DNA from: Agromyces mangrovi
Lineage (GTDB): Bacteria; Actinomycetota; Actinomycetes; Actinomycetales; Microbacteriaceae
NCBI RefSeq assembly: GCF_030296695.1
Contig: NZ_AP027737.1
Coordinates: 1,860,001-1,924,000 of the forward strand
Direction of reading: 5' to 3'
Length of the DNA stretch: 64,000 bases
The notes under the pieces are model-generated. The model was not told the DNA's origin. It searched no databases and saw nothing but the letters and a program-made list of their open reading frames with translations. This document shows, one piece after another, positions 1-64,000 of this stretch; within the stretch, counting starts at the first letter, position 1, and each line of letters begins with the position of its first letter. The position numbers and the translations under genes were made by a program.

Positions 1-606
1 ACGATGGCGGGCTTCACGTCGCTGCTGTCGGTGCTGCAGGTCGTCTCGGCGGGCTTCCAGGAGAAGTTCGGCCTGAACCCGCGGCAGGCGGCCGTGCGGG
101 TCGGCGCGGTCTCGGCGCTGCTGTCGGTGCTGCTGTTCTCGACGACGACGGGGCTGCTCGCGCTCGACGTGGCCGACCAGTGGGCGAACAACGTCGGCAT
201 CGTGGCATCCGCCGTGCTGACGACCGTGCTCGTCATCTGGGTGCTGCGCAAGGGATCCGAGCTGCGCTACCACCTCAATGCGGTGTCGACGTTCAAGCTC
301 GGCGGGCTCTGGATCGTGCTGGTCGGCGTGCTCGCGCCGGTGGTGCTCGGGTACATGCTCATCCAGCGCATCGTGTCGCTCATCGTCGACGGCTACGGCG
401 ACCTGCCGAGCTGGTACCTGGTCGTGTTCGGGTGGGGCACCATCGCGGTCATCCTGCTCGGTGCGCTCGTGCTGACCGTGGTGCGCTGGGGCTTCGACCC
501 GGAGCGGTTCCTGGTCTGGCCGCCGTATCCCGCGGCGGGGGCGGGTGAGCGGATGCCTCGTGCCGACGCGCCCGACGGCCCGGCCGGGAAGGAGGATCGC
601 ACATGA
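1..606 (+). CDS. Sodium-dependent NSS-family transporter, C-terminal part
   Basis: The reading frame is open from the left edge, so the gene starts upstream of the window and only about 200 C-terminal residues are present. The fragment has three or four hydrophobic helices and the pattern of the neurotransmitter:sodium symporter family: a helix ending in a GFTSLLSVLQVVSAGFQEKF-like segment, then DQWANNVGIV, then a polar tail. Family knowledge: NSS carriers import amino acids or amines driven by sodium. The stop overlaps the next start by four bases, and that next gene looks like the small MetS subunit. A methionine/alanine importer of the corynebacterial MetPS type is therefore the best inference. 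The substrate is not proven here. Confidence 0.8.
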   Translation, partial: TMAGFTSLLSVLQVVSAGFQEKFGLNPRQAAVRVGAVSALLSVLLFSTTTGLLALDVADQWANNVGIVASAVLTTVLVIWVLRKGSELRYHLNAVSTFKLGGLWIVLVGVLAPVVLGYMLIQRIVSLIVDGYGDLPSWYLVVFGWGTIAVILLGALVLTVVRWGFDPERFLVWPPYPAAGAGERMPRADAPDGPAGKEDRT

Positions 607-770
607 CCGGCATCGCGATCGCGTTCCTGATCATCGCACTGCTCGTGGTGTGGGGCGGCCTCGTGGCGAGCATCCTGTACCTCCGGCGCAGGCCGGAGGC
701 GGGCGAGTACCCGCCCGGCGGCGAGGACGACCACCGTGAGGACGAGGCGCCGATCGAGCACGACACCTGA
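603..770 (+). CDS. metS: MetS-like small subunit of methionine/alanine importer (55 aa)
   Basis: This short gene of 55 residues starts inside the stop codon of the upstream symporter (ATGA overlap). It has one hydrophobic segment at about residues 4-27 (MTGIAIAFLIIALLVVWGG), then an Arg-rich turn and an acidic tail. Length, single helix and position directly behind an NSS carrier match the MetS/methionine-alanine importer small subunit family, which is needed for activity of its large partner. The symbol rests on this context, not on a residue-level match that I could test. Confidence 0.7.
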   Translation: MTGIAIAFLIIALLVVWGGLVASILYLRRRPEAGEYPPGGEDDHREDEAPIEHDT

Positions 771-812
771 GGGCTGCGCGTCGTGGCCTGATGGCGTCGG
801 TATGGTGAGCGC

Positions 813-1715
813 ATGACGGGCTCCGCGGCCGACCGCGCGCCGTCGGCGAGGCGCTTCTCGGTGAACGCCCTGCTCGACGGGTTCTTCTTCGTGTTCGCCG
901 GCCTCGCCGCGGTCTGGCTCGCGTGGCTGCTGCTCGACGAGTCGTTCCAGTGGGGCTGGTGGGGCCTGCTGCTCGCGATCGCGTTCTGGGTCGTGCTCGC
1001 CTACCTGGTGCTGCCGCGGCTGCACCGCATCCTCACCTCGATCTACGTGCCCGACTACTTCATCGGCCGCGCGCGCACGAGCGACGGACTCCTCGGCGAC
1101 CCGGTGAACGTCGCCGTGCTCGGCAGCGAGGACCAGTTGCACGCGGCGCTCGCCGCAGCGCGCTGGACCCGCGCCGACGACATCACGCTCGGCTCGACCT
1201 GGCGCATCATCGCCTCGACGCTCACGCGTCGGTCGTACGACGAGGCGCCCGTGAGCCCGCTCTTCCTGTTCGGGCGCATGCAGGACTTCGCCTACCAGCA
1301 GGAGGTCGAGGGCAACCCGGCCAAGCGCCACCACGTGCGGTTCTGGCGGTGCCCCGACGGCTGGCTGCTGCCGGGAGGCTACCGGGTCGACTGGCTCGCG
1401 GCCGGCACCTTCGACCGCGCCGTCGGGCTCTCGCTGTTCACGCTGCAGATCACGCACAAGATCGACGCCGACACCGACATCGAGCGCGACCACATCGTCG
1501 CGACCCTCGCGGGCGCCGACCCCGCCGTGCGGGTGACCGTGATCCGCGACTTCGCGACCGGCTACCACTCGCGCAACGGCGGCGGCGACACCATCCACAC
1601 CGACGGCGACCTGCCGATCGTCGACGTGCGGCGCCTGCTGCGCAACGGCGAGCCGCTCCCGGCCGACGAGATCGACCGCTCGGTGCCGATCACCGAGCTC
1701 TCGGGCGGCGTGTGA
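813..1715 (+). CDS. LssY C-terminal domain membrane protein
   Basis: A 300-residue protein with two hydrophobic helices near residues 27-50 and 51-72, followed by a long soluble part with the LssY-C pattern (GDPVNVAVLG near residue 95, then RADDITLGSTWRIIASTLTR, PVSPLFLFG and RHHVRFWR). LssY-C domains occur in DedA/PAP2-type membrane proteins; the molecular role is unknown. The start is placed at ATG 813 because a TATGGT -10 hexamer at 801-806 lies six bases upstream, the spacing expected of a leaderless mRNA. The stop overlaps the next start by one base (TGATG), so the two genes are probably co-transcribed. Confidence 0.75.
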   Translation: MTGSAADRAPSARRFSVNALLDGFFFVFAGLAAVWLAWLLLDESFQWGWWGLLLAIAFWVVLAYLVLPRLHRILTSIYVPDYFIGRARTSDGLLGDPVNVAVLGSEDQLHAALAAARWTRADDITLGSTWRIIASTLTRRSYDEAPVSPLFLFGRMQDFAYQQEVEGNPAKRHHVRFWRCPDGWLLPGGYRVDWLAAGTFDRAVGLSLFTLQITHKIDADTDIERDHIVATLAGADPAVRVTVIRDFATGYHSRNGGGDTIHTDGDLPIVDVRRLLRNGEPLPADEIDRSVPITELSGGV

Positions 1716-2254
1716 TGGAGGAGCCGGCGAAGCGCGCGGCGTTCGAGCCGACCCCGGAGCTGGTCCGGCCGGTTCCGGGGCCGGCGCCGACCAGGCGTCC
1801 TCTCACCACGTCGCTCGGCGCGGTGCTCGTCGTGCTCCGCGTGCTCGCGGGCTTCGCGTGGCTCGGCGGTCTCGCTCTGCTCTGGCCCGAGCTCACCGCC
1901 GACGTCGAGCTCGACCTCACGGTCGACGACCCGGCGGCGTTCACGGTGGCGCTCGTCATGATCCTCGCCGTCGGCGCGCTGGTGCTGGTCTTCGAGCTGG
2001 GCGTCGCCTGGTTCGTCTACCGGGGCGCGAACTGGGCGCGCATCGTCGTGATGGTCGTCGCGACCCTGAGCGTCACGGGGTCGGCGATCGAGTACTTCAC
2101 GGGCGACCAGGACATCCGGCTCGACACGACGCTGCTGACCCTGGCGCTCGACATCCTCATCCTGCTCGCGCTCTCGAGCCGTTCGGCGCGCGACTACGCC
2201 CGCCGCGACCGGTCGCTCGAGTGGCGGGTTCCCCCGAAGCGGTCGGATTCCTAG
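1715..2254 (+). CDS. Four-helix membrane protein, unknown function
   Basis: A 179-residue protein that starts on the last base of the preceding stop codon. After a proline-rich cytoplasmic N terminus of about 35 residues it has four hydrophobic stretches (about residues 36-56, 75-97, 105-122 and 138-153) and a basic tail. I do not recognise the family. The overlap with the LssY-C gene suggests a two-gene transcription unit. A longer open frame begins upstream, but it runs inside the LssY-C gene and has shadow composition, so I start the gene at 1715. Confidence 0.7.
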   Translation: MEEPAKRAAFEPTPELVRPVPGPAPTRRPLTTSLGAVLVVLRVLAGFAWLGGLALLWPELTADVELDLTVDDPAAFTVALVMILAVGALVLVFELGVAWFVYRGANWARIVVMVVATLSVTGSAIEYFTGDQDIRLDTTLLTLALDILILLALSSRSARDYARRDRSLEWRVPPKRSDS

Positions 2255-2293
2255 GCTGGAGTCGACTCCGTCCGACGCCGCAAGGAGGCCACG

Positions 2294-2827
2294 ATGCTCG
2301 ATGTCGACCCGTACGCCGCACTCCAGCGCTTCGCGCCGCTGCCCTCGTTCGAGGTGACGAGCGACGACTTCCCAGACGGCGGCGAGATCCCGCTGCGGCA
2401 CCGTGCCGACGGATGCGGCGGGGACGACCTCTCGCCCCACCTCGCCTGGTCGGGTTTCCCAACCGAGACGCGTGGGTTCATCGTCACGTGCCTCGACCCG
2501 GACGCGCCGACGGGTGCCGGCTGGTGGCACTGGGCGGTGAACGGGCTCGGCATGGCGACCGAGCTCCCGACCGGTGCGGGATCGTACGGCGGTGCCGCAC
2601 TGCCCGAGGGTGCGTTCATGATCTGCAACGAGAGTCGCGAGCCCGCCTACGCGGGGCCGAACCCGCCCGACGGCACCGGCGTGCACCGCTACGTCTTCGT
2701 GGTCACCGCGCTCGACGAGGAACGCCTGCACACGAAGGCCGACGAGACGCCGAGCGCGCTGGCGTTCCAGGCGTACTTCCACGGCATCGCGCGGGGCGTG
2801 CTCGTCGGCACGGTGACCGCCGACTGA
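2294..2827 (+). CDS. YbhB/YbcL family PEBP-like protein
   Basis: A 177-residue protein with the phosphatidylethanolamine-binding protein fold: CGGDDLSPHLAWSGFP near residues 41-56, CLDPDAPTGAGWWHWAVNG near residues 66-84, and GVHRYVFVVTALD near residues 131-143. These match the bacterial YbhB/YbcL (Raf kinase inhibitor-like) proteins in order and length. Their ligand in bacteria is not known. The start follows a strong AAGGAGG ribosome site, and a TAGGCT hexamer near 2253 is a likely -10 element. No signal peptide is seen, so it is probably cytoplasmic. Confidence 0.88.
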   Translation: MLDVDPYAALQRFAPLPSFEVTSDDFPDGGEIPLRHRADGCGGDDLSPHLAWSGFPTETRGFIVTCLDPDAPTGAGWWHWAVNGLGMATELPTGAGSYGGAALPEGAFMICNESREPAYAGPNPPDGTGVHRYVFVVTALDEERLHTKADETPSALAFQAYFHGIARGVLVGTVTAD

Positions 2828-2851
2828 TCGCGGTCGACCCGGCGGGCGCCG

Positions 2852-3409
2852 CTACAGCGCCAGCCGGTACCCGTAGACGTGCAACGTGCCCGGCGTGAAG
2901 TCGAGTTCGGGAGACGCCGCGAAGCCCAGCCGCTCGTACATCGCACGGGCGACGCGCATGGGCTCGGTCGAGTGCAGCACGATCTGGTCGAGGCCCGCCG
3001 CACGGGCGCGGAGCACGCATGCCTCGATCAGCATGCGACCGATTCCGCGGCCCTGCGCGTCGGGCGAGACGCCCAGCAGCCGGATGCCTCCTGCACGATC
3101 GAGGCCCGGCCACTCGGCGCGCACCCCGTACTCGTCCATGTCGCCGAACGAGACGACGCCGCCCAGCACCGCGCCGGCCGCGTCGACCGCGACGAGCACT
3201 GCGACGCCCGGGCGCTCGGCGAAGGCGCCGACGTTCGCGAGCGTGCGGTAGTAGTCGGGCGACTCCTCGGGCGAGGCGAAGCCGTCGAGGCTCGAGTAGG
3301 CGGCGACGAGCACGCGGCCGAGCTCGATCAGCTCGGCGGCGGTCGCCTCGCGCACGGTCGGGTCGCCGTGCGACGCGGCGGGCGCGAGCCCGGTCGCGGT
3401 CTCGGTCAT
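2852..3409 (-). CDS. GNAT family N-acetyltransferase
   Basis: A 185-residue GNAT enzyme. The acetyl-CoA binding loop is visible as [18 protein letters not shown] near residues 115-132, followed by a [11 protein letters not shown] strand and the C-terminal YERLGF segment. The acceptor substrate is unknown. The ATG start overlaps the stop of the upstream TrhO gene by four bases (ATGA, 3406-3409), so the two are translationally coupled. A longer in-frame extension runs into trhO and has low-complexity Arg-rich composition, so I reject it. Confidence 0.85.
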
Positions 3410-4359
3410 CGTGCGACCTCCGGCGTGGCATCCGCTCGGCTCGTCGCGGCGGCCGCACCGAGGGCGGGTGCGCCCGCGTGCTCGGGACAGGCGACCGCGT
3501 CGCACGCGGTGCAGGCGACGATGCGCGTGCGGCACGCGGCATCCGTGCAGTTGGCGACCCGGTCGGTGGGCGCGCCGCAACCGGCGCAACGGCCCAGCAC
3601 CTCGGCGTGGTCGCTGAACGTGACCGCGCCGCGCCCGTCGAAGACGTAGAGCGAGCCGTCCCACAGCCCGTCGTCGCCGTAGCGCTCGCCGTAGCGCACG
3701 ATGCCGCCGTCGAGCTGGTAGACCTCGCCGAAGCCGCGGTTCGCCATGAGGCTCGAGAGCACCTCGCAGCGGATGCCGCCGGTGCAGTACGTCACGACCG
3801 GCCGGCCCTTGAGGTGGTCGTAGGCGCCCGAGTCGAGCAGCTCGACGAAGTCGCGCGTGGTCGTCGCGTCGGGCACGATCGCGCCGCGGAAGCGCCCGAT
3901 CTCGGCCTCGAACGCGTTGCGCCCGTCGAAGAACGCGACCTCGTCGCCGCGCTCGGCGACCAGCGCGTGCAGCGACTCGGGGTCGAGGCGCGTGCCGCCG
4001 CCGACCACGCCGCCGTCATCGACGCGCAGTTCGCCGGGGGCTCCGAAGCTCACGACCTCGTCGCGCACCTTCACGCTGAGCTTGGGGAAGTCGAGGCTCA
4101 GCCCGTCGGCGTCGAGGCCGGTGCCGTCGCTCCACTTGAGGTCGGCGTCGCGGAACGCCGCGTACTCGCGGAACTTCCGGCGCCAGCGCTTCAGCGCGTC
4201 CATCTCGCCCCCGAGCGTGCCGTTGATGCCGTGCTCCGAGACGAGGATGCGCCCGCGGAGGCCCAGCGACTCGCACAGGTCGCGCTGCCAGAGGCGCACG
4301 GCCTCGGGGTCGGCGACCGGCGCGAACCGGTAGAACAGGAGGATCTTGGCGACGGGCAC
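3406..4359 (-). CDS. trhO: tRNA uridine(34) hydroxylase, rhodanese domain (TrhO)
   Basis: A 317-residue protein of the former UPF0176 family. TrhO makes 5-hydroxyuridine at the wobble base of tRNA. The N-terminal domain starts [11 protein letters not shown] and has [11 protein letters not shown] near residues 41-51. The rhodanese domain carries the loop YCTGGIRCE with Cys192 as expected catalytic cysteine. The C terminus has several Cys pairs ([17 protein letters not shown]), which is usual in the family. It begins with GTG; a TAGCAT hexamer lies six bases upstream on the minus strand, so the mRNA is probably leaderless. Confidence 0.92.
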
Positions 4360-4420
4360 CGGGCGATGCTACCGGCCGCGGCTGGGCGCACGCCGTGCGG
4401 CCCGCGCTAGCGTGGCATCC

Positions 4421-5556
4421 GTGACCCTCGCCACAGACGCCGACCACGTCCGCATCCGCGTCGCCGACGGCCTCGGGCACGTCACGCTCGATCGGCCGGA
4501 GGCGCTGAACGCGCTGAACCACGCCATGATCCGGCGCCTGACCGACATCTTCACGGCCTGGCGCGACGACACCGAGGTCTCGATCGTGCTGCTCGACGGC
4601 GCGGGGGAGCGGGGGTTCTGCGCGGGCGGCGACATCCGCGAGATGTACGAGGGCGTGACCGCCGACCGCCACGACGACGTGCGCGGGTTCTTCCGCGACG
4701 AGTACCGGCTGGACGCCATGATCGCCGAGTGTCCGAAGCCGGTCGTGACCCTGCTCGACGGCATCACCATGGGCGGCGGCATCGGCATCGGCGGGCATGC
4801 GACGATCCGCATCGTGACCGAGCGGTCGCGCCTCGCGATGCCCGAGACGCGCATCGGCTTCACGCCCGACGTCGGTGGCGCGCTGCTGCTCGGCCGCGCC
4901 CCGGGTCGGCTGGGGAGTACCTCGCGCTCACCTCCGAGTCGATGACGGATGCCTCGGCCATCGACGCCGGGTTCGCCGACTTCCTCGTGCCGAGCGCGTC
5001 GCTGCCGGCGCTCGTGCAGGCGCTCGAGGAGCGCGCCGACCCGGGCACGCCGAGCGAGATCGTGCTGCTCTTCGACGAGACGCCCGAGCCGTCGCCGTTG
5101 CAGGCGAAGCGCCACTGGATCGACGACGCGTTCGCCGCCGACGACGTGCCGGGCGTGCTGACCCGGCTGCGCGAGCTCGCCGACGGCACCCGGCCGGCGC
5201 GCACGCGCGCGGGTGCGCCCGAGTTCCCGGTGGTGCCGCTCGACGCGGCTTCGCGAGCCGAGGCGGCGGCGACGGCGGATGCCCTCGCCGAGCGCTCGCC
5301 CACGGCGCTCGCCGTGACCCTGCACGCCGTGCGCTCCGCGCGTGCGATGAACGCCCTCCGCCCGGTGCTCGAGCAGGACGCCCGGCTGGTGTCGTGGTTC
5401 CTCGAGCAGCCCGACCTCGCCGAGGGCATCCGCGCCCAGGTCATCGACAAGGACCGTTCGCCCCGGTGGGATCCGCCGGCGCTCGACGCGCTCGAGGCCG
5501 ACGTGGTCGCGGCCGCCATGGGGCATCCGCTGCCCTTCGCCCTCTGGGAGGACTGA
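4421..5556 (+). pseudogene. Enoyl-CoA hydratase / 3-hydroxyisobutyryl-CoA hydrolase family, frameshifted
   Basis: The two halves of a crotonase-fold protein of about 378 residues lie in different frames. The first (VTLATDADHVRIRV to LLLGRAPGRLG) contains the CoA-binding RGFCAGGDIREMYEG and TMGGGIGIGG oxyanion-hole motifs. The second continues EYLALTSESMTDA to FALWED. Adding one G to the GGGG run at 4912-4915 restores one frame. Overall length and the C-terminal half fit 3-hydroxyisobutyryl-CoA hydrolases of valine catabolism better than a plain enoyl-CoA hydratase. The GTG start at 4421 follows TAGCGT by seven bases. The break may be a sequencing error, in which case the gene is intact. Confidence 0.8.
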
Positions 5557-5575
5557 GCGGTCGGGTGCCGTTGCC

Positions 5576-7012
5576 TCAGCGCGAGTTGCGACTCCGATAG
5601 CGCCCGGTGACCCACCGGTCGCCGCGCCACCGGCCCGGCTCCCACACCCGACTCGCGCCCGGTCGGCCGATTGCGGTGGCGCCGGTGAACGGCGGAACGG
5701 CGTCTCGACCCGTGTCCTCCTTCCGCGCGCGGTCGACGAGTTCGCGCGCGAACGTTGCGATCCGGTCCGGCATCCGCGCGACCTTCTCGGTGACCAGGCC
5801 CGAGGGCAACTCGGAGACCGCGGCCTCGATCGCGCCGGGAAGGCCCGTCGCGAGTCGGTCCATCTGCTCGAGGAACTCGGTTCGGGGCATGCGAAGCACG
5901 TCGGCGGTGCGCGCGACGTTGCGGCCGCTGATTCTGCGATACCTCCGTTCCTCCCCGTAGCGCACCGCTGCGGCGGACTTGAAGGCGATCCGGTCGGCGC
6001 TCCAGATTCCATGCGCCGAGATCAGGTCGTACGCCGGTGCCAGGCGGGATCTGCCTCCGACGTGCAGCATGCTGTGATTCTTCGCGTGGGCGTCGACCCC
6101 CGCCGTGAGCAGATCGAACGCGAAGAGGTCTCCCAGCGCGGTCAGGTCGTCCGCGCGGTACGACGGCGACGACGTGTCGGCGACCAGCTTCACCATGTCG
6201 GCCATCGTCGGACCGCCGTCCTCCTCGTACTTTCGCGACGGGAAGACGCCGAGCGCCTGGCAGAAGTCCTCTTGGTGGATTCGTGCAATGCTGCCGTCGC
6301 TCGCCACCCGACGGTCGAAGCGGGTGGTGACGAAGGCAGGGATGCCTGCGAAGTCGAGGATCTCGACGGTCGCGGCGCGGATGCCGAGCGCCCGGGCGGA
6401 GCGCATGGTCACGAACTCGACGGCCTGCACGTCATCGTCGGTCCCGGTGGCGAGTGCCATGCCCGGTTTGACGATATGGGTGCTGGGAGCCCGGCCGTTC
6501 GGCTCGAACCAGTCGCCGTCGATCCGGGCGAGTGCGAACTTCCCCTGGCTTCCTCCCAACGAGAAGCGGCTCTCGTCCTCGTCCGTGTCGTCGACCCAGT
6601 GATCGGGGTCATTCAGGATGGCGCGCACTCGTCGTGCGATCTCGTGGGCAGAGAGCGGCGACACGGCGCCCGCATCCCTCGGTACCACGCCCACCGGGAC
6701 GATCTGCACCGAGCCCGGGGCGTCTTCGCCCATGTGGGCGAGCAACGTGAACGGGTCGGCTCGGCGTTCGCCGAACTTCGCGGCCCAGCGGTTGCGCACG
6801 GCCTCCGCGTCGGGGAGCAGGTTCGACAACCAGGGCATGACCATGTCCGGACCGTGGCCGACTGCGGACTTCGGCATGCTCGCAGACAGCGGCGTCGTGC
6901 CCGCCTCGGTGCGGTACTCCTCCTCGTAGAGGAACTCGACCCGTTCCTGCTCGCCGCGCATGAGGCGGCCTGCGTGCCGGCCGTCGAGCCAGACGTCGAG
7001 CGCGTCCCTCAT
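5576..7012 (-). CDS. hipA: HipA family serine/threonine kinase toxin
   Basis: A 478-residue HipA-type kinase. Family knowledge: HipA phosphorylates glutamyl-tRNA synthetase or another target, arrests translation and is held in check by HipB. Visible features are the N-terminal barrel (DVWLDGRHAGRL), the nucleotide-binding SLGGSQGKFALA loop, STHIVKPG, and the catalytic block GVDAHAKNHSMLH followed by LAPAYDLIS. The C terminus is about 40 residues longer than E. coli HipA and is basic. The start overlaps the hipB stop by four bases, giving the usual hipB-hipA order. Confidence 0.92.
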   Translation of the reverse strand: MRDALDVWLDGRHAGRLMRGEQERVEFLYEEEYRTEAGTTPLSASMPKSAVGHGPDMVMPWLSNLLPDAEAVRNRWAAKFGERRADPFTLLAHMGEDAPGSVQIVPVGVVPRDAGAVSPLSAHEIARRVRAILNDPDHWVDDTDEDESRFSLGGSQGKFALARIDGDWFEPNGRAPSTHIVKPGMALATGTDDDVQAVEFVTMRSARALGIRAATVEILDFAGIPAFVTTRFDRRVASDGSIARIHQEDFCQALGVFPSRKYEEDGGPTMADMVKLVADTSSPSYRADDLTALGDLFAFDLLTAGVDAHAKNHSMLHVGGRSRLAPAYDLISAHGIWSADRIAFKSAAAVRYGEERRYRRISGRNVARTADVLRMPRTEFLEQMDRLATGLPGAIEAAVSELPSGLVTEKVARMPDRIATFARELVDRARKEDTGRDAVPPFTGATAIGRPGASRVWEPGRWRGDRWVTGRYRSRNSR

Positions 7013-7266
7013 TCGAGGTTCTCGAAGATCTCGTCGAGGATGTCCGAACGCTCGCTGCGCTCGATCGAGAGCGCGAAACCGAGCGTGGCGGCGACCTCGA
7101 TCGCAGCGCTCAATGACGGGGTGACCTTGTCGGACTCCAGATCGTGCACCCAACGTCGGCTCTTGCGCACGGCCCTGGCTAGTTCGTCCTGCGTCATGTT
7201 CGTTCTGAGCCGGTTCTCGCGAACGAACGCGGCGAACGCCGAGGTGGATTGCAGAGGAACGTTCAC
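7009..7266 (-). CDS. hipB: HipB-like helix-turn-helix antitoxin
   Basis: An 85-residue XRE-type DNA-binding protein directly upstream of hipA. The helix-turn-helix is MTQDELARAVRKSRRWVHDL, in the order typical of HipB. I choose the GTG at 7266 because a GGAG ribosome site sits about eight bases upstream and a good promoter (TTCCCA, 17 bases, TATACT on the minus strand) ends just before it. A longer frame from 7365 would run through that promoter. HipB should bind the TTCCC/GGGAA palindromes next to the start and repress the operon. Confidence 0.88.
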   Translation of the reverse strand: MNVPLQSTSAFAAFVRENRLRTNMTQDELARAVRKSRRWVHDLESDKVTPSLSAAIEVAATLGFALSIERSERSDILDEIFENLE

Positions 7267-7278
7267 GCGATCTCCAAG

Positions 7279-7349
7279 TGCAGTATAGTTCCCATTGGGC
7301 GATGTGGGAAGTTTACTGCACATTTGATCGAATGGGAAGTATGGTTCCC
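7279..7349. promoter_or_regulatory. hipBA promoter with HipB-type operator array
   Basis: Minus-strand promoter: -35 TTCCCA (7305-7310), 17 bp, -10 TATACT (7282-7287). It is covered by an inverted repeat with arms 7279-7294 and 7305-7320 that match at 14 of 16 positions. A second palindrome, GGGAA-N6-TTCCC, lies at 7334-7349. Each arm carries TTCCC/GGGAA, so there are four half-sites. Inference: HipB, alone or with HipA, binds here and closes the promoter. Confidence 0.7.
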
Positions 7350-7401
7350 GTTCGAGGCAGCGCAATGGAGGGGTTGCGCGGGCAGCGCGGGGCGACGATA
7401 C

Positions 7402-7417
7402 TAAACCACATGGTTTA
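7402..7417. promoter_or_regulatory. ArsR-type operator overlapping the regulator start
   Basis: TAAACCA-CA-TGGTTTA is a perfect 7-bp inverted repeat with a 2-bp centre. It overlaps a GATACT -10 hexamer (7397-7402) that lies 17 bp after TTGCGC (7374-7379), and the ATG at 7410 lies within the palindrome. Inference: autoregulation of the ArsR/SRPBCC pair. Confidence 0.65.
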
Positions 7418-7778
7418 CGGTTCCGGGGTGGCGGACGCGGCCGCCGACGACCGCCTCGACGCGGTCTTCGCCGCCCTCGCGCACCCCGTGCGCCGCGAGC
7501 TCGTGCAGAGCCTCGCGCGCGCCGACGCGCCGCTCACCATGGGGCGCGCCGCCGCCGCCCACGGGCTCTCGCCGCAGCTGCTCAACAAGCACGCCGCCGC
7601 GCTCGAACGCGCCGGCGTCGTGCGCCGCGTGCCGCGCGGTCGCGAGAAGGTGCTCGTGCTCGACGCCGCGGCCCTCGCCGCCGCACAGCACTGGATCGGC
7701 GAGGCGCGCGCCTTCTGGGAGCAGCGCTTCGACGCCCTCGACCAGTACATCGCCGACCTGGAGGACGAATCCGCATGA
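7410..7778 (+). CDS. ArsR-type winged-helix regulator
   Basis: A protein of about 122 residues with the ArsR/SmtB winged helix: [19 protein letters not shown] followed by [20 protein letters not shown] as recognition helix, then a basic wing. No metal-binding Cys cluster is seen, so this belongs to the non-metal subgroup paired with SRPBCC proteins. The ATG at 7410 fits a leaderless start from the GATACT hexamer; GTG at 7428 is an alternative. The stop overlaps the next start (ATGA), so the SRPBCC gene is its partner and likely target. Confidence 0.82.
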
Positions 7779-8230
7779 CCGAGCTGCGCGCCGACATCGC
7801 CCGCACCTTCCCCGTCGACCGGGAGCGCATGTGGGCGCTCTGGACCGAGGCCCGTCACCTCGAACGGTGGATGCGACCTTCGATGACCGCCTACGGCGAG
7901 ACCCGTGCCGAGGTCGACGCGCGAGCCGGCGGCCGGTACCGCTTCGAGCTCGAGGGGCCCGACGGCCCGCTCGCCATGTCGGGCACGTTCGTCGCCTTCG
8001 AGCCGCACGACCGGCTCGCCTACACCTGGCAGTGGGACGGCAGCAAGGAGGAGACCCTCGTCGAGATCGCCTTCACGGACGGCGACGGGGGCGGAACGCT
8101 CGTGCAGCTCACCCACTCGCGATTCACGACCGCCGAGTCGGCCGCGCGCCACGGCGACGGCTGGCGCGGCTGCCTCGATTCGATGTCGGCGCTGGTCGCC
8201 GAGCAGGTCGGCGTGCCGAGCGCCGACTGA
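7775..8230 (+). CDS. SRPBCC (AHSA1-like) domain protein
   Basis: A 151-residue START/Bet v1-like protein: N-terminal [20 protein letters not shown], central [10 protein letters not shown], then [13 protein letters not shown] and a C-terminal helix [13 protein letters not shown]. These are the marks of the AHSA1-homologue branch of SRPBCC, which binds hydrophobic ligands; the ligand here is unknown. It is translationally coupled to the ArsR gene and probably controlled by it. Confidence 0.87.
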
Positions 8231-8287
8231 CACCGACTCCGGGTCGCCGACCGGCGCTCCGGACCGCAAGGAGACAGGGAGCAGATC

Positions 8288-8626
8288 ATGGCGAAGTTCG
8301 TCTTCATCTACCACGCGCCGATGCCGCCGGCCGACGCCACCCCGCCGTCGCAGGAGGAGATCGACCAGGTCATGGGCGCCTGGATGAGCTGGGCCGGCCA
8401 GGTCGGCGACGACATGGTCGACTTCGGCACGCCGCTCGCGGAGGGCGTGCGCGTGATGCCCGGCGGCCTCACCGCGCCGAGCGAGCGCGAGGTCACCGGC
8501 TACACGATCATCGAGGCATCCGACCTCGATGCCGCGGTCGAACTGGCGAAGGTGCACCCGCACCTGAACATGCCCGGCGGCTGCGAGATCGAGGTGCACG
8601 CGGCGCAGGCCGTTCCCGGGAGTTGA
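8288..8626 (+). CDS. YCII/DGPF-domain protein
   Basis: A 112-residue ferredoxin-like alpha/beta protein: KFVFIYHAP at the start, [20 protein letters not shown] in the middle and a [20 protein letters not shown] segment, as in YCII-related proteins. Members often act with ECF sigma factors or as small dehydrochlorinase-like enzymes, so no specific role can be given. GGGAGCAGATC before the ATG is a plausible ribosome site. It follows the SRPBCC gene by 57 bases and may belong to the same transcript. Confidence 0.85.
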
Positions 8627-8652
8627 GGCGGGCGCGGGTTACGGTGGAGCAC

Positions 8653-10191
8653 GTGAAGATCCACCACCTGCGCACCCACCGAAGCGACGAGCACCTGGCC
8701 CGCGAGGGCCAGCTCGCCTGGCAGTTCGCGGGCCTCGCGCTCGACCCGGTCGAGGTCGAGGCCGAGGTCTCCGACATGGTCGTGAACCGCGTCATCGACA
8801 ACGCGGCGGTCGCGGCGGCGTCGCTCACCCGCGCACCCGTCGTCTCGGCGCGCAGCCAGGCCCTGTCGCATCCGGTCTCCATCGGCGGCGCCGGCGCCAC
8901 CGTCTTCGGCGCCGACGCTGCACGGCGCACCTCGCCCGAGTGGGCCGCCTGGGCGAACGGCGTCGCCGTGCGCGAGCTCGACTTCCACGACACCTTCCTC
9001 GCCGCCGACTACTCGCACCCGGGCGACAACATCCCGCCGATCCTCGCGGTCGCGCAGCACCTCGCCGCGCACCGCGGCATCACGGGCCGCGACGTCGTGC
9101 GTGCCATCGCGACGGCGTACGAGGTGCAGATCGACCTCGTCAAGGCCGTCTCGCTGCACAGGCACAAGATCGACCACGTCGCCCACCTCGGGCCGAGCGC
9201 GGCGGCCGGCATCGGCACGCTGCTCGGGCTCGACCAGGAGACGATCTTCCAGGCCATCGGCCAGGCGCTGCACACGACCACCGCGACCCGGCAGTCGCGC
9301 AAGGGCGAGATCTCGACGTGGAAGGCGCACGCGCCGGCGTTCGCCGGGAAGATGGCGATCGAGGCCGTCGACCGCGCCATGCGCGGCCAGACCAGCCCGG
9401 TGCCGATCTGGGAGGGCGAGGACGGCGTCATCGCGTGGCTGCTCGACGGCCCCGACGGATCGTACGAGGTGCCGCTGCCCGAGCTCGGCGAGCCGAAGCG
9501 GGCCATCCTCGACTCGTACACCAAGGAGCACTCGGCCGAGTACCAGGCGCAGGCGTGGATCGACCTCGCCCGCAAGCTCCACGACGAGTACCCCCTGCTG
9601 CTCGACGACCCCGCGCGCATCGAGTCGATCGTGCTCGAGACGAGCCACCACACGCACTACGTGATCGGCTCGGGCGCGAACGACCCGCAGAAGTACGACC
9701 CGACCGCGTCGCGCGAGACGCTCGACCACTCGATCCCGTACATCTTCACGGTCGCGCTGCAGGACGGCTCCTGGCACCACGTCGACTCGTACGCCCCCGA
9801 GCGCGCGCAGCGTCCCGACACCGTGGAGCTCTGGCGGAAGGTCAGCACGGTCGAGGACGCGGAGTGGACTCGCCGCTACCACTCGCTCGACATCTCGGAG
9901 AAGGCGTTCGGCGGCCGCGTGGTCATCCGCCTCGCCGACGGCGGTGAGATCACCGACGAGATCGCGGTGGCCGACGCGCACCCGCTGGGCGCCCGGCCGT
10001 TCGGGCGCGACGATTACGTGCAGAAGTTCCGCACGCTCGCCGAGCGCTCGCTCGAGGCAGCCGAGATCGACCGCTTCCTCGACCTGGCCGTGCGCCTGCC
10101 CGAGCTCGCCCCCGACGAGCTCGGCGCGCTCACCTTCACGGCCGCGCCGGGCCTGCTCACCGCGATCGAGACCCCCGAGGGCCTCTTCTAG
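8653..10191 (+). CDS. prpD: 2-methylcitrate dehydratase (PrpD)
   Basis: A 512-residue MmgE/PrpD protein. It dehydrates 2-methylcitrate to methylaconitate in propionyl-CoA breakdown. Recognisable segments are [16 protein letters not shown], the conserved [40 protein letters not shown] and the C-terminal [17 protein letters not shown]. The start is one of two GTG codons; I prefer 8653 (VKIHHLRTH), with GGTGGAG just before it, over 8644. prpB and prpC follow on the same strand, completing the methylcitrate cycle. Confidence 0.92.
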
Positions 10192-10240
10192 GGCGGGGGC
10201 GGCGGGCGGATGCCACGGGGCGCCGCCGTAGGCTGGGCGC

Positions 10241-11138
10241 ATGCTCTACGCACAGACCTCGCCCGCCGAGAAGCGCCGCCGGTTCCGCGAACGACTCGCC
10301 TCGGGTGAGCTGCTCCGCTTCCCGGGCGCGTTCAACCCGCTGAGCGCCCGGCTCATCGAGCGCAAGGGCTTCGACGGCGTCTACATCTCGGGCGCCGTGC
10401 TCTCCGCCGACCTCGGCCTGCCCGACATCGGGCTCACCACGCTCACCGAGGTCGCGGGACGCGCGAAGCAGATCGCCCGCATGACCGAGCTGCCCGCGAT
10501 CGTCGACGCCGACACCGGATTCGGCGAGCCCATGAACGTCGCCCGCACCGTGCAGGAGATGGAGGACGCCGGCCTCGCGGGCCTCCACATCGAGGACCAG
10601 GTCAACCCCAAGCGCTGCGGCCACCTCGACGGCAAGCAGGTCGTCGACGAGCACACCGCGCTCCAGCGCATCCGTGCGGCCGCCGACGCCCGGCGCGACG
10701 AGAACTTCCTGATCATGGCGCGCACCGACATCCGGGCGGTCGAGGGCTTCGAGGCATCCGTCGACCGTGCCAAGGCGCTCGTCGACGCCGGCGCCGACGC
10801 GATCTTCCCCGAGGCGATGGCCTCCTCGACGAGTTCGCTGCAATGCGCGCCGCGGTCGACGTGCCGCTGCTGGCGAACATGACCGAGTTCGGCAAGGGGA
10901 GCTGCACACGGCGCAGCAGCTCGCCGACGTGGGCATGAACATCGTCATCTGGCCGGTGTCGCTGCTGCGCCTCGCCATGGGCGCCGCCGAGGCGGGACTC
11001 GACGAACTCGAGGCATCCGGCAACCTGGTCGGCAAGCTCGACGACATGCAGCACCGCGCCGAGCTGTACGACCTCATCGACTACGAGGGGTACAACCGCT
11101 TCGACTCGTCGATCTTCAACTTCCGCGTCGCGCGCTGA
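10241..11138 (+). pseudogene. prpB: Methylisocitrate lyase (PrpB), two frameshifts
   Basis: Three pieces in three frames add up to a full-length methylisocitrate lyase of about 299 residues, the enzyme that splits 2-methylisocitrate to pyruvate and succinate. The first piece runs LLRFPGAFNPLSARLIERKG to ADAIFPEA and contains the catalytic loop lysine-cysteine segment PKRCGHLDGK. The middle piece reads DEFAAMRAAVDVPLLANMTE. The last reads HTAQQLADVGMNIVIWPVSL. One C is missing near 10821-10827 and one G in the run 10896-10899. Both sites are short homopolymers in an otherwise intact operon, so sequencing error is likely. TAGGCT lies six bases before the ATG (leaderless). Confidence 0.85.
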
Positions 11139-11230
11139 GCGCGGCCCGTGCGGGCAGGGCAGGGCGAGCGGATGCCCCCGGGCAGCCCCCACCAATAGGC
11201 TGGGGTTCCAGCCGACGTGACGGGGGCGCC

Positions 11231-12361
11231 ATGACCGAGCAGCAGACCGAGCCCGAGATCCGCAAGGGCCTCGCGGGGGTGTACGTCGACACGACGGCCA
11301 TCTCGAAGGTGAACCCCGAGACGAACTCGCTGCTGTACCGCGGGTACCCCGTGCAGGAGCTCGCCGCGTCGGTGACGTTCGAGGAGGTCGCGTACCTGCT
11401 CTGGAACGGTGAGCTGCCCGACGAGCGCCAGCTCGCCGCGTTCGAGCAGCGGGAGCGCTCGCTGCGCGGGCTCGACCACACCGTGAAGCGCGTCATCGAC
11501 GAGCTGCCGCTCACGGCGCATCCCATGGACGTCGTGCGCACCGCCGTCAGCGTCATCGGCGCCCGCGACCCGAAGGCCCGCGAGTCGTCGCCCGACGTGA
11601 ACCTCGACATCGCGATGCGGCTGTTCGCCCAGCTGCCGTCGATCGTCGCGTACGACCAGCGCCGCCGGCACGAGCTCGACATGGTCGAGCCGCGCGACGA
11701 CCTCGGCTACTCGGCGAACTTCCTCTTCATGACGTTCGGCGAGCTGCCTGAGCTGCCGGTCGTGAGCGCATTCGACGTGTCGATGATCCTGTACGCCGAG
11801 CACTCGTTCAACGCGTCGACGTTCACGGCCCGCGTGATCACGTCGACGCTGTCGGACATCTACTCCGCGGTCGTCGGCGCGATCGGTGCGCTGAAGGGTC
11901 CGCTGCACGGCGGGGCGAACGAGGCGGTCATGCACGCGTTCGGCGAGATCGGGTCGGCCGACCGTGCCGAGGCCTGGCTCGACGAGGCGCTGGCCGCCAA
12001 GCGCAAGGTCATGGGCTTCGGGCACCGCGTCTACAAGCACGGCGACTCGCGCGTGCCGACCATGCGCGACGCGATGGAGCGCATGCTCGAGCACTACGAC
12101 CGTCAGGACCTGTACGACCTCTACGTCACGCTCGAGCAGGCGATGGACGAGCGCAAGGGCATCAAGCCGAACCTCGACTACCCGGCCGGCCCGACGTACC
12201 ACGTGATGGGCTTCGACACGGAGACGTTCACGCCCCTGTTCGTCGCCAGCCGCGTCGTCGGCTGGACCGCGCACATCATGGAGCAACTCGACGGCAACTC
12301 GCTGATCCGCCCGCTCTCGGTCTACGACGGCACCGACGAGCGGCACGTGCCCAACCGCTGA
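11231..12361 (+). CDS. prpC: Citrate/2-methylcitrate synthase (PrpC)
   Basis: A 376-residue citrate synthase-fold enzyme. Its place after prpD and prpB makes 2-methylcitrate synthase (propionyl-CoA plus oxaloacetate) the likely activity. It is the short type II form: it lacks the N-terminal extension of TCA-cycle citrate synthase and starts IRKGLAGVYVDTTAISKVN. Catalytic residues sit in HSFNASTFTAR, GPLHGGANEAVM and MGFGHRVYKHGDSR. TAGGCT at 11196-11201 is a probable -10 about 30 bases before the ATG, so it may have its own promoter as well as read-through from prpB. Confidence 0.9.
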   Translation: MTEQQTEPEIRKGLAGVYVDTTAISKVNPETNSLLYRGYPVQELAASVTFEEVAYLLWNGELPDERQLAAFEQRERSLRGLDHTVKRVIDELPLTAHPMDVVRTAVSVIGARDPKARESSPDVNLDIAMRLFAQLPSIVAYDQRRRHELDMVEPRDDLGYSANFLFMTFGELPELPVVSAFDVSMILYAEHSFNASTFTARVITSTLSDIYSAVVGAIGALKGPLHGGANEAVMHAFGEIGSADRAEAWLDEALAAKRKVMGFGHRVYKHGDSRVPTMRDAMERMLEHYDRQDLYDLYVTLEQAMDERKGIKPNLDYPAGPTYHVMGFDTETFTPLFVASRVVGWTAHIMEQLDGNSLIRPLSVYDGTDERHVPNR

Positions 12362-12464
12362 CCGCGCCCCGCGGCCCGCCCACCCGCTCCGCACCGGCCC
12401 GCCGAACTCACACGGGCACGCGCTGCAGCGCGGGCCGGTGCGATCGGCACGTGCCGGTGGTTAC

Positions 12465-12505
12465 GGCACGTCGAACTCAGCGTGCCGAACCGACTTCGAC
12501 GTGCC
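12465..12505. repeat. Palindromic intergenic element, GGCACGTCGAA family copy 1
   Basis: Perfect 11-bp arms GGCACGTCGAA (12465-12475) and TTCGACGTGCC (12495-12505) enclose 19 bases that include another GTGCC. Further GGCACGTGCC-like boxes flank it on both sides, so the region from about 12444 to 12530 is rich in CACGTG-type half-sites. The element lies between prpC and the thioesterase gene. It resembles the element at 25471-25529. Confidence 0.6.
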
Positions 12506-12604
12506 GAACCCACGGGCACGTGCCCGACGGGCCCGGCCGAGGGTGGCGGAAGCGCACAAGGGGGCGCGGCGCCGCGGCGGGCGGGCTTGTGCGAGAGCGC
12601 CAAC

Positions 12605-12622
12605 GGATGCCCCGGGGCATCC
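12605..12622. repeat. Perfect 18-bp palindrome upstream of thioesterase
   Basis: GGATGCCCCGGGGCATCC is its own reverse complement and joins two copies of the GGATGCC oligomer head to head. It lies just before the probable promoter (TACAGT, 12632-12637) of the thioesterase gene, so an operator role is possible. The same core recurs in the 30-bp palindrome at 13221-13250. Confidence 0.55.
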
Positions 12623-12643
12623 ACCCTGTCCTACAGTGCACCC

Positions 12644-13210
12644 GTGCACATGTTCTTCAGAACCCTCCTCCACCTCGTCTGGTTCTCGCGCCGCAAGCAG
12701 GGCCTCGGACACTACGACGTCGCCCGCACGAACTTCATCACGCTGCCGACCGACCTCGACATCAACCGGCACATGAACAACGGCGTCTACTTCTCGATCA
12801 TGGACGTCGCCCGCTTCGACATGCTCGTGCGCAACGGCGTCTGGAAGCTCTTCCGCGCGCGCGGCTGGTACCCGGTCGTCGTCGCCGAGACGCTGTCGTT
12901 CCGCAAGTCGCTGAACCTCTGGCAGCGCTTCACGATCGAGTCGCGCATCCTCGGCTTCGACGACAAGGCCGTGTACGTCGAGCAGCGCTTCGTGCGCCCC
13001 GACGCCGACGGCGAGCCCGAGGTGTACGCGAAGGGCTACATCCGCGGCCGGTTCCTCAAGCAGGGCGGCGGCACCGTGTCGGTCGCCGAGCTCATCGAGG
13101 CGATCGGCGAGGTGCCCGAGGAGATGGTCGTTCCCGAGCGGCTGCTCGAGTGGGGCCAGGGCGTGTCGCTGCCGGCCACGCGCGCGGCGGCCCCGTCGGT
13201 CTGGAGCTGA
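12644..13210 (+). CDS. Hotdog-fold acyl-CoA thioesterase
   Basis: A protein of about 188 residues with the 4-hydroxybenzoyl-CoA thioesterase-like hotdog fold. The key stretch is TLPTDLDINRHMNNGVYFSIMDVARFD, where the Asp and the HMNNG loop match the active site of the 4HBT_2 group; ETLSFRKSLNLWQRF follows. The acyl substrate is unknown. TACAGT lies six bases before GTG 12644, suggesting a leaderless mRNA; ATG 12650 in the same frame is the alternative start. Confidence 0.83.
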   Translation: MHMFFRTLLHLVWFSRRKQGLGHYDVARTNFITLPTDLDINRHMNNGVYFSIMDVARFDMLVRNGVWKLFRARGWYPVVVAETLSFRKSLNLWQRFTIESRILGFDDKAVYVEQRFVRPDADGEPEVYAKGYIRGRFLKQGGGTVSVAELIEAIGEVPEEMVVPERLLEWGQGVSLPATRAAAPSVWS

Positions 13211-13220
13211 CGCCGGTGAC

Positions 13221-13250
13221 GCGAGCGGATGCCCCGGGGCATCCGCTCGC
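13221..13250. terminator. Perfect 30-bp palindrome between convergent genes
   Basis: The 30 bases are fully self-complementary (arms 13221-13235 and 13236-13250, core GGATGCCCCGGGGCATCC). It sits 10 bases after the thioesterase stop and 17 bases before the convergent AI-2E gene stop. Inference: a bidirectional terminator or cruciform. There is no U-tract on either side. Confidence 0.65.
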
Positions 13251-13267
13251 CTCGACCTGAGCGAGAG

Positions 13268-14389
13268 CTAGCTGACCGCCTTCTTCGGCACCACGACCTC
13301 GCGGATGATGAGGAGGATGCCCGCGGCGATCGGGATCGCGACCAGCGCGCCCGGCAGGCCGGCGAGCGTGCCACCGGCGAGGGCGGCGATCAGCACGAGC
13401 GAACCCGGCACCGAGACCGCCTTGCTCATCACGCGCGGGGTGAGGATGTACGCCTCGACCTGCATGTAGATGAGCATGAAGATCAGCACGATGATCGCGG
13501 CCGTCGGCGAGACGAACAGCGCCACGATCGTCATGGCGATCGTGGTGAGCACGGTACCGATGAGCGGGATCAGCGTGATCAGGAACGCGACCGATGCGAT
13601 GACGATGGCGTACGGCACGCCGACGATGATCAGCAGGATGAGGCTGTAGGTGGCGTTGAAGAACGCCAGGATCACCATGCCGCTGAGGTAGCGCCCGATG
13701 GAGTCCATGATCCGCTCGGCGTAGCCGACGACCGTCTCGCGGTGCGAGGCCGAGATGAGGGAGTAGCTGGCCTTCTTCATGGTGTCGAGGGTCGCCACGA
13801 AGTAGATCGTGAGGATGAAGATGAAGAACCCGCTCGAGATGGCGTTCACGACCGTGCCCGCGACCGCGAGCGCGCCGCCGCCGACGGTCGCCCACGTGTT
13901 CGGGTCGGTCACGAGGTCGAGCAGCCAGTCGTAGAGGCCCGAGATCGCGCCGCCGGTGAAGTCCTCGACCGCGAGGTACCAGTCCTGCTGCTGGATGTCG
14001 GCGACCGCCTGGGGCAGGCCCTGGATGAACTCGACGGCCTGCGTGACGATCAGCGGGATGACCAGCAGCAGCATGCCGACGACCACGCCGACGAAGAGCA
14101 GGATGACCGTGACGATCGCCCAGCCGCGCTTCATGCCGCGCCGCTGGAACCAGCGGATCAGCGGGTCGAGCCCGAGCGAGATGAACAGCGCGGCGAACAC
14201 CGCGAAGATCACCGACGACAGCCCGAGCGCCGCCTGCGCGAGGAACAGCGCGAGCAGCACGCCGAGCGTGGCGACGAACGCCCACCGGAACGGGTGGTTG
14301 CTCATCAGGCTCACGATGGGTCGTGGCGCACGCTCCGCCGGCTCGGTGACGTCACTGGCATCGGTGGCGCGGCGCGATGACCTCTTCAT
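13268..14389 (-). CDS. AI-2E family transporter (PerM-like membrane protein)
   Basis: A 373-residue polytopic membrane protein with about seven hydrophobic helices and the family pattern: paired N-terminal helices, a periplasmic-like segment near residues 110-160, then AIVIASVAFLITLIPLIGT and VEAYILTPRVMSKAVSVPG. This AI-2E/PerM superfamily exports or imports small solutes; some members are Na+(Li+)/H+ antiporters, so autoinducer-2 transport should not be assumed. TAGACT lies six bases before the ATG on the minus strand, so the message is probably leaderless. Confidence 0.9.
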   Translation of the reverse strand: MKRSSRRATDASDVTEPAERAPRPIVSLMSNHPFRWAFVATLGVLLALFLAQAALGLSSVIFAVFAALFISLGLDPLIRWFQRRGMKRGWAIVTVILLFVGVVVGMLLLVIPLIVTQAVEFIQGLPQAVADIQQQDWYLAVEDFTGGAISGLYDWLLDLVTDPNTWATVGGGALAVAGTVVNAISSGFFIFILTIYFVATLDTMKKASYSLISASHRETVVGYAERIMDSIGRYLSGMVILAFFNATYSLILLIIVGVPYAIVIASVAFLITLIPLIGTVLTTIAMTIVALFVSPTAAIIVLIFMLIYMQVEAYILTPRVMSKAVSVPGSLVLIAALAGGTLAGLPGALVAIPIAAGILLIIREVVVPKKAVS

Positions 14390-14409
14390 GGCGCCAGTCT
14401 AGGGGTGGG

Positions 14410-14913
14410 TCACGCGGATGCCGCGGGAACGACGAGCCCCTTGTAGTAGTCGACGTACGTGTCGCCGTAGTGGCTCCACTTCGGGCGTTCGCCGCCGGCG
14501 ACCGCGACCTGCAGCGCGTCGAGGTAGTGGTCCCAGACCGGGCCGACGCGCGCGGCGTCCTTCGGGTCGCGCAGTCGCTGCCCGAGCGTGAGCGCGGTGC
14601 GGCCGCCCTTCTCGGTGAGGTGGCAGTACACGCGCACCTCGTCGGCGCCCTCGCCCACGTCGGCCGTGAACCGGTGCGGCGCCTCGAACTCGAGCACGCT
14701 GGCGTACTCCCACTCGGAGTTCTGGCCGCCCGACAGGACGAACTTGACGCCGCCGGTGCGCGGATTGCCCGTGTAGGTGCCGATCCACTTCTTCATCTCG
14801 CCCGGGGCGGTGAGCGTGAACCAGACCTTCTCGATGGGCGCCGCGAACAGCCGATCGAACAGCAGGTACAGGCCGTCGGGCCGGTTCGCGTAGTGGCCGG
14901 TGGGGTTCGTCAT
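14410..14913 (-). CDS. SRPBCC domain protein
   Basis: A 167-residue Bet v1-like protein: DRLFAAPIEKVWFTLTAPGEM near the N terminus, GGVKFVLSGGQNSEWEYASV in the sheet, and HLTEKGGRTALTLGQRL before the long C-terminal helix. The ligand is unknown. The ATG at 14913 is preceded by a GGAGG ribosome site. It is a distant relative of the SRPBCC gene at 7775 but has no regulator beside it. Confidence 0.82.
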   Translation of the reverse strand: MTNPTGHYANRPDGLYLLFDRLFAAPIEKVWFTLTAPGEMKKWIGTYTGNPRTGGVKFVLSGGQNSEWEYASVLEFEAPHRFTADVGEGADEVRVYCHLTEKGGRTALTLGQRLRDPKDAARVGPVWDHYLDALQVAVAGGERPKWSHYGDTYVDYYKGLVVPAASA

Positions 14914-15034
14914 GATGACCTCCAGTCGAGACCTCTGCGTCGATTCCAGCCTATTCCCGCGCGGCCCGCGGGGCCAGCACGACGCCCCCGATCGTGGTCG
15001 GTTCCGGGGCCCGGCGACCGCTAGGATCTTGGGC

Positions 15035-15397
15035 ATGAGCCAGCGCAAGGACACCGAAGAGCACGCCCTCGACATCACGGGCGACCGCTCCGGATGGTGG
15101 GGCGCCTTCGCCGGCGTCATCGCCATGGTCTTCGTGGCCGTGCCGATCTCGGCGGCCATCGGCCTCGCGACCCACCCTGCGACGCAGACGCTGTTCAGCG
15201 GCGAGCGCATCTCGGAGGCGTCGCAGTTCGGCTACTCGGCGTTCTGGTGGATCGTCGCGCTCGTGCTGATCGCCCTCCCGTTCGGCATCGGCTTCCTCAT
15301 CGCGAAGGCCTCGACCCGCGCGCTGCAGATCGTCGGCGCGATCGTCGTGCTGTTCGTCATCGCGGTCATCGTGCTCGGGCAGCTCTTCGTCTTCTAG
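15035..15397 (+). CDS. Small membrane protein, unknown function
   Basis: A 120-residue protein with three hydrophobic helices (about residues 22-43, 67-88 and 96-118) after a charged N terminus containing DITGDRSGWWGAF. No family recognised. TAGGAT is located seven bases before the ATG, again a leaderless arrangement. Its stop shares bases with the stop of the convergent oxidoreductase gene (CTAG at 15394-15397), leaving no room for a terminator between them. Confidence 0.75.
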   Translation: MSQRKDTEEHALDITGDRSGWWGAFAGVIAMVFVAVPISAAIGLATHPATQTLFSGERISEASQFGYSAFWWIVALVLIALPFGIGFLIAKASTRALQIVGAIVVLFVIAVIVLGQLFVF

Positions 15398-16949
15398 GCG
15401 AGCGACTCCACCACGGCCATGGCGGCGTTGTGCCCGCCGATGCCCGACACCGCGCCCCCGCGCACCGCGCCCGACCCGCACATGAGGATGCGCGGGTGCG
15501 CCGTGGCCACGCCCCAGCGCTCGGCCGGCGTCTCGGCGGGGTCGCCCGCCTCGCGCCACGGCCACGACAGCGGCCCGTGGAAGATGTTGCCGCCGGGCAT
15601 CGCGAGGGCGCGCTCGAGGTCGCGCGTCGTCTTCGTCTCGATGCACGGCCGGCCCGAGGCATCCGTCGCCAGCAGCGACTCGATCGGCTCGGCGAGCACG
15701 GAGTCGAGCGAGTCGAGCACCGCCCGCTCGGCGGCGCGGCGCAGCTCGTCGTCGCCGAGCGCGTCGACCAGGCGGTCGGGCACGTGCAGGGCGAAGACGG
15801 TGAGCGTGTGCGAGCCCGACGCGGTGAGCTCGGGGAGAGGATGCTCGGGTCGCTCAGCGTGTGGCAGTAGACCTCGCACGGCATGGGGTCGGGCAGGCGC
15901 CCGGCGCTGGCGGCTGCGTAGGCGGCCTCGAGCTGCGACGCGGTCTCGTTCACGTGCAGCGTGCCGCCGAACGCGGCCTCGGGTGAGACCGACGTGTCGC
16001 GCAGGCGCGGCAGGCGGGTGAGCAGCAGGTTGACCTTGAGCTGGGCGCCCTCGGGGCGCGGCGCGGAGTCGGGCTCGCCGAGCAGACGGGCGAGCACGTG
16101 CGGGGCGACGCCCGAGAGCACGGTCGTTGCGCTGACGGTGTGCTCGACGCCGCCCCGGGTGTAGCGCACCTCGCCATCGGGCGTGATGCTCGTGACATCC
16201 GCCCCCGTCACCAGCGTCGCGCCGGCCGTGCGTGCGGCCCTCGCCAGCTCGCCGCTGACCGCGCCCATGCCGCCGACCGGCACGTCCCAGTCGCCGGTGC
16301 CGCCGCCGATCACGTGGTACAGGAAGCAGCGGTTCGCGTCGAGCGCCGGGTCGCTCGTGCGCGTGAACGTGCCGATGAGCCCGTCGGTCTCGACGACGCC
16401 GCGCACGAGGTCGTTCGAGAACCGCGCGGCGACGGCTTCGCCGAGCGGGCGACGCACGAACTCGTCCCAGACGCGGGCGTCGTCGACCATGCGACGCACC
16501 TCGTCGCGCGTCGGCAGCGGCTCGGTGAGCGTCGGGAAGATCGCCTCGGCGAGACGCACGGTGTCGTCGCCGAAGGAGCCCCAGGCGAGGGCGTCGGATG
16601 CCGCGCCGATGCGCTCGAACGCGCCGTAGCCGGCACCGTCGCGTTCGATCAGCAGCCCACGCGTCGGGTCGTGCGGGTCGGGCGTATAGGAGGAATGTGC
16701 GCGGCGCACCAGCCGCAGGTCGAGGCCGAGGTCGTCGATGATGCGCTTCGGCAGCAGGCTGACGAGGTAGGAGTAGCGGCTGAGCCGCGCCTCGACGCCC
16801 TCGAACGCGGGGGCGGAGATCGCCGCGCCGCCGAGGTGGTCGTCGCGCTCGAGCAGCAGCACGTCGAGGCCCGCGCGGGCCAGGTAGGCGGCGGCGGTCA
16901 GCCCGTTGTGTCCGCCGCCGACGATCACGACATCGTGTTCCACAGGCAT
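15394..16949 (-). pseudogene. FAD-dependent oxidoreductase (phytoene desaturase-like), frameshifted
   Basis: A protein of about 519 residues in two frames. The N-terminal part has the FAD dinucleotide fold DVVIVGGGHNGLTAAAYLAR and the LERDDHLGGAA segment; the C-terminal part ends with CGSGAVRGGAVSGIGGHNAA, the usual second FAD contact of carotenoid desaturase-like amine oxidases. One missing G in the run at 15832-15835 separates them. The substrate is unknown; no carotenoid genes are nearby. TACCCT lies six bases before the ATG. As elsewhere here, the break is in a homopolymer and may be a sequencing error. Confidence 0.82.
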
Positions 16950-16995
16950 GGGTCGAGGGTACCCGGGGGCTGCGCGGACTCGGGTCGCGGGTGGC

Positions 16996-17427
16996 TCAGC
17001 GCTGGTGCGCGGCGTCGTAGGCCGCTCGCGAGTCCTCGATGCGCGGGTGGTTCGTGATCGCCCAGTCGGCAAGTGCCATGGCCATGTCGATGAGCGTGCC
17101 GCCGAGCTCGGTGAGCTCGTACTCGACGCGCGGGGGCACCTCGGCGTGCACCGTGCGCGTCACCAGGCCGTCGCGTTCGAGCTGCCGGAGCGTGAGGGTC
17201 AGCATCCGCTGCGAGATGCCCGGAATGTGCCGCTGCAGCTCGGTGAACCGCAGGCGCTCCTCGCGCAGCGTGCCGATCACGAGCAGCGACCACTTGTCGC
17301 CGACGCGGTCGAGCACGTCGCGGATGGCGCGACCGTGCTCCCCGCCGGGCGGTGCGCCCGCGCAGGAGCGCTCGTAGTCGGTCGGTGCCGGCTCGACCGG
17401 TCGTTCGACGGTGAGGGGCTTCGCCAT
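16996..17427 (-). CDS. HxlR family transcriptional regulator
   Basis: A 143-residue winged-helix regulator: RDVLDRVGDKWSLLVIGTL, then RFTELQRHIPGISQRMLTLTL as recognition helix and RTVHAEVPPRVEYELTELG in the wing, as in HxlR/YodB proteins. Many members sense aldehydes or quinones through a cysteine; here a Cys lies near the N terminus (YERSCAGAP), which could serve. It is divergent from the DoxX-like gene and probably controls it. Confidence 0.88.
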   Translation of the reverse strand: MAKPLTVERPVEPAPTDYERSCAGAPPGGEHGRAIRDVLDRVGDKWSLLVIGTLREERLRFTELQRHIPGISQRMLTLTLRQLERDGLVTRTVHAEVPPRVEYELTELGGTLIDMAMALADWAITNHPRIEDSRAAYDAAHQR

Positions 17428-17495
17428 CGCGTGTCACCTACTTACTCGGATGTGCCTTTTGCACGCCTTGATCCGATCACAGATCATGGGGTTGC

Positions 17496-17508
17496 TTACC
17501 AACAGTAA
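17496..17508. promoter_or_regulatory. Possible HxlR operator
   Basis: TTAC-CAACA-GTAA is a short inverted repeat 31 bases before the DoxX start, in the divergent interval with the HxlR gene. Its size and position suit a winged-helix repressor, but short repeats like this arise by chance. Confidence 0.35.
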
Positions 17509-17538
17509 CAAACCCCACGATCACTCCCTGGAGACCCC

Positions 17539-17904
17539 ATGCTCATCGCCCTCTGGATCCTCAACGCCGTGCTCGCGCTCGCCTTCGTCGCCGCTGGCAC
17601 CATGAAGCTCGCGCGCCCGAAGCCCGCACTCGTCGCGAGCGGCCTGGCCTGGGCCGACGACTTCGCCGACCCGACCGTGAAGCTCATCGGCGCGGCCGAG
17701 CTCGCCGGCGGCATCGGACTCGTGCTCCCGCTGCTCACGGGCATCGCGCCCATCCTCACCCCGATCGCCGCCGCCGCGCTCGCCGTCGTGATGGTCGGCG
17801 CCGTCGTCGTGCACATCCGCCGCTCGGAGAACGCGACCCCGTCGATCGTGCTCGGTGTGCTGTCGGCCGCGAGCGCGGTGCTCGGCTTCCTCGTGGTGCT
17901 CTGA
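17539..17904 (+). CDS. DoxX family membrane protein
   Basis: A 121-residue four-helix membrane protein with the DoxX pattern: LALAFVAAGTMKLARPK in the first helix and KLIGAAELAGGIGLVLPLL in the second, then two more helices. DoxX-like proteins are linked to quinone or thiol redox chemistry. The divergent HxlR gene fits control by an electrophile-sensing regulator, which is an inference from context. GGAG precedes the ATG at good spacing. Confidence 0.85.
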   Translation: MLIALWILNAVLALAFVAAGTMKLARPKPALVASGLAWADDFADPTVKLIGAAELAGGIGLVLPLLTGIAPILTPIAAAALAVVMVGAVVVHIRRSENATPSIVLGVLSAASAVLGFLVVL

Positions 17905-17966
17905 CGGCGTCGGCGCCGCTCGTCGATCCATCCGCTCGCGCGCGCGGGGTGGCTACGGTGGGATGC

Positions 17967-18443
17967 ATGGATCGGCGCTCACTCCGAATGCCGCTGCTGC
18001 TCGCGCTGCCGGTCGGGGCGGCCGGCGGGGTGGTCCTGGCCCTGGGCCTGTACCTGGCGAGCAACCCGGACTTCCGGTTGCTCGGAGGGTGGGGTGCGTT
18101 CGGGTCACTGGTCGGGGCCGGCGCGCTCCTCGGCGGAATGACGGCGCTCGCGGCGATGATCGGCGCGCTGATCGCCGTGCTCGTGGTTCGTGGTTCTCGA
18201 GCCATCCGCGGGCGGGTGCTCACCGGCGCGGCGTTCGGCGCGGCCGCCATGTGGCTCGGTATCGCGGCCGTCAACGCGTTCGTCACGCCCGGAGGGGAGT
18301 TGTGGTTCCCGCTCGCGATCATGATCGCGGGTGGCGCGGCGCTCGTGGCGGTCGCACTGGCGGCGTTGCTGTTGGCCGTGGCGCCGATGCCCGGGCGGTC
18401 GCGCGCTGCGGCGCCATCCGGCCTACCCGGGTCGTCGGGGTGA
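17967..18443 (+). CDS. Four-helix membrane protein, unknown function
   Basis: A 158-residue protein with four hydrophobic helices (about residues 8-30, 44-72, 82-104 and 114-143) and short loops. No family recognised. TACGGT lies seven bases before the ATG at 17967 (leaderless), so I prefer it over the upstream in-frame GTG at 17949. The stop is followed four bases later by the GTG of the Imm5-like gene, so the two may form an operon. Confidence 0.7.
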   Translation: MDRRSLRMPLLLALPVGAAGGVVLALGLYLASNPDFRLLGGWGAFGSLVGAGALLGGMTALAAMIGALIAVLVVRGSRAIRGRVLTGAAFGAAAMWLGIAAVNAFVTPGGELWFPLAIMIAGGAALVAVALAALLLAVAPMPGRSRAAAPSGLPGSSG

Positions 18444-18447
18444 GCGT

Positions 18448-18981
18448 GTGACCTCGACCCAGACGCTGAGCCTGGAGGATCGCCGCGCGGTCGCGGCGTG
18501 GGCCGCCGACTGCGCCGAGCGGGTGCTGCCGCTGTTCGAAGCGGATGCCCCGGACGACGACCGGCCACGCGACGCGATCGCGCGGGCGCGGGCGTTCTCG
18601 CGCGGCGAGCTCGACGCGGCCGGCGAGATCCGCCGCCGGTTCGTCGCCGGCCGCGCGGCGCACGGCGCGAGTGCGCCGGCGGCAGTGGCGGCGGCACGAT
18701 CGGCCGCGCAGGCAGCAGGTGTCGCCCACATGGGCGCGCATGCGCTCGGTGCCGCAGCGTACGCCGTGCGCGCGGTGGGTCTTGCCGAGCCCGATGGCGA
18801 CGCGCGTGCCGCGGAGCTCGACTGGCAGGTGGGGCGCCTCTCGGAACCGGCGCGGCACGCGCTGCTGCTGCTCCCGCCGGTCGGCTCCGACCGGTCCGGC
18901 CCGCTCGGCGCCGGGCTGCTGGCGACCGGCGAGCTGGGCTCGATCATCCGCGACCTGCAGGCGGCGATCGCAACCTCGTGA
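18448..18981 (+). CDS. Imm5-like putative immunity protein
   Basis: A 177-residue, mostly helical, Ala-rich protein. LSLEDRRAVAAWAADCAERVLPLFE at the start, PRDAIARARAFSRGELD and VAHMGAHALGAAAYAVRAVGLA in the middle match the Imm-5-like family often annotated as putative immunity protein. No polymorphic toxin is seen next to it in this window. In many genomes such genes stand alone and the toxin is unknown. Translation starts at GTG four bases after the upstream stop. Confidence 0.7.
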   Translation: MTSTQTLSLEDRRAVAAWAADCAERVLPLFEADAPDDDRPRDAIARARAFSRGELDAAGEIRRRFVAGRAAHGASAPAAVAAARSAAQAAGVAHMGAHALGAAAYAVRAVGLAEPDGDARAAELDWQVGRLSEPARHALLLLPPVGSDRSGPLGAGLLATGELGSIIRDLQAAIATS

Positions 18982-19034
18982 GACTGTTCAACTGAGTGGT
19001 CAGTCCCCGCGACTGTTCAGAATACTGAACAGTC
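18982..19034. promoter_or_regulatory. GACTGTTCAG palindrome with degenerate second copy
   Basis: GACTGTTCAG (19011-19020) and CTGAACAGTC (19025-19034) form a perfect 10-bp inverted repeat around AATA. A partial copy, GACTGTTCA, starts at 18982 right after the Imm5-like stop, with TCAGTC near 19000. The region is much more AT-rich than its surroundings. It looks like a dimer-bound operator, but the regulator is unknown. A 15-codon frame (19035-19082) follows at once. Confidence 0.5.
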
Positions 19035-19190
19035 ATGGGTGGCAACGGCGACGTCGAACGGTTCGAGCGAGATTCCGTGTGAACCTGCCCGTCATCATCT
19101 GGAATGCCGCGAAGCTGGAGGGATTCGGAGGCGCACGGAGCGCCTGTGGAGGACGCCGAACGCTGCGCGACCGCCCCATAGGCTCAGCCC

Positions 19191-19346
19191 ATGTTCGTCT
19201 CCGGATTCAACGGCCTGCTGGTGCTCGCCATCTACCTCGTGATCATCGCCGTCATCGCCGCGGTGCTCTACTTCGTCGTGCGCCTGGCGGTGCTGCATGC
19301 CCTGCAGGCCCATACCCGCTGGGTCGAGGGACGCCTGACCGAATAG
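19191..19346 (+). CDS. Small single-helix membrane protein (51 aa)
   Basis: Fifty-one residues: a short N terminus, one long hydrophobic helix (about residues 8-36, GLLVLAIYLVIIAVIAAVLY) and a basic/aromatic tail ending WVEGRLTE. TAGGCT lies six bases before the ATG, matching the leaderless pattern of neighbouring genes, which supports real expression. No family recognised. It ends eight bases before the convergent sigma factor gene stop. Confidence 0.6.
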   Translation: MFVSGFNGLLVLAIYLVIIAVIAAVLYFVVRLAVLHALQAHTRWVEGRLTE

Positions 19347-19353
19347 GGAGCCG

Positions 19354-19875
19354 TCACGCGCGCCGGGAGGGTTCGTAGTCGCGGAGCCGCGCGCGAAGGC
19401 TGGTCCGCGCGCGCTGGAAGCGGCCGCGTGCGGTCGACTCGCTGACGCCCACGATGACCGCGGCCTGTGCAACGGTGAACCCGTCCCAGAGAACGAGTCG
19501 CACCAGCTCCGCCTGGTCGGCGGGGATGGCCGTCAGCGCGGCCCGCACGTCGAGAGCGCGGTCGCCGATCTGCTCGGGCGGGAGCGCGGCCAGATGGTCG
19601 GCGAGAGCGGCGGTGAAGCGATGTCGGCGCCTCGCCCCACGGGTTGCATTCGCGAGCACGTTCCGAGCGACGCCGAACAACCACATCCGCGCCTCGGTCT
19701 CGTCATCCGGCAGGCGGGATCGGCGTCTCGTGGCGACCAAGAATGTCTCGCTGAGCAGGTCGGACGCATCAGCGGGCACCTCGACGCGGCGGCCGAAGAA
19801 GTTGAGGAGATCCGCCGCATTGGCGATGTACACGGATGCGAGTCGCTGGTCGTCGGCCCTCCGATGGCGCGTCAC
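19354..19875 (-). CDS. ECF-type RNA polymerase sigma factor
   Basis: A 173-residue sigma-70 family protein. Region 2 reads DASDLLSETFLVATRRR and ARMWLFGVARNVLANATRG; region 4 has LVRLVLWDGFTVAQAAVIVGVSESTARGRFQRAR. I start it at GTG 19875 because this codon overlaps the stop of the upstream gene (GTGA). That tight coupling suggests co-regulation with the membrane protein just upstream, which would be an anti-sigma factor or a sensor. Base composition is somewhat lower in GC than the flanks. Confidence 0.85.
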   Translation of the reverse strand: MTRHRRADDQRLASVYIANAADLLNFFGRRVEVPADASDLLSETFLVATRRRSRLPDDETEARMWLFGVARNVLANATRGARRRHRFTAALADHLAALPPEQIGDRALDVRAALTAIPADQAELVRLVLWDGFTVAQAAVIVGVSESTARGRFQRARTSLRARLRDYEPSRRA

Positions 19876-20522
19876 TCGCCGGCCCCGGACTCGCCCGTGC
19901 ATGGTCCGGCCGCCGACTCGAGGGCGACCCCGGGCTGCAGGTAGCCGGCGCGATCGAGTTCCTGGCTGACTCGCATCGAGATCAGCCGCGTCGCGGCCCC
20001 GGACAGCGTCGCCGGCGGCGGGGTCATCGTCTCGGTAGTGGCTGCCTCGCGCTGCTCCTGGTCGCGAGTGAGCTCGTTCTGGATCTCCGCAGCGGTGATC
20101 GAGGCGATCAGCGGGTCCCAGTCGTGGTCGGTCAGGAAGACGCGTGCGGCCTCGGTGCGGCGGTCGACCTCGTCGTCGGTCACGTCACGGCTGTAATCGG
20201 GAATGACCCGCATGTAGACCTCGCACAGCCCGAGCGTCGGCCCGCCCTCGAGATCGAACGTGCGCTGCGCGACGATGTCGGGGGTCCATCCCAGCCAGTC
20301 GACCACCACCGGTGCAGCCGCGGCGGCACCGACGCCGACCGCCAGCACACCGATTCCGATCCCGAGCCCGCCGGCGACCTTCCGCATCCCGGAGCGTCTC
20401 GAGGTCGCGTTCGCCTCAGCGACGGCTGACAGTGCAATGCTCTCGGCCAACGCCTTCGCTCCCACGGTCGCGCCGAGTTCGCGCGGCGTCGCGTCTCGCA
20501 CGACATCGTCCAACCAGTCCAT
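19872..20522 (-). CDS. Membrane protein coupled to sigma factor (possible anti-sigma)
   Basis: A 216-residue protein with a cytoplasmic N-terminal part of about 48 residues (MDWLDDVVRDATPREL), one transmembrane helix near residues 49-72 rich in Gly and Ala, and an external C-terminal part of about 140 residues. This topology is that of anti-sigma factors, but no zinc-binding HXXXCXXC motif is seen and the gene precedes the sigma gene, which is the less common order. The start follows GAGGAGG. An ECF partner is inferred from the coupling alone. Confidence 0.65.
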   Translation of the reverse strand: MDWLDDVVRDATPRELGATVGAKALAESIALSAVAEANATSRRSGMRKVAGGLGIGIGVLAVGVGAAAAAPVVVDWLGWTPDIVAQRTFDLEGGPTLGLCEVYMRVIPDYSRDVTDDEVDRRTEAARVFLTDHDWDPLIASITAAEIQNELTRDQEQREAATTETMTPPPATLSGAATRLISMRVSQELDRAGYLQPGVALESAAGPCTGESGAGE

Positions 20523-20622
20523 CGACTGCCTCCTCGTCGTCCACCTTCACGTAGGACATGTCCGAATCGCCGCGCGATGCAACAGCTGTGGGGAAGTTCC
20601 GCGGGGTCGGGCGCCCGGCCCC

Positions 20623-21614
20623 TCATTCCGACGGCGCCGCGACCGCGGACGCAGCCGCGCGGAGCGCCTCGCGCACGGCGATGACGCCGGGGCGGTCGGC
20701 CGCGGCAAGGCGGGTCGCCGTGAAGATCTCGCGCGAGGGGCGGCCGGGCAGGTCGTGCAGGCGCACCGAGGGCGCGTCGCCCGCCCAGACGAGGTCGGGC
20801 AGCAGCGCGGCGGCGTTGCCGGTGCGCACGAGGCGGATGTGCGCGACCAGGTCGGTCGTCACGTAGCGCACGTCGGGCTCGAAGCCGGCCGCGCGGCACT
20901 GCTGCAGCGCCCACTGGCGGGCGGCGCTGCCCTCGGGCTCCATCACCCAGGGCAGCGCGGCGGCGCTGCGCAGGCGGGCGAGCGCGTCGCGCTCGGCGGC
21001 GGGGAGGGCCCCGGGTCGGCGTCGGCCAGGTCGGGCAGGGCGGCGGATGCCTCTGAGTCGCGCCCGTCGGAGGCATCCGTCACCGGTGGCAGCGCCAGCC
21101 GGATCGGGTCGCTCGCGAGGCGCACCCGGTCGAGGCCCTCGTGGTGCGGGCGGGTGTGGCCGGGGTACTGCTCGGCGATGACGAGGTCGGCGTCGCGCGC
21201 GACGGTATCGAAGAGGCCCTGCTCGGGCGGGCGCTCGACGAGCTCGACGCGCAGCTCGGGGTGCGTGCGGGCGAGGCGCGCGAGGGCGTCGGGCATGAGC
21301 GCGTGCGCGGCCGACTGGAACACCGCCACGCGCACGGTGCCGGCGATCGTGGTGAGCGAGGCGGCGACGTCGGACTCGGCGCGCTCGAGGCGGTCGAGCA
21401 CCACGCGCGCGTGTTCGACGAGCAGCAGCGCCTGCGGGGTGAGGCGCACGCGGCGGCCGGCGGGCTCGAGCAGCGGCACGCCCGCCTCGCGCGCGAGCTG
21501 GTCGAGTTGCTGGGAGACCGACGACGGACTGTACGAGAGGGCGTCCGCGACCGCGGCGAGCGTGCCACGCTGGGAGAGCTCGACCAGCAGGCGAAGGCGT
21601 CTCACGTCAAGCAC
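20623..21614 (-). pseudogene. LysR family regulator, frameshifted
   Basis: A LysR-type protein of about 330 residues in two frames. The N-terminal winged helix is RRLRLLVELSQRGTLAAVADA with SPSSVSQQLDQLAREAG; the ligand domain starts TVRVAVFQSAAHAL and ends in the second frame with FEPDVRYVTTDLVAHIRLV. The frame changes where the GGG at 21006-21008 appears to lack one G. It is divergent from putA across 150 bases and is a good candidate for its regulator. The missing base is in a homopolymer, so the gene may be intact in reality. Confidence 0.8.
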
Positions 21615-21829
21615 GGCACCTCCCGGGGCATCCGCTCATTCATCGGTTGACCTGATCAGTATCCGTCAGAATCATTCGCTGTACCGAACGGACACGGCGA
21701 CGCAGACTGGAGACGCACGGCGCCCCTACGCCCGGCAACGCCCGCTCGGAAGGACACTGACCACATGGCCACCTCGATCGAGACCCCCGCGCCGTCCACG
21801 GCGACCTCGCCAACCGCGCGATCTCCCTC

Positions 21830-24800
21830 GTGCAGCGCTGGCTCGCCGAGAGCGCGGACGTGCCGGTCGAGCCTGCGGCGCGCAACCTCGCGGGCGTGCT
21901 CGAGGACCCGAAGGGCCTCGACTTCACGGTCGGCTTCGTCGACGGCGTCATGCGGCCGGAGGACCTGCGGGTCGCGGCGCGCGCCCTGCAGCGAGTCAGC
22001 GAGCACACGCCGAAGTTCCTGCCCTGGTACCTGCGCTGGGCGGTGCAGCTGGGCGGCGCGTTCGCGCCCGTGTTCCCGTGGCCGATCGTGCCGATCGCCC
22101 GCCGCGTGCTGCGTGACATGGTCGGCCACCTCGTGCTCGACGCGACCCCCGACAAGCTCGGCCCCGCGATCGCGCACCTGCGCGAGTCGGGCAACCGGCT
22201 GAACTTGAACCTGCTCGGCGAGGCCGTGCTCGGCGAGCAGGAGGCCGCCCGTCGCCTCAAGGGCACGACCGAGTTCCTCGCCCGCCCCGACGTCGACTAC
22301 GTGTCGATCAAGGTGTCGAGCGTCGTCAGCCAGCTCTCGATGTGGTCGTTCGACGAGGCCGTCGACCGCGTGGTCGAGCGGCTCACGCCGCTGTACGAGC
22401 TCGCCGCGTCGAGCCCCACGCCGAAGTTCATCAACCTCGACATGGAGGAGTACCACGACCTCGACCTGACGATCGCGGTCTTCACCAAGCTGCTCGACCA
22501 GCACCGCCTGCGCCGCCTCGAGGCCGGCATCGTGCTGCAGGCCTACCTGCCCGACGCGCTCGGCGCGCTGCAGGAGCTCACCGCGTGGTCGAAGCGGCGC
22601 CGAGCCGCGGGCGGCGCGCCGATCAAGGTGCGCGTCGTGAAGGGCGCGAACCTCGCCATGGAGCGCGTCGACGCCGCCGTGCACGGCTGGCCGCTCGCCA
22701 CCTACGGCAGCAAGCAGGACTCCGACACCAACTACAAGCGCGTGCTCGACTTCGCACTCACCCCCGAGCACACCGATGCCGTGAAGATCGGCGTCGCCGG
22801 CCACAACCTGTTCGACCTCGCGTACGCGTGGCTGCTCGCGAACGACCGCGGCGTCGCCGACCGCATCGACATCGAGATGCTGCTCGGCATGGCCACCGGC
22901 CAGGCCGCCGCGATCACCCGGGACGTCGGCCGGCTGCTGCTCTACACGCCCGTCGTGAACCCCGCCGAGTTCGACGTCGCCATCGCCTACCTCGTGCGTC
23001 GCCTCGAGGAGAACGCCAGCTCGGAGAACTTCATGTCGGCCGTGTTCGACCTCGCGTCGAACCGCAGCCTGTTCGAGCGCGAGCGCGACCGCTTCCTCCG
23101 CTCACTCGCCGCACTCGACCAGGCCGTGCCGCAGCCCAACCGCACCCAGGATCGGCACACCGAGTGGGAGCACAAGCAGGTCGAGCCGGTCACGCCGCGA
23201 CTGCCGATGAGCGAGACGGATGCCCCTGAGGCCGACGCCTCACTCACCGCCGAGGTGCTCGGTCTGACCCGCGGGTCCGACGGGGTCGACGCGCTCGCCG
23301 AGGCGGGCGGCGCGGCCGCTGCTGGCACCGCGGCCGGCACGGGCAGCGACCGCGCCCCGCTCACCGCGGCGCTGCAGGTGCCGGGCGACGCCGGCCCGGG
23401 GGCATCCGACGCCTTCTCGAACGAGCCCGACACCGACCCGTCGCTGCCGGCGAACCGGCTGTGGGGTCGGCGCATCCTCGAGCGGGTGCCCGGCTCGCCG
23501 CTCGGCATCGACACGATTGACGCGTCGCGCATCGGCGACGGCGACACCCTCGAGCGCGTGGTCGCGACCGTGACCGCCGCGGGCAGCGCTTGGGGCGAGC
23601 TGCCCGGTGCCGAGCGCGCCGCCGTGCTGCACCGTGCGGGGCTCGCGCTCGCCGCGAACCGCGACCGGCTGATCGAGGTCATGGCCGCTGAGACCGGCAA
23701 GACCATCGCCGAGGCCGACCCCGAGGTGAGCGAGGCGATCGACTTCGCGCACTACTACGCCGAGCGCGCCCGCGAGCTCGACCACGTGCAGGGCGCGATC
23801 TTCGTGCCGTCGAAGCTCACGGTCGTCACGCCGCCGTGGAACTTCCCGGTCGCGATCCCGGCCGGCGGGGTGCTCGCGGCGCTCGCCGCAGGCTCGGGCG
23901 TCATCATCAAGCCGGCCGCGCTGTCGCGCCGCAGCGGCGCCGTCATGGTCGAGGCGCTCTGGGAGGCAGGCGTGCCGCGCGAGCTGCTCGCGCTCGTGCA
24001 GCTCGACGACCGCGAGCTCGGCAAGCAGCTCGTCGCGCACCCGTCGGTCGACCGGGTGATCCTCACCGGCGCGTACGAGACCGCCAAGCTGTTCCGCTCG
24101 TTCCGCCCCGACCTGCCGCTGCTCGCCGAGACGAGCGGCAAGAACGCGATCATCGTCACGCCGAGCGCGGACCTCGACCTCGCGGCATCCGATGTCGCGA
24201 AGAGCGCGTTCGGGCACGCCGGCCAGAAGTGCTCGGCCGCGTCGCTCGTGATCCTCGTCGGGTCGGTCGGCAGCTCGAAGCGCTTCCTGAACCAGCTCGT
24301 CGACGCGACCCGGTCGATGCGCGTCGGCTACCCCGAGGACCCGGCGACGCAGATCGGGCCGGTGGTCGAGCCCGTGCACGGCAAGCTGCTGCACGCGCTC
24401 ACGCAGCTCGACCCGGGCGAGCGGTGGCTCGTGGAGCCGAAGCGCCTCGACGACACCGGTCGCCTGTGGTCGCCCGGCATCCGCGACCACGTCAAGGCCG
24501 GATCGTACGTGCACCTCACCGAGTTCTTCGGGCCGATGCTCGGCATCATGCGCGCGCGCGACCTCGACGAGGCCATCGAGATGCAGAACGCGGTCGACTA
24601 CGGGCTGACCGCCGGCATCCACACCCTCGACTCCGACGAGCTCGCGACCTGGCTCGACCGCGTCGAGGCAGGCAACCTGTACGTCAACCGCGGCATCACG
24701 GGCGCGATCGTGCAGCGGCAGCCGTTCGGCGGCTGGAAGCGCTCGGCCGTCGGCGCGGGCGCGAAGGCCGGCGGACCGAACTACCTCTTCGGCCTCGGCG

Positions 24801-25444
24801 ACTGGATGCCCGCGCGGTCGAGCACGCAGAGCTCGACGCTGCACCTGCGCGGCCTCGACGGCCGGGTCTCGACGCTCATCGAGCACGCCCAGCCCGCGCT
24901 GTCGTTCGAGGAGTTCGAGCTGCTGCGCCGGTCGGCGCTGTCGGACGCGATCGCGTACCGCGACGAGTACGGCGTCGCGCGCGACGTGACCGGGCTCGGC
25001 GTCGAGCGCAACGTCTTCCGCTACCGGCCGACGCCGGTCACGGTGCGCATCTCCGAGGGCGCGAGCCTCGGCGAGGGCCTGCGCGTGATCGCGGCCGCGC
25101 TGCTCGCGCGCTCGCCGATCGAGGTGTCGACCGCGATCGAACTGCCCGTGGGGGTGGTCACGGTGCTGCACGCCGCCGATGCGCCGGTCGAGGTCGAATC
25201 GGATGCCGCGTGGCTGGAGCGCGCCCACCGGGGCGGCATCGAGACGGCGCGCGTGCGCCTGGTCGGCGGCGACGCGTCGGCGCTCGCCGGGGCGCTCGCC
25301 GGCACGCCCGACGTCGCGGTCTGGTCGCACGCCGTCACCCCGTCGGGCCGCGTCGAGCTGCTGCCGTTCCTGCACGAGCAGGCCGTGTCGATCACGAACC
25401 ACCGCTTCGGCAACCCGACGACGATCTCCGACGGCGTGATCTAG
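21830..25444 (+). CDS. putA: Bifunctional proline dehydrogenase / glutamate semialdehyde dehydrogenase
   Basis: Proline to glutamate in two steps. The 1204-residue frame has a PRODH barrel (about residues 50-400, with VSIKVSSVVSQLS, RVVKGANLAME, YGSKQDSDTNYKR) and an aldehyde dehydrogenase domain (about residues 560-1000, with PPWNFPVAIPAGG, the catalytic Cys near residue 801 in GHAGQKCSA, and QPFGGWKRSAVG). A C-terminal part of about 180 residues follows. The true start is probably ATG 21765 (MATSIETP): one C added to the run at 21784-21788 joins that start to this frame. The linker near residues 440-530 is low in complexity. Confidence 0.93.
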   Translation: MQRWLAESADVPVEPAARNLAGVLEDPKGLDFTVGFVDGVMRPEDLRVAARALQRVSEHTPKFLPWYLRWAVQLGGAFAPVFPWPIVPIARRVLRDMVGHLVLDATPDKLGPAIAHLRESGNRLNLNLLGEAVLGEQEAARRLKGTTEFLARPDVDYVSIKVSSVVSQLSMWSFDEAVDRVVERLTPLYELAASSPTPKFINLDMEEYHDLDLTIAVFTKLLDQHRLRRLEAGIVLQAYLPDALGALQELTAWSKRRRAAGGAPIKVRVVKGANLAMERVDAAVHGWPLATYGSKQDSDTNYKRVLDFALTPEHTDAVKIGVAGHNLFDLAYAWLLANDRGVADRIDIEMLLGMATGQAAAITRDVGRLLLYTPVVNPAEFDVAIAYLVRRLEENASSENFMSAVFDLASNRSLFERERDRFLRSLAALDQAVPQPNRTQDRHTEWEHKQVEPVTPRLPMSETDAPEADASLTAEVLGLTRGSDGVDALAEAGGAAAAGTAAGTGSDRAPLTAALQVPGDAGPGASDAFSNEPDTDPSLPANRLWGRRILERVPGSPLGIDTIDASRIGDGDTLERVVATVTAAGSAWGELPGAERAAVLHRAGLALAANRDRLIEVMAAETGKTIAEADPEVSEAIDFAHYYAERARELDHVQGAIFVPSKLTVVTPPWNFPVAIPAGGVLAALAAGSGVIIKPAALSRRSGAVMVEALWEAGVPRELLALVQLDDRELGKQLVAHPSVDRVILTGAYETAKLFRSFRPDLPLLAETSGKNAIIVTPSADLDLAASDVAKSAFGHAGQKCSAASLVILVGSVGSSKRFLNQLVDATRSMRVGYPEDPATQIGPVVEPVHGKLLHALTQLDPGERWLVEPKRLDDTGRLWSPGIRDHVKAGSYVHLTEFFGPMLGIMRARDLDEAIEMQNAVDYGLTAGIHTLDSDELATWLDRVEAGNLYVNRGITGAIVQRQPFGGWKRSAVGAGAKAGGPNYLFGLGDWMPARSSTQSSTLHLRGLDGRVSTLIEHAQPALSFEEFELLRRSALSDAIAYRDEYGVARDVTGLGVERNVFRYRPTPVTVRISEGASLGEGLRVIAAALLARSPIEVSTAIELPVGVVTVLHAADAPVEVESDAAWLERAHRGGIETARVRLVGGDASALAGALAGTPDVAVWSHAVTPSGRVELLPFLHEQAVSITNHRFGNPTTISDGVI

Positions 25445-25470
25445 CGTCGCGCGTCGACGCTCCCGATTCG

Positions 25471-25529
25471 GGCACGTCGAGATCGTTCGGGCACGCCTAC
25501 TCGGCGTGCCGGAGCGATTTCGACGTGCC
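25471..25529. repeat. Nested palindromic element, GGCACGTCGA family copy 2
   Basis: Outer arms at 25471-25485 and 25515-25529 match at 14 of 15 positions; inner arms GGCACGCC (25490-25497) and GGCGTGCC (25503-25510) match perfectly. It lies in the convergent interval between putA and a GntR gene, so it could end transcription from both sides. The outer arms share GGCACGTCGA and the order of boxes with the element at 12465-12505. Confidence 0.65.
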
Positions 25530-25549
25530 GGACAGCGGGCGGGCGAGCG

Positions 25550-25915
25550 TCAGCGGTCGGCGCGGAGGGCGGCGCGGGCGTAGGCGAGCGCGGAGGCCTC
25601 GTCGACGCCGAGCTGGGACATGCGATCGGCGAAGGCCGTCGCCGCGAGCTGGGCCTGCTGCTCGGTGGGGTCGCCCGTTGCCGAGACGAAGGTGCCGTTG
25701 CGGCCGCGCGTCTCGATGACCGCGTCGGACTCGAGTGCGCGGTACGCCTTCGCGACCGTGTTCACGGCGACGCCGAGGTCGGCGGCCAGTGCGCGCACGG
25801 TGGGGAGTTTCGTGCCGGCGGCGAGGTCACCGGAGCGGACGGCGTCGCGCACCCGCATCCGGATCTGCTCGAACGGCGGGGTGGACGACTCGGGGTCGAC
25901 GGTGATCGCGAGCAC
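25550..25915 (-). CDS. GntR family regulator, YtrA subfamily
   Basis: A 121-residue regulator with an N-terminal winged helix (PPFEQIRMRVRDAVRSGDLA, KLPTVRALAADLGVAVNTVA, ALESDAVIETRGRNGTFV) and only a short C-terminal helical tail. That short form defines the YtrA type, which usually represses ABC transporter genes; none is adjacent. The GTG at 25915 is the start that gives VLAITVDPESSTPPFEQI. It ends 106 bases after the convergent putA. Confidence 0.85.
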   Translation of the reverse strand: MLAITVDPESSTPPFEQIRMRVRDAVRSGDLAAGTKLPTVRALAADLGVAVNTVAKAYRALESDAVIETRGRNGTFVSATGDPTEQQAQLAATAFADRMSQLGVDEASALAYARAALRADR

Positions 25916-25941
25916 GGGGCATCCGCTCGATTCTGCCGAGG

Positions 25942-26379
25942 TCAGTCGCGCGGCCGGTTGACCAGGCGCGAGAAGACGATGGCGCTGCGCGTGTGGTCGA
26001 CGTTCGGGGCGACGCGCAGGCGCTCGAGCGCGTCTTCGAGGCTCGTGATGTCGCGGGCGCGCATCTGCACGATCGCGTCGGCGCTGCCCGTGACGGTGCC
26101 GGCGTAGACGACCTCGGGCACGTTCTGCAGGATGCGCTGGAGCTCCTCGGGCGCGACCGTGCCGCGGCAGAACAGTTCGACGTACGCCTCGGTGCTCATG
26201 CCGTCGACGGTCGGGTCGACCTGGATCGTGAACGCGCGGATCACACCGTCGGCGACGAGTCGGTCGACGCGGCGCTTCACGGCCGAGGCGGACAGCCCGA
26301 CGGTCGAGCCGATGTCGCCGTAGCTCGCGCGGGCGTTCTCGCGCAGGAGGTCGAGGATGCTGCGGTCGAGGTTGTCCAT
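25942..26379 (-). CDS. Lrp/AsnC family regulator
   Basis: A 145-residue feast/famine regulator: LDRSILDLLRENARASYGDIG and LSASAVKRRVDRLVADGVI in the helix-turn-helix, then a RAM/AsnC_trans_reg domain with VVYAGTVTGSADAIVQMRA. It lies between putA and the ddaH-rocD pair, so control of proline, ornithine or arginine catabolism is a reasonable inference. TACACT lies eight bases before the ATG. Confidence 0.87.
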   Translation of the reverse strand: MDNLDRSILDLLRENARASYGDIGSTVGLSASAVKRRVDRLVADGVIRAFTIQVDPTVDGMSTEAYVELFCRGTVAPEELQRILQNVPEVVYAGTVTGSADAIVQMRARDITSLEDALERLRVAPNVDHTRSAIVFSRLVNRPRD

Positions 26380-26484
26380 GCGTTGGGAGTGTAGGGCGGA
26401 TCGTTGCGTCTGTGGAGCCCGTGACGCCGTATCTCGTGCGCTCGTGATCGAATCGATGCGGAATGCGCCGGACGCGAGTCGCCG

Positions 26485-26742
26485 CTACCGCCGGTGACGC
26501 CGGTGCACGGCGGCGAGGACGAGCGCTCCGGCCCCGATGGCCATGGTCGCGCTCGCCACCTTCGCCATCACCTCGATCCACAACGGTGGCGGACCGGTGA
26601 GTGCGCCCTCGACCGTCTCCGAGGCGTTGTAGTCGATCGCGGAGAACGCGATGGCGAGCACGAGTCCGACGACGCCGAGCACCAGAGCCCAGGCGCCGAA
26701 GGGCACGAGTCGGATGCCTCGCGGCTTCGTCGCTGCGCTCAC
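26485..26742 (-). CDS. Small two-helix membrane protein
   Basis: An 85-residue protein starting at GTG (VSAATKPRGIRLVPFGA) with two hydrophobic helices (about residues 12-35 and 58-79) and a basic end (HRRHRR). AAGGACGG precedes the start. Family unknown. A longer in-frame extension upstream looks non-coding. Confidence 0.55.
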   Translation of the reverse strand: MSAATKPRGIRLVPFGAWALVLGVVGLVLAIAFSAIDYNASETVEGALTGPPPLWIEVMAKVASATMAIGAGALVLAAVHRRHRR

Positions 26743-26979
26743 ACACCGTCCTTCCGTCTGATGCAGCGCACTATCGTCCGGATCGGGACCCGGAGTCTTG
26801 TCGCCGGCCGCATCGCGGTGAGGGCCGCCGTGCCTGGGGAGCACCTCGCCTTCGTGCGTATCGAGTTCGCGACGCACAAGCGCTGGACGGCTCCTCCACA
26901 ACCCCGCAGTTCTGCCCGCCCTCCGCGTCAATAGGATGTTGACACTCGCCCCAGGGTTTGTCGTCATTACATTGACGTC

Positions 26980-27212
26980 GTGGAGATCAGGTCCAGCGCC
27001 CGCACACACGGCATCGTCGATGCGGACATCCGACACGCGATCAGGCATCCACGCGTGTACCGGGAGGTGGAACGAGATGGCGACCTGCAGATCCTCGTGC
27101 TCGGCCCGGCCCAGGACGGGCGATTCCTCAGATCGTGCTCGTGCCCGCACCCGATCCGATGCGCGTCATCCACGCAGATGAGCTCCGCCCGAACTGGTAC
27201 GACCTGCTCTGA
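26980..27212 (+). pseudogene. BrnT/DUF4258-like small toxin, frameshifted
   Basis: About 77 residues in two frames. The first reads VEIRSSARTHGIVDADIRHAI and LQILVLGPAQDGRFL; the second reads IVLVPADPMRV-like residues and then VIHADELRPNWYDLL. This order is that of small proteins resembling type II toxins of the BrnT/DUF4258 kind, where the C-terminal part carries the VIHA-M-LRP signature. One base (a G, from CTCGAGATC) appears to be missing between 27129 and 27130. Unlike the other breaks here this one is not in a homopolymer, so genuine inactivation is more plausible. TACATT lies six bases before the GTG. Confidence 0.55.
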
Positions 27213-27224
27213 GAGGTGATCAGC

Positions 27225-27482
27225 ATGACAAAGACGAAGGCCAGCACGGAGGAGTGGCTCGACGAGCTCCGGCTCGAGAAGTCGGATATGCGCGACGGCG
27301 CGCACCTCGCGCGGATCGGCGTCGCGCTCGACGCGATCGAGGCGGCGGAGCGGGAACTCGTCGCCGCCGTCGCCGCGGCCCACGCGGCCGGCGACTCGTG
27401 GGCCGCGATCGGGGCGGTGCTCGGCACGAGCCGGCAGGCGGCGCATCGACGGTTCGCGTCGCAGATCGACACGCAGGGCTGA
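27225..27482 (+). CDS. Small HTH protein, possible antitoxin partner
   Basis: An 85-residue, highly charged helical protein that follows the toxin-like gene by 12 bases. The C-terminal part DSWAAIGAVLGTSRQAAHRRF resembles a sigma-region-4-like helix-turn-helix. Such small proteins follow BrnT-like or related toxins in many actinobacteria, but the antitoxin role is inference. GAGAGG lies before the ATG; an in-frame GTG at 27216 is less likely. Confidence 0.6.
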   Translation: MTKTKASTEEWLDELRLEKSDMRDGAHLARIGVALDAIEAAERELVAAVAAAHAAGDSWAAIGAVLGTSRQAAHRRFASQIDTQG

Positions 27483-27499
27483 GGCGGCGACGGCAGCGA

Positions 27500-27539
27500 G
27501 CGGATGCGACTGGGCGCGCGGCGGCCCTGAGGCATCCGC
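27500..27539. repeat. GCGGATGC inverted repeat after small HTH gene
   Basis: GCGGATGC (27500-27507) and GCATCCGC (27532-27539) form perfect 8-bp arms around a GC-rich 24-base loop, just downstream of the stop at 27482. It may act as a terminator, but the long loop makes this uncertain. Confidence 0.4.
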
Positions 27540-27604
27540 CCGCCCTTCTCCCCAGTTCTCGAATCGATTCGGTGATCTCGCCCGGTCGGCCTAGCGTGGA
27601 ACCC

Positions 27605-28399
27605 ATGCTCACCGACACCCCCGTACGCCTCGGCGTCCAACTCCACCCCCAGCACGCCACGGCCCAGAACATGCGCGACGCGGTGATGCGTTGCGAGGAT
27701 CTCGGCGTCGACATCGTCTTCAACTGGGACCACTTCTTCCCGCTCTACGGCGAGGCCGACGGCCAGCACTTCGAGTCGTGGACCCTGCTCGCCGCCTGGG
27801 CCGAGCAGACCGAGCGCGTCGAGCTCGGCGCGCTCGTGAACTGCAACAGCTACCGCAACCCCGACCTGCAGGCCGACATGGCCCGCACGATCGACCACAT
27901 CAGCGCCAAGGGCGGCGAGGGCCGGTTCATCTTCGGCACCGGCTCCGGCTGGTTCGAGCGCGACTACGACGAGTACGGCTACGACTTCGGCACCGTCGGC
28001 TCGCGGCTCGACGACCTCGCCGAGGCGATGCCGCGCATCGAGGCGCGCTGGGCGAAGCTCAACCCGGCGCCGACTCGCCGCATCCCCGTGCTCATCGGCG
28101 GCAAGGGCGAGCAGAAGACGCTGAAGCTCGTGGCCAAGCACGCCGACGTGTGGCACAGCTTCGTCAAGCCCGAGGAGATCGCGCACAAGGTGTCGGTCAT
28201 CGACGCCTGGGGCGAGAAGGTCGGGCGCGACACGTCGGACATCGTCGTGTCGAACGAGCTCGCCCGGGCCGACGACGAGAAGGCGAACGCGTACTACGAC
28301 GCGGGCGTGCGCATGTTCACGCTCGGCCTCAACGGCCCCGACTACGACATGATCCAGGTCTCGCGCTGGCTCGCCTGGCGCGACGCCAAGAACTCCTGA
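27605..28399 (+). CDS. LLM class F420-dependent oxidoreductase
   Basis: A 264-residue luciferase-like barrel protein: VRLGVQLHPQHATAQNMRDA at the start, DIVFNWDHFFPLYG, RVELGALVNCNSYRNPDL, and the signature FIFGTGSGWFERDYDEYG. These suit the F420-dependent LLM subfamily of actinobacteria. The substrate is unknown. TAGCGT lies seven bases before the ATG (leaderless). A strong hairpin at 28416-28460 follows. Confidence 0.87.
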   Translation: MLTDTPVRLGVQLHPQHATAQNMRDAVMRCEDLGVDIVFNWDHFFPLYGEADGQHFESWTLLAAWAEQTERVELGALVNCNSYRNPDLQADMARTIDHISAKGGEGRFIFGTGSGWFERDYDEYGYDFGTVGSRLDDLAEAMPRIEARWAKLNPAPTRRIPVLIGGKGEQKTLKLVAKHADVWHSFVKPEEIAHKVSVIDAWGEKVGRDTSDIVVSNELARADDEKANAYYDAGVRMFTLGLNGPDYDMIQVSRWLAWRDAKNS

Positions 28400-28415
28400 C
28401 ACCAGGGCGCTGAAG

Positions 28416-28460
28416 CGCACGGATGCTGCGTGCCGACGCTGAGCACGCAGCATCCGTGCG
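28416..28460. terminator. Perfect 18-bp stem hairpin after LLM gene
   Basis: Arms 28416-28433 and 28443-28460 are perfectly complementary with a 9-base loop, 17 bases after the stop. There is no T-run, as is common for actinobacterial terminators. The arms contain CGGATGC, close to the recurrent GGATGCC oligomer. Confidence 0.65.
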
Positions 28461-28629
28461 TCTCAATCGGTATCGCGCCGCGCTCGGGCATGTGACACTG
28501 GAAGCGGCGTCCCGCACCGCCTGCGGGGCTCGAGGAGAGTGACCTGGTCCGCCGACACCCTGCGGCGTCGCCGCGGCTGCCGGTCCTCGCCGGCACCGTC
28601 GCACCGCCGCCCCGAGTGAAGGAGGCGCG

Positions 28630-29544
28630 ATGTCGATCGCTACCGACCACCCCACCGACGACCGGACCCTGACCGCCGCCGAGTCGGTCGGCCCGACCGC
28701 CGAGACCGCGACCACCACCGACCGCCCCGAGCGCACCGCCGTGCGCAAGTCGGTGCTGATGTGCCGCCCCGAGCACTTCACGGTCGTGTACCGCATCAAC
28801 CCGTGGATGAACCCCGCACTGCCGACCGACACGACCCTCGCCGTGCAGCAGTGGGAGGCCCTCTACGAGACCTACCTGCAGCTCGGGTACGACGTGCAGC
28901 TCATCGACCCGGTCGAGGGCCTGCCCGACATGGTCTACGCCGCGAACGGCGGCTTCGTGCTCGACGGCATCGCCTACGGCGCGAGCTTCACCCACCCCGA
29001 GCGCCAGGCCGAGGGCCCCGCCTACATGGACTGGTTCGGCGACGCCGGCTTCGACGTACGCCGCCCGCTCGAGATCAACGAGGGCGAGGGCGACTTCCTG
29101 CTCGTCGGCGACGCGATCCTCGCGGGCACCGGGTTCCGCAGCGACTCGCGTTCGCACGAGGAGATCGGGCGCGTGTTCGGCCGCGAGGTCGTCACCCTCC
29201 GCCTCATCAACCCCAGCTACTACCACCTCGACACCGCGCTCGCCGTGCTCGACCCGACGCCCGGCCGCGAGCACATCGCCTACCTGCCGAGCGCGTTCGA
29301 CGAGGCATCCCGCACCCTGCTCGAGGCCCGCTACCCCGACGCGATCATCGTGTCGGAGGAGGACGCGGCGATCCTCGGCCTCAACTCGTTCAGCGACAAC
29401 CGCAACGTCGTGATCGCGTCGCGCGCCACCGGCTTCGCCGAGCAGCTGCGCGCCAACGGCTACACCCCGATCGGCGTCGACCTCTCCGAGCTGCTGCTCG
29501 GCGGCGGCGGCGTCAAGTGCTGCACCCTGGAGCTGCGCCGATGA
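28630..29544 (+). CDS. Dimethylargininase / arginine deiminase-like hydrolase (DDAH)
   Basis: A 304-residue amidinotransferase-fold protein. DDAH enzymes turn methylated arginine into citrulline and methylamines. Visible are the substrate loop MVYAANGGFVLDG, NEGEGDFLLVGD, the histidine segment SYYHLDTALAVLDP and the terminal catalytic cysteine in GGGGVKCCTLELRR. The first 30 residues are low-complexity Thr/Asp/Ala. It is coupled by ATGA to rocD, so it supplies ornithine-related catabolism; a bacterial enzyme that releases ornithine from arginine directly is an alternative. AAGGAGGCGCG precedes the ATG. Confidence 0.85.
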   Translation: MSIATDHPTDDRTLTAAESVGPTAETATTTDRPERTAVRKSVLMCRPEHFTVVYRINPWMNPALPTDTTLAVQQWEALYETYLQLGYDVQLIDPVEGLPDMVYAANGGFVLDGIAYGASFTHPERQAEGPAYMDWFGDAGFDVRRPLEINEGEGDFLLVGDAILAGTGFRSDSRSHEEIGRVFGREVVTLRLINPSYYHLDTALAVLDPTPGREHIAYLPSAFDEASRTLLEARYPDAIIVSEEDAAILGLNSFSDNRNVVIASRATGFAEQLRANGYTPIGVDLSELLLGGGGVKCCTLELRR

Positions 29545-30863
29545 CCACCAACCAGACATCCCGCGCCGCCGAGACCCCCGAGTTCGGAGTGGCATCCGAG
29601 GTCCCCGGGTTCGGTGGGCATCCTTGGGCAGGGACCTCGGATGCCACTCCGAACCCCACGGACAACGCCATCGCCCTCGAGGAGGCGCACGCGGCGCACA
29701 ACTACCACCCGCTCCCGGTCGTCGTCGCATCCGGCGAGGGCGCCTGGGTCACGGATGTCGAGGGGCGACGCTACCTCGACTGCCTCGCCGCCTACTCGGC
29801 GGTGAATTTCGGCCACGGGCATCCGCAGCTGCTCGCCGCCGCGCACGAGCAGCTGGACCGCATCACGCTCACGAGCCGCGCGTTCCACAACGACCGGCTC
29901 GGGCCGTTCGTGACCGAGCTCGCCGAGCTCGTCGGCATGGACATGGTGCTGCCGATGAACACGGGCGCCGAGGCGGTCGAGTCGGCGATCAAGGTCGCTC
30001 GCGCGTGGGGGTACCGGGTCAAGGGCGTGGCGCCGGATGCCGCGAACATCGTCGTGATGGCCGGCAACTTCCACGGCCGCACCACCACGATCGTCTCGTT
30101 CAGCGACGACCCCGACGCGCGCGCCGACTTCGGTCCGTTCACGCCGGGCTTCCGGGCGGTGCCGTACGGCGACGCCGACGCGGTGGCCGACGCGATCGAC
30201 GCGAACACGGTCGCGGTGCTCGTCGAGCCGATCCAGGGCGAGGCGGGCATCGTCGTGCCGCCGGTCGACTTCCTGCCGCGGGTGCGAGAACTGTGCGACG
30301 CGCGCCACGTGCTGCTCATCGCCGACGAGATCCAGTCGGGGCTCGGCCGCACCGGCTCGACGCTCGCGTGCGAGCTCGTCGACGTGCGCCCCGACCTCGT
30401 GACGCTCGGCAAGGCGCTCGGCGGCGGCATCGTGCCGGTGTCGGCCGTCGTCGGCGGCAGCGAGGTGCTCGGCGTGCTCCGGCCGGGCGAGCACGGCTCG
30501 ACGTTCGGCGGCAACCCGCTGGCGGCCGCCGTGGGCCTCGAGGTGGTGCGGATGCTCGCGAGCGGCGAGCCGCAGGCCCGGGCGCGCGAACTGGGTGCGC
30601 GGCTGCGCGCGCGGCTCGACGCGATCGTCGGCCGGGGCGTGGTCGCCGTGCGTGGCGCCGGTCTCTGGGCGGGCATCGACATCGACCCCGTGCTCGGCAC
30701 GGGCCGCGAGGTCTGCGAGGCGCTCATGCGCCGTGGCGTACTGGCGAAGGACACCCACGGGTCGACGATCCGCCTCGCGCCGCCGATCGTCGTCGAGGCA
30801 TCCGACCTCGACTGGGCCGTCGACCAGCTGGAGGCCGTGCTCGCCGAGCTCGCCGCCCGCTGA
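29541..30863 (+). CDS. rocD: Ornithine aminotransferase (RocD)
   Basis: A 440-residue class III PLP aminotransferase that converts ornithine to glutamate semialdehyde. The protein reads AHNYHPLPVVVASGEGAWV, LPMNTGAEAVESAIKVAR, DEIQSGLGRTG and the PLP lysine in VTLGKALGGGIVPVSAV. The start overlaps the upstream stop (ATGA). The N terminus carries about 29 extra residues (from PEFGVASEV on) encoded by a 73-bp palindrome (29582-29654) that stays in frame; the homologous part begins at DNAIALEEAHAAHNYHP. Confidence 0.92.
   Translation: MTTNQTSRAAETPEFGVASEVPGFGGHPWAGTSDATPNPTDNAIALEEAHAAHNYHPLPVVVASGEGAWVTDVEGRRYLDCLAAYSAVNFGHGHPQLLAAAHEQLDRITLTSRAFHNDRLGPFVTELAELVGMDMVLPMNTGAEAVESAIKVARAWGYRVKGVAPDAANIVVMAGNFHGRTTTIVSFSDDPDARADFGPFTPGFRAVPYGDADAVADAIDANTVAVLVEPIQGEAGIVVPPVDFLPRVRELCDARHVLLIADEIQSGLGRTGSTLACELVDVRPDLVTLGKALGGGIVPVSAVVGGSEVLGVLRPGEHGSTFGGNPLAAAVGLEVVRMLASGEPQARARELGARLRARLDAIVGRGVVAVRGAGLWAGIDIDPVLGTGREVCEALMRRGVLAKDTHGSTIRLAPPIVVEASDLDWAVDQLEAVLAELAAR
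29582..29654. repeat. 73-bp palindrome inside rocD coding region
   Basis: Perfect 24-bp arms (29582-29605 and 29631-29654) flank a 25-base centre. Both arms contain the GGCATCCG/CGGATGCC oligomer and the centre has another GGGCATCC. The element lies within codons 15-38 of rocD and adds residues with no counterpart in the family core, while keeping the frame. Confidence 0.8.
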
Positions 30864-30883
30864 GCTCGCCGCCCGCCGACGGC

Positions 30884-32155
30884 TCAGCGCCGGCGCTCGG
30901 CCACGCGGGTCGCGGTGACGGCGAGCACGAGGAACGTCGTCGTGCTGCCCACGAGCACCGCGATCGGCAGGGTCCAGCCCGACGTCGCCTCGTGCAGCGC
31001 ACCGAGCACGGGCGGACTGAGCGCGGCGATCAGGTAGCCGCCGCCCTGCACGATGGCCGACATGCCACCGGCCTCGCGGTCGGTCCGCGCATGCCGCACG
31101 ATCAGCGTGAAGATCACCACGAACCCGCCGCCCTGGGCGATTCCGCCGAGGAACTCCCAGACGAGGTAGGCCTCGGGTGCCAGCAGCAGCCCGACCGGCA
31201 GGCTCACCCAGAGCGAGCCGACGACGGCCGCCGGCACCCACTGCGGCGCGCGGGCGCCGAGCAGCGGCACGCCGAGCGCCCCGATGATCGCCGCGACCTG
31301 GAAGATGGACGAGGCGGCGCCGGCCGCGATCTCGCCGATGCCGCGCAGGTCGGCGAGCATGGTCGGCAGCCAGCTCGTGACCCCGTAGTACCCCCAGGCC
31401 TGCGCCGCGAAGGCGGCCGTCAGCACCCAGGTGAGCGGGTTGCGCCAGGCCGAGACGGATGCCCCGGGGCCGGAGCCCGGACCGCCGCGGTCATCGATGA
31501 CCGCGATCCCGCCGGTCAGCAGCTCCGTCGTGGTGAGCGACGGGTCGCTGTCGGCTGCCGCCGCTCCGACGCGTCGCCGCCGACGCAGGTACGCGCCCCA
31601 GACGACGAGCGCGGCGAGCACGAACACGCCCCAGGCCGCCGTCGCGATCCGCCACCCGACGAGGTCGGCGAGCGGCGCGGTCGCGAGCGAGGTGATCATC
31701 GTGCCGACGTTGAGCATGGCGGTGTAGACGCCGGTCACGAGCGCGGCGCGCTCGGGCGGCACGTCGCGCCGGATGACGACCGGGATGACCACGTTGCCGA
31801 TCGTGATGGAGACGCCGATCACGAGCATGCCGGCGAACGCGGCGGGCACACCGCCGGCCGAGCGCAGCACGGTGCCGGCGAGCACCCCGAGCAGCGCGAT
31901 GAGCACCGCGCGCTCGGCGCCGCTCAGGCGGATGACGAGCGCCGCGACGGGCGTGGCGAGCGCGAAGCACAGCACCGCGAGGGTGGTGAGCAGCCCCGCC
32001 GTGGCGGGCGTCAGGCCGAGATCGGCCTCGATGCGCTCGAGCACCGGCGCGAGCGCCACGATCGGGGCGCGCAGGTTGAGCGCGACGAGCATGATGCCCG
32101 CCGTGAGCAGCCACGGGAACGCGCGGGCCGCGGCGTCCCGGGATGGAGGTGTCAC
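30884..32155 (-). CDS. MFS transporter, CynX/NimT family
   Basis: A protein of about 423 residues with 12 hydrophobic helices. The N-terminal LLTAGIMLVALNLRAPIVAL and ERIEADLGLTPATAGLLTTL are typical of the CynX/NimT (cyanate/nitroimidazole) branch. The central cytoplasmic loop is Asp/Ser-rich. The substrate is unknown. The GTG start (VTPPSRDAAARAF) lies eight bases after TACGAT. It ends 20 bases from the convergent rocD. Confidence 0.87.
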   Translation of the reverse strand: MTPPSRDAAARAFPWLLTAGIMLVALNLRAPIVALAPVLERIEADLGLTPATAGLLTTLAVLCFALATPVAALVIRLSGAERAVLIALLGVLAGTVLRSAGGVPAAFAGMLVIGVSITIGNVVIPVVIRRDVPPERAALVTGVYTAMLNVGTMITSLATAPLADLVGWRIATAAWGVFVLAALVVWGAYLRRRRRVGAAAADSDPSLTTTELLTGGIAVIDDRGGPGSGPGASVSAWRNPLTWVLTAAFAAQAWGYYGVTSWLPTMLADLRGIGEIAAGAASSIFQVAAIIGALGVPLLGARAPQWVPAAVVGSLWVSLPVGLLLAPEAYLVWEFLGGIAQGGGFVVIFTLIVRHARTDREAGGMSAIVQGGGYLIAALSPPVLGALHEATSGWTLPIAVLVGSTTTFLVLAVTATRVAERRR

Positions 32156-32256
32156 TGCGCTCGATCGTACGCGGTGGCGTCGGCGCCGCGCCGGGCTCGT
32201 GGCATCCGTCGCCCTCGCTCTCGACCCGCGGGGCACGACGGGCATAGCATGACGCC

Positions 32257-33774
32257 ATGAGCGACGACGTCGCGAAGCCGGCGCCGGGGGACGCGAGTCC
32301 GTCGGAGGGGGAGCCGAGACTGCCGGGGGTCGGCACGCAGGACGACCACGGGTTCTTCGGCCAGCCCCGCGCGCTCGCGAACATCTTCGGCGTGGAGATG
32401 TGGGAGCGCTTCAGCTTCTACGGCATGCAGGGCATCCTGCTGCTCTACCTCTACTACTCCGCGTCCGAGGGCGGCCTCGGCATGGAGCAGTCGACGGCGG
32501 CGGGCATCGTCGGCGCGTACGGCGGCGCGGTCTACCTGTCGACCGTGCTCGGCGCGTGGATCGCCGACCGGCTGTTCGGCTCCGAGCGCGTGCTCTTCTG
32601 GAGCGCCGTGGTCATCATGCTCGGTCACATCGCGCTCGCGCTGCTGCCCGGGTTCTGGGGCGTCGGCGTCGGGCTGATCCTCGTCGCGCTCGGCAGCGGC
32701 GGACTGAAGGCGAACGCCACGGCCGTCGTCGGCACGCTCTATCGGCCCGAGGACCCGCGCCGCGACGCGGGGTTCTCGCTGTTCTACCTGGGCATCAACC
32801 TCGGCGCGTTCCTCGGGCCGCTGCTGACCGGCCTGCTGCAGTCCAACCTCGGCTTCCACTGGGGCTTCGGGCTCGCGGCGGTCGGCATGGCGATCGGGCT
32901 CATCCAGTACTCGTTCGGTCGCCGTCGCATCCCCGACATCGCGCGCGAGGTGCCGAACCCGCTGCCGCGGGATCGCCGCATCATCGCGGTCGTCATCGCC
33001 GCGATCGCGATCGTGCTGGTCGTCGTCGGCGTGCTGCTCGGCCTCATCACGGCCGACAACCTCGTGACCCTCGTCATCGCGGGCACCGTGATCGCCGCGA
33101 TCGCGTACTTCGCCGTGATCCTCACGTCGCAGCGCATCACCGGCACCGAGCGATCGCGCGTGTACGGATTCATCCCGCTGTTCATCACGAGCGTCGGGTT
33201 CTGGTCGCTGTACCAGCAGCAGTTCACCGTGCTCACGATCTACTCCGACGAGCAGCTCGACCGCACCATCCTCGGCTGGGAGATGCCGGTGCCGTGGGTG
33301 CAGGCGATCAACCCGATCTTCATCATCATCCTGTCCGGCGTGTTCGCCGCGCTCTGGACGAAGCTCGGCACCCGCCAGCCGTCCACGCCGGTGAAGTTCG
33401 CACTCGGCACGGTCGTCATGGGCGTGGCGTTCCTGCTCTTCCTGCCGTTCGCCGACGGCGGGAAGAACTCCACGCCGCTGCTCTGGATGGTGCTCATCCT
33501 CTTCACCTTCACGGTCGCCGAGCTGCTGCTCTCCCCGGTCGGGCTGTCGGTGGCGACCAAGCTCGCGCCCGCGATCTTCCGCACCCAGATGGTGGCGCTG
33601 TTCTTCCTGTCGATCGCACTCGGCACGTCGATCGCGGGCCTGCTCGCCGAGTTCTACACGAGCGTGAACGAGGCGACGTACTTCGGCGTGCTCGGACTGA
33701 TCGCGATCGCGATCGGCGCCTCCCTGTTCCTGGCGGTGCGGCCGGTACTCACACTCATGCGCGGGGTGCGCTGA
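32257..33774 (+). CDS. POT family peptide:proton symporter
   Basis: A 505-residue carrier with 14 hydrophobic helices. The family motifs are present: WERFSFYGMQGILLLYLYY in helix 1 and FYLGINLGAFLGPLLTGLL (the FYXXINXG signature) in helix 5, with a cytoplasmic loop rich in Arg near residue 225. These proteins import di- and tripeptides with protons. The first 25 residues are acidic and Pro-rich. TAGCAT lies six bases before the ATG; this divergent interval is shared with the MFS gene at 32155. Confidence 0.92.
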   Translation: MSDDVAKPAPGDASPSEGEPRLPGVGTQDDHGFFGQPRALANIFGVEMWERFSFYGMQGILLLYLYYSASEGGLGMEQSTAAGIVGAYGGAVYLSTVLGAWIADRLFGSERVLFWSAVVIMLGHIALALLPGFWGVGVGLILVALGSGGLKANATAVVGTLYRPEDPRRDAGFSLFYLGINLGAFLGPLLTGLLQSNLGFHWGFGLAAVGMAIGLIQYSFGRRRIPDIAREVPNPLPRDRRIIAVVIAAIAIVLVVVGVLLGLITADNLVTLVIAGTVIAAIAYFAVILTSQRITGTERSRVYGFIPLFITSVGFWSLYQQQFTVLTIYSDEQLDRTILGWEMPVPWVQAINPIFIIILSGVFAALWTKLGTRQPSTPVKFALGTVVMGVAFLLFLPFADGGKNSTPLLWMVLILFTFTVAELLLSPVGLSVATKLAPAIFRTQMVALFFLSIALGTSIAGLLAEFYTSVNEATYFGVLGLIAIAIGASLFLAVRPVLTLMRGVR

Positions 33775-33794
33775 CCCGCGGATACGATGACGGG

Positions 33795-34622
33795 ATGACG
33801 CTCCCGCTCGTGGTGATCCCCACGTACGACGAGCGCGACAACATCGGCCCGATCATCGCGCGCGTCCGTGCCGCGGTGCCCGAGGCATCCGTGCTCGTGG
33901 TCGATGACGCGTCACCCGACGGCACCGGCGAGCTCGCCGACGAGATCGCCGCGACCGACGCCGCCGTGCACGTGCTGCACCGCACGGGCAAGCAGGGCCT
34001 CGGCGCCGCCTACCTCGCGGCCTTCGATTGGGCGCTCGAGCGCCGCTTCGACCCGATCGTGCAGCTGGACGCCGACGGGTCGCACCTGCCCGAGGAGCTG
34101 CCGCGACTGCTGGCACGGCTCGAGGCGACGGATGCCTCCCAGGCGGCCCCCGACCTCGTCGTGGGGTCGCGCTGGGTCGACGGCGGCTCCGTGGAGAACT
34201 GGCCGGCGTATCGGCAGGCGATCTCGCGCGTCGGCAGCGCGTACGCGCACCTCATGCTGCGGCTGCCCGCACGCGATGCGACCGCGGGGTACCGCGTCTT
34301 CCGTGCCGACGCGCTGCGGCGCATCGACCTGGCCGACGTGCACACCCGCGGGTACGGGTTCCAGGTCGACGTGCTCTGGCACGCGCACCGGGCCGGCCTC
34401 GTCGTGGTCGAGGAGCCCGTGCGGTTCGTCGAGCGCGAGCGGGGTGCGTCGAAGATGAGCGTCGGCATCGCGGTGGAGGCGGCGGCCCGGGTCACGTGGT
34501 GGGCGATCCGCGCGCCGTGGACGCGTCGGCCCGCCGATGCGGGCTCGGCCGGTCGGTCAGACCGCCAGGTGCAGCGGGTCGGCGAGCAGCCGCGTCCGGG
34601 CGGTGGCGAACCCGCCGAGTAG
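33795..34622 (+). CDS. Polyprenol monophosphomannose synthase-type glycosyltransferase
   Basis: A 275-residue GT2 enzyme: LVVIPTYDERDNIGPIIARV at the nucleotide-binding start, VVDDASPDGTGELAD and IVQLDADGSHLPEELPRLL (metal-binding DXD), then VVGSRWVDGGSVENWP and DATAGYRVF. The order fits dolichol/polyprenol-phosphate mannosyltransferases, which supply mannose for cell-wall lipoglycans or glycoproteins. No C-terminal membrane anchor is present, as in single-domain forms. TACGAT lies six bases before the ATG. Its last 66 bases overlap the convergent ROK gene. Confidence 0.87.
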   Translation: MTLPLVVIPTYDERDNIGPIIARVRAAVPEASVLVVDDASPDGTGELADEIAATDAAVHVLHRTGKQGLGAAYLAAFDWALERRFDPIVQLDADGSHLPEELPRLLARLEATDASQAAPDLVVGSRWVDGGSVENWPAYRQAISRVGSAYAHLMLRLPARDATAGYRVFRADALRRIDLADVHTRGYGFQVDVLWHAHRAGLVVVEEPVRFVERERGASKMSVGIAVEAAARVTWWAIRAPWTRRPADAGSAGRSDRQVQRVGEQPRPGGGEPAE

Positions 34623-35801
34623 CGCCGCGTCGGGCCCGGCGGCGCCGGCGACCACGAGCGGCGCCTGCTCGGTGTCGGCCGCGAGGAAGCCGTCGGTCGC
34701 GACCGCGTCGGCGATGTCGCCGACCAGGTCGCCCCAGTAGCCGCCGATCACGATGACCTCGGGGTCGAGCACCGCGTCGAGGGCGCGCAGCGCGCGGCCG
34801 ATCCAGAGCACGGCGTCGTTCCACGACCACACGGCGGGCTGGTCGTTCGCCGCGATCTGCTCGCGCAGCTCGTCGAGCGCGGCGGCGAGCCCGTGCTCGC
34901 GGCGGAGTTCGGTCAGGCCGGCACGCTCGAGCACGATCTCGGGGCCGGCGATGGTGACGAGGCATCCGAGTTGCCCGCATCGGCACGGCACCCCGGTCGG
35001 GTCGATCGCGATGTGGCCGAAGGAGCCTGCGGAGGCGTGCGCGCCCGCGGCGGGAACGCCGCCTGCGACGATCGCGCCGGCGAGGCCGGTGTGGCCGGAG
35101 AGGTAGAGGAAGTCGTCGAGGCCGTCGAGCGCGTCGCGCTCGGCACGTGCCGCCGCGGCGCCCTCGCCGATCAGCGCGACACCATTCGGCAGCGCGGGCT
35201 CGAGCTCGCCCAGCCGGGGCAGGCGCTCGCGCAGCCCGCCGAGGACGTCGACGTCGCGCCAGCCGAGCTCGTGGTCGACGCGCACGACCGCGGGTGCGCC
35301 ACCGACGACGCCGGGTACGACCACGGAGACCGCGCCGACCCTCCGGTCGCGGCTGTCGGCGCCGCCGATCGCCGCGTCGAGTACGGGTGCCAGCACGTCG
35401 AGCACGCGATCCGGGTCTTCGAGCGGGCCGCCGTGTCGGGCGGTGAAGCGGGCGAGCTCGTCACCGGAGATGCCGTGCAGCACCGCGACCGCCGTGTCGG
35501 CGTCGATGCGCGCGGTGACGATGGCGAGGTCGTCGGTCGCGAGCCGGAGCACCGTCCGGGGCCTGCCGGAGCCGTCGCCGCCGACCGTTGCCTCTCGCAC
35601 GACACCCGCGTCGATGAGCGTGGTCGTCAGCGTGCGTATCGACCCCTTGGCGATGCCCGTCTCGCGTGCGAGCTCGGTGCGCGACGACGGCCCGTCGGCC
35701 GCGAGGCGCCCCACGACGAGTGCGAGGTTGCGCGTGCGCTCGTCCGGATCGGCCATGCGGGTGGCGTGCTGCTGGTCCCCGGTCCGTTCCCCTCGGATCA
35801 T
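34557..35801 (-). CDS. ROK family transcriptional regulator
   Basis: A 414-residue ROK repressor: an N-terminal helix-turn-helix (SSRTELARETGIAKGSIRTLT), then a sugar-kinase fold with DALDGLDDFLYLSGHTGLAG, GSFGHIAIDPTG and the zinc-binding PCRCGQLGCLVT. It likely binds a sugar or sugar phosphate. The position near a beta-glucosidase suggests control of glucoside use, as inference. ATG 35801 is chosen because CATGCT lies six bases upstream; ATG 35756 in the same frame is an alternative. Confidence 0.87.
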   Translation of the reverse strand: MIRGERTGDQQHATRMADPDERTRNLALVVGRLAADGPSSRTELARETGIAKGSIRTLTTTLIDAGVVREATVGGDGSGRPRTVLRLATDDLAIVTARIDADTAVAVLHGISGDELARFTARHGGPLEDPDRVLDVLAPVLDAAIGGADSRDRRVGAVSVVVPGVVGGAPAVVRVDHELGWRDVDVLGGLRERLPRLGELEPALPNGVALIGEGAAAARAERDALDGLDDFLYLSGHTGLAGAIVAGGVPAAGAHASAGSFGHIAIDPTGVPCRCGQLGCLVTIAGPEIVLERAGLTELRREHGLAAALDELREQIAANDQPAVWSWNDAVLWIGRALRALDAVLDPEVIVIGGYWGDLVGDIADAVATDGFLAADTEQAPLVVAGAAGPDAALLGGFATARTRLLADPLHLAV

Positions 35802-35841
35802 GTCGCCAGCATGGCACAGGGGTGCGCCCGTGCGGCAGACC

Positions 35842-36441
35842 CTACCCGGCGGCGCGCGACCCCTGTCCGGGGGTGGCGAGCAGCCCGACGAGGTACTCGA
35901 GGTGCGCGGCCATGTCGAGCTCGGGCTCGAGCAGCCACTGCACCTGGAGGCCGTCGGCAGCGGCGGCGAGCAGCGCGGCGGCGCGCTCTGCATCGAGGTC
36001 GGCGGGCAGCTCGCCCGCGTCGCGGCGGGCGCGGAGCAGCTCCGCCATCGTCGCGCGGAACAGGCGGTACCGCTCGACGAAGTAGTCGTGGGCGGGGTGC
36101 GACGGGTCGGCCGCCTCGATCGAGAGCTGCGCGTAGAGCTGCACGAGCCCGGGTACGGACGCGTTGCCGCGCACGACGTCGACGAATCCCGTGAGCGGCG
36201 CGCCGCGATACGGCTCGGCAGCCTCCTCGTCTCGGCGGTCGCGGGTGCGGAGGACCTCGACGAAGAGGTCCTCCTTGGTGCCGAAGTAGTGCAGCAGGCC
36301 GGCCTGGCTGAGGCCGACGGCATCGGCGAGCTCCTTGACGGATGCTCCGCGGTAGCCGTTGCGCGCGATCACGTCGAGCGCGGTGGAGAGGATCTCCTCG
36401 CGTTTCGCGATGCCCTTCGCGTACGAGCCCCTGCGTGCCAT
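35842..36441 (-). CDS. TetR/AcrR family regulator next to beta-glucosidase
   Basis: A 199-residue TetR protein. The DNA-binding part is KREEILSTALDVIARNGYRG with VKELADAVGLSQAGLLHYFG. The C-terminal part contains NASVPGLVQLYAQLSIEA, DPSHPAHDYFVERY and DGLQVQWLLEPEL, which recur closely in the TetR gene at 38892, so the two are paralogues on either side of the beta-glucosidase. It is divergent from that gene, with a promoter and direct repeats between. TACGAT lies seven bases before the ATG. Confidence 0.88.
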   Translation of the reverse strand: MARRGSYAKGIAKREEILSTALDVIARNGYRGASVKELADAVGLSQAGLLHYFGTKEDLFVEVLRTRDRRDEEAAEPYRGAPLTGFVDVVRGNASVPGLVQLYAQLSIEAADPSHPAHDYFVERYRLFRATMAELLRARRDAGELPADLDAERAAALLAAAADGLQVQWLLEPELDMAAHLEYLVGLLATPGQGSRAAG

Positions 36442-36477
36442 GCGCCTGATCGTAGCGGGCGGCATCCGCTCCCCACC

Positions 36478-36522
36478 AAAACCGAGCGGGGACTTGAGAA
36501 TCAAAACCGAGCGTTATATGGT
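36478..36522 (+). promoter_or_regulatory. Beta-glucosidase promoter with direct-repeat operator
   Basis: -35 TTGAGA (36494-36499), 17 bp, -10 TATGGT (36517-36522). AAAACCGAGCG occurs twice, at 36478-36488 and 36503-36513, once just upstream of the -35 and once between the two hexamers. Inference: two binding sites for one regulator (the divergent TetR or the ROK protein). Confidence 0.65.
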
Positions 36523-36582
36523 GTTCGCACCGCGTCGCCGCGCCCGCATCCTGCGACCCGGTTCTCAGGACGAAGGAGCATG

Positions 36583-38838
36583 ATGACCGACACGCTGACC
36601 CCGGCCGCGGCGAACGGCGACGCGACCGTCGCAGACCTCACCCTCGAGGAGAAGGCATCGCTCACGAGCGGCGCGAGCTTCTGGACGACGAAGGCGATCG
36701 ACCGGGTCGGCATCCCGTCGATCATGCTCACCGACGGCCCCCACGGCGTCCGCAAGCAGCGCGCGGGCGCCGATCACCTCGGCATCGGCGACAGCGTGCC
36801 CGCCACCTGCTTCCCGCCCGCGGTCGCCCTCGGCTCGTCGTTCGACCCCGCGCTGCTCGAGCGCGTCGGCGCCGCCCTCGGTGCGGAGTCGCTCGCCGAG
36901 GGCGTGGGCGTGCTGCTCGGCCCGGGCATCAACATCAAGCGATCGCCGCTGTGCGGCCGCAACTTCGAGTACCTCTCCGAAGACCCGCTGGTCTCCGGCG
37001 TCATGGGCGCGGCCCTCGTGCGCGGACTCCAGTCGCAGGGCGTCGGCGCGTCGCTGAAGCACTTCGCGGCCAACAACCAGGAGGCCGACCGCATGCGCGT
37101 CTCGGCCGACATCGACGAGCGGCCACTCCGCGAGATCTACCTCCGCGGCTTCCAGCGCGTCGTGCAGGACGCCAAGCCGTGGACCGTCATGTGCTCGTAC
37201 AACCGGCTCAACGGCGTCTACACCTCCGAGGATCCCTGGCTGCTGACGACGGTGCTCCGCGACGAGTGGGGCTTCGAGGGCCTCGTCGTCTCCGACTGGG
37301 GCGCCGTGAACGAGCGGGTCACGGGACTCGTCGCCGGCCTCGACCTCGAGATGCCCTCGAGCGGGGGACGCACCGACGCGCAGCTCGTCGCCGCGGTCCG
37401 CACGGGCGAGCTCGACGAGTCGGCGCTCGACCTGGCCGCGCAGCGCAACCTCGATCTCGTCCGCAAGGCCGTGGCCGGAGCGAGGGCGGATGCCTCCTAC
37501 GACGTCGACGCCCACCACGCGCTCGCTCGCGAGGTCGCCGCCGCGAGCATCGTGCTGCTGCGCAACGAGGGCGGCGCGCTGCCGCTCGCGCCCGGGGCAT
37601 CCGTCGCCGTCGTCGGCGAACTGGCCCGCACCCCGCGCTACCAGGGCGCGGGCTCGTCGCTCATCAACCCGACGAAGCTCGACGACGCGCTCACCGAGAT
37701 CCGCGCGATCGCCGGTGCCGACGTGCCGTTCGCGGCCGGCTACGCCGCCGACGGCACGGTCGACGACGGCCTCGTGGACGAGGCCGTGGCCGCCGCATCC
37801 GCCGCCGGCACCGTGCTGCTCTTCCTCGGCGTGCCCGCCGAGCTCGAGTCGGAGGGCTTCGACCGCGACGACATCGAGCTGCCCGCCGCGCAGCTCGAAC
37901 TCGCCGAGCGCGTGATCGCGGCCAACCCGAACACGGTCGTCGTACTCTCCAACGGCGGCGTAGTGCGCCTGCCGTTCGCCGACCGGGTCGCCGCGATCGT
38001 CGAGGGCTGGCTGCTCGGCCAGGCCGGCGGCGGTGCCGTGGCCGACGTGCTCTACGGCCGGGTCAACCCGTCCGGCCGCCTCGCCGAGACGATCCCGCAC
38101 CGCCTCGAGGACAGCCCCGCGTTCCTCGACTTCCCGGGCGAGCACTCGCACGTGCGGTACGGCGAGGGCCTGTTCGTCGGCTACCGCTGGTATGACGCGC
38201 GCGCCATCGACGTGGCGTTCCCGTTCGGGCACGGCCTGTCGTACACGAGCTTCGGCTACTCGGATGCCTCGGCCGAGGCGACCGTCGACGGCATCGTCGT
38301 GCGCGTGACCGTGACCAACACCGGCGACCGCGACGGCGCCGAGGTCGTGCAGGTCTACTCGGCGCTGCCGGGCTCCGGTGTGGTGCGCGCCCCGCGCGAG
38401 CTCAAGGGGTTCGCGAAGGTGTTCGTGCCGGCGGGCGAGTCGCGCGTCGCCGAGGTGCGGGTGCGCCGCGAGGACCTCGCCTACTGGGACACGCGCGCCG
38501 ACGCGTGGATCGTCGAGGGCGGCGCGTACGAGGTGTCGATCGGGGCATCCAGCCGCGACCTGCGCGCCGTCGTCTCGGTCGAGGTGGCGGGCGACGACGT
38601 CCGCGCCCCGCTCACCATGGACTCGTCCATCGGCGAGATCGTCGCGCACCCCGTGGCCGGTCCGATCGTGATGCAGGCGTTGGCGGGCGACGGCGACACC
38701 GGCGCGCTGGTCTCCGACCCGGGCATGTTCAAGATGATGGCGTCCTTCCCGATCGGACGGCTGGCCTCCTTCCCGGGCATGCCGATCGGCCGCGACGACG
38801 TGGAGCAGCTCCTCGCGGCGGCGAACGCCGGCGCGTAG
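36583..38838 (+). CDS. Glycoside hydrolase family 3 beta-glucosidase
   Basis: A 751-residue GH3 enzyme that removes terminal beta-linked glucose from short glucosides. Domain order: GH3 N-terminal barrel (IMLTDGPHGVRKQ, LLGPGINIKRSPLCGRNFEY, SLKHFAANNQE; nucleophile Asp near residue 238 in VVSDWGAV), GH3 C-terminal domain, then a fibronectin-III-like domain (FPFGHGLSYTSFGY onward) and a last segment of about 70 residues. No signal peptide, so it is cytoplasmic and would need imported glucosides. AAGGAG lies four bases before ATG 36583. Confidence 0.94.
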   Translation: MTDTLTPAAANGDATVADLTLEEKASLTSGASFWTTKAIDRVGIPSIMLTDGPHGVRKQRAGADHLGIGDSVPATCFPPAVALGSSFDPALLERVGAALGAESLAEGVGVLLGPGINIKRSPLCGRNFEYLSEDPLVSGVMGAALVRGLQSQGVGASLKHFAANNQEADRMRVSADIDERPLREIYLRGFQRVVQDAKPWTVMCSYNRLNGVYTSEDPWLLTTVLRDEWGFEGLVVSDWGAVNERVTGLVAGLDLEMPSSGGRTDAQLVAAVRTGELDESALDLAAQRNLDLVRKAVAGARADASYDVDAHHALAREVAAASIVLLRNEGGALPLAPGASVAVVGELARTPRYQGAGSSLINPTKLDDALTEIRAIAGADVPFAAGYAADGTVDDGLVDEAVAAASAAGTVLLFLGVPAELESEGFDRDDIELPAAQLELAERVIAANPNTVVVLSNGGVVRLPFADRVAAIVEGWLLGQAGGGAVADVLYGRVNPSGRLAETIPHRLEDSPAFLDFPGEHSHVRYGEGLFVGYRWYDARAIDVAFPFGHGLSYTSFGYSDASAEATVDGIVVRVTVTNTGDRDGAEVVQVYSALPGSGVVRAPRELKGFAKVFVPAGESRVAEVRVRREDLAYWDTRADAWIVEGGAYEVSIGASSRDLRAVVSVEVAGDDVRAPLTMDSSIGEIVAHPVAGPIVMQALAGDGDTGALVSDPGMFKMMASFPIGRLASFPGMPIGRDDVEQLLAAANAGA

Positions 38839-38853
38839 CATCCGCTCGCTGTC

Positions 38854-38883
38854 GTGGGGTCGGGCCGTCGTGCTCGGCCCCAC
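38854..38883. terminator. Hairpin between beta-glucosidase and convergent TetR
   Basis: GTGGGGTCG and CGGCCCCAC form a 9-bp stem with one G-T pair in the 53-base convergent interval. Inference: terminator for either strand. Confidence 0.5.
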
Positions 38884-38891
38884 GCGCAGGT

Positions 38892-39509
38892 TCAGCCCGT
38901 GAAGTCGACGACCTCGTGCAGGAACCGGCGCACCTCGGCGGCCATGTCCACCGACCCCGGGTCGAGCAGCCACTGCACCTGGAGGCCGTCCATGAGGGCG
39001 ACCGTGCGGCGGGCGGCCGAATCGGGCGACGTGCCGTTGCGCAGCCGGCCCTGCGCGGCGCAGCCGTCGAACGCCGATGCGAGGCGTTCGACGGTCTCCG
39101 CGTACCTGCGCACGAAGTAGTCGTGGGCCGGATGCCCCGGATCGGTCGCCTCGGCCGACAGCGTGCAGTACAGCGCGACCACGCCGGGCACCGAGGCGTT
39201 GTAGCGTGCGAGGCCGACGAGGCTCTCGAGGGTCGCGAGCGGGTCGGAGTCGTCCTTCGGGACCACGTCGAGCGCGCGCTGGTCGCGCAGCTCGAGGACG
39301 GCCGCGAGCAGGGCGCCCTTGTTCGGGAAGTGGTGCAGCAGGCCCGCCTCGCTCATGCCCACCGCGGTCGCGATGTCGCGGATCGAGCCCGAGCGGAAGC
39401 CGCCGCGGGCGAACACGTCGAGGGCGGCGTCGAGGATGGCCGCGCGCGTCGCCTTCGTCTTCGCGTAGGGACCGCGCTTGCGCGTGGTCGCAGCGACCCG
39501 GTCGGCCAT
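38892..39509 (-). CDS. TetR/AcrR family regulator, paralogue of the 35842 gene
   Basis: A 205-residue TetR protein. DNA-binding segment: KATRAAILDAALDVFARGGF and IATAVGMSEAGLLHHFPNKG. The C-terminal NASVPGVVALYCTLSAEA, DPGHPAHDYFVRRY and DGLQVQWLLDP closely follow the TetR at 35842. The N-terminal KRGPYAKTKATR matches GSYAKGIAKR there. Two such paralogues flanking one beta-glucosidase gene suggest local duplication, with an effector shared or diverged. The ATG at 39509 gives the best family alignment. Confidence 0.88.
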   Translation of the reverse strand: MADRVAATTRKRGPYAKTKATRAAILDAALDVFARGGFRSGSIRDIATAVGMSEAGLLHHFPNKGALLAAVLELRDQRALDVVPKDDSDPLATLESLVGLARYNASVPGVVALYCTLSAEATDPGHPAHDYFVRRYAETVERLASAFDGCAAQGRLRNGTSPDSAARRTVALMDGLQVQWLLDPGSVDMAAEVRRFLHEVVDFTG

Positions 39510-39571
39510 GCTCGCGCCTCCTGCCTCGTCGCAGACGAGCGTACCGGTGAGGCGCTGCCCTCGTGGGCTCC

Positions 39572-39627
39572 AGACCCGTCGACAGCCTGCGCTCTGAGCG
39601 CTGGGAACGCAGGAATTCGACGGGTCT
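39572..39627. terminator. Long palindrome downstream of DUF2255 gene
   Basis: AGACCCGTCGA (39572-39582) pairs perfectly with TCGACGGGTCT (39617-39627), and inside them CCTGCG (39586-39591) pairs with CGCAGG (39608-39613). It lies five bases after the stop of the minus-strand DUF2255 gene, so it is well placed to end that transcript before the TetR gene. Confidence 0.6.
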
Positions 39628-39631
39628 CGGG

Positions 39632-40000
39632 TCAGGCGGCGGGTTCGACGCGGAGGGTGGTCGCGACCGCAGACGGCACGACCATCGCGCGGGTCGGGCC
39701 GGTGTCGCCGTACTTGTCGAAGAACGCCGCGTCGATCTCGTCGTCGTGCGCGTGGTCGGTCGCGTAGACGACGTCGCGCGCCGTTCCGGTCCAGTCGATC
39801 GCGCCGGCGAGGGTGCGCAGCACTCCCTGGTACCACTTGCCGTCGGCGCCCTTGTAGGAGCGCACGTACAGCGCGCCGTCGACGACGACGGCCCACACGA
39901 TCGTGAGCGGGCGGAGCGACCCGTCCTTCCGGCGGCCGGCGACGCGGATCTCCTGCGTGCGGTCGAGCGAGTCGAGTTCCTCGGGGGTCCACGTGGGCAT
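39632..40000 (-). CDS. DUF2255 family protein
   Basis: A 122-residue protein starting MPTWTPEELDSLDRTQEI, then LTIVWAVVVDGALYVRSYKG and AFFDKYGDTGPTRAMV. This order is typical of DUF2255, a small beta-barrel group of the flavin-reductase/nitroreductase type with unknown activity. The ATG at 40000 follows GAGAGGAAG; an upstream in-frame ATG at 40018 is less likely. It is divergent from the alcohol dehydrogenase across an interval with a 27-bp palindrome. Confidence 0.8.
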   Translation of the reverse strand: MPTWTPEELDSLDRTQEIRVAGRRKDGSLRPLTIVWAVVVDGALYVRSYKGADGKWYQGVLRTLAGAIDWTGTARDVVYATDHAHDDEIDAAFFDKYGDTGPTRAMVVPSAVATTLRVEPAA

Positions 40001-40055
40001 GGTGCTTCCTCTCGTCATGGACGGTGACTCCTACTCTGCGCCATCGGGTGCCGCT

Positions 40056-42405
<2,350 letters not shown>

Positions 42406-43272
42406 TCAGGCGGGGGTGAACTCGTCCTCGTGGGTGGCCGCCCAGGAGGCCAGCACGCGCAGCGCGTCGGCCGACGGTGAACCGGCCGGCGCGGTGTACA
42501 CGTTCAGCACCAGCCCCGGCTCGCTCGGCAGCTCCATCGACTCGTAGTCCAGGTCGAGGTCGCCGACCACGGGGTGGCGCAGGCGCTTGCGCCCGCTGCG
42601 GTGGAACTTCACGTCGCGCGACGCCCAGCGCTCGCGGAACAGCTCGCTCTGCGTCGACAGCTCGCCGACCAGGCGGATGAGCTCCGGGTCATGCGGGTTG
42701 CGGCCGGCCTCGAGGCGCAGCATCGCCGCCGCGTCGTGCGTGATCTGGTCGTAGTCGCGCCAGAACTCGCGCGCGGCCGGGTTCAGGTACGCGAAGCGCG
42801 TCGTGTTCACGGGCCGGTGCGGGTCGTCGAAGACGGGCGAATAGAGCGCGCGACCGAGCAGGTTCGCCGCGAGGATGTCGTGCCGTGCGTTGCGCACCCA
42901 GGCGGGGGCATCCGCCACCGCATCGAGCACCTGCTGCACCGCGGGGCGGACGACGGGCTTCGCGCGAGGCGGCCGCGCCCGACCGGGACCGGCGGCGCGG
43001 GCGAGGTCGAAGAGGTACTGCCGCTCGGCCTCGTCGAGCCGGAGGGTGCTGGCGAGGGCGTCGAGCACGCTGTCGGATGCCCCGGAGAGGTTGCCGCGCT
43101 CGAGCCGCACGTAGTAGTCGACGGAGACGCCCGCCAGCATCGCGACCTCCTCGCGGCGCAGGCCCTTCACCCGGCGGTTGCCGCCGTAGGCGGGCAGTCC
43201 CGCCTGCTCGGGCGTGATGCGGGCGCGACGGGAGCTCAGGAACTCCTTGATCTCGTCGCGCAGGTCGGCCAT
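42406..43272 (-). CDS. XRE family regulator with MmyB-like ligand domain
   Basis: A 288-residue regulator: N-terminal RARITPEQAGLPAYGGNRRVKGL and REEVAMLAGVSVDYYVRLERG (helix-turn-helix), then an MmyB-like PAS-type domain with WVRNARHDILAANLLGRALY, TTRFAYLNPAAREFWRDYD and DLDYESMELP. This group binds small, probably fatty-acid-like ligands and usually controls an adjacent oxidoreductase gene; the convergent dehydrogenase/reductase pair is the natural target. TAGCGT lies six bases before the ATG. Confidence 0.9.
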   Translation of the reverse strand: MADLRDEIKEFLSSRRARITPEQAGLPAYGGNRRVKGLRREEVAMLAGVSVDYYVRLERGNLSGASDSVLDALASTLRLDEAERQYLFDLARAAGPGRARPPRAKPVVRPAVQQVLDAVADAPAWVRNARHDILAANLLGRALYSPVFDDPHRPVNTTRFAYLNPAAREFWRDYDQITHDAAAMLRLEAGRNPHDPELIRLVGELSTQSELFRERWASRDVKFHRSGRKRLRHPVVGDLDLDYESMELPSEPGLVLNVYTAPAGSPSADALRVLASWAATHEDEFTPA

Positions 43273-43332
43273 GACTCCACGCTATGCCCGTCGGCCCGGG
43301 GAGGGAGGCCCTGCGAGTGCCTGCCTCCCGGG

Positions 43333-45201
43333 TCACGCGGAGCGGTCGCGGGACGCGCGCAGCGCCTCGACCAGCGTCGCGGCGTCGTAGTGCCCCTTGT
43401 GGCGCTGCTCGCCGATGAAGAACGTGGGCGTCGAGTGCAGGTCCATCACCTCGGCGTCGAGGGCGTCGTCGGTGACGCGGTTCGCGACCTCGGTCGAGTT
43501 GAAGTCGTCGAGGAACCGCTCCGCGTCGAGCCCGAGCTGGTCGGCGTAGGCGCAGAGGTCGTCGACCTCGAGCTTGTTCTGGTTGGCGAACAGCAGCTGG
43601 CCCATCTCGAAGAACGCGCCCTGCTTGGCCGCCGCCTCGGCGGCGCGCGCCGCGTCGACCGCATGGTCGTGCACCTCGGTGAGCGGCAGGTGGCGCCACA
43701 CGTAGCGCAGCTCGTCGCCGAGCACCGAGCGCACGTGGTCGATCGACCCCGTCGCACGGCTGCAGAACGGGCACTCGAAGTCGCCGTACTCGACCAGCGT
43801 GAGGGGTGCGTCGACCGGGCCGCGGATGTGGTCGCGCTCCGGGTCGACCGGCCTGGCCAGGGTGCCGCCGACGGGCACCGGCGGCTGCAGCTTGTCGCTC
43901 ACCCGGAACACGCACCACGCGAGTCCGAAGGCGAGGGCGGATGCCACGAGCACGCCGAATCTCGCCTCCGCCTGCGCGAGCGGGTCGTCGATCGCCACGT
44001 CGACGATGAACAGCGAGATCGTGAACCCGATGCCCGACAGGGCGGCGCCGCCGGCGACGCGCGCGAGGGTCAGGCCCGGTGCGAGCGTGCCGAGCCCGCT
44101 CGCGCGCACGACCGCGGTCGTCGCCGTGATGCCCACGAACTTGCCGACCACGAGTCCCGCGACGATGCCCCAGAAGAGCAACGAGCCCAGCGCCGCGCCG
44201 ACCGTCTCGGCGTCGAGGCGCACCCCTGCGTTCGCGAGTGCGAAGAGCGGGAGCACGATGTAGGTGACGTACGGCGAGAACGTGGTCTGCATCCGCTCGT
44301 TCTCGGAGATCGAGGCGCGCAGCCCGCGGGTCGCCGCCGCTGCGTACTCCGAGCTCGGGGACTGGCGGAACGCGGTCGTCAGCTCCATCGCGCGCTCGAC
44401 GTCGCGCCGCCGCGGCGGGAACACCGGGATCATGAGCGCGACCGCGACGCCGGCGAGGGTCGGATGCACCCCCGACGCGTACATCGCGACCCAGGCCGCG
44501 ATCGAGAGCACGGCGTACGCGGGGCCGCGCCCGACCGGCAGGTAGCGCACGAAGAAGATGGCCGCGAGGAACGCGATCGACAGGAGCAGCGGCCAGACCT
44601 GGATGTCGTCGCTGTAGAAGATGGCGATCGCGCCGAGCGCGCCGACGTCGTCGACGACCGCGAGCGTGAGGAGGAAGATGCGCAGGCGCGCCGGGAACTT
44701 CGGGCCGATGACCGCGAGTGCCCCGACGAGGAACGCGGTGTCGGTGGAGATGACGACGCCCCAGGCGTGCGCCTGCTCGGTGGTGCCGGCCACCGCGAGG
44801 AAGAGCAGCGCGGGCACGACGAGCCCGGCGATCGCCGCGATCACCGGCACCATGGCCCGCGAGCGGTCGGTGAGCTCGCCGATCGTGATCTCGCGCTTGA
44901 CCTCGAGGCCGATGGCGAAGAAGAACAGCGTCATGATGCCGTCGTTCACGAGGTGGCGCAGGCTGATGTGCGCCTCGAACGACCCCACTGCCAGCTCGAT
45001 CTCGGTCGACCAGAATTCGTCGTATGTGGCGCTCCACGGCGAATTGGCCCAGAGGATCGCCGCGAGCGTCGCGAGCAGCAGCAGGCCGGCGGCGGTGCGT
45101 TCGGTCGAGCCGCCACTGAACCGCGGCCGGCGCGAGCGGCCGAGTCGCATCCGGCGCGCCGGGCGCGCGGGCGCCGTGCTGAGCTCGATCGGTTCGCTCA
45201 T
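43333..45201 (-). CDS. nhaA: NhaA Na+/H+ antiporter fused to DsbA-like thioredoxin domain
   Basis: A protein of about 622 residues. The N-terminal 420 residues form the 12-helix NhaA antiporter with the functional Asp pair in FLLTLAVVDDVGALGAIAI and SLRHLVNDGIMTLFFFAIGL. The C-terminal 190 residues form a thioredoxin fold of DsbA type with the redox motif CPFC in GDFECPFCSRATGS and HSTPTFFIGEQRHKGHYDA. Fusions of this kind are known in actinobacteria; thioredoxin may sense redox state or help export. The ATG at 45201 has GGAGGG before it. Confidence 0.92.
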   Translation of the reverse strand: MSEPIELSTAPARPARRMRLGRSRRPRFSGGSTERTAAGLLLLATLAAILWANSPWSATYDEFWSTEIELAVGSFEAHISLRHLVNDGIMTLFFFAIGLEVKREITIGELTDRSRAMVPVIAAIAGLVVPALLFLAVAGTTEQAHAWGVVISTDTAFLVGALAVIGPKFPARLRIFLLTLAVVDDVGALGAIAIFYSDDIQVWPLLLSIAFLAAIFFVRYLPVGRGPAYAVLSIAAWVAMYASGVHPTLAGVAVALMIPVFPPRRRDVERAMELTTAFRQSPSSEYAAAATRGLRASISENERMQTTFSPYVTYIVLPLFALANAGVRLDAETVGAALGSLLFWGIVAGLVVGKFVGITATTAVVRASGLGTLAPGLTLARVAGGAALSGIGFTISLFIVDVAIDDPLAQAEARFGVLVASALAFGLAWCVFRVSDKLQPPVPVGGTLARPVDPERDHIRGPVDAPLTLVEYGDFECPFCSRATGSIDHVRSVLGDELRYVWRHLPLTEVHDHAVDAARAAEAAAKQGAFFEMGQLLFANQNKLEVDDLCAYADQLGLDAERFLDDFNSTEVANRVTDDALDAEVMDLHSTPTFFIGEQRHKGHYDAATLVEALRASRDRSA

Positions 45202-45372
45202 GCCGCCACCCTCCACGCGCTTGCCTCACGCTAGCGGCGCAGGGCGCTGCGATTCCACCCGCGTTCAGGGGCCCGAACCGGACGGTCACCTCGCTCCCGT
45301 GGCCAGCCGGCCGCCGCGGTGCCAGACTGGAACGGCACGCACGGCACCCGCGCGTGCGGGGAGGGGAGCAGG

Positions 45373-45897
45373 ATGGCCGGCTCGAAGGGCACCCGCGAGC
45401 GCATCTCGAAGCGCGCGAAGGCGCAGCGCGCGGCCTCGACGCGGAAGGCGCGGGCCGCGGCCGAGCGCACCGCTCAGGCGACGAAGCGCGCACGACGCGA
45501 GGCGGCCGACGCGGCCGACCAGGCGGTGCAGGCCGCGCGCGAGGCATCCGCGTTCGCCGCCTCGCTCCCGCGCAAGGCGGGCCGCAAGGTCGACGCGGCC
45601 GTCGCCCGTGCGCAGGACGTCGCCCGGGGAGTGCGCCGGGAGGCGAAGCAGGCGCCCGGGCGCGCGACGAGGTCGGCGCGTAAGGCGAAGCGCCGCGTCG
45701 AGCGGTCCGCCGATCGCGCCGAGCGTCGCACGACCCGTGCCGCACGGCGCATCCAGAAGAAGAACGCCGCGATGAAGCGCAAGGCGATCAAGCAGCGGCG
45801 CAAGCAGCTGAAGGCCGTGCAGAAGATGGCGAGTGCGGCGTCGCTGTCGGTGACGACCGCGTCGCTCGCGGCCCGGTCGAGCTCGCGGGCCGACTGA
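45373..45897 (+). CDS. Highly basic Ala/Lys/Arg-rich protein
   Basis: A 174-residue protein made almost only of Ala, Arg, Lys, Glu and Asp, with no clear domain. Repeated K/R-A blocks (SARKAKRRVERSADRAERRT) and a C-terminal IKQRRKQLKAVQKMASAASL helix suggest a coiled or disordered nucleic-acid binding protein, similar in style to eukaryotic histone H1 or the tails of actinobacterial HU. Composition alone cannot prove DNA binding. A GGGGAGGGGAG ribosome site supports ATG 45373. Confidence 0.6.
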   Translation: MAGSKGTRERISKRAKAQRAASTRKARAAAERTAQATKRARREAADAADQAVQAAREASAFAASLPRKAGRKVDAAVARAQDVARGVRREAKQAPGRATRSARKAKRRVERSADRAERRTTRAARRIQKKNAAMKRKAIKQRRKQLKAVQKMASAASLSVTTASLAARSSSRAD

Positions 45898-45937
45898 CGC
45901 CCGGAGGCATCCGGCCGGCCCGCGAGCCCGAGCCGGC

Positions 45938-47464
45938 CTAGGAGGTCGGCTCGCCCGTCGCAGCCGTCGAGCCGGAGCCCGTCGTCGTGGTCGCCTTCTT
46001 CGCCGTGCGTGCGCCGGCGGTCGAGGACTTCGTCGCGGCCGAACGCGTGCCGGTCGCCTTCTTCGCCACGGGAGTCTTCGCGGTCGCCGTCTTCGCGCCG
46101 CCCGACTTCGCCGCCGCGGTCTTCGCCGCGGTCTTCGCCGCGCCCGCCTTCGCCGCGCCACTCGTCGCCCGGTTCGCCCGCACGGTCGTGGGCTTCGACG
46201 CGGACGCGAGCTCAGCGGCATCCGTCACCGTCTTGGCCACGGGCACCAGGCGCGACAGCTGGGTCACGTGCTGCGGGCCGAGCTCGTCGAGCGTCGACAC
46301 CTCGAGCAGCTTCATGGTGCGCTCGATCTCGGTGCGGAGGATCGAGATGGTCTTGTCGACGCCGCGGCGGCCGCCGGCCATGAGGCCGTAGAGGTACGCG
46401 CGGCCGATGAGCGTGAAGCGGGCGCCGAGGGCGATCGACGCGACGATGTCGGCGCCGTTCATGATGCCCGTGTCGATGTGCACCTCCATGTCGTCGCCGA
46501 CCTCGCGGACGACGTCGGGGAGGAGGTGGAAGGGGATCGGCGCGCGGTCGAGCTGGCGGCCGCCGTGGTTGGAGAGCACGATGCCGTCGACGCCGCGGCC
46601 CGCGAGGAGCTTGGCGTCCTCGACGGTCTGCACGCCCTTCACGACGATCTTGCCGGGCCACATCTCGCGGATCACGTCGAGGTCGTCGAACGAGATCGTC
46701 GGGTCCATGGCCGAGTCGAGCAGCTCGCCGACGGTGCCGCCGGTCGACGACAGCGACGCGAACTCGAGCGGCGGGGTGGTGAGGAAGTTGATCCACCACG
46801 CCGGGCGGGGGATCGCGTTGATCACGGTGCCGAGCGTGAGCTGCGGCGGGATCGAGAAGCCGTTGCGCTTGTCGCGCAGGCGGGCGCCCGCGACCGGGGT
46901 GTCGACCGTGAAGAAGAGCGTGTCGAAGCCCGCGGCGGCGGCGCGGTGCACGAGGCCGTACGAGATCTCGCGCTGGCGCATCACGTACAGCTGGAACCAG
47001 TTGCGGCCGTTCGGGTTCGCGGCCTTGACGCCCTCGATCGAGGTGGTGCCGAGCGTCGACAGGGTGAACGGGATGCCCGCGGCGCCCGCGGCACCGGCGC
47101 CGGCCTCTTCGCCCTCGGTCTGCATGAGGCGCGTGAACCCGGTCGGCGCGATGCCGAACGGCAGGGCGCTGCGCTCGCCGAGCACCTCGCGGCTCGTGTC
47201 GACGACCGGCACGTTGCGCAGGATCGACGGGTGGAACTCGACGTCCTGGAACGCCTGGCGGGCGCGGGCCAGCGACAGCTCGCCCTCGGCGGCGCCCTCG
47301 GTGTAGTCGAACGGCGCCTTCGGGGTGCGGCGCTTCGCGATCGCGCGCAGGTCGGCGATCGTGAGGGCCTGCTCGAGCCGGCGGTCGGTCGGGTTCAGGG
47401 TCGGGGTCTTGAACCGCATGAGCTGCGCGAGCTCCTTGGGGTTCGGCATCTGTCGCTGCACCAT
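45938..47464 (-). CDS. lldD: FMN-dependent L-lactate dehydrogenase with Lys/Ala-rich tail
   Basis: Family FMN-dependent alpha-hydroxyacid dehydrogenase; LldD oxidises L-lactate to pyruvate and passes electrons to quinone. The body of about 400 residues shows [50 protein letters not shown] and [12 protein letters not shown] (active-site His and Arg). A further 100 residues rich in Ala, Lys, Thr and Ser follow ([20 protein letters not shown]). The adjacent LldR-type regulator on the same strand supports lactate as substrate. Confidence 0.9.
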
Positions 47465-47496
47465 GTTTGTCTTCCTATCTGTGCGTGCCCGGTCGC

Positions 47497-47553
47497 CGAG
47501 TCGTCATGAAGTGTCGCTATCGCGCGGGCGAAGCGACAGTTCGTGACGACTCG
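47497..47553. repeat. Palindromic element, CGAGTCGTCATG family copy 1
   Basis: Arms at 47497-47518 and 47532-47553 match at 20 of 22 positions around a 13-base loop. The element lies between lldD and lldR and the right arm is read as the last codons of lldR (RESSRTVASPAR). The element at 51881-51938 has nearly the same arms: 19 of 21 bases agree on the left and 20 of 21 on the right. Confidence 0.75.
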
Positions 47554-48344
47554 CGGCCCGGGGCGGGGTCGGGGGTCGGGGTGGGGGAAGGCTGGGCGGG
47601 GGAGGTCTGGTCGGGTGTCGGGAGCAGGGACTCCGCGTAGTACCCGGCGATGTGGTCGCGGATGCGCGCCTCGGCGTCGGCCGAATCGCCGCGCTCGATG
47701 GCGTGGAGGATCTCGCGGTGCTCGTGCCGCAGCCGGTCTGCCGTCTCGCCCCAGTCGCGGATGTGCGGCACGCCCTCGAGCACGTACCCTTCGATCGCGC
47801 TGCGCAGGCCGGCCATCATCGCGGTGATCACCTGGTTGCCGGATGCCTCGGCCAGCGCCACGTGGAACTGCGCGTCGAGCACGAGGAACTCGTCGGGGTC
47901 GAGCCCCGGGGGCTCCATCGCCTCGAGCAGCTGGAGCGCGTCGGAGAGGTCGTGGTCGTGCACCGCGGCGGCGAGCTCGGCGGCGACGGATGCCTCGAGC
48001 AGCAGCCTCGCGCGCACGACGTCGTCGACCGGGAAGCCCTGTGCCGCCACCTGCAGGCGCATGAGCGCCGACATGCCGCCGCGCGGGGTGGCGACGATGA
48101 TCGCGCCGGCGTTCGGGCCCGAGCCGGACCGGGTGCGGATGAGCCCGAGCACCTCGAGCACGCGGAACGCCTCGCGCACGCTCGACCGGCCGACGCCGAG
48201 GTCGGTCGAGAGCTGACGCTCCCCGGGGAGCCGGTCGCCGGGCTGGAGCGATCCGTCGAGGAGTGCGCGCTCGACGTGCTCGAGCACGGTCTTCCAGGCG
48301 CGCGGCGATTCCGTCTCTGGCGGGGTGCCGGGCGTCGTCGTCAC
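47517..48344 (-). CDS. FadR-type GntR regulator of lactate oxidation (LldR-like)
   Basis: A 275-residue FCD-domain GntR protein: RLPGERQLSTDLGVGRSSVREA in the winged helix, then FCD residues DAQFHVALAEASGNQVI and HREILHAIERGDSADAEARI. Its C-terminal 30 residues are Pro/Thr-rich and end in the palindrome at 47497-47553. The start at GTG 48344 follows GAGGAGC. A TNGTNNNACNA site (48361-48371) typical of LldR lies at its promoter. It is read just upstream of lldD. Confidence 0.88.
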   Translation of the reverse strand: MTTTPGTPPETESPRAWKTVLEHVERALLDGSLQPGDRLPGERQLSTDLGVGRSSVREAFRVLEVLGLIRTRSGSGPNAGAIIVATPRGGMSALMRLQVAAQGFPVDDVVRARLLLEASVAAELAAAVHDHDLSDALQLLEAMEPPGLDPDEFLVLDAQFHVALAEASGNQVITAMMAGLRSAIEGYVLEGVPHIRDWGETADRLRHEHREILHAIERGDSADAEARIRDHIAGYYAESLLPTPDQTSPAQPSPTPTPDPAPGRESSRTVASPAR

Positions 48345-48357
48345 GGGTGCTCCTCGG

Positions 48358-48395
48358 GTGTGGTCCGACCATGGTACACCGAGGTCAGACCACAC
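48358..48395. promoter_or_regulatory. LldR-type operator and promoter
   Basis: TGGTCCGACCA (48361-48371) fits the FadR/LldR consensus TNGTNNNACNA. A second, imperfect site, AGGTCAGACCA, follows at 48382-48392. The outer arms GTGTGGTCCGACC (48358-48370) and GGTCAGACCACAC (48383-48395) match at 12 of 13. The minus-strand -10 TACCAT (48371-48376) lies between the sites, so binding would block lldR and lldD. Confidence 0.75.
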
Positions 48396-48540
48396 ACCAC
48401 CCTCGGCCGCCATGTGCCGGGAACTCGGTTGCCGGGTGGCGCGGGTGCGCAGTAGAGTTGCCGCGAGGCCAGATCATCGCGGTGAGTCTGGAAGTGAGCC
48501 CGGGAGTTCCTGCAGATTGCGGGGCCCGGGCTTCGCGCTG

Positions 48541-49140
48541 TCAGTAGCCCTTGTTCGTGGGGACCAGCTGGATCTGATGCCGCAATGTCTCGAAGTACGA
48601 CTCGTCTCCACGGTCGCGTTCGTTGACTGCTCCGCTCACCGCGTCGGGGATCCAGAGCATCGCTTCCTCGGGGCCCGGCAAGTGATCGACCTTCAGCGGC
48701 GACTGCAGCACCCTTCGCGATCGCAAGGCATCGAACATCCGACGGTCGCGATTGTCGTCTGCGGGACCGCGTGACTCGAACATGGCCGCGTCCACGAGCT
48801 GCAGGCCCTGCAGCTCCCAGGCGAGCATTTCGATGCAGCTCCGCCTCACGCGTTCCGGGCTCTCTCCTGCCGTCGAGTCCTGGTAGACGATCCAATGCAT
48901 CAGATCGAGTCGGCCGATCATGTCGATCAGGTCGCGTCGTGCGGAGGCGACCGATTCGTTCCAGTGGAGCTTGCTGCGGTTCTTCGGGAGCAGCCGCAAC
49001 AGCTCCTCCCGCATCGGGTCGCAGTCAGCGGAGAACGGGATTGTGGCGGTCAGCATGAACCTGAGCCCGCTCCCGGTGCCGCCGAGCTGGGACTCGTCGA
49101 TGAACGCAGTGACCACGCCGCAATGCTCCCAGTGGCGCAC
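48541..49140 (-). CDS. DUF3800-like protein of lower GC content
   Basis: A 199-residue protein whose N-terminal GVVTAFIDESQLGGTGSGLRF has the FIDES motif of DUF3800 proteins, which have an RNase-H-like fold and are often linked to defence or mobile elements. Other parts: KLHWNESVASARRDLID, WIVYQDSTAGESPERVR, LWIPDAVSGAVNERDRGD. Codon choice is less GC-biased than in its neighbours, which suggests horizontal origin. Start uncertain: GTG at 49140 or GTG at 49116. It has no operon partner. Confidence 0.6.
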   Translation of the reverse strand: MRHWEHCGVVTAFIDESQLGGTGSGLRFMLTATIPFSADCDPMREELLRLLPKNRSKLHWNESVASARRDLIDMIGRLDLMHWIVYQDSTAGESPERVRRSCIEMLAWELQGLQLVDAAMFESRGPADDNRDRRMFDALRSRRVLQSPLKVDHLPGPEEAMLWIPDAVSGAVNERDRGDESYFETLRHQIQLVPTNKGY

Positions 49141-49182
49141 GACATGGCGGCGTGAGAGCGCTGCCCTGCGGGAAGCGTGGCG

Positions 49183-49878
49183 CTACCAGCCCCCGTGGGC
49201 GAGTCCGGTCTCGTAGGCGATGATGACCGCCTGCACGCGGTCGCGAGCGCCGAGCTTGGCGAGGAGGCGACCGATGTGGGTCTTCACCGTCGTCTCCGAG
49301 ACGTAGAGCTCGCGTGCGATCTCGCCGTTGGTGCGGCCGCGCGCCACGAGCGCGAGCACCTCGCGTTCGCGATCGGTCAGCGACGCGAGCACCGAGGGCG
49401 ACGCCGTCGCGCGCGGGCGAGCGACGAACGTCTCGATCATGCGTCGCGTGACGGCCGGCGCGAGGAGCGAGTCGCCTGCGTGCACGGCCCGGATGCCTGC
49501 GACGAGCAGCTCGGGTGGCACGTCCTTCAGGAGGAATCCGCTCGCACCCGCCTGCAGCGCGTCGTACACGTACTCGTCCAGGTCGAACGTCGTGAGCATC
49601 ACGACGCGGCCGGTCGCGACGGGATCGTCGGTGATCGCGCGGGTCGCCGAGATGCCGTCCATCCGTGGCATCCGCACGTCCATCAGCACCACGTCGGGCG
49701 CGAGTGCGTGCGCCGCCTCGACCGCCTGCGCGCCGTCGACCACCTCGCCGACCACCTCGAGGTCGGGTTCGATCTCGAGGATCATCCGGAACCCGGTGCG
49801 CACGAGCGCCTGGTCGTCGGCGATGAGTACGCGGATCGGGCCCTCGTCGCGGGGCATCGGGCCGCTGCCCGGAGTCAT
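49183..49878 (-). CDS. NarL/LuxR family response regulator
   Basis: A 231-residue response regulator: receiver domain [18 protein letters not shown] with the phosphorylated Asp in [14 protein letters not shown] and [19 protein letters not shown]; LuxR-type DNA-binding domain [18 protein letters not shown] and [20 protein letters not shown]. The ATG overlaps the stop of the histidine kinase (ATGA). The upstream in-frame extension is Arg/Ala-rich and unlikely. The two form a DesKR/LiaRS-like pair. Confidence 0.92.
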
Positions 49879-51005
49879 GGCGCCGACCAGGGCAGCTCGG
49901 CGCGCAGCTCGCACCCGCCCTCGGCCCCGGGCCCGAACGTCAGTGTTCCCGAGTGGAGTGCCACGCGTTCGCGCAGGCCCGCGAGGCCGGCCCCGAACGC
50001 CTGCGCGTCGACCGGCCCAGCCCCGTCGTCGCGGACGAGCAGCGTGAGCGCATGCTCGCCGTAGTCGACCTCCACCGCCGCACGCGTCGCACCGGTGGCG
50101 TGGCGCATGGCGTTCGTGAGGCCCTCCTGCACGACCCGGAACGCCGCGATGTCGAGCGCGACGGGGAGGTCGCGGGCCGCTCCCGTCGTGCGGATCGTGA
50201 CCGGCAGGCCGGCGGCCGTCACCCGGTCGGCCACCCGGCCGACCGTGTCGAGACCCGGCGGCGGCTCACGGGTGGCTGCCTCGTCGGTGCGGAGCACGCC
50301 CACGAGTCGCCGCATCTCCGCCAGCGACTCGCGCCCGACCGCCTCGACCGCTTCCAACGCGGTGCGCTCCGTCGTCTGCTCGGGCTCGAGCCGGCGGCGC
50401 ACGGCCGCGGCCTGCACGGTCATCACCGAGAGGCCGTGTCCGACGACGTCGTGCAGCTCGCGGGCGATGCGGTTCCGCTCCTCCGCGACGGCGCGCGCCT
50501 CTCGTTCGGCGCGCTCGGTCCGCCGCTGGTCGCGGACCGTGACGGTCGTCCGCACCAGTGCCCCGACCAGCCAGGCGATGACGCACGGTGCGAACCAGAC
50601 CAGCGCGGAGAGCCGGTCGTCGAGCGTCGCGTTCAGCGGGTCGGTCCACGCCCACCCCGCCCAGAACGCGCCGCCGATCGCGAGCCCCCAGAGCGACGCG
50701 GGCATGGGCGTGAGCCGCCCGACGGTGTAGATCGCGACCATCGGAACGAGCACGATCGCGTAGCCCTCCGGGGCTCCGAACAGTGCGAACTCGGCGAGCA
50801 GCACGCCGGCGACGGCGGCGAGCACGGCGAGCGGGTGCCTCCGGCGAACGACCAGCAGGAGCGCGGCGGCGCCGAACGCGGTGGCGCGCGCCCAGTCGGG
50901 GCCCGGCGCGCTGATCGCACCGATCCCGGCCCACGCCTCGAGCTGCCCGAGCAGGAGCAGGATCGCGGCGATCGCGACGTCGAGGGTGCGGATTCGGGGC
51001 CTCAC
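49875..51005 (-). CDS. Histidine kinase of the NarX/DesK type
   Basis: A 376-residue sensor kinase with about five hydrophobic helices in the first 150 residues, then a coiled helix with the phosphorylated His in [19 protein letters not shown] and the ATPase domain ending DNAG-like ([33 protein letters not shown]). No extracellular sensor domain is seen, so the membrane part itself may sense lipids or stress. GTG 51005 follows TAGCAT by six bases. It is divergent from the membrane protein at 51207. Confidence 0.9.
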
Positions 51006-51206
51006 GAACGGATGCTACGCCCGCCGTGCCGGGCCGCACATCCTCCCACGGGAGGACACGCCGGTTCCGCCCATGGTCCACGGGTTCCGTGCCCCCGGAC
51101 GACGACCGGTCGCATCCGCCTTCCTAGCCTCGGTGCCGACACCACATCGCACCACCCCATCGAGTACGAACCATTCGACGAGCAGGAACCGACAAGGAGC
51201 ATCGAC

Positions 51207-51869
51207 ATGATCACCGACACCATCACCGCCGAGCGGCCCGCCACCCGGCCGGTCGCCCCGCGCCGCGCGCGCCTGATCGCGACCCTCGCCTGGGTCTTCG
51301 CCGCGATCGGCACGGTCGCCGGGCAGCTCCACGCGCTGAGCCGTGCGGCCGCCCACCCCGAGGACCTCGCCTCCCCGTTGCTCGCGGCGTGGGCGGTGCC
51401 CGCGATGGATGCGCTGCGGCCGCTCCTCGCGTGGGGCGACCCGAACTTCGTCTACTGGACCTACGGCAAGATCTGGCTGCCCGTGTGCCTCGCATTCGTG
51501 GCGGCCGCCGTGCTCGCCTTCCGTGCCCGCGGCCCCGTCGGCGCAGAGCGTGTGCTCTGGATCGTGCAGCTCGGCGCGTACGTGCTGCTCACGATCTCGC
51601 TGACCGGCGACTACTACACGCCCTGGACCGACGCCTTCTTCCTCGTCGGGCTGGTGGCCGCGTTCGTGATCGGCCTCGGCGGCATCGCGCTCGGCATCGT
51701 GCTGCTCCGTCGCGGGTTCCGTCCGCGCACGACGGCGTGGCTGCTCATCGCGTTCCTGCCGGGCTTCTTCGTCATCACCGAGGTCACGTCGATGGGCAGC
51801 GTCATGCTGCCGCTGATGTGGGGCTGGGCGCTCGCCGCCGAGTCCGTCGCCCGCCGCTCGGCCCCCTGA
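51207..51869 (+). CDS. Membrane protein divergent from the two-component system
   Basis: A 220-residue protein with about five hydrophobic helices after a cytoplasmic N terminus of 30 residues. LATLAWVFAAIGTVAGQLHAL, WTYGKIWLPVCLAFVAAAV and GDYYTPWTDAFFLVGLVAAF are recognisable stretches; no family assigned. AAGGAG precedes the ATG. Its promoter region is shared with the histidine kinase, so it is a likely target of the response regulator (inference). Confidence 0.72.
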   Translation: MITDTITAERPATRPVAPRRARLIATLAWVFAAIGTVAGQLHALSRAAAHPEDLASPLLAAWAVPAMDALRPLLAWGDPNFVYWTYGKIWLPVCLAFVAAAVLAFRARGPVGAERVLWIVQLGAYVLLTISLTGDYYTPWTDAFFLVGLVAAFVIGLGGIALGIVLLRRGFRPRTTAWLLIAFLPGFFVITEVTSMGSVMLPLMWGWALAAESVARRSAP

Positions 51870-51880
51870 CCGCGGGTCCG

Positions 51881-51938
51881 CGAGTCGTCATGGACTGTCG
51901 CTTCGGAGTGCGCCGAGGCGACAGTTCGTCACGACTCG
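51881..51938. repeat. Palindromic element, CGAGTCGTCATG family copy 2
   Basis: Arms 51881-51906 and 51913-51938 match at 22 of 26 positions around a six-base loop, between the stops of two convergent genes. It is a close sister of the element at 47497-47553, 4.4 kb away. Together they define a dispersed palindromic repeat. Confidence 0.75.
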
Positions 51939-51956
51939 ACGAAGGGGGCAGCGCCG

Positions 51957-52876
51957 TCAGGTGCGCAGCACCACGTTCTCGGGCTCCTCGCCCGCGAGCA
52001 GGTGCGCCACCTGGCGGCGCACGAGCGCGGCCATGCGGGGCAGCATCGCGCTCGACGCGCCGCCGACGTGCGGGCTGAGCAGCACGTCGGGTGATGCGAA
52101 GAGCGGATGCCCGTCGGGCAGCGGCTCCGGATCGACGACGTCGAGCGCGAAGCGCAGCCGGCCGGCGTGCGCGAGGATCGCGTCGGTGTCGGCGACCGGT
52201 CCGCGGCCGACGTTCACGACGAGCGCGTCGTCGGGCAGCGCGCCGAGGAACGCGTCGTCGACGAGGCCCCCGTCGCATCCGACAGTGGCAGCCCGACGAT
52301 GACGATCTCGGCGTCGGGCAGCAGCTCGTGCAGGTCGTCGATGCCGTGCACGTACCCGCGTTCGGTCTCGCGTGCGCGGCTCGCGACGCGCGTGACCCGC
52401 GCCTCGAACGGCAGCAGGCGGTCCTCGATGGCGACGCCGACGCCGCCGTACCCGACGAGCAGCACGCGCCGGTCGGCGAGGCTCGGCAGGGCGACCGGCG
52501 CCCAACGGCCCTCGGCGGCGGCTCGCACGAACCGGGGGATGCCGCGCTGCGCGGCGAGCACGAGGGCGAGCGCGAGCTCGGCGGTCGAGGTCTCGTGCAC
52601 GGTCGTCGCGTTGGCGAACACGTGACCGGCCGGCAGCACGTCGGCGACCCCGTCGTAGCCGATCGACTGGCTCTGCACGAGGCGCACGGGCACCCCGTCG
52701 AGCGCGGCGAGCACCGCGTTGCCACCCATGTACGGCGGCACGACGAGGTCGAGCCCGTCCGCCGGGGGCGGCCCGGTGAAGTCCCACTCGAGCACCCCCA
52801 CCCCCTCGGGCAGTGGGCCCAGCGCATCGCGCAGGGTGGCGTCGGGCACGGTCACGGTGAGTACGGCGTCGGTCAC
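51957..52876 (-). pseudogene. D-2-hydroxyacid dehydrogenase family protein, frameshifted
   Basis: A protein of about 307 residues in two frames. The first has GVPVRLVQSQSIGYDGVADV and the Rossmann fold DRRVLLVGYGGVGVAIEDRL; the second has GLVDDAFLGALPDDALVVNVGRG and LRFALDVVDPEPLPDGHPL with the catalytic His in LSPHVGGAS. This is the 2-hydroxyacid dehydrogenase family with an NAD(P) site; substrate unknown. One base is missing in the C run 52267-52271 (plus strand). The gene may be intact if this is an error. Confidence 0.8.
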
Positions 52877-52916
52877 CCGGCCATTCTCCCGCAGCCGTCG
52901 GCGGTGCGGCCCGCGC

Positions 52917-53882
52917 TCAGCCCTTGCGCGGCCGGATGCGCACGCGGTTCTGGCCGGTCGTCTCGTCGAGCTCGACCACGCCGCCGCGCGACTTCAGGAA
53001 GTCGGTGAACGACCCGAAGCCGAGTCGCCGCTCCTGGAACCCGGGGTCCATGCGCAGCATCTGGTTCTTCACCGCGCCGGACGGCTGCCACTCCTCGTCG
53101 TTCTTCGCGCGCAGCAGCTCGAGCGCCTTGATCAGCAGGCGGCCCGGGTTGCGGGTCGACGGGGTCGATCCGTCATCGGATGCCCCGGAGTCGTCGTCGC
53201 CCGACGATGCGGCGCCCTTCTTCCGGCCGTTGCCCGTGCCGCCCGTGGCATCCTTCGACCCCTTCGACGTCTTCGCCGCCGCAGCCTCCTCCTCGGCCGC
53301 CCGCTCGTCCTCGTCGACGTCGGCGTCGGTCTGGAGCAGCGCGTCGTAGTCGGCGAACTCGTCGCACGCGGCCGTCAGCGCCCGGCTCGTGCCGCCGGCG
53401 ACGCCGATGCCGACGACGTAGCGGCTGAGGCGCTTGCAGCGCTGCGCGAGCGCGACGTAGTCGGAGTCGCCGGCGACGATGACCACGTGGGTGAGGTCGT
53501 CGAGGCGGAACAGGTCTTCCACGGCGTCGACCGCGAGGCGGATGTCGGCGCCGTTCTTCGTCGCCGACAGGGGGAAGAGCTGCACGAGGTCGACGGCGCG
53601 GTCGATGAGCTGGCTGCGGTAGCTGGCGTTGACCGGGTTCGACCAGTCGGCGTAGGCGCGCGCGACGGCGATGGTGCCGAAGGTGGCGGCGAAGTCGAGC
53701 ACGGCGTCGACGTCGACCGTGGCGGCCTCGAGCTTCGTCGCGGTCTCGGCCTTCGCGGTCGACGAGCGCCTGCCGGTGTCGCGCCGGTAGGACATGTCGC
53801 CGTGCAGCTGGTCGTACCGCGAGATGACGATGTTGTCGAAGTCGAGGTAGATGGCGACGCGGGGTTCTGCGGTGGTGGGCAT
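52917..53882 (-). CDS. NYN domain RNase with C-terminal OST-HTH/LOTUS-like domain
   Basis: A 321-residue protein. The NYN (PIN-like) nuclease domain shows VAIYLDFDNIVISRYDQLH, the metal-binding THVVIVAGDSDYVALAQRC and VVGIGVAGGTSRALTAACDEF. After a charged Ala/Lys/Glu/Ser linker (about residues 195-255) an OST-HTH domain follows (PGRLLIKALELLRAKNDEEW, FGSFTDFLKSRGGVV). Such proteins process or degrade RNA. It stands alone on the minus strand. Confidence 0.88.
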   Translation of the reverse strand: MPTTAEPRVAIYLDFDNIVISRYDQLHGDMSYRRDTGRRSSTAKAETATKLEAATVDVDAVLDFAATFGTIAVARAYADWSNPVNASYRSQLIDRAVDLVQLFPLSATKNGADIRLAVDAVEDLFRLDDLTHVVIVAGDSDYVALAQRCKRLSRYVVGIGVAGGTSRALTAACDEFADYDALLQTDADVDEDERAAEEEAAAAKTSKGSKDATGGTGNGRKKGAASSGDDDSGASDDGSTPSTRNPGRLLIKALELLRAKNDEEWQPSGAVKNQMLRMDPGFQERRLGFGSFTDFLKSRGGVVELDETTGQNRVRIRPRKG

Positions 53883-54011
53883 GGAGGCCTTTCGTCGCGT
53901 GCGGGCTCGTCCCCGAGCCTACGCGCCCGCGGCGACCCTTTCGCCCGGGAATACCCGTGGCGCGCCGACGTTGCCGAAGGGGACGCACGACGTTCGACAC
54001 GAGGGAGTTCC

Positions 54012-54977
54012 ATGACCGAGACCGCGCAGGCCACCCGCATCCGCATCGCCGACTCCGACCTCGAGGTGTTCCCGCTGAACCTCGGTGGAAACGTCTTCGG
54101 CTGGACCGCCGATGTCGCGGCGTCCGAGGCGGTGCTCGACGGCTACGTCGCGGCGGGCGGCAACTTCGTCGACACGGCGGACGCGTACTCGGCCTGGGCG
54201 CCCGGACACACCGGCGGCGAGAGCGAGACGGTCATCGGCGACTGGATGCGCACCCGCGGCAACCGCGACGACGTGGTCGTCGCGACCAAGCTCAGCCAGC
54301 ACCCCGAGTTCCGCGGGCTCGCCGCCGACAACGTGCGCGCAGCCGCCGACGCGTCGCTGCAGCGCCTCGGCACCGACCGCATCGACCTCTACTACGCGCA
54401 CTACGACGACGCATCCGTGCCGCTCGAGGAGACGGTCGGCGCGCTCTCTGCGCTGGTCGACGCCGGCAAGGTGCGCGCGATCGGCATCTCGAACTACACG
54501 CCGGAGCGCATCGACGAGTGGTTCGAGGTCACCGCGGCGAACGGCTTCCACCGCGCCGTGGCGCTGCAGCCGCACTACAACCTCGTCGAGCGCGACTTCG
54601 AGCACGGCCTGCGCGAGCGCGCCGAGCGAGAAGGCCTCGCCGTGTTCACCTACTTCTCGCTCGCGAAGGGCTTCCTCGCGGGCACGTACCGCACTGCGTC
54701 GGACGCCGCCGCGCCCGGCGCCAGCCCGCGCGCCGCCGCCGCGGCGTCGTACCTCGACGACCGCGGGGCACGCGTGCTCGCCGCGCTCGACCGCATCGCC
54801 GCCGTGCACGGCGTGCCCGTGGCATCCGTCGCCCTCGCCTGGCTGCGCGTGCAGCCGACCGTGGTCGCGCCGATCGCGAGCGCGCGGAACACGGCGCAGC
54901 TGCCCGCGCTCGTCGCATCGGCGACGCTCGAGCTGGGCGCCGACGAGCTGGCCGAGCTGTCGGCGGCGACGGCGTAG
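54012..54977 (+). CDS. Aldo/keto reductase
   Basis: A 321-residue AKR: LEVFPLNLGGNVFGWTAD, catalytic Asp/Tyr in FVDTADAYSAWAPGHTGGES, VVATKLSQHP, SLQRLGTDRIDLYYAHYDD and the C-terminal APIASARNTAQL region. It is only distantly related to the AKR at 41234. GAGGGAG before the ATG. The TetR gene 69 bases downstream on the same strand, with a palindrome in between, may regulate it. Confidence 0.9.
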   Translation: MTETAQATRIRIADSDLEVFPLNLGGNVFGWTADVAASEAVLDGYVAAGGNFVDTADAYSAWAPGHTGGESETVIGDWMRTRGNRDDVVVATKLSQHPEFRGLAADNVRAAADASLQRLGTDRIDLYYAHYDDASVPLEETVGALSALVDAGKVRAIGISNYTPERIDEWFEVTAANGFHRAVALQPHYNLVERDFEHGLRERAEREGLAVFTYFSLAKGFLAGTYRTASDAAAPGASPRAAAAASYLDDRGARVLAALDRIAAVHGVPVASVALAWLRVQPTVVAPIASARNTAQLPALVASATLELGADELAELSAATA

Positions 54978-55017
54978 GGGTACCGCGGGGAGGGTGGCCG
55001 CGTCAACCGGCCACGCT

Positions 55018-55029
55018 CGACACCTGTCG
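55018..55029. promoter_or_regulatory. Short TetR-type operator
   Basis: CGACA-CC-TGTCG is a perfect inverted repeat placed five bases before the TAGACT -10 (55035-55040) of the leaderless TetR gene. A second inverted repeat, GTGGCCG/CGGCCAC (54994-55014), precedes it. Autoregulation is inferred. Confidence 0.4.
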
Positions 55030-55046
55030 GGTAATAGACTGAGGAT

Positions 55047-55715
55047 GTGTCAGCACCTACCCGACCGCTGCGCCGCGATGCCGCCCTGAACCGCGAACGC
55101 CTCCTCGACGAGGCCGAGCGGTACTTCGCCGAGGCCGGCATCGACGCGTCGCTGCACGAACTCGCCGAACGCACGGGCGTGGGCATCGGCACCCTGTACC
55201 GGCGCTTCCCGACCTACGCCGACCTGATCCGCGCGCTCTACGATCGCGCCGCCGAGCGCATCGACGTCGTCATGACCGAGCTCGCCGACCTCGACTCGGG
55301 CTGGGACCAGGTGGTCGCCTTCCTCGACGGCAACCTCGCGATCCTCGTCGACTACCCGGCCACGCCCGCGGTGCTGCACCGCATGTCGGAGCTCGACCCC
55401 GACTACCGCCCCGGCGTGCGCTGGGAGGAGGCGGTCCGGGCCTTCGTGGCGCGCGCCCACGACGAGGGGTCGCTGCGCGAGGACGTCACGGGCACCGACC
55501 TCGGCATGCTGCCGCTCGCGATGGCGAGCGTGCTGCGCTTCCCGCAGCCGCAGCGCGGCGTCGCCCTGGCCCGCTACCGTCGCATCACGCTCGACGGCCT
55601 GCGCGCGTCGGAGGCCACCCAGCCGATGCCCACCGAGCCGTTCACGACCGACGACCTGAACACCGCGGTGCACGGGCGCACGGCCGATCACCCGACGCGC
55701 GCCGAGCGCACCTGA
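55047..55715 (+). CDS. TetR/AcrR family regulator
   Basis: A 222-residue TetR protein: NRERLLDEAERYFAEAGIDAS, LHELAERTGVGIGTLYRRFP (recognition helix), and a C-terminal part with TPAVLHRMSELDPDYRPG and a disordered tail. The ligand is unknown. GTG 55047 lies six bases after the TAGACT hexamer, so the message is leaderless. It lies downstream of an aldo/keto reductase and convergent to the serine hydrolase. Confidence 0.87.
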   Translation: MSAPTRPLRRDAALNRERLLDEAERYFAEAGIDASLHELAERTGVGIGTLYRRFPTYADLIRALYDRAAERIDVVMTELADLDSGWDQVVAFLDGNLAILVDYPATPAVLHRMSELDPDYRPGVRWEEAVRAFVARAHDEGSLREDVTGTDLGMLPLAMASVLRFPQPQRGVALARYRRITLDGLRASEATQPMPTEPFTTDDLNTAVHGRTADHPTRAERT

Positions 55716-55782
55716 CGCGGTCTCGGGCGGTGGCAGGGCGGCGGATGCCTCGAGCCGGACGCCGCCCGACGCACCGAGCGCC

Positions 55783-56751
55783 TCAGCGCGCCGTGACCAC
55801 CGCGTTGTCGAGCTCGTCGAGGCTGAGCCCGAGCCGGCCCGAGGCCGCCACGTTCGTCAGCAGCACGAACGCCACGTCGTGCTCGGGGTGCACCCAGAAG
55901 TCGGTGCCCGCCCAGCCGCCGTGCCCGAAGCCGTCCGGGGCGAGCGCCGCGGGCGCCGCGTCGCGCAGGCACCAGGTGAACCCCCAGTGCGTGCCGCGCT
56001 CGGGCGGGTACGGGTCGATGGTCGGCACGTCGTCGGTGAGCGAGCGCCGCATCATGGCGCCCGTGACCGGATGCACCAGCCGGCCGTCGTCCCGCAGCAG
56101 CGAGACCGCGACCGCGAGGAGGTCCTCGGCGCGTGCGAACGCGCCCGCGCCGGGGTTGCGGTGCGACGCGAAGAGCTCCCAGTCGACGCCCTGCTCGGCG
56201 CACTCGATCGGCGCGTGACGGGTCGACTCCACGTCGAAGGTCACGCCCGTGGCATCCGCCCCCGCCAGCGTCTCGAGCACCTGCTGCTCCCACGGCGTGC
56301 CGCTCGCGTGCGCGATGAGCGCCGCGATGCCCTCGTAGGCGATCGTCGAGTAGCGCGAGATCGCACCGGCCGCGAAGTCGCGCCCGGGGGCGAGCAGCGC
56401 GGGCCGGAGACCCGCGGGCACGTCGAGTGCCGGCTCGGGGATGCCCGCCGTGTGGCTCACGAGGTGCCGCAGCCGCACGACGTCGGCGCGGTCGGCGCCG
56501 AACTCGGGCACGGCGTCGGTCAGCGGCGTCTCGAGCGTGAGGCGCCCCTGCTCGACGAGCCGCAGCGCGGCGAGGCCGACGAGGGGCTTCGTGATCGAGA
56601 ACAGCGGGTAGTGGTCGCCGGTCTCGGCGTCGCCGAACGCGTCGAGCGCGACCACGCCCTCGCTCGTCGCGACGCCGAGCACCGCGCCCGGCAGGGTGCC
56701 CGCATCGACGTGACGGCGGGCCCAGTCGAACGCGTGCGAGTACGAGGTCAT
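55783..56751 (-). CDS. Serine hydrolase (beta-lactamase/esterase family)
   Basis: A 322-residue penicillin-binding-fold hydrolase: PLFSITKPLVGLAALRLVEQ carries the SXXK nucleophile (Ser-Ile-Thr-Lys), TIAYEGIAALIAHASG carries the Tyr of the second motif, and GFGHGGWAGTDFWVHPEHD gives the third HGG/HGW-like motif. It is the class C/esterase type without a signal peptide, so it may be a cytoplasmic esterase. The start overlaps the rhaB stop by four bases, placing it at the end of the rhamnose operon. Confidence 0.87.
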   Translation of the reverse strand: MTSYSHAFDWARRHVDAGTLPGAVLGVATSEGVVALDAFGDAETGDHYPLFSITKPLVGLAALRLVEQGRLTLETPLTDAVPEFGADRADVVRLRHLVSHTAGIPEPALDVPAGLRPALLAPGRDFAAGAISRYSTIAYEGIAALIAHASGTPWEQQVLETLAGADATGVTFDVESTRHAPIECAEQGVDWELFASHRNPGAGAFARAEDLLAVAVSLLRDDGRLVHPVTGAMMRRSLTDDVPTIDPYPPERGTHWGFTWCLRDAAPAALAPDGFGHGGWAGTDFWVHPEHDVAFVLLTNVAASGRLGLSLDELDNAVVTAR

Positions 56752-58181
56752 GCCTTGGGATCGTAGCGGCGCGGCGCGAACGCCGTGGCGACGAGGTCAC
56801 GCAGCGACTCCAGGTCGCCCCCCGCGAAGCCCTGCGCGCGCGCCTGCACGAGCACGTTGCCGATCGCGGTCGCCTCGACCGGGCCGGCGAGCACGGGCAG
56901 CCCCGCGCGGTCGGCCGTGCGCTGGCAGAGCAGCTCGTTGAGCGCGCCGCCGCCGACCATGTGGATCGTCTCGACCGTGCGCCCCGACAGCTCGGCCGCG
57001 GTGCGCACCGCGTCGCCGAACGCCTCGGCGAGGCTCTCGATGATGCTGCGCGCGAACTCGGCCTGCGTCGACGGCACCGGCTGGTCGTGCTCGCGGCACC
57101 ACTCGGCGATGCGCGCGGGCATGTCGCCCGGGGCCATGAAGCGCGGGTCGTTCGCGTCGAACACGGCGACCGGTGCCGTGACGGATGCCGCCGCGGCGAG
57201 CAGGTCCGAGAGCTCGACGGTCTCGCCGGCACGCTCCCACTCGCGGATCGACTCGCTCAGCAGCCACAGCCCCATCACGTTGTGCAGGAAGCGCACGCGC
57301 GAGTCGACGCCGCCCTCGTTGGTGAAGTTCGCCCGGCGCGCGGCATCCGTCAGCACCGGCTGCTCGAGCTCGAGGCCCACCAGGCCCCAGGTGCCGCACG
57401 AGATGTACGCGGCGGTCTCGGCCCGCATTGGCACGGCGACGACCGCCGACGCCGTGTCGTGCGAACCGACCGCGACGACGTCGATCGGGGCGGCCGCGCC
57501 GATCCCGTCGTTCACGTAGCCGAGCGTCGAGCCGATGCGCTCGCCGGGGTCGACGAGGCGGGGCAGCACGGATGCCGGCAGCTGGAGCCGGTCGGCGAGC
57601 TCGACGTCCCACGCGTGGGTGATCACGTCGACGAGGCCCGTGGTCGACGCGTTCGTGCGCTCGGCCACCGCCTCCCCGGTGAGGAAGTACGCGATGAGGT
57701 CGGGCACGAGCAGCAGCTGGTCGGCGAGCGACAGCAGCCCGCCGTCGCGCTCGGCGGCGAGCTGGTACACCGTGTTGAACGGCAGGAACTGCAGGCCGTT
57801 GCGGCGGTACAGCTCCTCGAACGGCGTGACCGCGTGCACGGCATCGACGCCCGCCGCTGTCCGCTCGTCGCGGTAGTGGAACGGCGTGCCGAGCATCCGC
57901 CCGCCGCGCAGCAGTGCATAGTCGACCGCCCACGAGTCCACGCCGATGCTCGCCACGTCGGGCGCCTCGGCGACGGCCGCACGCAGCCCGTCGACCGCGC
58001 CGCGGTAGAGCGCGAGCAGGTCCCAGTGCAGCCCGTTGATGGTGCGCACGGGCTGGTTCGGGAACCGGCCGACCGCGTGCAGCTCGAGCGTGTTCGGCCC
58101 GACCGAGCCGAGCATCACCCGCCCGCTGGTCGCACCGAGGTCGATCGCGGCGACGTGGCCCGCGGGGGTCGACGAGCTCAT
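56748..58181 (-). CDS. rhaB: Rhamnulokinase (RhaB)
   Basis: A 477-residue FGGY-type kinase: AAIDLGATSGRVMLGSVG (N-terminal phosphate loop), SIGVDSWAVDYALL (family-specific Asp), HDTASAVVAVP, SCGTWGLVGLE and MVGGGALNELLCQRTADRAG. It phosphorylates L-rhamnulose at C1. The start overlaps the rhaD stop by ATGA. The order rhaD-rhaB with rhaI and rhaM upstream fits the complete pathway. Confidence 0.93.
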   Translation of the reverse strand: MSSSTPAGHVAAIDLGATSGRVMLGSVGPNTLELHAVGRFPNQPVRTINGLHWDLLALYRGAVDGLRAAVAEAPDVASIGVDSWAVDYALLRGGRMLGTPFHYRDERTAAGVDAVHAVTPFEELYRRNGLQFLPFNTVYQLAAERDGGLLSLADQLLLVPDLIAYFLTGEAVAERTNASTTGLVDVITHAWDVELADRLQLPASVLPRLVDPGERIGSTLGYVNDGIGAAAPIDVVAVGSHDTASAVVAVPMRAETAAYISCGTWGLVGLELEQPVLTDAARRANFTNEGGVDSRVRFLHNVMGLWLLSESIREWERAGETVELSDLLAAAASVTAPVAVFDANDPRFMAPGDMPARIAEWCREHDQPVPSTQAEFARSIIESLAEAFGDAVRTAAELSGRTVETIHMVGGGALNELLCQRTADRAGLPVLAGPVEATAIGNVLVQARAQGFAGGDLESLRDLVATAFAPRRYDPKA

Positions 58182-60214
58182 CGGATGAACGCGGCGGCGA
58201 CGCCGGAGTCGACCGGGACGTGCAGGCCCGTGGTGCGGCTGAGCTCGGGGCCGGTCAGCACGAACACCGCGTCGGCGACGTTCTCGGGCACGACCTCGCG
58301 CTTGAGGATGGTGCGCTGGGCGTAGAACTTGCCCAGGTCCTTCTCCTCGACGCCGTAGGTCTTGGCGCGGTTGGCGCCCCAGCCGGCGGCGAAGATGCCC
58401 GAGCCGCGCACCACGCCGTCGGGGTTGATGCCGTTCACGCGCACGCCGTACTCTCCGAGCTCGACCGCGAGCAGGCGCACCTGGTGCGCCTGGTCGGCCT
58501 TGGTCGCCGAGTAGGCGATGTTGTTCGGGCCGGCGAACACCGAGTTCTTCGACGAGATGTAGATGATGTCGCCGCCCATCTCCTGCTCGATGAGCGCCTT
58601 CGCGGCGGCCTTCGAGACGAGGAACGAGCCCTTCGCCATGACGTCGTGCTGGAGGTCCCAGTCCTTCTCGGTGGTCTCGAGCAGCGGCTTCGACAGCGAG
58701 AGGCCGGCGTTGTTCACGACCAGGTCGATGCCGCCGAACGCGAGCACGGTGGCGTCGATCGCGGCCTGCACGCCCGCGGCATCGGCTACGTTCGCGGCCA
58801 CGCCGATGGCGACGTCGGTGCCGCCGAGCTCGGCGGCGACGCCCTGCGCCTTCTCGAGATCGAGGTCGGCGACCACCACGCACGCGCCCTCGGCGGCGAG
58901 CCGGGTCGCGATGGCCTTGCCGATGCCCGAGGCGGCGCCGGTGACGAACGCGATGCGGCCCTGGTGGGTCTTGGGCTTCGGCATGCGCTGGAGCTTGGCC
59001 TCCTCGAGTGCCCAGTACTCGATGCGGAACTTCTCCGCGTCGGAGATGGGGGAGTAGGTCGAGAGCGCCTCGGCGCCGCGCATCACGTTGATGGCGTTGA
59101 CGTAGAACTCGCCGGCCACGCGCGCGGTCTGCTTGTTCGCGCCGTAGCTGAACATGCCGACGCCGGGCACCAGCACGATGAGCGGGTCGGCGCCGCGGAT
59201 CGCGGGGCTCGCCTCGGTCGCGTGCGCGTCGTAGTACGCCTGGTAGTCGGCGCGGTAGGCCTCGTGCAGCTCCTTCAGGCGCGCGATCGAGTCCTCGATC
59301 GACGCGTCGGCCGGCAGGTCGAGCACCATCGGCTTCACCTTGGTGCGCAGGAAGTGGTCGGGGCAGCTCGTGCCGAGCTCGGCGAGCGGGGCGAGCTTCT
59401 CCGAGGCGAGGAAGTCGAGCACGACGTCGGAGTCGGTGTAGTGGCCGACCATGGGCTTGTCGTGGCTCGCGAGGCCGCGGATCGTCGGCGCGAGCGCGGC
59501 CGCCTTGGCGTGGCGCTGGGCCTCGGGGAGGGCCTCGAAGCCGGCGACGACGCCGCCGAACGGGTCGGCCTTCCCGTGCTCGGCGATGTACGCGGCCGCG
59601 GTGTCGATGATCCAGAGCGAGTTGGCTTCCGTCTCCTCGCTCGTGTCGCCCCAGGCGGTGATGCCGTGGCCGCCGAGGATGCAGCCCACGGCCTGCGGGT
59701 TCGCCTCCTTGATCGCGGCGATGTCGAGGCCGAGCTGGAAGCCCGGGCGGCGCCACGGCACCCACACGACCTTGTCCCCGAAGATCTTCGCGGTGAGCTC
59801 CTCGCCGTCGGCCGAGGTGGCGATGGCGATGCCCGAGTCGGGGTGCAGGTGGTCGACGTGCGCGGCGTCGACGAGGCCGTGCATGGCGGTGTCGATCGAG
59901 GGGGCCGCGCCGCCCTTGCCGTGCAGTGCGTAGTCGAACGCGGCGACCATCTCGTCCTCGCGGTCGACGCCGGGGTAGACGTCGACGAGCGCCCGCATGC
60001 GGTCCATGCGCAGCACCGCGAGGCCCTGCTCCTTCAGCGTGCCGAGGTCGCCGCCCGAGCCCTTCACCCAGAGCAGCTCGACGGGCTCGCCCGTGACCGG
60101 GTCGGTCTCGGTGCCCTTGGCCGACGTGTTGCCGCCGGCGTAGTTGGTGTTCTTCGGGTCGGCGCCGAGGCGGTTCGACCGCGCGATGAGGTCGGCGGCT
60201 GCGGGGTTCGTCAT
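58178..60214 (-). CDS. rhaD: Bifunctional rhamnulose-1-phosphate aldolase / lactaldehyde dehydrogenase (RhaD fusion)
   Basis: A 678-residue fusion. The first about 420 residues are a class II aldolase of the RhaD type (NTNYAGGNTSAKGTETDPVTG, VDHLHPDSGIAIATS with zinc-binding His, CILGGHGITAWGDTSEETEA). The rest is a short-chain dehydrogenase with FVTGAASGIGKAIATRLAAE, NNAGLSLSKPLL and the active site YSATKADQAHQVRL. It splits rhamnulose-1-phosphate and oxidises lactaldehyde. AAGGAG lies before ATG 60214, and the esterase gene ends 11 bases upstream. Confidence 0.94.
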   Translation of the reverse strand: MTNPAAADLIARSNRLGADPKNTNYAGGNTSAKGTETDPVTGEPVELLWVKGSGGDLGTLKEQGLAVLRMDRMRALVDVYPGVDREDEMVAAFDYALHGKGGAAPSIDTAMHGLVDAAHVDHLHPDSGIAIATSADGEELTAKIFGDKVVWVPWRRPGFQLGLDIAAIKEANPQAVGCILGGHGITAWGDTSEETEANSLWIIDTAAAYIAEHGKADPFGGVVAGFEALPEAQRHAKAAALAPTIRGLASHDKPMVGHYTDSDVVLDFLASEKLAPLAELGTSCPDHFLRTKVKPMVLDLPADASIEDSIARLKELHEAYRADYQAYYDAHATEASPAIRGADPLIVLVPGVGMFSYGANKQTARVAGEFYVNAINVMRGAEALSTYSPISDAEKFRIEYWALEEAKLQRMPKPKTHQGRIAFVTGAASGIGKAIATRLAAEGACVVVADLDLEKAQGVAAELGGTDVAIGVAANVADAAGVQAAIDATVLAFGGIDLVVNNAGLSLSKPLLETTEKDWDLQHDVMAKGSFLVSKAAAKALIEQEMGGDIIYISSKNSVFAGPNNIAYSATKADQAHQVRLLAVELGEYGVRVNGINPDGVVRGSGIFAAGWGANRAKTYGVEEKDLGKFYAQRTILKREVVPENVADAVFVLTGPELSRTTGLHVPVDSGVAAAFIR

Positions 60215-60225
60215 GCGGGTGCTCC

Positions 60226-61158
60226 TTACGTGAGCGTCGGGGTCGGTCGGTCGTGCACGGCGTCGCCGGGCCGGTCGGCCTGCGGCAGCGCCGTCGTCGG
60301 GGTGATCGGGTCGGTCGGGTCGGTGGAGTCGGGGGCCGCGGCGAGCTCGTCGAACCACGCGGCGACGCGCGCGACGGTGCGCGCGGCGGCTGGGTGCTCG
60401 GGTCGGTTGAGGTGCCCGTGGTCGACGTCGGGCTCGGTCTCGCAGGTGACGTCGACGTCGGCGTCGGCGAGCATGGCGGCGAACGCCTCGCCCGAGACGC
60501 GCAGCTCGTCGAGGTCGTCGTTGACGATGAGGGTCGGCGGGAACCCGACCAGCGCCTCGCGGGTCGCGGTGCCGGGGATCGCGGCGACGGGAGCGCCGTC
60601 GACCGCGCCGCCGAGGTAGTTCTCGTACATCTCGAGCACCCGGGCCGGCCCGAAGCGGTCGGCCTCGGGGTTCGCGTCGAGCGCGGCGCGCAGGTCGGCG
60701 CCCGGGGCGGGCTGCACCGCGTGCAGCGTCGGGTAGGCGAGGAACACCGCGTCGGGCATCCGCTCGCGCACGCCCCCGGTGGAGGCCGCGAGCATGCGCA
60801 GCACCGCGCCGGTCACGATGTTGGCGCCCGCACTCGCACCGCCGATGACGATGCGGCTCGCGCCCAGGCGCTCGGCGTTCGCGACGGCCCAGCGCCAGGC
60901 GACGAGCACGTCGTCGGATGCGGCGGGGAACGTCGTGCCGGGGCCCGCGAGCCGGTAGTCGACCGAGACGACCGGCACGTCGAGGTCGGCGAAGCGCGTC
61001 GCCACCCAGTCGGCCTCGGGCATGTCGAGGTCGCCGAACGCGAACGCGCCGCCGTGCGCCCATACGAGCAGGGTGCGGTCGGTGCGCGGCTCGCCCGTGG
61101 CATCCGTCGCCTCGTAGACGCGGAGCAGGTGCGCGATGCTCATGCCCTGGCGCCCCAT
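60226..61158 (-). CDS. HSL-type alpha/beta hydrolase in the rhamnose operon
   Basis: A 310-residue esterase of the hormone-sensitive lipase group: HGGAFAFGDLDMPEADWVA (oxyanion loop), ASRIVIGGASAGANIVTGAV (nucleophile elbow GXSXG), and the catalytic Asp and His in VNDDLDELRVSGEAF and EPDVDHGHLNRPEHP. It could remove acyl groups from rhamnose or rhamnolipid-like substrates; this is inference from its place between rhaI and rhaD. ATG 61158 follows GGGGGG. The C-terminal tail is Pro/Thr-rich. Confidence 0.85.
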   Translation of the reverse strand: MGRQGMSIAHLLRVYEATDATGEPRTDRTLLVWAHGGAFAFGDLDMPEADWVATRFADLDVPVVSVDYRLAGPGTTFPAASDDVLVAWRWAVANAERLGASRIVIGGASAGANIVTGAVLRMLAASTGGVRERMPDAVFLAYPTLHAVQPAPGADLRAALDANPEADRFGPARVLEMYENYLGGAVDGAPVAAIPGTATREALVGFPPTLIVNDDLDELRVSGEAFAAMLADADVDVTCETEPDVDHGHLNRPEHPAAARTVARVAAWFDELAAAPDSTDPTDPITPTTALPQADRPGDAVHDRPTPTLT

Positions 61159-61253
61159 CGTTCCCCCCGGAAGCTCGTGAGAAGGATCCCGCGGCGCGCC
61201 ACCACCACGCAACGCGCCGCGGGAAGTCGGGTGCGCCCACCGCGCGCGCCGAT

Positions 61254-61301
61254 GGTGCGCGAGTCGTGGTCGTCCCCCCGGGAGACCACGGTTCGCGCAC
61301 C
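61254..61301. repeat. Large palindrome in the rhamnose operon
   Basis: GGTGCGCGAGTCGTGGTC (61254-61271) pairs with 61284-61301 at 16 of 18 positions; outer GC-rich bases extend it. It lies in the 165-base gap between rhaI and the esterase gene, within the transcription unit, so it could weaken read-through or protect the upstream mRNA end. Confidence 0.6.
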
Positions 61302-61323
61302 GGCGCGGGCGGCGAGCGTCATG

Positions 61324-62489
61324 TCAGGCGCCCCAGCCGGCCTGCACGCCGCCGACGCGCTCCTCGGCGATCTTCGCGAGGTAGCCCGACTCGGCGAACG
61401 CCGCCATCGGGTCGGCGGGCAGGCCCCGGCTCTCGCGCCACTCGGCGAGTGCGGGGCGCACGTCGGTGTAGAACGCGTCCATGAAGATCGCGTTCGCGGC
61501 CAGCACGTCGCCCGCGACCTGCGCCGCACGCAGCGCCTCGTGGTCGATGAGCAGCGCGCGGGCGGTCATCTCCTGCACGTTCAGCACCGAGCGGATCTGG
61601 CCGGGGATCTTGTCCTCGACGTTGTGGCACTGGTCGAGCATGAACGCCACGTCGGGGTCGCCGTAGCCGCCGCCGCGGATGACCTCGACGATGATGCGGA
61701 ACAGCTGGAACGGGTCGGCCGCGCCGACGATCAGGTCGTCGTCGGCGTAGAAGCGCGAGTTGAAGTCGAACGAGCCGAGCTTGCCGAGGCGGAGCAGCTG
61801 CATGACGATGAACTCGATGTTGGTGCCCGGCGCGTGGTGGCCGGTGTCGAGGCAGACCATCGCCCTGTCGCCGAGCGAGGCCACCTGGGCGTAGCTCGTG
61901 CCCCAGTCGGGAACATCGGTGTGGTAGAACGACGGCTCGAAGAACTTGTACTCGAGCACGAGGCGCTGCTCGTCGCCGATGCGCTCGTAGATGGTGCGGA
62001 GCGAGTCGTTCAGGCGGTCCTGTCGGCCGCGCATGTCGGTCTGGCCGGGGTAGTTCGAGCCCTCGGCGAGCCAGATCTTGAGGTCGCGCGACCCGGTCCG
62101 GTCCATGATGTCGATGCACTCGAGGTGGTGGTCGATCGCCTTCTGGCGGATGCTCGCGTCCTCGTGGGTCAGGGCGCCGAACTTGTAGTCGTCGTCCTGG
62201 AAGGTGTTCGAGTTGATCGTGCCGAGCGAGACGCCGAGGTCCTCGGCGTGCTTGCGCAGGTCGTCGTACGAGTCGACCTTGTCCCACGGGATGTGCAGGG
62301 CCACCGACGGGGAGAGGGCGGTGTACGTGTTGACTTGCGCGGCGTCGGCGATCTTCTCGTAGGGGTCGCGGGGGTGCCGGGCGTGCCGAACACCTTGAAG
62401 CGGGTGCCCGAGTTGCCGAAGGCCCAGCTGGGCAGCTCGATGGCCTGCTTGGCGAGTTCGGCCTGGATGTCTGGCGTCAGGATGCTCAC
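61324..62489 (-). pseudogene. rhaI: L-rhamnose isomerase, frameshifted
   Basis: A sugar isomerase of about 389 residues in two frames: the N-terminal MSILTPDIQAELAKQAIE to FKVFGTPGTP, then VALHIPWDKVDSYDDLRKHA onward with WLAEGSNYPGQTDMRGR, LEYKFFEPSFYHTDVPDWG and FNSRFYADDDLIVGAADPF. These match actinobacterial RhaI-type L-rhamnose isomerases. One missing G in the run at 62370-62374 separates the parts. The downstream rhaD and rhaB genes make the pathway assignment firm. Likely a sequencing error. Confidence 0.87.
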
Positions 62490-62518
62490 TGGTCGTCGCT
62501 TTCTGTGTCGGTGCCGGT

Positions 62519-62908
62519 TCAGGCCGGCGGGGTCGGGCCGGGCTCGGCGTCGAGCGCGGCGAGTTGGTCCTCCAAGTGGAAGACCTCGGTCAGCTGGGGG
62601 GCGCCCTGGTCGGGGCGTGCGCCGTCGAGGGCGACGAAGAAGGGGGCCATCTCGGCCTCCCAGGCCGCGGTGCGCGGGTCGGCGGCCAGTGCGCGCTGCG
62701 CGGCCGCGTCGTCATCGGTCTCGTAGTAGCCGATGAGGAGTCCGTCGGGGCGGAGGAAGAGGGAGTAGTTGCGGCGGCCGGCGTCGGCGATCGCCTGGAG
62801 CATCTCGGGCCAGACGGCCGCGTGCCGTCGGGTGTACTCCTCGAGGCGCTCGGGGTGCACCTGGAGCTGGAAGCACACGCGCTGCGGCGTCGGGGTGCTG
62901 CTGCTCAT
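62519..62908 (-). CDS. rhaM: L-rhamnose mutarotase (RhaM)
   Basis: A 129-residue protein of the RhaM family: RVCFQLQVHPERLEEYTRRHA with the catalytic His, AGRRNYSLFLRPDGLLIGYYE and WEAEMAPFFVALDG. It converts alpha- and beta-anomers of L-rhamnose. It opens the operon, 29 bases upstream of rhaI, with a LacI-type operator just upstream of the start. Confidence 0.92.
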   Translation of the reverse strand: MSSSTPTPQRVCFQLQVHPERLEEYTRRHAAVWPEMLQAIADAGRRNYSLFLRPDGLLIGYYETDDDAAAQRALAADPRTAAWEAEMAPFFVALDGARPDQGAPQLTEVFHLEDQLAALDAEPGPTPPA

Positions 62909-62936
62909 CGTCGAGCTCCGTTCGGGTGGTCGGTGG

Positions 62937-62953
62937 TGAATCGTTTCAACGAT
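62937..62953. promoter_or_regulatory. LacI-type operator of the rhamnose operon
   Basis: ATCGTT-TC-AACGAT (62940-62953) is a perfect inverted repeat with the TTGAAACGATTCA core typical of LacI-family operators (minus strand 62937-62949). It overlaps the -10 hexamer TATCGT of the minus strand (62949-62954), 29 bases upstream of the rhaM start. No LacI gene is in this window; it should lie beyond the right end. Confidence 0.75.
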
Positions 62954-63030
62954 AGCGCCCCCGGCGTGTCGTCCGCAACTCCCGCGGCTAGGCTCGACCT
63001 CGAGTCACTCGACGCGGAGGAGCGCCCAGC

Positions 63031-63813
63031 ATGGAACACCAGGAACGGGCGCTCGCCGCCTTCGTCGCCGAGCAGCGCGCGGCGGGCGACGCCACCGGCG
63101 TGATCGTCGTCGGCTCCGTCGCGAGGGGCACCGAGCGCGAGGACTCCGACGTGGACGTCTACCTCGTCGTGCCCGACGAGCACTTCCGCCGCGCGCTCGC
63201 CGAGAACCGCGTCGCCTGGGTCGAGCGCGAGGGCGCCGACTACCCGGGCGGGTACGTCGACGTGAAACTCACCTGCCGCTGGTACCTGGCCGAGGCCGCG
63301 CGGCACGGCGACGACCCGACCCGCGCCTCGTTCGAGGGCGCGCGCGTGGCCTGGTCGCGCGACCCCGGGCTCGGCCGCGCGATCGAGGCGGTCGCCCGGC
63401 TCGACGAGGCGGAGTGGGACCGACGCGTCGCGTCCCACCTCGCGCAGGTGCGTCTCCACGGCGGCTACTTCCTCGACCAGGCCGTCGCGTCGGGCGACGA
63501 CTTCCTCCGCGCGCACGCGACGACGCACCTCACGCTCGCGGTGGCGCGGCTCGCGCTCGCGACGGAGCGGCGGTTCCTGCGCGGGCCGAAGTACGTCACG
63601 GCCGCGATGGCCGACCTCCCCGTGCCCGGCGACGTGGCCGCCGCGTGGCGCGACGCGGTCGCGACCGGTGGGCCCGAGGCATCCGCTCGCCTGATCGCGG
63701 CCGTCGAGGCGTGGACCGGCGACGTGCTGCCGGCCGAGTCCACGCTCTCGACGTTCATCCGCGACAACGAGCTGGCATGGCTCCGGGGCACGCTCCCCGC
63801 GGAGTACGCCTGA
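63031..63813 (+). CDS. Nucleotidyltransferase domain protein
   Basis: A 260-residue protein. The polymerase-beta-like catalytic pattern is GSVARGTEREDSDVDVYLVV near residues 28-47 (GSX10DXD). A C-terminal helical part follows (AHATTHLTLAVARLALATERR). Such proteins transfer nucleotides to proteins, drugs or other small targets; the antibiotic adenylyltransferase group is an alternative. GGAGGAG lies before the ATG. It is divergent from rhaM. Confidence 0.82.
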   Translation: MEHQERALAAFVAEQRAAGDATGVIVVGSVARGTEREDSDVDVYLVVPDEHFRRALAENRVAWVEREGADYPGGYVDVKLTCRWYLAEAARHGDDPTRASFEGARVAWSRDPGLGRAIEAVARLDEAEWDRRVASHLAQVRLHGGYFLDQAVASGDDFLRAHATTHLTLAVARLALATERRFLRGPKYVTAAMADLPVPGDVAAAWRDAVATGGPEASARLIAAVEAWTGDVLPAESTLSTFIRDNELAWLRGTLPAEYA

Positions 63814-63825
63814 GCCATCGGTGCA

Positions 63826-64000
63826 TCACCCCTTGACGGCGCCGCTCGTCATGCCCGCCACGATCTGCCGGTTGAAGAAGATGTAGAGGATCAGCGGCGG
63901 GATCGTGATGATCAGGATGTTCATGAACAGCAGGTTCCACTGGTTCCCCGACTGCGACTGGAAGTTGTAGAGCGTCAGCTGCACCGTCGGCTCGCCCGGC
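63826..64000 (-). CDS. Carbohydrate ABC transporter permease, C-terminal end
   Basis: The frame is open to the right edge. The 57 C-terminal residues include the last transmembrane helix and the family's terminal block NRQIVAGMTSGAVKG, which is typical of MalG-type inner-membrane sugar permeases. Its position beside the rhamnose operon makes a rhamnose or rhamnoside importer likely, but it cannot be proven from the fragment. Confidence 0.8.
   Translation of the reverse strand, partial: PGEPTVQLTLYNFQSQSGNQWNLLFMNILIITIPPLILYIFFNRQIVAGMTSGAVKG

Follow-up and report, generated by a model that had tools for sequence, protein, structure and literature searches.

The question raised by this locus is how a perfect palindrome came to lie in frame within the 5' coding region of an enzyme gene. 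The gene is rocD (ornithine aminotransferase) of an Agromyces strain, a soil bacterium with a genome of 3.6 Mb in one contig, and the analysis started from a 64-kb stretch of this genome, hereafter called the window. The initial annotation, made from the letters of the window alone, described a perfect 24-bp palindrome that adds about 29 residues to the protein, and suggested that a mobile hairpin, related to the intergenic palindromes of the window through the word GGATGCC, had entered the gene. In this work, the palindrome is compared with the rocD genes of related strains and with similar hairpins across Microbacteriaceae, and the possible origins of these hairpins are weighed.

A perfect palindrome in the N-terminal extension of RocD

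The locus comprises two overlapping genes on the forward strand. The upstream operon gene, ddaH (28630..29544), is an open reading frame encoding a dimethylargininase (NCBIfam NF045659, 425.5 bits against a cut-off of 300), and its stop codon is overlapped by the ATG of rocD (29541..30863), the product of which is recognized by TIGR01885 (489.6 bits, cut-off 378.4) and PF00202 (residues 52-434). The rocD frame encodes 440 amino acids from the ATG at 29541 and is open through the hairpin. The palindrome described in the initial annotation is indeed there: on the same strand, a left arm (29582..29605) and a right arm (29631..29654), each of 24 nt and 100% complementary, are separated by the 25-nt loop CGGGTTCGGTGGGCATCCTTGGGCA (29606..29630). 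Together they make 73 nt and occupy codons 14-38 of rocD, the left arm beginning 41 nt from the A of the ATG. Comparison of copies, described below, identifies the loop as the conserved part and the left arm as a part that differs between copies. The limits of the element according to the covariance model, among whose 25 building copies this one is included, are 29580..29656 (77 nt, 26 modelled pairs, loop of 25 nt; 85.6 bits, E 3.2e-16).

No perfect inverted repeat in the window is longer (arms of at least 12 nt, loops up to 100 nt), and in 464 kb of the Agromyces genome (the window and 20 stretches, loops up to 60 nt) a single longer perfect arm, of 28 nt, was found; in one third-order Markov simulation, used as a control, perfect arms reached 18 nt at most. 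When folded, the hairpin strand exceeds 200 shuffles of itself in stability (z -4.5). The enzyme core starts 3' of the palindrome, the Pfam aminotransferase match from residue 52 and TIGR01885 from residue 41, which places the palindrome outside the core of RocD.

With distant paralogues included, every one of the 60 genus members has a rocD match; 30 possess a close RocD (77-100% identity), and the loci of these were read. In the sister genomes G056 and G038, the ends of ddaH are identical to that of the window, the starts of rocD are nearly identical on both flanks of the insert, and the palindrome is absent. The sister proteins begin with MTTTTDATENAIALEE and MTTTTDATETAIALEE, and alignment with them delimits a hypervariable N-terminal extension of 42 codons in the window gene (29541..29666, forward strand) that is 10 codons long in the sisters. 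The window protein therefore has 32 additional residues rather than about 29, and these do lie outside the aminotransferase core, as had been proposed. The five best RocD proteins in the database (408 aa, 95-96% identical to that of the window) are likewise 32 residues shorter. Conservation of the same residues in distant RocD proteins, named at the outset as the observation that would speak against an insertion, was not found: in the RocDs read, the inserted residues are not conserved.

The N-terminus of RocD is hypervariable throughout the genus and bears other repeats as well, namely tandem repeats in G006, G050 and G051, a TTCGACAAGCTCAGG-type repeat in G014 and a different hairpin in G048. 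The insert thus appears to sit in a tolerant linker, where it probably costs the protein little. A TTCGACAAGCTCAGG-type repeat also occurs in the rocD linker at locus L012, and the STSSG peptides of proteins P0017, P0034 and P0038, of which only the proteins were read, are what the same DNA word would encode in another frame. In another Agromyces (L029), the same linker holds a different hairpin with GAGGAC...GTCCTC ends, which P0041, P0045 and P0047 resemble by peptide only.

The proposed kinship with the intergenic palindromes of the window is not supported. GGATGCC and its complement GGCATCC are very frequent across the 64 kb, with 40 and 48 occurrences (34 and 40 expected from sub-words), the hexamer GGCATC occurring 91 times against 27 expected from dinucleotides, and a search of the window and 400 kb of the same genome with the covariance model gave no second copy at E values up to 1. 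In the whole Agromyces genome, one place matches the model (E up to 0.01). Relatives of the rocD hairpin are found in other genera and in two other Agromyces strains, and what marks them is the loop rather than the arm. The suggestion that a related hairpin entered the gene therefore stands as far as a palindromic element in frame and the existence of relatives are concerned, and finds no support as to the arm as the mark of kinship and the window as the place of the relatives.

Several other hairpins of this genome and its relatives were noticed in passing. Upstream of ddaH (28411-28465) lies a terminator-like hairpin with an 18-bp perfect arm, a 9-nt loop and GGATGC in its arms, which is not a family member by the model. 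A hairpin with CGAGTCGTCATGAAGTGTCGCT-type arms (47488-47562) recurs at L058 (16953-17010) and L046 (16808-16871) and constitutes a separate dispersed family, and imperfect hairpins at 12431-12539 and 25468-25532 contain GGCACGTCGA-like words and perhaps represent another repeat family. Locus L054 carries two long TGAGGGC-based hairpins within 1 kb (14931-15015 and 14089-14149), one with a 28-bp perfect arm.

Constant loop and covarying stem

A pattern search allowing up to four mismatches gave 63 distinct matches. Of these, 39 passed a limit of two loop mismatches and a minimum of 13 paired positions out of 20; removal of near-identical stems left 25 copies. This set was chosen for pairing and for differing stems, so that covariation, not pairing alone, is the test. 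The copies align without gaps over 77 columns, with 18 of the 25 loop columns invariant, and the mean pairwise identity is 0.895 in the loop and 0.385 in the left arm. Watson-Crick pairs are formed at 20.6 of 22 positions (8.8 with the arms permuted), and standard pairs account for 94.0% of stem cells compared with 50.6% after shuffling, the covariation scores being 1.087 and 0.226, respectively. Double changes occur in all 26 pairs, a measure on which 8 of 500 shuffles reach the same value, and pairing drops to 40-47% when the partner is slid by 1-3 columns. Among diverged copies, pairing has been kept largely via double changes.

With up to two mismatches, the loop core is present in 17 of 199 Microbacteriaceae genomes, the backwards control giving 2 of 199; three of the 17 (G184, G245 and G148) have only stem-less, chance-like matches, as exemplified by L142, L150, L152 and L153. 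Most loop matches with flanks follow a common design, a constant loop between long complementary arms that often differ from copy to copy. The 20-nt loop core of the window recurs unchanged at five places in G160 and at one in G134. The covariance model, which combines loop and stem, matches 57 places, spread over 18 of the 199 genomes and 13 of 85 genera, with up to 15 places per genome and the weakest at about 32 bits, which shows that the rocD palindrome is no local accident; it is almost certainly a copy of a hairpin family of Microbacteriaceae that combines a constant loop with a free stem.

Among 60 Agromyces genomes, the model, run with many-genome search filters that lose weak matches, is matched in two only, the window genome and G036, whose rocD copy scores 50 bits despite having been left out of model building. 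Hairpins occupy the same place of rocD in G030 and G036; that of G030 also has a perfect 24-bp stem and a 25-nt loop, the latter more diverged, and is missed by the model. The peptide encoded by the loop, SGFGGHPWAETS, or a variant of it, appears in the further RocD proteins P0107, P0109 and P0132. In the class outside Microbacteriaceae, a longer pattern with three mismatches matches 3 of 373 genomes, and the printed copies pair at 4, 5 and 10 of 20 positions, as expected by chance. The exact loop-core pattern had no match in viral contigs, none was found in phage records, and the six plasmid matches (E 0.6) are chance-like, none being credible. No Rfam family was matched at the gathering score between 27000 and 32000 of the window, and 20 loci gave RNase P only; the 32 sub-threshold matches in the window are mostly to microRNA hairpins.

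The relation between copies of one genome varies. The seven copies in G134 have seven different stems, with 22-24 of 24 pairs formed in each and pairwise left-arm identities of 6-16 of 24 positions, and the two that lie face to face within one spacer are alike at 15 of 24 left-arm positions. In G130, 11 of the 14 copies read share one stem, some with small indels, which indicates that copies can multiply whole, stem included. Each of the three genomes of genus g26 has 3-7 copies, some with a common stem. As a separate observation, the word CCCTTCGA is present in all 14 copy regions of G130 (L211-L224), often within a TTCGACAAGCTCAGG-type repeat just 3' of the hairpin, as if the two were co-spreading.

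Strand asymmetry and persistence of copies

Counted on the loop-sense strand, stem mismatches of the ungapped set comprise 15 G.T, 2 A.C and 19 of other kinds, and 43 distinct stems aligned to the model, an alignment that leans towards structure, give 39 G.T and 10 A.C (p 4e-5). Equal numbers of the two are expected in the absence of strand preference, and the excess of G.T points to a folded single strand of the loop sense; one such strand, of RNA or DNA, seems to matter. A strand-biased mutation process may also produce this asymmetry.

A comparison over the 24 inner base pairs covered thirteen pairs of copies, taken as orthologous or as belonging to one gene. Close pairs show 0-2 one-sided arm changes, and several distant pairs differ via paired changes. 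For G247 and G134, compared at the junction of ribE and ribB (both named by eye), roughly half of 200 flanking positions on each side are different, and the hairpin enclosed by these flanks shows three compensated pairs and one one-sided change, with two loop positions different. The rocD copies of G160 and G084 differ by eight pairs changed on both sides, all compensated, and by one changed on one side; between L250 and L253, five of the seven pairs changed on both sides are perfectly compensated. One-sided decay was seen in L207 relative to L205 (nine changes) and in L238 relative to L248 (eight, at a contig end). To judge from these comparisons, some copies are kept in place for long.

Gain, loss and genomic context

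Presence differs between close relatives. In the spacer beside rnpB, two of eight congeners (G134 and G642) have a hairpin, and the other six have matching flanks and no copy. The spacers without a hairpin, which measure 32 bp in G640 and 15 bp in G247 and are longer, with other inverted repeats, in G639, are short or different and alignable only in the genes; no counterpart of the arms of G134 and G642 was seen in the six. A whole element gained in these two genomes, or lost from the other six, fits this picture better than arms made by copying target sequence at this spacer. We also considered inverted duplication of the target, with one arm being the old target and the other its copy; this scheme was dropped because the empty rnpB spacers contain no arm-like sequence and because stems also spread whole, as in g26 and G130. 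It had been suggested by two features of rocD: in G030 and G036, conserved codons of the host gene (RTAA) are overlapped by the outer right arm, so that arms may extend into the host, and CGGATGCCAC, a word of the window right arm, is also present in sister sequence.

Neighbouring genes were surveyed for 43 match rows, listed by hand, with a heuristic ORF caller; the rows are not exactly the 43 stems of the mismatch count, and two mis-set rocD rows (the window and L022) were moved by hand. After this correction, 17 of the 43 rows fall in gaps between convergent genes. In co-directional gaps, the loop-sense strand is antisense to both genes in 10 rows and sense in 2, according to the heuristic ORF calls, and the remaining rows lie in or across called ORFs or between divergent genes. 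In 18 rows, a gene on the opposite strand has its 3' end no more than 50 nt from the right end of the hairpin. Copies occur in both orientations, beside or in many genes, most of those read being outside genes, and no single rule linking orientation to transcription emerged among the 43 rows. Inspection by eye revealed no GC stem followed by a T run, as in intrinsic terminators, after the window copy or most printed stems, the exception being L141 with TTTTT. A CGACC foot, exact or nearly so, follows many of the printed hairpins and is missing from the window copy. The neighbours include uvrB, guaB, guaA, ribB, a groEL-like gene and rocD (all named by eye), as well as rnpB; copies at rocD, ribB and guaB are found in more than one genus, which suggests use in place.

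Besides the window, in-frame hairpins are carried by rocD of G160, G084, G255, G082, G036 and G030, and the rocD copies available as DNA come from three genera. Among 88 further rocD loci of Microbacteriaceae, the model finds a sense hairpin in three (G160, G084 and G082), to which the window and G036 are added; the copies of G030 and G255 were found by eye and pattern, and 15 of 105 rocD matches were left out of the reading. G160 has a second copy, antisense, at the rocD junction, and G144 has a weak rocD match of 29.8 bits. At the end of the loop, all seven rocD copies available as DNA sequence are in the same phase, although by eye the loop is open in all three. Common ancestry, or an exchange of rocD ends, explains this better than a series of random insertions would, and the shared phase hints at such a history.

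Possible origin and mode of action

On balance, we lean towards a low-copy dispersed family of hairpins that is mobile in trans and read through its loop. The constant-loop hairpin, as it may be called, would consist of a near-invariant loop of 25 nt and a stem, about 24-28 bp long, that may take any sequence as long as complementarity is kept. It would represent a non-autonomous mobile element working as a folded single strand of the loop sense; recognition in trans would proceed via the loop, the role of the stem would be to present it, and in this Agromyces a hairpin would have inserted, with the reading frame kept, into the variable N-terminal extension of RocD. Several observations count against this reading: no transposase was linked to the hairpins, no target duplication could be delimited, the Y1 (RAYT-type) transposase PF01797 is absent from all 16 genomes searched (carriers and close non-carriers; the control was positive in 5 of 14 named genomes), some copies have long stayed in place or recur at rocD, ribB and guaB in more than one genus, and the single phase of the rocD copies fits descent or exchange of rocD ends. 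A bolder version, which we regard as speculative and rather doubtful, is that of a new class of mobile or trans-acting hairpins in which the loop is the identity and insertions get or evolve their own stems; the machinery would read the loop of a folded strand and regenerate or renew a complementary stem of arbitrary sequence.

The main rival is a cis-acting hairpin, binding protein or functioning as RNA in gene expression (processing, stability or termination at gene ends and operon junctions), that would have spread by duplication and lateral transfer rather than by mobility of its own. The near-invariance of the loop in carrier genera, the compensatory changes between diverged copies at one locus and the long conservation of some copies, a G.T bias such as G.U pairs would give and the clustering of right ends near 3' ends of other-strand genes all agree with such a role. 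We nevertheless consider it less likely, given the mostly antisense placement in co-directional gaps (on heuristic ORF calls), the patchy presence between relatives, with model matches in only two of the 60 Agromyces genomes (under filters that lose weak matches), and the lack of an Rfam family at the gathering score. The rocD copy in particular might have arrived by recombination, the ddaH-rocD junction of another genus, hairpin included, having replaced the short junction of the Agromyces lineage. Family hairpins in rocD of three genera in the same phase, and the loop peptide in further RocDs, are what such a transfer would leave, but the flanks are those of the sister species almost up to the insert, limiting an imported tract to less than about 130 bp, and none of the copies read has arms identical to those of the window; we rate this origin as improbable.

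Local origin by template switching in replication, converting a quasi-palindrome into a perfect one, is very improbable. It would account for the perfect arms, for the right-arm word shared with the sister and for the outer arm over host codons in G030 and G036; it is refuted for the loop, the core of which is found letter for letter in other genera, beyond what a local event gives, and the rnpB spacers without a hairpin hold no trace of arms. A share of this process in extending or equalising arms may stay. The idea that the palindrome belongs to the known REP/RAYT or Rickettsia-type families has the least to recommend it and is scarcely probable: a dispersed palindrome, often at gene ends and here in frame in a gene as in Rickettsia, fits these families, whereas the non-conserved stems and the absence of Y1 do not, nor does the lack, by eye, of a constant GTAG or CGTC tag in the printed copies, the CGTC end not being seen in the window copy either.

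Comparison with known palindromic repeats

No description of a constant-loop hairpin family of this kind was found in searches of an open-access library. The closest precedent for the place of the insert is provided by the Rickettsia palindromic elements (RPE), which, according to one account, are palindromic repeats inserted in frame within protein-coding genes and end in CGTC (PMC3733652); the hairpins described here differ in having a constant loop and a free stem, with most of the copies read outside genes. REP sequences are likewise small dispersed palindromes, often 3' of genes, and the same account gives them units of 20-40 bp, GTAG or CGTC tags and, in many GTAG families, stems of 6-13 bp with loops of 2-3 (PMC3733652). 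In contrast, constant-loop hairpins have stems of 24-28 bp that are mostly not common to copies, a 25-nt constant loop, few copies per genome and no Y1 transposase in the 16 genomes. Bacterial MITEs are also short non-autonomous elements with inverted repeats. Their terminal repeats are common to the copies, while in the hairpins the arms differ (left-arm identity of 0.385 in the 25 copies chosen for distinct stems, with 11 of 14 copies in G130 sharing a stem) and the middle is shared. A constant loop on a stem of free sequence is reminiscent of the nicking origins of Rep/HUH proteins, in which a conserved loop sits on a variable stem; by analogy, this may serve as a lead only. As an in-frame palindrome outside Rickettsia that is open to testing, the rocD insert poses the question of what reads the loop and from where each copy obtains its complementary stem. 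Known bacterial palindromic repeats are grouped by their stems and ends, whereas in this family it is the loop, and not the stem, that many copies have in common, and similarity-based repeat finders would consequently miss much of the family.
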